Positions 1-33,394 of a stretch of 33,394 nt of DNA are shown here, piece by piece. The DNA lies in NCBI GenBank assembly GCA_945906005.1, contig CAMDQY010000003.1:1-33394 (forward strand), in the 5' to 3' direction. A program made the translations under genes and the position numbers. Origin of the DNA: Novosphingobium sp. Chol11 (GTDB lineage: Bacteria > Pseudomonadota > Alphaproteobacteria > Sphingomonadales > Sphingomonadaceae). The first letter of the stretch is position 1; each line of letters opens with the position of its first letter. Below the pieces are notes generated by a model. The model saw only the letters and a program-made list of their open reading frames with translations, was not told where the DNA came from and searched no databases.

Positions 1-967
1 CGTTCGACATATAGATCCACGCAGTCTCTTGCCGACGGTCCTCCGGCGCGATCGGCGAGGTCGTCCCCATCACGCGGCCCATCAGGTAATCGAGTGGGGT
101 AGCCGGATCGCGATAGGGCCAGTTGTCGAATATCTGCATCGATGGCGGCGAGCGCAGCCAGCCGTTCATCGAGACAAACGCGCGGAACGGTTCGGGGCGG
201 AACGCGGCAAGGCTGAGCGCAAGTTGACCGCCGACCGAGCAGCCCATGAACACCGGCCGGTTCAGCCCCAGCGTTTCAACCAGGCCGGTGACCCAGCCCA
301 TCAGTTCGTCACGGGTGGCCGAGTAGGTCTGCTCCCACCATGGTTCGCCAAGCGGCATCAGCGACTTGCCGTGGCCCGGCGGATCGACAGCTATCATTGT
401 GAAACGCTCGCGTAGTGCAGGATAGGTGAGCAGGTGCCGCCATTGCCGCGTATCGGCTCCGGCGGTGGGGTAAAGGATCAGCGGAACCGCGCCCGAACCC
501 GCCGTTTCGTAATAGATGCGCGCCTCGCGCATACCATTGCGCACGTAGGCATAGCGGCCAATCGCATCGTCAGTGTCGCGCCGATCAGGAACCGCCGGAT
601 GCTGTTCGACCTTGTCGCAGGCGGCCTTGCGCATCAGCACCAGCAGCTTTTCCCAGGCGGGGAAATAGGGCGCACCGAACCGCGCGAAATCGCCCTCGAA
701 GCGCACACCGCCTGCTGTCAGCGAAGCATGGCCATAACCGGGGCGGGCGACGAGGCTGCCCTTCCAGAAGCTGTCGGGCGCGCAGATGACGAGATCAGGG
801 GTGCCGCCGCTCGCCGGCTCGACCAAAACGATTTCGCCACCTGCAATGACGAGATCCATCGCGGCGGCGTCCGGTCCGAAGCGCACCCGCGCATTGAGCC
901 GCCCAAGCCGGGTCCGCACTTCGCGATCCGCGAGAGCAAGCTGCCGGAAGGTGTCGCAATCGTACAC
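1..967 (-). CDS. alpha/beta hydrolase with SCP2-like N-terminal domain (3' end beyond window edge)
   Basis: Manual reverse-strand translation from GTG at 967 (AGGA upstream) is open to position 1. N-term VYDCDTFRQLALADREVRTRLGRLNARVRFGPDAAAMDLVIAGGEIVLVEPASGGTPDLVICAPDSFWKGSLVARPGYGHASLTAGGVRFEGDFARF is SCP2-like; C-term has DPPGHGKS and GCSVGG nucleophile elbow. Absent from the ORF track, presumably because it runs off the edge. Confidence 0.85.
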   Translation of the reverse strand, partial: MYDCDTFRQLALADREVRTRLGRLNARVRFGPDAAAMDLVIAGGEIVLVEPASGGTPDLVICAPDSFWKGSLVARPGYGHASLTAGGVRFEGDFARFGAPYFPAWEKLLVLMRKAACDKVEQHPAVPDRRDTDDAIGRYAYVRNGMREARIYYETAGSGAVPLILYPTAGADTRQWRHLLTYPALRERFTMIAVDPPGHGKSLMPLGEPWWEQTYSATRDELMGWVTGLVETLGLNRPVFMGCSVGGQLALSLAAFRPEPFRAFVSMNGWLRSPPSMQIFDNWPYRDPATPLDYLMGRVMGTTSPIAPEDRRQETAWIYMSN

Positions 968-990
968 GCGCCTGTCCTTATCAGGCCAGA

Positions 991-2307
991 TCAGGCCGGG
1001 TCGAGCGTCACTTCGACCTTGCTGAAACCGTTGATGAAGACGTTATCGAGCCGTTCCACCTTGCCGGTGACGCGCGGACGGATGTCCAGGCGGATCATCT
1101 CTTCGACCAGTGTGCGCAGTTGCAACTCGGCAAGCCGCGCTCCGACGCAACGATGCACGCCATAGCCAAAAGCGACGTGGCGACGGGCATTGTCGCGGTC
1201 GACCTTGAGCACGTCGGGCTCGTCGAAAACGGTCTCGTCGCGGTTGGCTGACTTGTACCACAGGATGACCTTTTCACCCTTGCGGATGGTCTGATCGTCG
1301 AGCGTATAGTCCTCCGTCGCGGTACGGCGCATGTGCGCCACCGGCGTGACGAAACGGATGCATTCCTGCACCGCGTTGGGGATCAGCGAAGGGTCGGCTT
1401 CGAGCTTGGCGCGCTCTTGCGAGAAGCGGTCGAACCCTTCGGCAATGCCGGACATGGTGTTGCGCGTCGTATCCACCGCGCCGACGATCAGAAGCGACAT
1501 GTTCGCCGAGAATTCCATCGGGTCCATCTCAGGCATTTCTTCTGAATGGATCAGGCGTGAGAGCAGATCGGGTGCGGGCGGAGCGTTGAGCCGCTGCTGC
1601 CACAGCTTGTACATGCACGTGCCCATTTCGAGCGTGATCTCCTTGCGGAGTTCTTCGAGTTCCTTGGTCGCGCCCAGCCGCAAATCGCTCTGCCAGTCGG
1701 ACCAGTAGGTAAGCGCGTGGCGGTGTTCCCAAGGGAAATCGAAAATGATCGCCAGCATGCCCGTGGTCAGTTCAATCGAAACTTTTTCCACCCAGTCGAA
1801 CTGCTCACCACGCGGCAGGCCTTCGAGCACTTCAACCGTGCGGTTTCGCACTCGTTCGCTGAGCCGAACCATTTCGCCCGGTGTAAAGGCAGGCGCGACG
1901 GCCCGGCGGCGCTTGCTATGTTCGGGCGCGTCCATGGCGATGAAGGTCTTGCCGCGCCCTTCCAGCTTTGCCTGTTCGGTCGAATCCTGGATCACCATGC
2001 CGCCGACTTCGAAGCCGGACGCGAAAATTTTGGGCAGGGCCTCGATGTGCTGGATCGCCTTGACCGTGGTCACGTTCCAGTAATCGCCCTGCGGCGTTCC
2101 CGTCACCTTGTTGATCGGCGCCTCGGCGCGCATTTCGCGGAAGATCTCATGAACCTTCTCGTTGCCGAAAAGTTTCGGGTCGCTTACGTCCCAATGCTGG
2201 TCGTGTATGGGCGCCGCCACGGTGCCAAGCCACATTTCGAGCGCTTCTGCCGTCGATGGTGACAGGCGATAGTCACCGCTGAAAAGCACATCGGCCTGAT
2301 CGTTCAT
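991..2307 (-). CDS. cytochrome P450, CYP153-like
   Basis: Heme motif FGYGVHRCVG, ExxR (ECIR), I-helix LLIVGAVDTTRN; overall resembles CYP153 sequences. RBS-like AAGGGA upstream of ATG. Confidence 0.93.
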   Translation of the reverse strand: MNDQADVLFSGDYRLSPSTAEALEMWLGTVAAPIHDQHWDVSDPKLFGNEKVHEIFREMRAEAPINKVTGTPQGDYWNVTTVKAIQHIEALPKIFASGFEVGGMVIQDSTEQAKLEGRGKTFIAMDAPEHSKRRRAVAPAFTPGEMVRLSERVRNRTVEVLEGLPRGEQFDWVEKVSIELTTGMLAIIFDFPWEHRHALTYWSDWQSDLRLGATKELEELRKEITLEMGTCMYKLWQQRLNAPPAPDLLSRLIHSEEMPEMDPMEFSANMSLLIVGAVDTTRNTMSGIAEGFDRFSQERAKLEADPSLIPNAVQECIRFVTPVAHMRRTATEDYTLDDQTIRKGEKVILWYKSANRDETVFDEPDVLKVDRDNARRHVAFGYGVHRCVGARLAELQLRTLVEEMIRLDIRPRVTGKVERLDNVFINGFSKVEVTLDPA

Positions 2308-2382
2308 TGCTTGTCCCTTTTTGCGCTTCCGTCCAGCCCGCCTGATAGGCCAAACCTGACGGCGCTGCCAAGCAGGATGAGG

Positions 2383-3705
2383 TCAGGTTTTCGCGATCGT
2401 TACTTCCGCCTTGCTGAACCCGTGGATGAAGTTCTGGCGAAGCCGCTGCACCGTGCCGGTCACATGGACGCGCATCTTGCGCTTAAGCATCTCTTCGATG
2501 AGCACGCGCAACTGCATTTCGGCAAGCCGCGCGCCGACGCAGCGATGCACACCATATCCGAACGAGACATGGCGGCGGGCATTGTCGCGATCGACAATCA
2601 GCCGGTCAGGCTCGTCGAACACGGTCTCGTCGCGATTGGCCGAGATATACCACAGGATCGCCTTGTCGCCCTTGCGGATCATCTGCCCGTCGAGTTCATA
2701 ATCCTCCATTGCCGTGCGGCGCATCGAGGCAACCGGCGTCACATAGCGGATGCATTCCTGCACCGCGTTGGGGACCAGCGAGGGATTGGCTTCCAGCTTC
2801 GCGCGCTCCTCGGGGAACTTGTCGAACGCCTCGATGATCCCGGTCATGGTGTTGCGCGTGGTGTCATTGCCGCCGACGATCAGCAGCGCCATGTTCGACA
2901 TGAATTCCATCGGGTTCTGGTCGCTCATCGCCTCTGAATGGATCATGCGCGACAGCAGATCCTTGCCCTCGGGCGAGTTGCGGCGTTGATCCCACAGCTT
3001 GAGGAAGCAATCGGCCATTTCCATCATGGCATCGAGCCGCATCTGGCTCAGTTCCGGGTCCTCGCTGAAGCGGCTGTCGCTCATCCAGTCGGACCAGAAC
3101 GGAAGGCAGTGGCGGTAGGCCCACGGAAAATCGAAGATCGTCGCCAGCATTGAGGTGGTGAGCTCGATCGAGACGCGCTCCACCCAATCGAATTGTTCGC
3201 CGACCGGCAATTCGTCGAGCACGGAGGCCGTGCGCTCACGCACCAGGTCGCTCAGGCGCACCATCTCTGCGGGAGTGAAGGCGGGGGCAACCGTGCGGCG
3301 GCGCGAAGTGTGCTCGGGCGGGTCCATGCCGAGGAAATTGGACCCAGCGCTGTGATCGATGGCGTTGACATCGGGATCGGCGATCACGAAGCCGCCGTTC
3401 TTCATGTCCGATGAAAAGATCTTCGGCAGCGCCTCGATGTGCTGGATCGCGCGCAGCGAAGTGATGTTCCAGAAATCGCCGTTCGGGGTTCCCGTTACCT
3501 TGTTGATCGGCGCGGTCCGGCGCATCTCCGCGAAGATCGGTTGCCAGCGATCCTCGGCGTAGATTGCCGGATCGGCAACGTCCCACTTCTGCGTGTGGAC
3601 CGGAACGCGGTCGGGGTTCTTGGCCTGCCACTCCTCGATGGCATCCACTGCATTGGGAGAGAGGCGGTAGGTGTTGTCCTTCAGGACATCGACTTGAACG
3701 TTCAT
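2383..3705 (-). CDS. cytochrome P450, CYP153-like (tandem paralog)
   Basis: Heme motif FGYGVHRCVG, ECIR, I-helix LLIVGGNDTTRN. Start MNVQVDVLKDNTYRLSP preferred over 3726 because of AGGGA 7 nt upstream. Confidence 0.93.
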   Translation of the reverse strand: MNVQVDVLKDNTYRLSPNAVDAIEEWQAKNPDRVPVHTQKWDVADPAIYAEDRWQPIFAEMRRTAPINKVTGTPNGDFWNITSLRAIQHIEALPKIFSSDMKNGGFVIADPDVNAIDHSAGSNFLGMDPPEHTSRRRTVAPAFTPAEMVRLSDLVRERTASVLDELPVGEQFDWVERVSIELTTSMLATIFDFPWAYRHCLPFWSDWMSDSRFSEDPELSQMRLDAMMEMADCFLKLWDQRRNSPEGKDLLSRMIHSEAMSDQNPMEFMSNMALLIVGGNDTTRNTMTGIIEAFDKFPEERAKLEANPSLVPNAVQECIRYVTPVASMRRTAMEDYELDGQMIRKGDKAILWYISANRDETVFDEPDRLIVDRDNARRHVSFGYGVHRCVGARLAEMQLRVLIEEMLKRKMRVHVTGTVQRLRQNFIHGFSKAEVTIAKT

Positions 3706-3726
3706 GTGCAGTTCCCTGGCAGGCAA

Positions 3727-3897
3727 CCGGCGATTGTGATGAGGCCGGCTCTCGCGATGCGCTCTTTTTAGTGAGTTGCAGTGCTTATGACAATCGGTGG
3801 CTCACAAAACTTTGATCGATCGCAAGCGAGCGGAAGCACTGCTGTCAGGTTGACAAAGAGCTAATCCTATCTACCGTTTCAGGCATAATCACCGGAT
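3727..3897. promoter_or_regulatory. divergent intergenic region between P450 operon and MaoC/ligase operon
   Basis: Genes diverge from ~170 nt of noncoding DNA with 9-bp IR GCAGTGCTT(3778-3786)/AAGCACTGC(3834-3842) and TGTCA-GGT-TGACA (3843-3855). Confidence 0.55.
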
Positions 3898-3915
3898 GTG
3901 GATGGACCCAATGCG

Positions 3916-4428
3916 ATGAGCGAAGCCACCGAAACAGTCACCAATATCTCTGACGAGATGCGCAATGCCATCGGCAAGGAGCTGGGCACGCGCACCTCCT
4001 ACCCGATCTCGGCCTCGGATATCCGAAAGTGGGCGATCGCGGTCTATTTTCCCGAGACGCCGCCCGATCGCTATGTCGGAGCGGGCGGGCCGGACGCGCT
4101 GCTCGTCGCCCCTCACGAGTTCAATCCGTTCGCCTGGGCTGCTCCGGGCCGGAAGCCCAAGAAGCCCGACGTCACCGCAGGTTTCCTCGAAAACCAGATG
4201 GGCATCACCCCGCCGCCGCTCAAAACCGTTCTCAACGGCGGAACCATAGTGGAATACGGCGTGCCGATGATGGAAGGCGATGTCATCACCGCCACCAACC
4301 GGCTCGACAACTATTTCGAAAAGCAAGGCAAGCGCGGCTTGATGCTGTTCTCCTCGATGAAGGACGAATGGACCAACCAGCGCGGCGAAATGGTCAAGCG
4401 CACCACCAGCACCGTCATTCGGCTCTGA
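3916..4428 (+). CDS. MaoC-like (FAS1-type) dehydratase N-terminal-domain protein
   Basis: ~170 aa hotdog-like protein paired with the next gene; sequence resembles MaoC N-terminal dehydratase family. An upstream GTG start at 3898 is possible. Confidence 0.75.
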   Translation: MSEATETVTNISDEMRNAIGKELGTRTSYPISASDIRKWAIAVYFPETPPDRYVGAGGPDALLVAPHEFNPFAWAAPGRKPKKPDVTAGFLENQMGITPPPLKTVLNGGTIVEYGVPMMEGDVITATNRLDNYFEKQGKRGLMLFSSMKDEWTNQRGEMVKRTTSTVIRL

Positions 4429-4446
4429 AGCAGGGAATTAGGAAAC

Positions 4447-4851
4447 ATGGACCTTTCAGTCGGAACCGAACTGCCACCATTTGAGCGCGAAACCCGCATG
4501 GAGAACTGGAACCGCTTCGCTGCGGTGATGGACGAATTCGTGCCGCACCACATGGATGACGACGACGGCAAGATTTCCGGAATGCCGGGCGCTTTTGGCA
4601 TGGGAAATCTGCAGACGAGCTACATGCATAACCTGATCCGCGACTGGATGGGCAAAAGCGGCACTCTGCGCAACTTCACGATCCAGTGGCAACAGCCGAA
4701 TTTCAAGAACACCGTGGTCACCGCGCGGGGCCGGATCACGGCGGTCGAGGATACCCCGGCGGGCAAGGAAGTAGCTCTCGAATTGTGGACCGAGGACAAT
4801 AACGATCGCAGGCTTGCGAACGGAACGGCGAAGGTGATTTTCAACCCCTGA
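4447..4851 (+). CDS. MaoC-like hotdog hydratase/dehydratase
   Basis: 134 aa; WNRFAAVMDEFVPHHMDDD aligns with the R-hydratase catalytic loop; adjacent to the partner hotdog gene. Confidence 0.78.
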   Translation: MDLSVGTELPPFERETRMENWNRFAAVMDEFVPHHMDDDDGKISGMPGAFGMGNLQTSYMHNLIRDWMGKSGTLRNFTIQWQQPNFKNTVVTARGRITAVEDTPAGKEVALELWTEDNNDRRLANGTAKVIFNP

Positions 4852-4953
4852 TTGCCGCTGCGTGTTCGGCCGCGCGATATAGCGCAATCCCGCTTGCCCG
4901 CGAGTGCCCCGTTACCGATAAGGCTGGACTGACGCTTTGAGCGGCAATCGGGG
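4845..4953 (+). other. long-range inverted repeat between maoC-like gene and acyl-CoA ligase
   Basis: CCCC-T-GATTGCCGCT (4845-4859) vs AGCGGCAATC-GGGG (4940-4953), plus inner GCGT (4860-4863)/ACGC (4932-4935); ends shortly before ligase RBS. Confidence 0.6.
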
Positions 4954-4968
4954 CAGGGAGACAGGGTC

Positions 4969-6621
4969 ATGGGCGCGCCCAGTGAAACACCGGACATGGA
5001 AGAGCGGGTCGCGCAGCTGCTCGCTCCGTTTGCGGGCGAGGTCTGCACGGCGGACCTGCTGTGCGACGACCACGATCCGGAGCACACTGCCTATCAAATC
5101 GTCGCGGCCGACGGATCGTGCGAGACGCTGACCTATGGCGAGCTGAAGCGGCAATCGGAGCTTCGCGCAGCCGTTCTCGCGTCGCTGGGCGTCGGCGCGG
5201 GAGATCGGGTCGCGACGCTGATGGGCAAGAGCCGCGAGCTGCTCTGGGTCCTCGTCGGGATATGGCGGCTGGGCGCGGTCCACGTTCCGCTGTTCACGGC
5301 CTTTGCGCCGGCTGCCATCGCCCTGCGGCTTTCCGGCAGCGATGCGAAAGTCGTAGTTTGCGACGAGTCGCAGGAGGCAAAGCTGGACGCCAGCGACGAC
5401 ATTCCTGCCGATGCTCCATGGCGGGTCATCACCACCGGTTCGGGTGAGCGCGGCAACCTGAGCCTCTCCTCGCTGCTTTCGCGCGACCTGCCAACCGTCG
5501 CGCGGACTGTGCGAGGCGGCGACGATCCGCTGATCCACATCTACACCTCGGGCACTACCGGCGAGCCCAAGGGAGTGGTGGTGCCGATCCGGGCACTCGC
5601 GACCTTCCGCGCCTACGGAGAATTCGGCTACGATCTGAGGCCGGGCGACGTGTTCTGGAACGCAGCAGACCCCGGCTGGGCCTACGGGCTTTATTGCGGC
5701 ATCCTTGCCTCGCTGACGAGTGACACGCCGAGCGTGATGCTGGAAGGCGGGTTCGATGCTGCCCGGACCTACGATGTCCTCAAGCGCCTTGGCGTCACCA
5801 ATTTCGCGGCGGCGCCAACGGTATATCGCTCGCTCGCCTCGTCAGATGTTCCAGTGCCTGCGGGCCTTGCCTTGCGCTGCCTGTCGAGCGCGGGCGAACC
5901 GCTCACGCCCGACATCAATGAGTGGGCGCAAAGGGAGTTCGGGCTGCTCGTGCACGATCATTACGGCCAGACCGAAATGGGCATGTTCATCAACAATCAT
6001 CATCACCCGCAGCTTCGTCGCCCGGTCAGGACCGGTTCGATGGGGCATCCGATGCCGGGCTGGTGCGCTGTGGTGCTGGCCGAGGATCGCGATGAACCCG
6101 CCATGCCGGGAGAAGTTGGCCGCGTGGCGATCGACCTGTCGCAAAGCCCGTTTTCGTATTTTACCGGCTATCACGGCCAGGCTGAGAAGAGCGCCGAGAA
6201 GTTTTCTCCCGACGGGCGCTGGTACTTCACTGGCGACGTGGGTCATGTGGATGAGGATGGCTACGTATTCTTTTCGTCGCGCGACGACGACATCATCATG
6301 ATGGCGGGCTACCGGATCGGCCCGTTCGAGGTGGAATCGGTGGTTTGCGCACATCCCGATGTGGTTGAAAGCGCAGCGATCGCGGTGCCCGATCCGATCC
6401 GGGGCGAGGTAATGGAATGCTATGTCGTGCTGCGCAGCGGTGTGAAGGGCTCACCGGCACTGGCCGCCGAAATCCAGCAATTGGTCAAAACGCGCTATGC
6501 CGCGCACGCCTACCCGCGCGTGGTGCATTTCGTCGACGCCATGCCCAAGACGCCGAGCGGCAAAATCCAGCGCGTGGTTCTCAAGCAGCGCCGCAGGGCG
6601 GAACTGGTGAGCGTTAGCTAG
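4969..6621 (+). CDS. acyl-CoA synthetase, AMP-binding family
   Basis: IYTSGTTGEPKGVVV motif, YFTGD, PKTPSGKIQR C-terminal motif; 550 aa. Confidence 0.93.
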   Translation: MGAPSETPDMEERVAQLLAPFAGEVCTADLLCDDHDPEHTAYQIVAADGSCETLTYGELKRQSELRAAVLASLGVGAGDRVATLMGKSRELLWVLVGIWRLGAVHVPLFTAFAPAAIALRLSGSDAKVVVCDESQEAKLDASDDIPADAPWRVITTGSGERGNLSLSSLLSRDLPTVARTVRGGDDPLIHIYTSGTTGEPKGVVVPIRALATFRAYGEFGYDLRPGDVFWNAADPGWAYGLYCGILASLTSDTPSVMLEGGFDAARTYDVLKRLGVTNFAAAPTVYRSLASSDVPVPAGLALRCLSSAGEPLTPDINEWAQREFGLLVHDHYGQTEMGMFINNHHHPQLRRPVRTGSMGHPMPGWCAVVLAEDRDEPAMPGEVGRVAIDLSQSPFSYFTGYHGQAEKSAEKFSPDGRWYFTGDVGHVDEDGYVFFSSRDDDIIMMAGYRIGPFEVESVVCAHPDVVESAAIAVPDPIRGEVMECYVVLRSGVKGSPALAAEIQQLVKTRYAAHAYPRVVHFVDAMPKTPSGKIQRVVLKQRRRAELVSVS

Positions 6622-7937
6622 AGGCCCAGGTTCCAGAGCGTGTTGGCGTTGTCCTGGAGCACCTGCTTGCGCACCGAATAATCGTGCTGCCCCATTACCG
6701 CGACCAGCTTGTCCTGCACTCCGGGATAGAGCGAAGTAGGATGCGGATAGTCGGTTTCGAACAGCAGCCGATCCGCGCCGATGTCTTCGATCAGCTTGGT
6801 CGGCGCTAGGGTCTCGAACCAGAATGTGACCCAGAAGTGCTTCCGGAAATATTCGGTGGGCCGCATTTTCAGCCCGCGGTTGATGCCGGTGCGGAATTCG
6901 TCGTTCTGGTGCTCCATGCCTTCGAGCCAGAACGGAACCCAACCCGCACCGCTCTCGATCAGGCCGATCTTGAGTTCGGGATAGGTATCGAGCAGGCCCG
7001 AGACCATGAAGTTCGACATGGTCGTTGCGCAGCCGATGTGATGGATAAGCGCGCTCATCGGCAGCTTCTGGTCGAAACCGAGATTGTCCCAGATTGCCGA
7101 TTCGGCGTTGAGCGACGAATTGAGGTGATAGTTGAGCGGCATGCCGGTGGCGTTGCAGGTTTCGAACACCTCTTCCCAGAAATGCGAAACCTTGCCGTCC
7201 TTGCCGAGATAGCCTTCCGACAGGCGCTCGGGCCGATCGGGCAGGACCACGCCCTTGATGCCCAGATCGACAATCCGGCGCATTTCGGCGTTGAGCAAGT
7301 CCTTGTCCCAATAGGGCAGGGTCGCCATGCAATTGATGCGGCCGCCGGATTCGTGCAACCGCGCGGCGCAAGCATCGTTGTACATCCGCACAATGGTGAT
7401 CGCGAGTTCCTCATCGCCGAGCGCGACCAGCGATCCGGCCTGTGTCAGGCCGCCGTTCTGGAAGCAGATCTGCGCCCACACGCCCATGTCGTCCATCGCC
7501 TGCAGACGCGGCTTGACCTGATATGAGCCGGGATCGATCTCGTCATAGGTGCCGTAAGCGAGGCGGCCGAGCAGCTTGTTGTGATCCTTCGCGATCACGT
7601 TGCCGCCCAACGTGCCGAAATTCTTATCGCCGATGAACCAGTAATCGATGTCGCCGATCCGTTCGACGCGGGGCAGCTTGTCCTTCAAGTGTGCCGGGGC
7701 ATTGGCCGAGAACAGGTCTGGTGGCTCGGTATAATGGGTGTCGCAATCGACGATCTTGATGCCCTCGAACAGCGGATCGATCCCGCGCGAATTGGCCACG
7801 TAGTCGACTTCGCGGACGAAGCCGCCAGGCGCCCAGCCTTCCGCCAGCCAGTAACGCGCCGCGTCGTTGGATTCCGCTTTCATCAGCGCGCCCAGATCGG
7901 TGTCGAGCTTCTTCGCTTCCTTCACGTCATCAGCCAT
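6618..7937 (-). CDS. amidohydrolase 2 (ACMSD-like) family protein
   Basis: VDCDTHYTEPPDLF metal-site motif, LFETDYPHPTSLYPG C-terminal motif. Start at ATG 7937 (GGAG RBS) preferred over 7973. Confidence 0.87.
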   Translation of the reverse strand: MADDVKEAKKLDTDLGALMKAESNDAARYWLAEGWAPGGFVREVDYVANSRGIDPLFEGIKIVDCDTHYTEPPDLFSANAPAHLKDKLPRVERIGDIDYWFIGDKNFGTLGGNVIAKDHNKLLGRLAYGTYDEIDPGSYQVKPRLQAMDDMGVWAQICFQNGGLTQAGSLVALGDEELAITIVRMYNDACAARLHESGGRINCMATLPYWDKDLLNAEMRRIVDLGIKGVVLPDRPERLSEGYLGKDGKVSHFWEEVFETCNATGMPLNYHLNSSLNAESAIWDNLGFDQKLPMSALIHHIGCATTMSNFMVSGLLDTYPELKIGLIESGAGWVPFWLEGMEHQNDEFRTGINRGLKMRPTEYFRKHFWVTFWFETLAPTKLIEDIGADRLLFETDYPHPTSLYPGVQDKLVAVMGQHDYSVRKQVLQDNANTLWNLGL

Positions 7938-7976
7938 GTTCCATCTCCTTGATATACAGTCTTTTACTGCCAAACC

Positions 7977-8744
7977 TCAGCCCTGAACCGCGAAATTTCG
8001 CAGAATGCCGATCCCCTCGATTTCGAGTTCGACCACGTCGCCCGGAGCCATCGGTGCGACGCCGGGAACCGAGCCGGTGGTGATCACGTCGCCCGGCTCC
8101 AGCGTCAGCACATGCGAGATCATCGAGACCAGCCGGTCGTATTCGAACAGCTTGTCCGAGGTGGAGTGATCCTGCCGTGTTTCGCCGTTGGCGCGGAACT
8201 GGATGCGCAAGTCAGACGTGTCGAGGTCCGTCACGATGCAGGGGCCGAGCGGCGCGAACGTATCGAAGATCTTGCCGTCGAGGAACAGTTGCGACTGTTG
8301 GTAGGCGAGCATATCGGCCATGTCGCCTGCGGTAACATCGATGCAGCAGGTATAGCCGAACACATGATCCATCGCTTGCTCGGGCGAAACCTTGCGCGCG
8401 CGCTTGCCGATAACGATCGCGATCTCGGCCTCGTGGTTGACGGTGATACCCGGCGGCAGGACGATCTCGCCTTCCGGGTCCTGCACCGTGCTGGCGGGCT
8501 TGATCCAGTAATAGGGCCGCTCGGGCTCGGGTCCGCCCTGCATGTATACCCTATAGCCGGGGCCGATGGCGACGATCTTGCTTGGCATGACGGGCGCGAG
8601 CAACGAGACCGAAGCAAGCGCCACGGGCGGCGCGCTACTGGCTGAGAAGTTCGGAAAATCGCCGTCCAGCCCGTGAACCTCGCCGCCGCGCAGCTCCCCG
8701 TAACCGATGTAACCGGCGCGCTCATATCGGACGATTTTTGCCAT
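7977..8744 (-). CDS. fumarylacetoacetate hydrolase (FAH) family protein
   Basis: NHEAEIAIVIGKRAR, GYTCCIDVTAGDM, KIFDTFAPLGPCIV, GDVITTGSVPGV motifs. Confidence 0.92.
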   Translation of the reverse strand: MAKIVRYERAGYIGYGELRGGEVHGLDGDFPNFSASSAPPVALASVSLLAPVMPSKIVAIGPGYRVYMQGGPEPERPYYWIKPASTVQDPEGEIVLPPGITVNHEAEIAIVIGKRARKVSPEQAMDHVFGYTCCIDVTAGDMADMLAYQQSQLFLDGKIFDTFAPLGPCIVTDLDTSDLRIQFRANGETRQDHSTSDKLFEYDRLVSMISHVLTLEPGDVITTGSVPGVAPMAPGDVVELEIEGIGILRNFAVQG

Positions 8745-8777
8745 TCACGCTCTCCCTTTGCGCCAGCCTAACGCACG

Positions 8778-8809
8778 AATGCCCGGCCTGCCAGAGCGGA
8801 CCGGGCGTT
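8778..8809. terminator. hairpin in gap between SDR-TBDR fusion ORF and FAH gene
   Basis: AATGCCCGGCC ... GGACCGGGCGTT, about 10 of 11 pairs including one wobble, 9-11 nt loop; no U-tract. Confidence 0.4.
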
Positions 8810-8830
8810 CCATGCCACGGGCCAGAGAGG

Positions 8831-11662
8831 TCAGAACGACACGGTCAGGTCCATGCCGTAAGAACGGGCAGGAATGTAATTGCCGCCAATGAAGATGTTG
8901 CTGATATTGAGCGCGGAGGAGAAGCGCTGCTTGTCGAACAGGTTGCGTGCCCAGACGGCAAGGTCAGCCTTGATGCCGCCCAGGTTCATCTCCTTCAGCG
9001 CGACGCGACCGTTCACAATCCAATATGATTCGGTGTAGAGCACGTCCGGAGCGATCTTGAATATCGCTGCATCCGGGTTGGTGTCCGCCTGGACCTTGTC
9101 GCGGAAGATGGCATCGGTGCGGAGCGACAGATAGGCATCGCCGAACAGCGGCTGCGTGTCATACTGGGCGAACACGGTGCCGGTCCACTTGGGCGTGGTC
9201 AGCCTGCCGTTATAGTTGCCATTGAATGCCGCAATGATTGCAGGGGGAACGCTATTGACCGTGACATGCGTGTAGGCGGCGTTTCCGCCGATCGTCAGCC
9301 CTTCAAAGGGAGCAGCCAAGGTTTCGAACTCGAGACCCCAAGACTCCTTGCCGCCGACGTCGAGCACGAACACACTGATGGAATCGCCGTTGCACGCTGG
9401 GTTCGAGGTTCGCGCGCAAATCTCCTTGAATGTTTCGGGAGCGGTCTGAACGCTGCTCGGTGATTGCAGATGCTTCACGTCGGCCCACCATGCGGTCAGG
9501 TTCTTGCGAAGCTTGTTGTTGAAGAATTCCCCCTTGATGCCCGCTTCGGCCGATTTCACGGTTTCCGGGTCGAATGGCAGGCTCGCTGAGGTTCCGCCCG
9601 ACACATAGGCAGTGGAATACTTGGCATAGAGCAGCACATCAGGGTTCAGCTTGAAGTTCACGCCAAACAGATAATTGAAACGCGTGTCCTTGTAGTTGGA
9701 TTCGGTGAGCGTCAGCGCAGTGGGAATCTTGCCGAACAGGAACGAACCGAACTTCTTGTCTTTGGTGAGACGACCGCCGACTACGACGTCGAGCTTGTCC
9801 GTGAGGTGGAACTCAAGCTGTGCGTATGCCGCTATCGAACGAGCGGCATTGTAATATTCACCGATATCCGATTGGCCGATCACGCCATTCGGAATGAACG
9901 CGAAACTTGTCGTGTTCTTCAGCCAATGTTCCGCGACGTGGTCCTTCGACTTGAACCACATGGCACCAAATGTTCCGGTGAGCAGGTCGGATTCGTAGTT
10001 TGCCTGAAGTTCGGCGCTCCACTGTTCCGAACGGCTCTGCGCGCCAGAAACGATGCCGACGAAGGGCTGGCCGACGAGGGGAGCAAAACGCTGCACGAAC
10101 GAGGGGATGGCAGCCTGCGCATCGGCAGGCGTGTTGATGCCGGGCGCGCGACCGATCGACGAGAACGCAATGAAGGTAGCGTAAGGAACGAGCGCCTGCT
10201 GCGTAAACGGCAGGCTCGACATGCCGTCAAGCGGCGAGGTCGCAAAGATGGTGGACTTGCGGTAGCCGAGTATCGACTTGATCGAAAGGTTGTCAGACGC
10301 GACGTAATTGGCCGTAAAGCTGTGCCCCTGGTGTTTCTGTTCGGTCGGAATCGACCAGGCGTTATGCTCGCCATTGGGTCGCTTGCCATTGTCGTCTTCA
10401 TCCACGACACCGTTCGAATCGGCCAGCGCGCCCAGGAAGGAGCCAAGCAGCGGCACCGAGCGGTTCAGCGTGACCAGCGAAACCGCCTCCGGCGTGTTCA
10501 GCGCATCGCCGCGGTCATATTTGTAAACAGCGCTGAAATCGCCCGATTCAAACTTGAGTGCGGCAAAGTACGTATCGACGTCCTTCGCGCCGAGGGTCTT
10601 TACCGATTTCGCGTTTCTGGCGACCGGCGCGTAGTTTGAGGCCAGCCGGTTCCATACCACGGGCGCGCCAAGGTTGTTGATGTCGCCGTCGCGCTGCTCA
10701 TGGACATAGCTGAAATAGGCGCTGAACGGCCCGATTTGCGGCGTATGGGCCGAAAGCCGCCAGCGCCAGTGATCCTGGTTGCCCATTGTCAGGCTGGCCT
10801 TCACACTGGCTTCGCCGGTCGGATCACTGGTCATGATGCTGACCGCTCCGGTCGTGGCATTGCGCCCGAAAAGGGTGCCCTGCGGCCCGCGCAGGACCTC
10901 AATTCGCGACACATCGGGCAGATCGAAGATGTAGCGCCCGCCATTGGCGCTGATGGTCTGGCCGGTGATATAGCTGGCATCCTCGCTCGCAAGGAACAGG
11001 CAGGCAGCGGCGATTTCCTCTGGGCGGCCGATCCTCTTCATCGGCAGGAAGTTTTTCATCGCCTCGATGTCCATCGGCGCGGCGCGCAGCGCGGGCGTAT
11101 CGACGATACCGGGCGGCACCATGTTGAAGGTAACGCCGCTCGGCGCATATTCGTTTGCCAGAGCCTTGGTGAGGCCCAGCACGCCGCCCTTTGAGGCGAC
11201 ATAATGCGCCTGCGATGGCGATCCGTTCTGCACCGAGGAGGAGGTGATGTTGACCACGCGGCCCCACCCGGCCTCCAGCATGGCGGGCAGCATCTCGCGG
11301 ATGCACAGGTGCGGACCTTTCAGGTTGATCCGCATCATCATTTCCCACTGCTCGTCGGTGATCTCGAAATAGGGGACGAAGGGCGCGATCCCGGCATTGT
11401 TGACGAGGATCTGGATTTCGCCGAACGCTTCGCGGGTGTGCCCGGCGGCAGCGGCAATGGCAGCCGCATCGGCGCAATCCGCTTCGATAGCGATCGCCGT
11501 ATTGCCCGCAGCGGTGATCGTCGCCACCGTCTCGCGAACGCCCGCGCCGTTGATGTCCCATGCGCCGACGCTTGCGCCTTCACGTGCGAAGCGCTCGGCA
11601 ATGGCCCGCCCGATGCCCGAACCCGCGCCGGTTACGACCGCAACCTTGCCTGCAAGCTGCAC
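8831..11662 (-). CDS. in-frame fusion: SDR oxidoreductase + truncated TonB-dependent receptor
   Basis: SDR motifs [35 protein letters not shown], then [36 protein letters not shown] (mid-plug of TBDR) and full barrel ending in F. GTG 11662 with AGGAGA upstream fits as start; the ORF track uses 11743. Confidence 0.88.
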
Positions 11663-11806
11663 CTTGTTCTCCTGATCCCAACGACTGTCACCGGTAATAG
11701 CAATGCCGCTCGTTGTCGTCCGCACAAGGCGCAGCAGTATCATGGGAGCGATGGCTGGCCTTGCCGGACTCGACCTTGCAGCTTAGACCTTGCAACAGGA
11801 CGGGAG

Positions 11807-12604
11807 ATGACAAAGGCGATGAAGCACCAGGGCAGGGTTGCCATCATAACCGGCGCGGGTTCGGGCATCGGTCGGGCAACGGCGTTCGCTCTCGCACGCG
11901 ACAATGTCGCGATTGTTGCGGTCGGCCGCAGGGTCGAACCTCTCGAACAATTGCGCAACGATCTTGCCGACACGGTGCCGGTGGCTGTCGTGGCTGCCGA
12001 CGTGACCGACGACGATGCGCCTTCGCGCGCGGCCCAGACCGCCATCACCGACTTCGGTAGGCTCGACTATCTCGTCAACAATGCCGGCATGGGCAAACCG
12101 GCCCCGGTGGACGAAACCACCGACGAGGTGCTCGACTTGTTCCTCAACGTACACCTGCGGGCGCCATTCCGGTTCTGCCGCGAGGCATTGGGAGTGATGC
12201 AGGACGGCGGCGCAATCGTGAATATGGCCTCCAGCTTCGCGATGATCGGCGGCATGCGCGGCGGCGCCTATTCGGCTGCCAAGGGCGGGATTGTCGCCCT
12301 GACCAAGCACATGGCCGCACAATACGGGCAGCGCGGCATACGCACCAACGCCATCGCGCCGGGTGTGCTCGAAACCGACATGACCGCCTATGCCTGGAAC
12401 GCGCATGTCTTCCGGCGAATGAACATGGACATGACCCCGTTGAACCGCACCGGAACGGGAGAGGACGCCGCTGCGGCGATCCGTTTCCTGCTGTCCGACG
12501 AGGCGCGCTTCATCACCGGGCAGATACTGGCTATCGACGGCGGTTGGACCACGACCAAGTATCTTGCCGAATCGGTCGTGCTCGCCGGGTCGGATCAAGC
12601 CTGA
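11807..12604 (+). CDS. short-chain dehydrogenase/reductase
   Basis: [56 protein letters not shown] upstream of ATG 11807. Upstream part of the 11204 ORF is antisense to the fusion gene. Confidence 0.92.
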   Translation: MTKAMKHQGRVAIITGAGSGIGRATAFALARDNVAIVAVGRRVEPLEQLRNDLADTVPVAVVAADVTDDDAPSRAAQTAITDFGRLDYLVNNAGMGKPAPVDETTDEVLDLFLNVHLRAPFRFCREALGVMQDGGAIVNMASSFAMIGGMRGGAYSAAKGGIVALTKHMAAQYGQRGIRTNAIAPGVLETDMTAYAWNAHVFRRMNMDMTPLNRTGTGEDAAAAIRFLLSDEARFITGQILAIDGGWTTTKYLAESVVLAGSDQA

Positions 12605-12615
12605 GCCGTGTTGCG

Positions 12616-14244
12616 GTGAACTTGCCGCGCCTGGATATGCTTGGCTGGTCGCTACGCAGTGACGAGGGCTCGGCAAGGCTTTGGCGCGAGCAGGGTTGGT
12701 GGTGTGACGAGACGGCAGGCGATGTGGCACGAAACCTTGCGCGCGACGAGCCGGAGCGGGTTCTGATTGTCGATGGCGATGTGCGTGTAACCGCGTTGCA
12801 GTTGCTTTGCAGTGCCGATGCAATTGCGCAGCAGTTGCTCGCGCGAGGGATCGGGCCGGGCAAGGTGGTCTCGTTCATGCTGCCAAACTGGCACGAAGCG
12901 GCTGCGATCTATCTCGCGGCCACGCTAGCAGGTGCGGTCGCCCATCCGATCGTGCCGCAGCTTCGCGACAGCGAGGTCGCCTTCATGCTGGCCGACAGTG
13001 GCAGCCGCGTGCTGTTCGTGCCTGCAGAATTCCGGGGCTTCGATTATCGCGCAATGATGGTGCGAGTGAACGCCGGACTTTCCCGGTCTGTCGAAACCGT
13101 GGTGCTGCGCGGAGATCCGGGCGAACATGCACCGTTTTCCGCGCTACTTGAACCCGTCGCCCAGACTGCGCCGCTGCCACGCGTCGATCCTGACAGCATT
13201 AAGATGCTGATGTACACTTCAGGCACGACCGGGCGACCCAAGGGAGTGCTGCACAGCCACAATTCGCTCCATGCGCTGATCCGGCAGATCGAGCGGAACT
13301 GGCACGTCTCTCCCGGCGACCGCTTCATCGTCCCATCGCCGATCAGCCATATCGGCGGCTCGATCTATGCCTTTGAAATGCCGCTTCTGTGCGACACCTC
13401 TGCGGTGCTTCAAGAGCATTGGGAGGCCCCTGCCGCAGTCGCCTTGATCGACACTGAGCATTGCACCCACATGGCGGGCGCGACGCCGTTTCTCGATGGC
13501 CTGCTGGGTGCAGCGCAAGAGTCCGGAACGCGGCTGCCCAGCCTCAAGGTATTCATTTGCGGCGGAGCTTCGGTCCCGCCCGCGCTGGTCCGGCGGGCAC
13601 AAGCCAGCTTTGCGAAGGCAGCAGTTAGCCGTGTCTACGGCTCGACCGAGGTGCCAGTGCTGACAGTCGGTGCGCTAGAACCGGGCGAGGAGAACAAGGC
13701 CGCTGAGACCGATGGCCGGATCGGCATTGCCGAGGTCCGGCTTGTCGATGGCGAAGTGACCGCGCGCGGTGCGCAGATGCTGCGCGGTTATCTCCATGCC
13801 GAGGACGAGACGCAGGCATTCACCCCGGACGGTTTCTTCCGCATGGCCGATCTCGCCCGCGAGGAGCCGGGCGGCTATCTCGTCGTCACCGGCCGGGCCA
13901 AGGACATCATCATCAGGAACGGCGAGAACATTGCGCCCAAGGAGATCGAGGATATTCTGCTCGATCATCCTGCAATCGCCGACATTGCGATTGTCGGCCT
14001 GCCCGATGCCCGAACCGGCGAGCGGGCCTGCGCGGTGATCGTTCCATCGAAGGGTGCCGCGCCGGATTGTGCCGCTCTGGCCAACTTTCTGGGCGAGCGG
14101 GGCATTGCCAAATTCAAATGGCCCGAGCAGGTCGAACTGCGCAGCGAACTGCCGCGCAATGCCGCGGGCAAGGTGCTCAAGAATGTGCTGCAAGAGCAGT
14201 TCGAGCAAAGTGCGAAAAAGTGGGAACCGGTTTTTCGCAAATAG
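12616..14244 (+). CDS. acyl-CoA ligase, AMP-binding family (cyclohexanecarboxylate-CoA-ligase-like)
   Basis: MYTSGTTGRPKGVLH, GRAKDIIIRNGENIAPKEIE, PRNAAGKVLK motifs; start uncertain (GTG 12616 or ATG 12637). Confidence 0.9.
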   Translation: MNLPRLDMLGWSLRSDEGSARLWREQGWWCDETAGDVARNLARDEPERVLIVDGDVRVTALQLLCSADAIAQQLLARGIGPGKVVSFMLPNWHEAAAIYLAATLAGAVAHPIVPQLRDSEVAFMLADSGSRVLFVPAEFRGFDYRAMMVRVNAGLSRSVETVVLRGDPGEHAPFSALLEPVAQTAPLPRVDPDSIKMLMYTSGTTGRPKGVLHSHNSLHALIRQIERNWHVSPGDRFIVPSPISHIGGSIYAFEMPLLCDTSAVLQEHWEAPAAVALIDTEHCTHMAGATPFLDGLLGAAQESGTRLPSLKVFICGGASVPPALVRRAQASFAKAAVSRVYGSTEVPVLTVGALEPGEENKAAETDGRIGIAEVRLVDGEVTARGAQMLRGYLHAEDETQAFTPDGFFRMADLAREEPGGYLVVTGRAKDIIIRNGENIAPKEIEDILLDHPAIADIAIVGLPDARTGERACAVIVPSKGAAPDCAALANFLGERGIAKFKWPEQVELRSELPRNAAGKVLKNVLQEQFEQSAKKWEPVFRK

Positions 14245-14305
14245 CGATGCGACCACAAATAGATTGAGCGGGCGAAGTGATTCAGATTCCACACAGCCCG
14301 CTCTA
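14211..14305. repeat. composite palindromic element overlapping ligase 3' end
   Basis: TGCGAAAAA-GTGGGAACCGG-TTTTTCGCA (14211-14239) then GAGCGGGC (14266-14273)/GCCCGCTC (14296-14303). Resembles dispersed palindromic repeats recalled from alphaproteobacterial genomes. Confidence 0.65.
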
Positions 14306-14322
14306 GGAGGCGAGACACTGCG

Positions 14323-15468
14323 ATGAATTTCGATTGGACCGAGGAGGAGCAAGCCTTCCGCCAGCACCTGCGCGAATTCATCACGCGGAACGTGCCGCAA
14401 GACTGGGAGCGATTTGCCGAACATGGTCCGGGTTCTGCGGCGCTGACAGAGTTTGCCCGTGAATTTTGCGGCAAGCTCGCCCAGGACGATCTGCTGACCC
14501 CGCACTGGCCGGTCGAGATCGGTGGCCTCGGCCTCGATCCCTGGCACCAGACCATCCTTGCCGAGGAAATGTGGACGACGGGCGAGCCGCGCGGCGGCCA
14601 GTACATGAACGTCAACTGGATTGGCCCGACGCTGATGAAATTCGGCAGCGAGGAGCACAAGGCCCGCTACCTGCCGGGTATCACTTCGGGGCAGTCGCTA
14701 TGGTGCCAGGGCTTTTCCGAGCCGGGCTCGGGCTCCGATCTTGCCTCGTTGCGCACCAAAGCCGAGCCGGTCGGAGAGGTTTACCGCGTCAACGGGCAGA
14801 AGGTCTGGACCAGCTATGCGGGCCTTGCGGAAACCTGCTTCCTGCTGTGCCGCACCGGGGAAGACCGCAAGCGCGGCATCTCGATCCTGCTGGTGCCGAT
14901 GGACACGCCCGGCATTACCGTACGCGATATACCCTCGATCATCGGGCGCGGCGACATCCACGAGGTGTTTTTCGACGATGTCGAGGTGCCGCTTTCGGCC
15001 CGGCTTGGCGAGGAAGGGCAGGCCTGGGATATCATCGCCTATTCGCTCACCAACGAGCGGCTGGGCATTCCGCGCTATGCGCTGGCGCGTGCCGCGCTCG
15101 AACGCTCGGTCTCGATCCTGAGCGAACGCGGCGACTTTGCGGACGATGCCGTGAGGATCGAAGCTGCCTCGGTGGCATCGCTATGCGAGGCGGCCCGCTT
15201 GGCCAGCTATGCGCTCGTCGACCGGCGCGCCAAGGGTGAGACACTCGGCGCCGAGGCATCTTCTGCGCGCTTCGCCACGGTCATGGCAGAGCGGCGCGTT
15301 GCTGAATTCGTCACCGAGCACTTGCCCGAGGCGCTCGCCGATGCGCACCCTTATCTCAAGATGCACCACCAGCGCGGGATCGTTGCCGGAATCGCGGCGG
15401 GAGCGGCTGAAATCCAGCTCAACATCATCGCCAGCGACGTCCTCCAGCTTCCAAGGGAGCCGCGCTGA
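14323..15468 (+). CDS. acyl-CoA dehydrogenase (larger subunit-like)
   Basis: WCQGFSEPGSGSDLASLRTKAE, INERLGIPRYALAR-like region, GAAEIQLNIIASDVLQLP. Confidence 0.93.
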   Translation: MNFDWTEEEQAFRQHLREFITRNVPQDWERFAEHGPGSAALTEFAREFCGKLAQDDLLTPHWPVEIGGLGLDPWHQTILAEEMWTTGEPRGGQYMNVNWIGPTLMKFGSEEHKARYLPGITSGQSLWCQGFSEPGSGSDLASLRTKAEPVGEVYRVNGQKVWTSYAGLAETCFLLCRTGEDRKRGISILLVPMDTPGITVRDIPSIIGRGDIHEVFFDDVEVPLSARLGEEGQAWDIIAYSLTNERLGIPRYALARAALERSVSILSERGDFADDAVRIEAASVASLCEAARLASYALVDRRAKGETLGAEASSARFATVMAERRVAEFVTEHLPEALADAHPYLKMHHQRGIVAGIAAGAAEIQLNIIASDVLQLPREPR

Positions 15469-16394
15469 TGGATCTTTCCCTCACCCAGGATCAGCGCGTT
15501 ATCCTCGATGCGCTCGATGCCATGTTGCGGCCATGGGAGAGCGCCCCCATCCACGATGCGCCGCTGTTTGCGAGCGACCACGCGCTCGATAGAGCGCTGG
15601 CAGATGCCGGGTTTCTCGAAGTGGCTAATGATCCCGAGCTTGGCACTGTCACCGCCGCGCTGGTGATCGAGCGGCTGGCGCGCCTGCCCTATGCGACCGA
15701 GGCGGCGGCGAGCGCGCTCGTTGGTCCGGTGCTTGGCGAAGAAACCGCCGGGCCGATGTGCCTCGTCGACGCCCGCCAATGGCGACGCCCGGTACGATAC
15801 CTGCGCGAGGGCGCGCGGGTCGTGTTACTGGAAGATCGGGGCGTTTCGGGATTTACCGCCAGTGCAACACAGTTCCGTGCGGAGCCGGAAGCGCTGTTCG
15901 CCTATCCGGTCGCCACATTGCATGGACTGCCCGAGGTGCGCGAACCGCTGACCATCGATCCAATGCAGCTTCGAGCGCGTTGGCAAGTCGGCCTCGCATC
16001 GGAATGCGCCGGGCTGCTGGCAGGCGCGCTTGCCAGCGTGGTTTCGCATGTATCGGACCGCAAGCAGTTCGGTCGGCCACTCGCGACCTTTCAGGCGCTG
16101 CGCCACCGTCTTGCCGAGGCGCAGGTGCGGATCAATGGCACCTACTGGCTGGCGATCAGGGCTGCGGCGGACTGCGATTCGGGCAATGCGGCACTGGCCG
16201 CGCTCCATGCCGCCGAAACCGCGCGCATCTGCACCTATGATTTCCATCAGTTCCTCGGGGCTATGGGCATGACATTGGAGCATCCGCTCCACCTGTGGAC
16301 CTACCGGCTGAAATTGCTGGCGGGCGAGCTTGGCGGCGTTTCGGGTCATGCCCGGTCAGTAGCCGACGCGTTGTGGGGGCCTGCCTCAGGCTGA
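15468..16394 (+). CDS. acyl-CoA dehydrogenase-like (short partner subunit)
   Basis: SDRKQFGRPLATFQALRHRLAE and HQFLGAMGMTLEHPLHLWTYRLK; stop/start overlap with preceding gene (TGATG). Confidence 0.88.
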   Translation: MDLSLTQDQRVILDALDAMLRPWESAPIHDAPLFASDHALDRALADAGFLEVANDPELGTVTAALVIERLARLPYATEAAASALVGPVLGEETAGPMCLVDARQWRRPVRYLREGARVVLLEDRGVSGFTASATQFRAEPEALFAYPVATLHGLPEVREPLTIDPMQLRARWQVGLASECAGLLAGALASVVSHVSDRKQFGRPLATFQALRHRLAEAQVRINGTYWLAIRAAADCDSGNAALAALHAAETARICTYDFHQFLGAMGMTLEHPLHLWTYRLKLLAGELGGVSGHARSVADALWGPASG

Positions 16395-16412
16395 ACGATC
16401 AGGAGATATTAA

Positions 16413-17174
16413 ATGCAAATCAAGGGGTTGGCCGCAGTGGTCACCGGCGGCGCATCGGGCCTCGGCAAGGCGAGCGCGCAAATGCTCGCGGCTGCGGGCG
16501 CAAAAGTCGCGGTGTTCGACCTCAACGCCGAGTCGGGAGAAGCGGCGGCGCGAGCGATCGGCGGAATTTTCGTCAGTGTCGATGTCTCCGACGACGCCAG
16601 CGTTTCGGCGGGCCTTGATGCAGCGCAGGCGGCGCACGGCGGCGCGCGGATACTCGTCAACTGCGCCGGGATTGCACCGGCAGTGAAAACCGTGGGCAAG
16701 GGCAACGCGCCGCATCCGCTCGACACCTTCCGCAAGACCATCGAGGTCAACCTCATCGGCACCTTCAACATGATCTCGAAATTCGCCGCGCGCGCCGCCG
16801 CGCTCGACGAGATCGATGGCGAATGCGCAGTGATCGTCAACACCGCTTCGGTCGCCGCATACGAGGGCCAGATCGGGCAGGCCGCCTATGCCGCGTCGAA
16901 GGGCGGCGTGGTCGGCCTGACCCTGCCGGTGGCTCGCGATCTTGCGCAGCACAAGATCAGGGTGATGACGATCGCGCCAGGCATCTTCCTGACGCCGATG
17001 CTCGAGGCCTTTCCCGAGAACGTGCAACAGGCACTGGGCGCGCAAGTTCCGCATCCCAGCCGCCTTGGCAAGCCAAGCGAATATGCGCAGCTCGTTGCCA
17101 GCATCATCGCCAATCCAATGCTGAACGGCGACGTCATCCGGCTCGATGGCGCAATCAGGATGGCGCCGCGTTAA
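16413..17174 (+). CDS. short-chain dehydrogenase/reductase (3-hydroxyacyl-CoA dehydrogenase type II-like)
   Basis: VVTGGASGLGKAS, VNCAG, NTASVAAYEGQIGQAAYAASKGGV, MLEAFPENVQQALGAQVPHPSRLGKPSEYA. Confidence 0.9.
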   Translation: MQIKGLAAVVTGGASGLGKASAQMLAAAGAKVAVFDLNAESGEAAARAIGGIFVSVDVSDDASVSAGLDAAQAAHGGARILVNCAGIAPAVKTVGKGNAPHPLDTFRKTIEVNLIGTFNMISKFAARAAALDEIDGECAVIVNTASVAAYEGQIGQAAYAASKGGVVGLTLPVARDLAQHKIRVMTIAPGIFLTPMLEAFPENVQQALGAQVPHPSRLGKPSEYAQLVASIIANPMLNGDVIRLDGAIRMAPR

Positions 17175-17254
17175 TTGCTCCCCTCAGGCGATTTGGCTTG
17201 CCAACCTCATGCCGCGCCTTAGGCTCACAGGCGGGATAGAGGAGATCTGTAAAC

Positions 17255-18499
17255 ATGTATTTCGGCTGGATCGTCGTGTTCGTGGGCGCCATAATCATGA
17301 TGCTGGTAATGGGGACGACGGTCAGTGTGTTCGGCCTCTATGTCCTTCCCGTCAGCTCGGAGTTCGGCTTGTCGCGTGCCGATGTGAACAGCGGGTTCGC
17401 GCTGATGAACCTGGGCGGTGCAGTGATTGCGCCGCTGGTCGGGCGCGCTGCCGATACGTTTCCGGTGCGCCGGGTGATGGCTGCGGGTGCGCTGTGCTAT
17501 GCGCTTGCCAGCATTACCATCGGCCTTTCCGACAAGCTGTGGCTGAACGCGCTGGTCCTGGGCATGATCCTGCCGGTCACGATCGGCGGGATGACGTCTT
17601 TCGGTGTGATGGCGATGGTCACCCGCTGGTTCGAGGCGCAGCGCGCCCGGGCGCTGTCGCTAGCCGCGATTGGCATGTCGCTGGGCTCGGTTGTGATGGC
17701 GCCGTTCGTCGGCTGGATGATCGGCAATGTCGGCTGGCGTGAGATGCTGGTCGGCCAGGGTATCGTTATCGGCACAATTTTCCTGCTGCTCATTTTCGTC
17801 CTGCGCGATCGTCCCGGCCCCGATGACATCGAGCCGAGACTGGCCGGAACCGAACATTTGCCGCCCTCTCCACCTGTTGCAGCTGCAGATCAGAAGCCGC
17901 TTTCCACGCGCGAGATTCTCGGCAAGCCTGCGTTCTACATCATTGCCGTGACCATGGCGCTGGGTATGGGCACGGTGCAGGCTATGACCATTTCGCTGAT
18001 TCCGATGGTGCAGGAAACGGGTATTGGCACTGCCGCCGCAGCGGCAGGCTTGATATCGATCATGGGCGTGGCCGGGATTGTCGGCAGACTTGCGCTGGCG
18101 GCAGTTGGCGACCGGGTGAACAAGGCCATCGCGCTGAGCATTTCGCTCGCGGCCTTTGCGGGGCTGGTCGTGCTCCTGCCTATTCCTTCGGGCTATCTGA
18201 TGGTGGCGATGATCGTTGCGGTCATGGGCTTTCTCGGCGGAGCGATCATGCCGCTATGCCTTGCAATCCTCGCCGAAGTTGTGGGTCCCTACACCTTCGC
18301 ATCGGCAAACGGCCTTGCCTCACTGGTGATCGCGCTGCTTGGCGCGGTGACCATCCGCTTGAGCGGCGACATTTTCGACGCCACCGGCACCTATCACGCC
18401 GTGTTCGCGATGCTCGGTGGCGCTATCGCGGTCGGCTCGCTGCTCATGCTGGTCTATGCGCGGATGACGAGGACGGAAGGGGTAGCCGTTGTCACCTAG
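17255..18499 (+). CDS. MFS transporter (monocarboxylate-transporter-like)
   Basis: 12-TM-like hydrophobic pattern; FGLYVLPVSSEFGLSRADVNSGF, GRAADTFPVRRVM. Confidence 0.9.
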   Translation: MYFGWIVVFVGAIIMMLVMGTTVSVFGLYVLPVSSEFGLSRADVNSGFALMNLGGAVIAPLVGRAADTFPVRRVMAAGALCYALASITIGLSDKLWLNALVLGMILPVTIGGMTSFGVMAMVTRWFEAQRARALSLAAIGMSLGSVVMAPFVGWMIGNVGWREMLVGQGIVIGTIFLLLIFVLRDRPGPDDIEPRLAGTEHLPPSPPVAAADQKPLSTREILGKPAFYIIAVTMALGMGTVQAMTISLIPMVQETGIGTAAAAAGLISIMGVAGIVGRLALAAVGDRVNKAIALSISLAAFAGLVVLLPIPSGYLMVAMIVAVMGFLGGAIMPLCLAILAEVVGPYTFASANGLASLVIALLGAVTIRLSGDIFDATGTYHAVFAMLGGAIAVGSLLMLVYARMTRTEGVAVVT

Positions 18500-18518
18500 C
18501 GCAAAGGGCGTTCAAATA

Positions 18519-19790
18519 ATGCGATCCTATTATGGCTGGGTGATCGTGGCGATCACCATGGTGATCTTCATGCTGCTGGTGGGATGCCTGGCGAACGCGT
18601 TCGGGCTGTTCGTCCTTCCCGTTTCCCAAGACCTCGGACTTTCCCGCGCTGACGTAAACACGGGCTATATCCTGACGGTGCTTGGCGGTGCGGCAATGGC
18701 ACCGTTCCTTGGCAGATTGATCGACACCTATCCGGTACGCAGGGTCATGCTGGTCTGCGCGTTGATGTTTGCCGGTGGCATGATCACTGTCGGCTTGTCG
18801 GAGAACGTATGGTTGAGCGCCGCAATGCTGGCCGTTCCGGTTGCGGTGGGCATGGGCGGCGTCGGCACGATCGGTTCGATGGCGATCGTCGCACGGTGGT
18901 TCAAGGCGCAACGCGGGCGGGCCATGGCGATCTCGATGATGGGAATGTCGCTTGGCACGATTGCGCTTACACCGATGGTCGGTCTCATGATTGCCTCCTT
19001 TGGATGGCGGCAAACGCTGGTCACTCTGGGTATCGGCATGGGGACTGTATTCCTGATCGCGATCGCCCTTCTGCGCGAGCATCCCGGACCCGGCGACATT
19101 GAGCCCGGCGCAGCAGAATATTTGGCTTCACAGCCACAGCCGACGATTCAGGAGGAAATCGGAAAGTCACTTGGCACGCTCCAGATATTGCGGATGCCAC
19201 TGTTTCTGCTTCCATCGATTGCGGCTGCGCTGGCGCTCAGCGCGGCACAAGGGATCACCATTTCGATGGTGCCGATGGCGCAGGAGGCGGGAATCGGCGT
19301 GGCACAGGCAGCTACCCTAATGTCGATGCTGGGGGCAACGTCGATCGCCGGCAAATTTCTGCTGGTCTGGGTCGGTGACCGGGTAAGCCGCTCGATCTCG
19401 CTTGCGGTCATGGCGGCAGCAACGGCAGCATCGAGCGGGTTGCTGATTTTTGCCGATAGCTATCCCATGCTGTTGGTTTCATCCGCCCTGCTTGGTCTTG
19501 CGGTGGGATCGATAACGCCCGCGCTGCTCGCGCTCCTCGCCGATGCGGTTGGCGCGGCATCCTTCGGATCGGCAAACGGCATCGCGATGCTAATCGGTGC
19601 GTTTACGGGTGCCTTGGCTATGCGCGGAGCTGGCGAGCTTTATGATCGCACCGGAGGCTATGAAACGATGTTTGAGGTCTTTGTCGGCGTAAGCTTATTG
19701 TCGCTGATGTTGCTGCTGATCAGCTTGAGGATCGAAAAGGGCCGGTCGCTGGCATCAACGCTCGCCGTGCCCATCACTCCGCCAGCTTGA
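18519..19790 (+). CDS. MFS transporter (tandem paralog of preceding gene)
   Basis: FGLFVLPVSQDLGLSRADVNTGY, GRLIDTYPVRRVM closely match the preceding MFS protein. Start MRSYYGWVIV preferred over TTG 18489. Confidence 0.9.
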   Translation: MRSYYGWVIVAITMVIFMLLVGCLANAFGLFVLPVSQDLGLSRADVNTGYILTVLGGAAMAPFLGRLIDTYPVRRVMLVCALMFAGGMITVGLSENVWLSAAMLAVPVAVGMGGVGTIGSMAIVARWFKAQRGRAMAISMMGMSLGTIALTPMVGLMIASFGWRQTLVTLGIGMGTVFLIAIALLREHPGPGDIEPGAAEYLASQPQPTIQEEIGKSLGTLQILRMPLFLLPSIAAALALSAAQGITISMVPMAQEAGIGVAQAATLMSMLGATSIAGKFLLVWVGDRVSRSISLAVMAAATAASSGLLIFADSYPMLLVSSALLGLAVGSITPALLALLADAVGAASFGSANGIAMLIGAFTGALAMRGAGELYDRTGGYETMFEVFVGVSLLSLMLLLISLRIEKGRSLASTLAVPITPPA

Positions 19791-22110
19791 CGAAGCTGTC
19801 GATCACGCGCTTGCGACCGCTGCCCTCGAAATCGATCTCGAGCTTGTTGCCTTCTTGAGCAGCTACGGTCCCATAGCCGAACTTGTCGTGGAACACGCGC
19901 GCTCCGGCTGCCACGTCGCTGCGTGGCGTGGCGGCGAAGCTGGCGGCGGACCGGGTCACTTCCTTCACCTGCTTGGGCGCGGAATCATAGGCCGAAGCAG
20001 CCGCGCGCTGCCAGCCGGGGCCGCGCGTCGCGGTGCGCGAAGGCTGAGCGCGGGCGACATCGGCAAAGGGGTCGGAATGTTCCGACCACTGCGCCCGCCA
20101 CAGCGAGGCCCCGCCGGTCAGCGTGGTTTCCTGCTCGACATGCTCGTCGGGCAGTTCGGCGACGAACCGGCTCGGGATCGAGCTGGTCCACTGTCCGTAG
20201 ATGCGGCGGTTGGCGGCATGCAGGATTGTGCAGCGCCGCCGCGCACGGGTGATCGCGACATAGGCGAGGCGGCGTTCCTCTTCGAGGCTGGCCAGCCCGC
20301 CCTCGTCCAGCGAACGCTGCGAAGGAAACACGCCTTCCTCCCAGCCGGGCAGGAACACGTGCTCGAATTCCAGACCCTTGGCGCCGTGCATGGTCATGAT
20401 TGTGACCTTCTCGCGGTCGTCGGCAGCCTCGTTGTCGATCACCAGGCTGACGTGTTCGAGGAAATCTCCGAGAGTCTCATATTCCTCCATCGCGCGCGCC
20501 AATTCGGTGAGGTTTTCGAGCCGTCCGGCGCTTTCCGCGCTGCGCTCGGCCTGAAGCATGGCGGTATAGCCTGCCTCGTCGAGCACGGTGCGGGCCAGTT
20601 CGGCCGGGCTGGCAGTGCCCGCCAGATCGCGCCAGCGAGCAAAATCGCGCATCAAGGCGAGCAGGGTATTGCGGGGGCGGGCGGGCAGTTCGTCGGTATC
20701 GGCCAGTTCCATCGCGGCAGCGGCAAGCGGGATGCCGCGTCTGCGGGCGTGGACGTGGAGCTTTTCGAGCGCCTTGGAGCCAAGCCCGCGCTTGGGAGTG
20801 TTATGGATGCGCTCGAAGGCAAGGTCATCGGCGGGCTGGGCGATCACGCGTAGATAGGCGAGCGCATCGCGGATTTCGGCGCGCTCATAGAAGCGGAAGC
20901 CGCCAACGATCTTGTAATTGAGGCCGATGGTGATGAACCGGTCTTCGAATTCGCGGGTCTGGTATTGCGCGCGAACGAGGATCGCCATCTGGGCGAGCGG
21001 CGCGCCTTCATGTTCCAGCCGCTCGATCTCCTCGCCGACGCGGCGCGCTTCCTCGGGAGCATCCCACACGCCGATAACGCGCAGCTTGTCGCCGGCGTGG
21101 CGATCGGTCCACAAGGTCTTGCCGAGCCGCTGGCTGTTCTCGCTGATGAGGCCCGAGGCGGCTGCGAGGATCTGCGGGGTCGAGCGGTAATTCTGCTCCA
21201 GTCGGATGATCTTGCTGCCGGGGAAATCCTTCTCGAAGCGCAGGATATTGGCGACTTCGGCGCCGCGCCACGAATAGATCGACTGGTCGTCGTCGCCCAC
21301 CACGCAGATATTCTGCCGCTGCTGCGCGAGCAGGCGCAACCAAAGGTACTGCACCTGGTTGGTGTCCTGATATTCGTCGACGAGGATATATTTGAAGCGG
21401 TTCTGGTATTGCTCAAGCACGTCGCGGTGCGCGCGCAGGATGTTGAGGACGTGGAGCAGCAGATCACCGAAATCGCAGGCGTTGAGCGCCTTCAGCCGGT
21501 CCTGGTAAAGCTGGTAGAACTGCTGGCCGCGTCCGTTGGCGTATAGCTCGTTCTCGGCAGCGTCGAGGTCTGCCGGATTGAGCCCGCGGTTCTTCCAGCG
21601 GTCGATCAGCCCGGCAAGCTGGCGAGCGGGCCAGCGCTTCTCGTCGAGGTCGTTCGCGGCGATAAGCTGCTTCAGGAGCCGTAGCTGATCGTCGGTATCA
21701 ATGATCGTGTAGTTTGATTGCAGCCCGACCAGTTCGGCGTGACGGCGCAGCATTCGCGCGCCGATCGAGTGAAAGGTGCCGAGCCAAGGCATGCCTTCGA
21801 CCGCCGGGCCAATCAGCTTGCCGACGCGCTCGCGCATTTCGCGCGCGGCCTTGTAGGTGAAGGTGACGCACAAAATCTCTGACGGCCAGGCGAGGCGATT
21901 GTGGATCAGCCATGCGAGCCTCGCGGTAAGCGCAGCAGTCTTGCCGGTGCCCGCGCCCGCCAGCATCAGCACCGGGCCTTCGGTGGTCAACACGGCTTCG
22001 CGCTGCGGCTCGTTGAGACCGGCGATCAGGGCCTCGCGCGGATCGGCCGGAGCAGGGATGGCGGATTGGGACACAGGTGAACAGTTAGGGAACGGCGTTG
22101 CCTCGCGCAA
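19774..22110 (-). CDS. UvrD/PcrA-type ATP-dependent DNA helicase
   Basis: LNEPQREAVLTTEGPVLMLAGAGTGKT, VDEYQDTNQ, GDDDQSIYSWRGA, MTMHGAKGLEFEHVFLPG motifs. Confidence 0.95.
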   Translation of the reverse strand: MREATPFPNCSPVSQSAIPAPADPREALIAGLNEPQREAVLTTEGPVLMLAGAGTGKTAALTARLAWLIHNRLAWPSEILCVTFTYKAAREMRERVGKLIGPAVEGMPWLGTFHSIGARMLRRHAELVGLQSNYTIIDTDDQLRLLKQLIAANDLDEKRWPARQLAGLIDRWKNRGLNPADLDAAENELYANGRGQQFYQLYQDRLKALNACDFGDLLLHVLNILRAHRDVLEQYQNRFKYILVDEYQDTNQVQYLWLRLLAQQRQNICVVGDDDQSIYSWRGAEVANILRFEKDFPGSKIIRLEQNYRSTPQILAAASGLISENSQRLGKTLWTDRHAGDKLRVIGVWDAPEEARRVGEEIERLEHEGAPLAQMAILVRAQYQTREFEDRFITIGLNYKIVGGFRFYERAEIRDALAYLRVIAQPADDLAFERIHNTPKRGLGSKALEKLHVHARRRGIPLAAAAMELADTDELPARPRNTLLALMRDFARWRDLAGTASPAELARTVLDEAGYTAMLQAERSAESAGRLENLTELARAMEEYETLGDFLEHVSLVIDNEAADDREKVTIMTMHGAKGLEFEHVFLPGWEEGVFPSQRSLDEGGLASLEEERRLAYVAITRARRRCTILHAANRRIYGQWTSSIPSRFVAELPDEHVEQETTLTGGASLWRAQWSEHSDPFADVARAQPSRTATRGPGWQRAAASAYDSAPKQVKEVTRSAASFAATPRSDVAAGARVFHDKFGYGTVAAQEGNKLEIDFEGSGRKRVIDSFVKLAE

Positions 22111-22119
22111 GCGGCGCGA

Positions 22120-22662
22120 TCAAGCCGTCCGCAGCAAATGCAACCGGGCCTTGCCGACATCGCGGACAACCTCGTCATCGAAACCTTCTGCAGCGATGGA
22201 CTCGTCGCGGCCGGTTTCGATGCTTACCCAGGTCGCCGGGCCGATCCAGCCGAGGCGAACCAACTTATCGAGTGCGACTGCGCCCGCCCCGGAGCCGTAA
22301 GGCGGGTCCATCAGCACCAGGTCGACTGGCTGACGGGCGGGGCCGAGCGTCATAACCGAACATACGCGCACGTCGCACATCGCCTGTGCGCCAAGATTGG
22401 CCACGTTGGTTCGCAGCGCGCGTATCGCTGCTGCATCCTGCTCGACGAAAATGGCCTTGGCAGCTCCGCGCGAAAGTGCTTCGAACCCCAACGCGCCAGA
22501 ACCGGCGAACAGGTCGGCAACGGTCAATCCCTCGAACGAACCGAGGCGGCTCGCCAGCATTGAAAACAGCGTCTCGCGGGTTCGGTCCGCCGTGGGCCGG
22601 GTGGTCTCTCCCTTTGGCGCGACCAGCGGACGGCTGCGCCATTGGCCGGCAATGATCCTCAT
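22120..22662 (-). CDS. rsmD: 16S rRNA (guanine(966)-N(2))-methyltransferase RsmD
   Basis: MRIIAGQWRSRPL, RPTADRTRETLFSML, DLFAGSGALGFEALSRGA, LMDPPYG. Confidence 0.95.
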   Translation of the reverse strand: MRIIAGQWRSRPLVAPKGETTRPTADRTRETLFSMLASRLGSFEGLTVADLFAGSGALGFEALSRGAAKAIFVEQDAAAIRALRTNVANLGAQAMCDVRVCSVMTLGPARQPVDLVLMDPPYGSGAGAVALDKLVRLGWIGPATWVSIETGRDESIAAEGFDDEVVRDVGKARLHLLRTA

Positions 22663-23471
22663 TGGCGGTTCGGCTTCGAATTATTGCTGTTGCCTGTGCC
22701 CGATAGCGAGGCGCGAAATCGTTCCAGATCATGACCGGAGATTTCCGCAGCCGCTCCGCGCGGCAGATCGCCCAGAGCGAAGGGACCGTATCCCACCCGG
22801 ATCAGGCGGCTGACCTCGAGGCCGAGGTGTTCAAGCACGCGGCGCACCTCGCGGTTCTTGCCCTCGGTCAAGGTGAGCACGATCCACTTGTTGCGGCCGG
22901 TGCTGCGTTCCATGTTCGCATCGATCTTGCCATAGCGCATGCCATCGATCTCGATCCCCTCGATAAGGTCTTCGAGCCGCGACTGGCTGATTTCCCCGAA
23001 AGTCCGGGCGCGATAGGTGCGCTCCACCCCGGTCGAAGGCAATTCGAGCTGGCGCTTGAACTCGCCATCGTTCGTGAGCAGCAGCAAACCTTCGGTGTTG
23101 AGATCGAGCCTGCCCACCGGCATCATTCGCGGCGTGCCTTTGGGCAATGCATTACGAAGCGCGGCGTAGATGGTCGGGCGACCGGCGGGGTCGCGCTCTG
23201 CCGTCAACAGTCCTTGCGGCTTGTGGAAGGCAAACAGCCGGGTCGGCTCGGTCGCTGCGACCGGTTTGCCATCGACCGTCACGCCTTTCAGGTTTTCGAG
23301 CACTGTCGCAGGTGTGGTGAGCACCTGATCGCCGATTTTCACGCGGCCATCCGCGATCATCCGCTCGACTTCGCGGCGGCTCGCGATCCCGGCGCGAGCA
23401 AGCAGCTTGGCGATGCGTTCGCCACTGCGGGGGGGCAGGGGGTCGCCGGAACGGGGGGTCGGGTGTGACAT
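22659..23471 (-). CDS. RluB/RsuA-family pseudouridine synthase
   Basis: RIAKLLARAGIASRREVERMIADGRV (S4-like), PVGRLDLNTEGLLLLTNDGE catalytic motif, EGKNREVRRVLEHLGLEVSRLIRVGYG. Confidence 0.94.
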   Translation of the reverse strand: MSHPTPRSGDPLPPRSGERIAKLLARAGIASRREVERMIADGRVKIGDQVLTTPATVLENLKGVTVDGKPVAATEPTRLFAFHKPQGLLTAERDPAGRPTIYAALRNALPKGTPRMMPVGRLDLNTEGLLLLTNDGEFKRQLELPSTGVERTYRARTFGEISQSRLEDLIEGIEIDGMRYGKIDANMERSTGRNKWIVLTLTEGKNREVRRVLEHLGLEVSRLIRVGYGPFALGDLPRGAAAEISGHDLERFRASLSGTGNSNNSKPNRQ

Positions 23472-23480
23472 GCCCCCGCC

Positions 23481-23514
23481 TTAGAGCGATTTTGGGTGAG
23501 GTGGAAACACCGAA
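23481..23514. repeat. possible degenerate AGAGCG-type palindromic repeat remnant
   Basis: TTAGAGCGATTTTGGGTGAGGTGGAAACACCGAA with TTGGGTG (23492-23498)/CACCGAA (23508-23514) near-palindrome; lacks a closing CGCTCT arm. Confidence 0.35.
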
Positions 23515-23573
23515 CGGCCCGCCTATCGCCGACAACAAGGAATCTGGCACTCAGGCCAGCGAAAGCACCGGTT

Positions 23574-23768
23574 TCAGGATTCCGCGCTGGGGTGGGCTGC
23601 TCGACGCGAATCTGCGTCACGGGACGAGTCGAACGGACGCCATCCGGTAACATCGCGAATCATTGGCAACCCGCAGCGATCGCAATTGGTGCGATGATGG
23701 AGTTCATCGAACCAGACACGGTTGCGGTTGATCTTGTGCGAAAACAGTTGGCAAATAATCGAGGACAT
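23574..23768 (-). CDS. small CxxC (zinc-ribbon-like) protein
   Basis: MSSIICQLFSHKINRNRVWFDELHHRTNCDRCGLPMIRDVTGWRPF; one CxxC and upstream AGGGG. May resemble DUF1660-type proteins; not verified. Confidence 0.5.
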   Translation of the reverse strand: MSSIICQLFSHKINRNRVWFDELHHRTNCDRCGLPMIRDVTGWRPFDSSRDADSRRAAHPSAES

Positions 23769-23870
23769 TCGGGACTTTCCCCTTTGAAGGTATCAGTCAT
23801 CCTCTCTCTTGGGGAACGTATCATGTCAGTCCGGCTCATCCAACGCCATATCGGCTGAGGCCAGTTAAAA

Positions 23871-23911
23871 GACGCTAGGGACGGGACGAATTTGCCGCTA
23901 GCGTCAAATTC
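23871..23911. promoter_or_regulatory. two interlocked inverted repeats upstream of ampG-like gene
   Basis: GACGCTAG (23871-23878)/CTAGCGTC (23898-23905) and GAATTTG (23888-23894)/CAAATTC (23905-23911). Confidence 0.4.
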
Positions 23912-23937
23912 AGGCGGAATGGGAAGGGGATCGCACG

Positions 23938-25263
23938 ATGAGCGAAGCGACCGAGCGCAGTCTCTGGAATTCGGTGAGCCCCTATCTCGAAAAGGAATCG
24001 CTCGCCGCCTTTTTCGTCGGCATTTCCTCGGGATTCCCGTTTGCGATGATCGGCGCGACTCTGACCACGCGATTGGCGCAGGACGGGATCGACAAGAAGA
24101 CGGTAACCGCCTTCACGCTCGCCTTCCTGGTCTACAATCTGAAGTTCCTGTGGGCCTGGGTGGTCGATGGCGTCCGCTTGCCGCTGATCGGTGGGTTGGG
24201 TCAACGCGTCTCTTGGATGCTGCTGGCGGGTTTGCTGGTAATGGCTGCCGTCATCAACCTGGCGCTGGTCGATCCGGGAGCCGACATTGCCTGGACCGCG
24301 ACCTCGGCGATATTCGTCGGGCTCGCCGGGGCGACCTTCGATATCGTCATCGATGCCTACCGGATCGAGACCCTAAAACCATACCAGCTCGGAACCGGCT
24401 CGGGCATGTCGCAGTATGGCTGGCGGATCGGCTCGGCCGGCGCTGGCGCAGTGGCGCTCGTAGTTGCGGCACGCTGGGGATGGTCGGCAGCTTACATGGC
24501 CTGCGCCGTGTTCGCCTTGCCCGCGATGTTCACTGCGCTGTGGTTGGGCGAGCCTTCGCGCCATCGCGAAGTTGCGCCGCGCAAGGGTCCTGGCGAACTG
24601 TGGCAATCGATTGCCGGGCCATTTGCCGAATTCTTCCAGCGCCAAGGTGCGCTCATGGTGCTGCTGTTCATCCTCGTCCACAAGATCGGCGATACCCTCG
24701 CCAACCTGACTTTCCGCCTGCTGTTCGACGATCTCGGCTTTTCCAACGACGAGATTGCTGCGTGGGACGTGGGAGTCGGCTTCTGGGCCTATCTCATCGG
24801 CATCTTTGTGGGTGGAGTTATCTACTCCCGGCTCGGGCTCAAGAGGTCGGTGCTGCTGGCGCTGGTGCTGATGGGTATTTCCAACTTCAGCTTTGCACTG
24901 CTGGCATCGGCGGGCCATTCAAACCTCGTCCTGGCTGGCGCCATCGGGTTCGAGAATGCGGCGTCCGGCTTTGGCGGTGTGGTCGTGGTCGCCTACTTCT
25001 CGGCGCTGTGCGACTTGAGGTTCACGGCTGCGCAATATGCCCTGATTTCTGCGGGAGCGAGCATCGTCGGCCGCTTTGTGACCGGCACCACTGCGGGTAG
25101 CCTGATCGAGCAGATGGGCTATTCGAATTTCTACATTCTGACGACCGTGCTGGCGCTTCCCGGCATCGTGTTGTTCTGGTGGATGGCCCGGGCGGGACGC
25201 ATCGATTCGTCGATGGGAACAGCGGGCGGCGGTGCGGACGGCGATGCCGAGACGAGTCACTAA
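23938..25263 (+). CDS. AmpG-like MFS permease
   Basis: ESLAAFFVGISSGFPFAMIGATLTTRLAQDGIDKKTVTAFTLAFLVYNLKFLWAWVVDGVRLPLIGGLGQR is AmpG-like. Confidence 0.88.
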   Translation: MSEATERSLWNSVSPYLEKESLAAFFVGISSGFPFAMIGATLTTRLAQDGIDKKTVTAFTLAFLVYNLKFLWAWVVDGVRLPLIGGLGQRVSWMLLAGLLVMAAVINLALVDPGADIAWTATSAIFVGLAGATFDIVIDAYRIETLKPYQLGTGSGMSQYGWRIGSAGAGAVALVVAARWGWSAAYMACAVFALPAMFTALWLGEPSRHREVAPRKGPGELWQSIAGPFAEFFQRQGALMVLLFILVHKIGDTLANLTFRLLFDDLGFSNDEIAAWDVGVGFWAYLIGIFVGGVIYSRLGLKRSVLLALVLMGISNFSFALLASAGHSNLVLAGAIGFENAASGFGGVVVVAYFSALCDLRFTAAQYALISAGASIVGRFVTGTTAGSLIEQMGYSNFYILTTVLALPGIVLFWWMARAGRIDSSMGTAGGGADGDAETSH

Positions 25264-26562
25264 TCAGCCAGGAAGCTCGTCGTTGAGCCGCAAAACCTCG
25301 CCTGCGAGATAGAGCGAGCCGCAGATCAGCACCGGAAGGCCGTCGTCTGGTAGGTGTGAAAGCGCGGCGATAACATCGGGCGCGGCGATAGCATCCGGGC
25401 CGAAAGAGCCGGCGTCATGATGCTCGTGGCCGGGAATGGGAACGGCAGTGGTGCTAACTGTGGTTGCAGCAAGCGGCGCGGTGATCGCGCTTGGCTCCTT
25501 GCTGGCCAGCATGCCAATTATCAAATGGAGGCGCTTGCCCGAAAAGTGCCGGGCTATCGCTGCCCCCGCATCGCGATTGTGCCCGCCGTCGAGCCATATG
25601 TCTCGGCCCGGCGCGAGCGCGGTCAATGAGCCGGGGCCAAGCCTTTGAAGGCGAGCTGGCCAGCGGACGTTGCGCAGGCCTTGGCCGATTGCCGGCACAT
25701 CGACCTTTATCGTGTCCTGGCTCCGCAACATCGCAATCGCCAGCAACGCGTTGTCGACCTGGTGCGCGCCAGCCAAGGGCGGGCAGGGAAATTCAAGGTC
25801 GACCGTCTCGTCACGATAAGTGAAATTGAGATCGTCGGCGCTGCCCGACCATGCCTGCCCGCGCATTCGCAGCGACGCGCCATTCCTTCGCGCGGCGGCG
25901 ATGATCTCGTGCGTTGCTGCTGGAGTGTAGGCCTGGGTCACCAGAGGCACACCAGCCTTGGCGATCCCGGCCTTCTCGAAGGCGATTCGGGCGAGTGGGT
26001 CTTTCGGCGTGCCATCTTCCGGCGCGAGCAGAAATTGCTCGTGGTCGATGCCCAGAGTTGCGATGCCGCATACCACGGGCCGGGCTATCACGTTGGTGGC
26101 GTCGAAACGTCCGCCAAGCCCCACCTCGATCACACAGGCATCTGCCGCGTGGCGTGAAAAGGCGAGGAATGCGGCGGCTATGGTAACCTCGAAGAAGCTG
26201 ATCGCGAGGCCCTGTGCAGTATCGAGAACCTCTGCGAGCAGGGCGGCGAGCGCGGCGTCCTCGATCAGCTCACCGGCGATGCGGATGCGCTCGTTATAAC
26301 GCACCAGATGGGGGCTGGTGGTTGCATGGACCCGCAACCCTTCGGCCTCGAGAATTGCGCGCAGGAAGGCGCAGGTCGAGCCCTTGCCGTTGGTCCCGGC
26401 AACGTGGAACACCGGCGGCAGCTTGTCCTGCGGGTTCCCCAGCTGTGCGAGCAGCACCCGGATTGCCTCGATACCGATGCGGCCCTGCGGCAGTGAAAGT
26501 CCCGCCAGCCGGTCGAGCTGGATCTGAACCAGCGGATCGTCCGATGTGGCGAAATCGCGCAC
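25264..26562 (-). CDS. folC: folylpolyglutamate synthase/dihydrofolate synthase
   Basis: VFHVAGTNGKGSTCAFLRAIL, TSPHLVRYNERIRI, EVGLGGRFDATNVI; GTG start. Confidence 0.95.
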   Translation of the reverse strand: MRDFATSDDPLVQIQLDRLAGLSLPQGRIGIEAIRVLLAQLGNPQDKLPPVFHVAGTNGKGSTCAFLRAILEAEGLRVHATTSPHLVRYNERIRIAGELIEDAALAALLAEVLDTAQGLAISFFEVTIAAAFLAFSRHAADACVIEVGLGGRFDATNVIARPVVCGIATLGIDHEQFLLAPEDGTPKDPLARIAFEKAGIAKAGVPLVTQAYTPAATHEIIAAARRNGASLRMRGQAWSGSADDLNFTYRDETVDLEFPCPPLAGAHQVDNALLAIAMLRSQDTIKVDVPAIGQGLRNVRWPARLQRLGPGSLTALAPGRDIWLDGGHNRDAGAAIARHFSGKRLHLIIGMLASKEPSAITAPLAATTVSTTAVPIPGHEHHDAGSFGPDAIAAPDVIAALSHLPDDGLPVLICGSLYLAGEVLRLNDELPG

Positions 26563-26565
26563 CGG

Positions 26566-27342
26566 TTATCGTGCCGAGTGAACGGCCTCTGCCAAAGCGG
26601 CGGTAAGCTCTCGCAGGGGGCCGGGCGCATTGGTGCCATGTTCGCCGACCAGATCGACGAGCGCAGAGCCGACCACGACGCCATCGGCGACCCGGGCGAT
26701 GTCCGCTGCCTGCTCGGGAGTGCGCACGCCGAACCCGACCGCGACGGGAAGCTGCGTCGATTGCTTGATGCGGCTGACGTTCTCTTCGATCGATGCCTGC
26801 GCGGCCTGCTGCATGCCGGTTATCCCGGCGACCGAAACGTAGTAGAGAAATCCCGACGAGCCTTCGAGCACGGCGGGAAGCCGTGCGGCGTCGGTGGTGG
26901 GTGTTGCGAGCCGGATCAGTGACACGCCTGCGCCACGCAGGGCAGGGCCAAGCTCGGGGTCTTCCTCGGGCGGAATATCGACGCAGATCACGCCGTCGAC
27001 GCCCGCTTTCGCGCACTGCGCGGCGAACCAGTCTGCGCCCCGGATCGTCATCGGATTGGCATAGCCCATCAGAACCAGCGGCACTTGCGGGTGCCGCGCT
27101 CGGAAATCAGCTGCCAGGCGGAAAATGTCGGCGGTCTTTGTGCCAGCGCCAAGGCTGCGCAGGTTCGCCTTCTGGATCGCGGGGCCATCGGCCATTGGAT
27201 CGGTGAAGGGCATGCCCAGTTCGATCACGTCCGCGCCGCCTTCGACCAGCGCGTCGAGATTTGCAGAGGTGTTACCATCGCCTGCGGTGATGAAACAGAC
27301 GAGGGCAGGGCCTTTGCCGAACGCCGCGGCGAGGCGGGTCAT
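26566..27342 (-). CDS. trpA: tryptophan synthase alpha subunit
   Basis: [47 protein letters not shown] 27342 overlaps trpB stop (ATGA); upstream part of the listed ORF is out-of-frame trpB. Confidence 0.96.
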
Positions 27343-28571
27343 ATCTGGGTTCCAAGATGCTCGGCGACGGTGAAGATGTCCTTGTCTCCGCGCCCGCACA
27401 GGTTGGCGAGGATGATCGCGTCCTTCGGCATCGTCGGCGCGACTTTCGCCACCGCAGCAATGGCGTGGCTCGGTTCCAGCGCCGGAATAATCCCTTCGGT
27501 AAGGCACAGGAGTTGGAAGGCCCCCAGCGCCTCCGTATCCGTCACCGAGGTATATTCGACGCGGCCGTTTTCCTTCAGCCACGAATGCTCGGGGCCGATG
27601 CCGGGATAATCGAGGCCCGCGCTGATCGAATGAGCCTCGGCGATCTGGCCGTCCTCGTCCTGAAGCAAGTAGGTCTTGTTGCCGTGCAGAATGCCTGGCC
27701 TACCGCCCGCCAGTGAGGCGGCATGTTGCTTGTCGAGCCCGTGTCCGGCCGCCTCGACACCCAGCATCTTCACCTCGGCATCGTCGAGGAACGGGTGGAA
27801 CAGGCCGATCGCATTGCTGCCTCCGCCGATCGCGGCGACCAGCAGATCCGGAAGGCGGCCAGTACGTGCCAGCATCTGCTCGCGCGCCTCGCGCCCGATT
27901 ACCGACTGGAAATCGCGAACCAGCTCGGGATAGGGGTGCGGACCCGCCGCTGTGCCGATGATGTAGAAGGTGTCATGGACGTTGGCGACCCAGTCGCGCA
28001 GCGCTTCGTTCATCGCGTCCTTGAGCGTTTTCGCTCCGCTGACGACCGGTACCACCTCGGCGCCGAGCAGCTTCATGCGGAACACGTTGGGCTGCTGGCG
28101 GGCGACGTCGGTCTCGCCCATGTAGATGACGCAAGGCAGGCCAAAGCGCGCGCAGACCGTGGCAGTTGCAACGCCGTGCTGCCCCGCGCCGGTCTCGGCG
28201 ATGATCCGGGTCTTGCCCATGCGGATCGCCAGCAGGATCTGGCCCACGCAATTGTTGATCTTGTGCGCGCCGGTGTGATTGAGTTCGTCGCGCTTGAACC
28301 AAACCTGCGCGCCGTTTCCGGGCTGCGCCGACTTGGCAAGCTCCTCGGTCAGGCGCGGAGCGAAATAGAGCGGGCTGGGCCTGCCGACATAGTGCTCGAG
28401 CAGGTCATCGAACTCAGCCTGGAAGGCGGGATCGGCCTTGGCCCTGCGGTATTCCTTCTCCAGTTCGAGGACCAGCGGCATCAGCGTTTCGGCGACATAG
28501 CGTCCGCCGAACTGGCCGAAATGCCCGCGATCGTCAGGCTGGTTGCGAAAGGTGTTGGGAAGGTCGTTCAT
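27339..28571 (-). CDS. trpB: tryptophan synthase beta subunit
   Basis: [32 protein letters not shown] (PLP Lys), [26 protein letters not shown]. Confidence 0.97.
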
Positions 28572-28580
28572 GGCTGTGTC

Positions 28581-29222
28581 TCAGGAAAGTCTGGCCGCTT
28601 TGCAGAACGCAGCGATCTTGTCCACGTCCTTCACGCCGGGCGCGCTTTCGACGCCCGACGAGGTATCGAGCACTTGCGCACCGGTGAGGCGCGCGGCCTC
28701 GGCGACGTTTGCAGGGGTCAGCCCGCCTGCCAGGCCCCAGGCCAGGGCGCCGCGATAGGCAGCCAGCAGCGACCAGTCGAAGCTGAGGCCCATGCCGCCG
28801 GGCAAGGTGCCTTTGGGTGTCTTGGCGTCGAACAGGATGAGATCAACCGCATCCCTGAAGCTGTCGGCGCGGGCAATGTCGGCCAGGCTGGCAATAGGTA
28901 GCGCCTTCCACACCGGCACACCGAACTGCGACCTGATCTGCGCGGCGCGTTCGGACGTTTCCTCACCATGAAGCTGGATTGCGTCAAGCGCGGCTGCGGC
29001 AACAGCTTCGCCGATCACATCATCCTTGGCATCGACGAACACGCCAACCCGACCGATCCGGCCTGCCGCGCGCGCTCCCAGGTCAGCCGCCTGGCGCGCA
29101 TCGACATACCGCGGCGAGGGTGCAAAGAAGTTCAACCCGACATAGTCCGCGCGCGCCTTGATCGCCGCCTCAAGCGCGTCTGCGGTCGAAATTCCGCAAA
29201 TCTTGATGGCGGGAGCAGGCAT
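28581..29222 (-). CDS. trpF: phosphoribosylanthranilate isomerase
   Basis: IKICGISTADALEAA, YVGLNFFAPSPRYV, IQLHGEE, LDTSSGVESAPGVKD. Confidence 0.96.
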   Translation of the reverse strand: MPAPAIKICGISTADALEAAIKARADYVGLNFFAPSPRYVDARQAADLGARAAGRIGRVGVFVDAKDDVIGEAVAAAALDAIQLHGEETSERAAQIRSQFGVPVWKALPIASLADIARADSFRDAVDLILFDAKTPKGTLPGGMGLSFDWSLLAAYRGALAWGLAGGLTPANVAEAARLTGAQVLDTSSGVESAPGVKDVDKIAAFCKAARLS

Positions 29223-29258
29223 GGCCTGCCCTTAGCCCGATTTGCGATCAAGTCGAGG

Positions 29259-30029
29259 CTATTTGCCGAGCTCGAAAGTAACCGTCACGCTCGCGCCGGA
29301 CTGCACTTCGCCTGCCGCAACCGGCGTGGGCGCTGCCGCGTCGGCCATGGCGGCGCGGGCATACATCACCGGCGGTTGCGGGGAATAACCGCCGCCCTCG
29401 GTAATCGTCAGCACCCTGATGACCCGAAGCCCCGATGCGCTGGCGTAGATTTGCGCTCGCGCAATCGCCTTCTTGATAGCGTCGGCACGCGCTTCGTTGG
29501 CAGCAGCGTCGGGATCGTCCATCTGGAAACTCGGGCCGTTGACCTGGTTCGCGCCAGCCGCGACCAGCGCGTCGATGGTGCTGCCCATGCGATCGAGCTT
29601 GCGCTGCTTGACCGTAACCATGTTGTAGACCTGGTAGCCGATGATCGGGGGCACCTGCTGCTCAAGCGGATCGACGGCGCGCTGGTTCGACATGTCGGCG
29701 TAGACCGGGTTGAGGCTAAGATTGCTGGTCTGGATGTCCCGGTCGGCAATCCCCGCCTTCTTGAGCGCGGAGATCACCTGGTTCATCTTCGCGGAGTTGG
29801 CGGCGAGTGCGGCGCCCGCAGTCTTGCCCGAGCCCGTCACTCCGGCAGTGAAAATGCCAAGATCGGGAGCAGAGAACGATTGGCCCTGTGCCGAAAGGCT
29901 GAGCATCGTGTTACCTGCCGCGATTACGGGGCCGCTCGAAACGTCATGGGCGAGCGCAGGGCTGGCCATGGCGAGGCTGAAGGCAAAAGCCGGGGCCGTG
30001 AGCGCGGATGCAACAGTCGGAAACTTCAT
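29259..30029 (-). CDS. SIMPL-domain (DUF541) periplasmic protein
   Basis: Signal peptide MKFPTVASALTAPAFAFSLAMASPALA; TSNLSLNPVYADMSNQ, IIGYQVYNMVTVKQRKLDRMG typical of SIMPL/DUF541. Confidence 0.88.
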   Translation of the reverse strand: MKFPTVASALTAPAFAFSLAMASPALAHDVSSGPVIAAGNTMLSLSAQGQSFSAPDLGIFTAGVTGSGKTAGAALAANSAKMNQVISALKKAGIADRDIQTSNLSLNPVYADMSNQRAVDPLEQQVPPIIGYQVYNMVTVKQRKLDRMGSTIDALVAAGANQVNGPSFQMDDPDAAANEARADAIKKAIARAQIYASASGLRVIRVLTITEGGGYSPQPPVMYARAAMADAAAPTPVAAGEVQSGASVTVTFELGK

Positions 30030-30054
30030 GCGCGAACTCCTGAGTGTAATCTTG

Positions 30055-30109
30055 AAGCGCGCTATTCGTTCATTTTTAATTGCGTAAAGCTGAACGATAA
30101 GGCGCGCTT
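30055..30109. repeat. strong interrupted inverted repeat between pyrF and SIMPL gene
   Basis: AAGCGCGC-TATT-CGTTCA (30055-30072) vs TGAACG-ATAAG-GCGCGCTT (30091-30109); 8-bp and 6-bp perfect segments, 18-nt loop. Confidence 0.6.
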
Positions 30110-30785
30110 AAAGTGTGGCTTCGATCGCGCGCGCCGCTGCAACAGGATCTTCGGCACTGCGGATCGGCCTGCCGACGACAAGCACGCTGGCCCCGGCATC
30201 GCGCGCCTCGCGCGGCGTGACGATGCGCTTCTGATCGCCCTTCTTGCCCTCCGAGAGCCGCAGTCCCGGCACGACGAAGAACCCGTTCTTCCACCGCTTG
30301 TGGATCGCGCCGACTTCGTGACCAGAGCAGACGATGCCGTCCAGCCCCGCCTCGTGCGACAGATCGGCCAGCCGCAGCGCGGCGTCGTGCGGGTTGTCGG
30401 CGATGCCGATGCGTGACAGGTCCTTGTCATCGAAGCTGGTGAGGACGGTGACGCCCACCACCTTGGTATTCTCGCCTGCTGCGGCCTTGGCATCTTCCAT
30501 CATCGCCCTGCCGCCGCTGGCATGGACGGTAACGATTGCCGGCTCGAGCACATGGATCGCCTGCATGGCGGCGGCAACCGTATTGGGAATGTCGTGGAAC
30601 TTGAGGTCGAGGAAGATCGGCAGGCCGATCTTGGCCAGTTCGTGAACCCCGTGGTGTCCGTGAGCGCAGAAGAATTCGAGTCCCAGCTTGATCCCGCCGA
30701 TATGCCCCTTGACCTTGCGGGCAAGATCCTGCGCCGTTTCCAGCCGGGGAACGTCTAGAGCGAGAAAGACGGGATTACGATACAT
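30108..30785 (-). CDS. pyrF: orotidine 5'-phosphate decarboxylase
   Basis: FLALDVP, IGGIKLGLEFF, FLDLKFHDIPNTV, VHASGG, TPREARDAGASVLVVGRPI. Confidence 0.96.
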   Translation of the reverse strand: MYRNPVFLALDVPRLETAQDLARKVKGHIGGIKLGLEFFCAHGHHGVHELAKIGLPIFLDLKFHDIPNTVAAAMQAIHVLEPAIVTVHASGGRAMMEDAKAAAGENTKVVGVTVLTSFDDKDLSRIGIADNPHDAALRLADLSHEAGLDGIVCSGHEVGAIHKRWKNGFFVVPGLRLSEGKKGDQKRIVTPREARDAGASVLVVGRPIRSAEDPVAAARAIEATL

Positions 30786-31182
30786 TTGGGCTATGGCTTT
30801 CTTCGTTTACGGTTGGCGTGGCGTTTGGATCGAGTTCGGCATCGGCGGGCAATGGTGCCAAGGCTGGGGTAGCCTCGGTGATCGGTGCCACCGCCGACGC
30901 TGCACGAAGGCTGTTTTCCAGCGATGCAATGCGGCGCTTCAGCCGCCAGCCCTGCGCCCGCTTCAAAAGCCACATCGGCGCCAGCCCGAGCAGAAAGAAC
31001 CCGAGTGCAAACGCCCACATCGGTCCCGCGACGATCACTGGTGGCTCTTCGCCGACTTTCGGCCAGACATTGAGATCGGCCGAGTTGCCGACGTTGAACA
31101 GTATGAACAGCAGGATAAGGATCACTGCGGTGACCCAGAAAATTGTGCGCAATACCTGCACCGGCGTCCTCCTGTTATCCAC
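30775..31182 (-). CDS. LapA-domain (DUF1049-like) membrane protein
   Basis: RTIFWVTAVILILLFILFNVGNSADLNVWP and second TM WAFALGFFLLGLAPMWLLKRAQGWRLKRRIASLE; adjacent to pyrF. Confidence 0.8.
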   Translation of the reverse strand: MDNRRTPVQVLRTIFWVTAVILILLFILFNVGNSADLNVWPKVGEEPPVIVAGPMWAFALGFFLLGLAPMWLLKRAQGWRLKRRIASLENSLRAASAVAPITEATPALAPLPADAELDPNATPTVNEESHSPNVS

Positions 31183-31253
31183 CCCGATATCTCACGAGGG
31201 ATGCTAGGGAAGATCGCGCCTAATGGGAAGGCTGGCGGACAAACAACCGTAAT

Positions 31254-32570
31254 TCAGGCCTTGCCGAACACCCGCTCGAACACCGTGTCGACGTGCTTGA
31301 AGTGGTAGTCGAGGTTGAAGCGGTCCTCGATTTCCGCATCACTTAGCGCGGCGGAAACGTCCGGATCGGCCTTGAGCAGTTCCATCAACGACAATCTGCC
31401 GTCGCTTTCCCACACCTTCATCGCGTTGCGCTGGACGAGGCGGTAGCTCTCGTCGCGGCTCAGTCCGGCCTGGGTCAGAGCCAGCAGCACGCGCTGTGAA
31501 TGGATCAGGCCGCCCATCCGGTCCATGTTGGTCTGCATCCGCTCGGGATAGATCAGCAGCTTGTCGACCACGCCTGCGAGCCGAGCGAGCGCGAAATCGA
31601 GCGTGATCGTCGAATCGGGGCCGATGAACCGCTCGACCGAGGAGTGCGAAATGTCGCGCTCGTGCCACAGTGCGACGTTTTCCAGCGCAGGCAAGGCATA
31701 GGCGCGGATCATGCGCGCCTGTCCGGTCAGGTTCTCGGTCAGCACCGGGTTACGCTTGTGCGGCATGGCCGACGAACCCTTCTGGCCCGGCGAGAAATAT
31801 TCCTCGGCCTCAAGCACTTCGGTGCGCTGCAAATGGCGGATTTCGACCGCGAGCCGCTCGACCGAGCCGGCGATGACGGCAAGCGTGGCGAAGAACATCG
31901 CGTGCCGGTCGCGCGGGATGACCTGCGTGGAAACCGGCTCGATGCCGAGGCCCAGCTTTTCCGCGACATATTCTTCCACCGAGGGATCGATATTGGCGAA
32001 AGTGCCGACCGCGCCTGATACGGCGCAGGTCGCGATCTCGGCGCGAGCCGCCACCAGTCGCGCCTTGCAGCGGGCGAACTCGGCATAGGCCTGAGCAAGT
32101 TTCAATCCGAACGTGGTCGGCTCGGCATGGATGCCGTGGCTGCGCCCGATGGTTGGCGTGTACTTGTGTTCGCGGGCGCGGCGTTCGATCGCGGCGAGCA
32201 GTTCATCCATGTTGGCGAGCAATATGTCCGAAGCGCGCGCAAGCTGGACTGAAAAAGTGGTGTCGAGCACGTCCGAGCTGGTCATGCCCTGATGCATGAA
32301 CCGGGCTTCGGGGCCGACTTGCTGCGCAATCCAGTCGAGAAAGGCGATCACGTCATGCTTGGTGACTGCCTCGATGGCGTCGATGGCGGCAACGTCGATT
32401 TCCGGTTCGGTCGCCCACCAGTCCCATAACGCCTTGCCCGCGCTTGGGGGCACAATGCCAAGCTCGCCCATCTTGACGGCGGCATGCGCCTCGATCTCGA
32501 ACCAGATGCGGAAACGCGCTTCTGGTTCCCAGATCGCGCTCATCGCGGGGCGGGCATAGCGAGGGACCAT
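31254..32570 (-). CDS. purB: adenylosuccinate lyase
   Basis: MVPRYARPAMSAIWEPEARFRIWFEIE, KHDVIAFLDWIA, GMTSSDVLDT, GSSAMPHKRNPVLTENLTG. Confidence 0.97.
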   Translation of the reverse strand: MVPRYARPAMSAIWEPEARFRIWFEIEAHAAVKMGELGIVPPSAGKALWDWWATEPEIDVAAIDAIEAVTKHDVIAFLDWIAQQVGPEARFMHQGMTSSDVLDTTFSVQLARASDILLANMDELLAAIERRAREHKYTPTIGRSHGIHAEPTTFGLKLAQAYAEFARCKARLVAARAEIATCAVSGAVGTFANIDPSVEEYVAEKLGLGIEPVSTQVIPRDRHAMFFATLAVIAGSVERLAVEIRHLQRTEVLEAEEYFSPGQKGSSAMPHKRNPVLTENLTGQARMIRAYALPALENVALWHERDISHSSVERFIGPDSTITLDFALARLAGVVDKLLIYPERMQTNMDRMGGLIHSQRVLLALTQAGLSRDESYRLVQRNAMKVWESDGRLSLMELLKADPDVSAALSDAEIEDRFNLDYHFKHVDTVFERVFGKA

Positions 32571-32643
32571 TATCGACTCCGGTTGGACGTGGCGGTGCAG
32601 CCGCTAGGATGCGCGAGCCAGCAAAGCAAGGCAGTGGGGGCAT

Positions 32644-33132
32644 TCAGCCCCGCGCTGAATCTGGCGGCACAGTCCCGGCCCGGCCCGGCGTGACCGTGCG
32701 ATAGGCCATTTTCCAGCGCCCGTCCTCTTTACGGAAGCGATCGTGGTAATGACCGATACGCAGTACCTCGACCCTTTCCTTGCTGCCGTAAAGAACCCAG
32801 TACGACTGCGCCTCGGCATTGTCGGCATCGTTGAGAGTTATGTGCAGCGTCGTGTTGGCGTGCCAGACATTGGTGCCCGGACCCTGAAAGCCGGTCTCGC
32901 GCAATTGCCTGCGATTTTCGCGCAAAGTCTCAAGCCCGCTGACCTTCCACGCCGAGGGCGGATCGCCCTCCTGCCTGCCGAAGGGTTCGCGCATGTCGAA
33001 GGTGCCGTCATCGGTCCACAGCGAGAAATATTCAGTGAGATCGTCGGCAAGGTCCGCCATGGTCGCCAGCTTGCCGACGAGGTTGCGGATTTCGAGTTCG
33101 TCTTTCATCGCTTGCAGATCGTCTTCGCTCAT
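32644..33132 (-). CDS. SnoaL-like / NTF2-like protein
   Basis: EIRNLVGKLATMADLADDLTEYFSLWTDDGTFDM...GHYHDRFRKEDGRWKMAYRTV is typical of SnoaL-like ring hydroxylation/dehydratase relatives. Confidence 0.85.
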   Translation of the reverse strand: MSEDDLQAMKDELEIRNLVGKLATMADLADDLTEYFSLWTDDGTFDMREPFGRQEGDPPSAWKVSGLETLRENRRQLRETGFQGPGTNVWHANTTLHITLNDADNAEAQSYWVLYGSKERVEVLRIGHYHDRFRKEDGRWKMAYRTVTPGRAGTVPPDSARG

Positions 33133-33153
33133 CGCGCCATCTCCCTCAGTTTT

Positions 33154-33394
33154 TCAAACCGGCCAGTCAAAATTAAGCTCCGTCAGCCCGGCTTCCTTGC
33201 CATCTGCGTCGAAACGGCGTTCGGCCACGGTTCCGCGTCCCTTTGCATCCACGGCAACCACGGTGCTGCAGCGTGTGCCGTAGACCGGGTGGCGGATGAA
33301 AGGCGCGGTGTCGCGTGCCTCGGCGGTGATTTCGGAAGGTTTGTCCGGATGCATGCCGACATCGGGCAGGGCCTCGCTGGCGAGCGCCTTGAAC
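33154..33394 (-). CDS. NRDE (TANGO2-like) family protein, C-terminal part only
   Basis: Frame is open to the window edge: FKALASEALPDVGMHPDKPSEITAEARDTAPFIRHPVYGTRCSTVVAVDAKGRGTVAERRFDADGKEAGLTELNFDWPV. YGTRCST is typical. Confidence 0.7.
   Translation of the reverse strand, partial: FKALASEALPDVGMHPDKPSEITAEARDTAPFIRHPVYGTRCSTVVAVDAKGRGTVAERRFDADGKEAGLTELNFDWPV

Follow-up and report, generated by a model that had tools for sequence, protein, structure and literature searches.

A probable CIR/RIME-type two-hairpin repeat inserted at the 3' end of an acyl-CoA ligase gene of Novosphingobium sp. Chol11

Described palindromic repeats and the window element

The Rhizobium intergenic mosaic element RIME1 was reportedly described by Osteras in 1995. 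It is composed of two large palindromes, with a total size close to that of the element analysed here. In pneumococci, RUP, for which a mobility linked to IS630 (IS630-Spn1) has been proposed, is a 107-bp non-autonomous element with TA ends, and the Rickettsia palindromic elements (RPE) are repeats that keep an open frame inside genes. To our knowledge, there is no agreed mechanism for the movement of RIME (1995) or of CIR (2003).

The Caulobacter CIR (CcrM-associated intergenic repeats; Chen and Shapiro 2003) are about 110 bp long and consist of two arms, each an inverted repeat, joined by a linker; one arm has GANTC in its terminal loop, the termini are TA, and the elements are spread in alphaproteobacteria, where they are reported as strictly intergenic and never intragenic, with stops in all frames (PMC2229807). 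Pneumococcal BOX repeats lie at the very 3' end of a gene and encode its stop codon in 36 cases, in which truncation is not evident (PMC3049150).

The element studied here lies in a window (the whole stretch of DNA analysed, 33,394 nucleotides) of the genome of Novosphingobium sp. Chol11. It is very probably an alphaproteobacterial non-autonomous repeat of the CIR/RIME type, which entered an acyl-CoA ligase gene at its 3' end and gave it a new C-terminus and stop codon. Its anatomy matches that of Caulobacter/Brucella CIR and Rhizobium RIME, CIR being likened by description: a 101-bp core with two hairpins and a linker, and TA ends in the family consensus. As to the GANTC of CIR, the window copy has two GATTC sites; GATTC is also present in the copies L011, L018 and L023, and is absent in most other full-length copies. 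Moreover, the window copy encodes a protein C-terminus, so it is not strictly intergenic. The resemblance to alphaproteobacterial mosaic palindromes that the original prediction had pointed out is borne out by homologous copies on Sinorhizobium meliloti pSymB (best E = 2.3e-7), found by the covariance model R1, which was built solely from copies of the window genome and of the same-genus genome G015. These pSymB copies show the layout TAGAGC-hairpin / hairpin-CTAG of the window family, although the sequence of the second arm differs; unannotated in the record, they are putative RIME1 copies.

BOX offers a precedent for an interspersed repeat supplying a stop codon, but its sequence is unrelated, and the C-terminus preceding the window insertion is visible in a close relative. 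RUP is likewise a short non-autonomous element with TA ends, although of unrelated sequence, and for the window element the IS630 link is a candidate. RPE also add residues to proteins as palindromic repeats, whereas the window element, with an in-frame TAG at 14242-14244, only replaces the C-terminus. An Rfam search gave only a sub-threshold match, to Brucella sRNA CI408 (16 bits vs a gathering score of 398), zero matches reached the gathering threshold in the whole window, and a literature search with the element core sequence gave no relevant match.

Anatomy and insertion at the ligase 3' end

All features of the locus are on the + strand. The inserted sequence (14203..14305) comprises the 101-bp core GAGC...GCTC (14203-14303) and TA (14304-14305), as defined by alignment to the empty site of G015 (L196), which leaves a gap of exactly 103 bp. 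Aligned copies begin with TAGAGC (window 14201) and end with GCTCTA (window 14305); the family consensus has TA at both termini. In the window copy, the left dinucleotide (14201..14202) is TC, which is probably a decayed copy of the TA target duplication, taking into account the alignment of copies and that the length of the reconstructed pre-insertion site equals that of the G015 allele.

Comparison of copies delimits module A (14203..14259), formed by hairpin 1 and the ACNACAAA linker. The inner stem-loop of hairpin 1 (14211..14239), recognised by folding and covariation, has the arms TGCGAAAAA (14211-14219) and TTTTTCGCA (14231-14239), and the alignment and pair counts add an outer stem (14205..14250, consensus GCATCGC/GCGATGC), whose left arm has mutated to GCAAAGT in the window copy, leaving this stem about half decayed. 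Module B (14266..14303) is hairpin 2, evident from sequence, folding and copies, with the arms GAGCGGGC (14266-14273) and GCCCGCTC (14296-14303); its loop contains the two GANTC sites (14279..14289), GATTC at 14279-14283 and GATTC at 14285-14289. The hairpin pair of the window copy folds at -36.3 kcal/mol vs -23.9 +/- 3.1 kcal/mol for shuffles (z = -4.0), and the consensus hairpin 1 reaches z = -5.3. Across 56 copies, 96.9% of cells pair, six pairs vary on both sides, and 27 cells are changed on both sides in a compensatory manner vs 7.9 in shuffles; the orthologous copies L024/L185 have one such compensatory change (A-T vs C-G). These compensatory changes support the hairpin, whose structure is conserved.

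The acyl-CoA ligase gene (12544..14244, putative start) encodes AMP-binding and AMP-binding_C Pfam domains, which stop at residue 543 of 566, ahead of the element-encoded tail. Its ORF ends ...AKKWEPVFRK-TAG within the element, and the C-terminus EQSAKKWEPVFRK together with the stop TAG (14242-14244) occupies 14203..14244, 39 nt of the window copy being ligase codons. The original prediction had placed both hairpins correctly, with AKKWEPVFRK inside hairpin 1, as sequence and translation agree. It had described a 95-bp element from 14211, and its two hairpins stand; the start has moved upstream to about 14203 (GAGC), with the outer stem added and, as a consequence, 13 element-encoded residues.

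In G015, whose flanks are 84% and 87% identical to those of the window, the empty site reads CTGCAAGCGCAG-CTGGGAGGCAACCTGAAGCCATGAATTTC, the ligase C-terminus is QLGGNLKP*, with the TGA overlapping the ATG of the acyl-CoA dehydrogenase. The window junction reads ...GAGCAGTTC-[GAGC...GCTC]-TAGGAGG-12 nt-ATG, so that an exact gain of 103 bp separates both alleles, and a 4-base stop/start overlap in G015 corresponds to a 78-nt spacer in the window. Ligase orthologs, the closest named ones being from Novosphingobium, lack the element-encoded tail even when more distant, and in L052 and L053 the ligase and dehydrogenase genes are adjacent and the element is missing. Thus, gain is the parsimonious direction, and from these comparisons the insertion in the window lineage is derived, with 13 new residues, a new stop codon and the replacement of the overlap by the spacer. 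The replacement of the stop codon had been anticipated from the sequence, and the G015 allele, with its different stop codon and LGGNLKP* end, agrees with it. The proposed donation of the downstream ribosome-binding site does not hold: the GGAGG of the acyl-CoA dehydrogenase (14323..15468; 91% amino acid identity to the G015 ortholog, which begins within the stop codon of the ligase, ATGA) does directly follow the element at 14306..14310, as had been claimed for the end of hairpin 2, but the same motif is found at the same 12-nt spacing in empty-site G015. It is therefore ancestral host sequence, and the element landed just ahead of it. Altogether, the observation behind that prediction is confirmed and its interpretation is largely supported.

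The element very probably entered among the last ligase codons, a few codons ahead of the stop, at a dinucleotide T(A/G), and the entering frame is read as E-H/Q-R/S-A-K-K-W-E-P-V-F-R-E/K, followed by an in-element TAG/TAA. In place of the ancestral tail, LGGNLKP* in the relative, the ligase thereby acquired the 13 element residues and the new stop, while the stop/start overlap became a 78-nt spacer able to form mRNA hairpins. The dehydrogenase kept its own ribosome-binding site, and translational coupling between both genes was presumably lost. Any effect that the insertion might have on mRNA processing or protein function would by default likely be near-neutral, since the catalytic domains end before the tail and stop codons are tolerated by the element (TA + GAGC recreates TAG).

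Elsewhere in the window, a 970-aa ORF (8831-11743, - strand) joins a short-chain dehydrogenase (residues 39-269) to a TonB-dependent receptor (residues 265-935) without most of its plug domain. Relatives match one half or the other, never both, and it may be a genuine fusion, a deletion or an assembly error.

Copies, target sites and stop codons

A BLAST search of the 2.59-Mb, 264-contig genome with a 131-bp query found matches at 41 places, and a covariance model of module A gave 62 matches in the same genome; about 10 copies are full-length, with both modules, and the rest consist of module A alone. Same-genus genomes have from none to 82 matches each, several of them with tens of copies, and in a class-wide sample matches appear in 25 of 289 alphaproteobacterial genomes, belonging to many families. 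Copies with the same two-hairpin layout are also found on Sphingobium and Terrarubrum plasmids.

Some copies show further arrangements. The hairpin 1 loop contains a second, nested palindrome, CCTGAGCTTGTCGAAGG, at L018 4962, L012 2958 and L041 6011, and module A occurs in tandem, twice at L033 3872-3984 and three times at G010 C115 4202-4374. A copy common to two species (L032 4998, L261 7825) is 98% identical between flanks of 81% identity, which suggests constraint or conversion at that site.

Three independent occupied/empty pairs, the window and G015 being one, each display a gain of exactly 103 bp, that is, the 101-bp core and 2 bp (TA in the consensus). In the second pair, G015 C6 is occupied relative to its own C13, whose empty site CTAA is where two convergent stop codons overlap and share bases; at C6, GAGC follows TA on both sides, and both stop codons were thereby recreated as TAG. 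In the third, Sphingobium TomTYG46 is occupied relative to TomTYG73, TomTYG74, TomMM7A and TomTYG64, and the site is the stop codon of a CDS. TA is visible at one of the three empty sites and relatives read TG at the other two; hence, a 2-bp TA duplication is the probable, not proven, outcome of insertion. For module-A-only copies, flanks at empty sites were too diverged to place the right end.

Gene calls from a simple codon-model predictor made for this analysis place the left end of 15 of 46 copies within the stop codon of the upstream gene, and that of 21 of 46 within 6 nt of it; random use of gene-sparing TA sites would give an expected fraction of 0.149 for the stop codon itself (P = 0.002). 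With TA-GAGC/GCTC-TA ends, entry into a TAA or TAG stop regenerates TAG, which is offered as the reason for this bias. Compared with G015, most gene-end insertions leave the protein unaltered because the stop codon is preserved, the last residues being altered at L015 (WLRS* vs WLKQE*) and L036. Among the insertions so compared, only the window copy encodes a long tail; the L012 copy at 2958, which has no ortholog for comparison, may be another tail-adding one.

Origin of the insertion and its meaning

That the C-terminus was extended vertically, or that the palindromes arose by chance, without any mobile element, has a practically negligible probability: no point was found in favour of this reading, which is refuted by the 41-62 copies, the empty site and the tail-less orthologs. 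It could also be considered that selection keeps the element because, as an RNA signal between the cistrons, it directs processing or stabilisation and so sets the ligase:dehydrogenase ratio, with mobility being secondary. Two stable hairpins between cistrons, the compensatory changes and the interspecies copy better conserved than its flanks would fit such a role, which is nevertheless improbable, given that for another shared copy conservation equals that of the flanks (80% vs 80%), the outer stem has decayed in the window copy, copies adjoin many different genes, and the scan of the spacer for promoters and terminators found none at the element.

Insertion of a CIR/RIME-type repeat thus being preferred, its movement was presumably driven by a transposase. 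The small palindromic units, their tandem copies (L033) and the composite arrangement recall REP/RAYT-type palindromes moved by a Y1 tyrosine transposase, a very improbable origin and one largely refuted by the search for Y1_Tnp (PF01797), which was empty in this genome while several control genomes responded; REP insertion is also not known to give such an exact gain of 103 bp with TA ends. A tentative proposal, one that could well be wrong, is that an IS630-family (Tc1/mariner-like) transposase recognises TA-GAGC ends and moves the element as a MITE, in the way suggested for pneumococcal RUP; this would refine the preferred explanation and not exclude it. The element itself starts and ends TA-GAGC, the IS630-family element at C162 of this genome and its Novosphingobium/Sphingobium plasmid relatives start TA-GAGCG followed by a (G/T/A)TTTTC-like sequence, and one clean pair has the target CTAA with a gain of the core + 2 bp. 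However, only 4-5 terminal bases are shared with C162, the element-rich same-genus genomes G001, G010, G015, G016 and G029 have no close homolog of its transposase, and most genomes with a C162-type transposase lack the element. An apparently intact IS630-family element also exists at L263 1-1153 (G000 C34), with the ends (C)TA-GTGGATA / TATCCAC-TA(G); it was rejected as the source of the element ends, its own ends being different (GTGGATA).

The repeat is thus of a known kind, and what the window copy adds is an unusually clear record of insertion. The before/after pairs fix the boundaries at a 101-bp core + 2 bp, and they indicate that an insertion can rewrite a protein C-terminus and break a stop/start overlap, while the ends of the element suggest how entry into stop codons stays harmless. 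The question of mobility becomes, therefore, directly testable in laboratory alphaproteobacteria. More speculatively, and with real doubt on our part, RIME/CIR-type repeats in general could be IS630-type MITEs whose GAGC ends and TA duplication act as a stop-preserving device, TAG being restored on either strand upon entry into TAA or TAG. If true, this would account for their accumulation at gene ends, and occasional off-register insertions would donate a standard C-terminal peptide.
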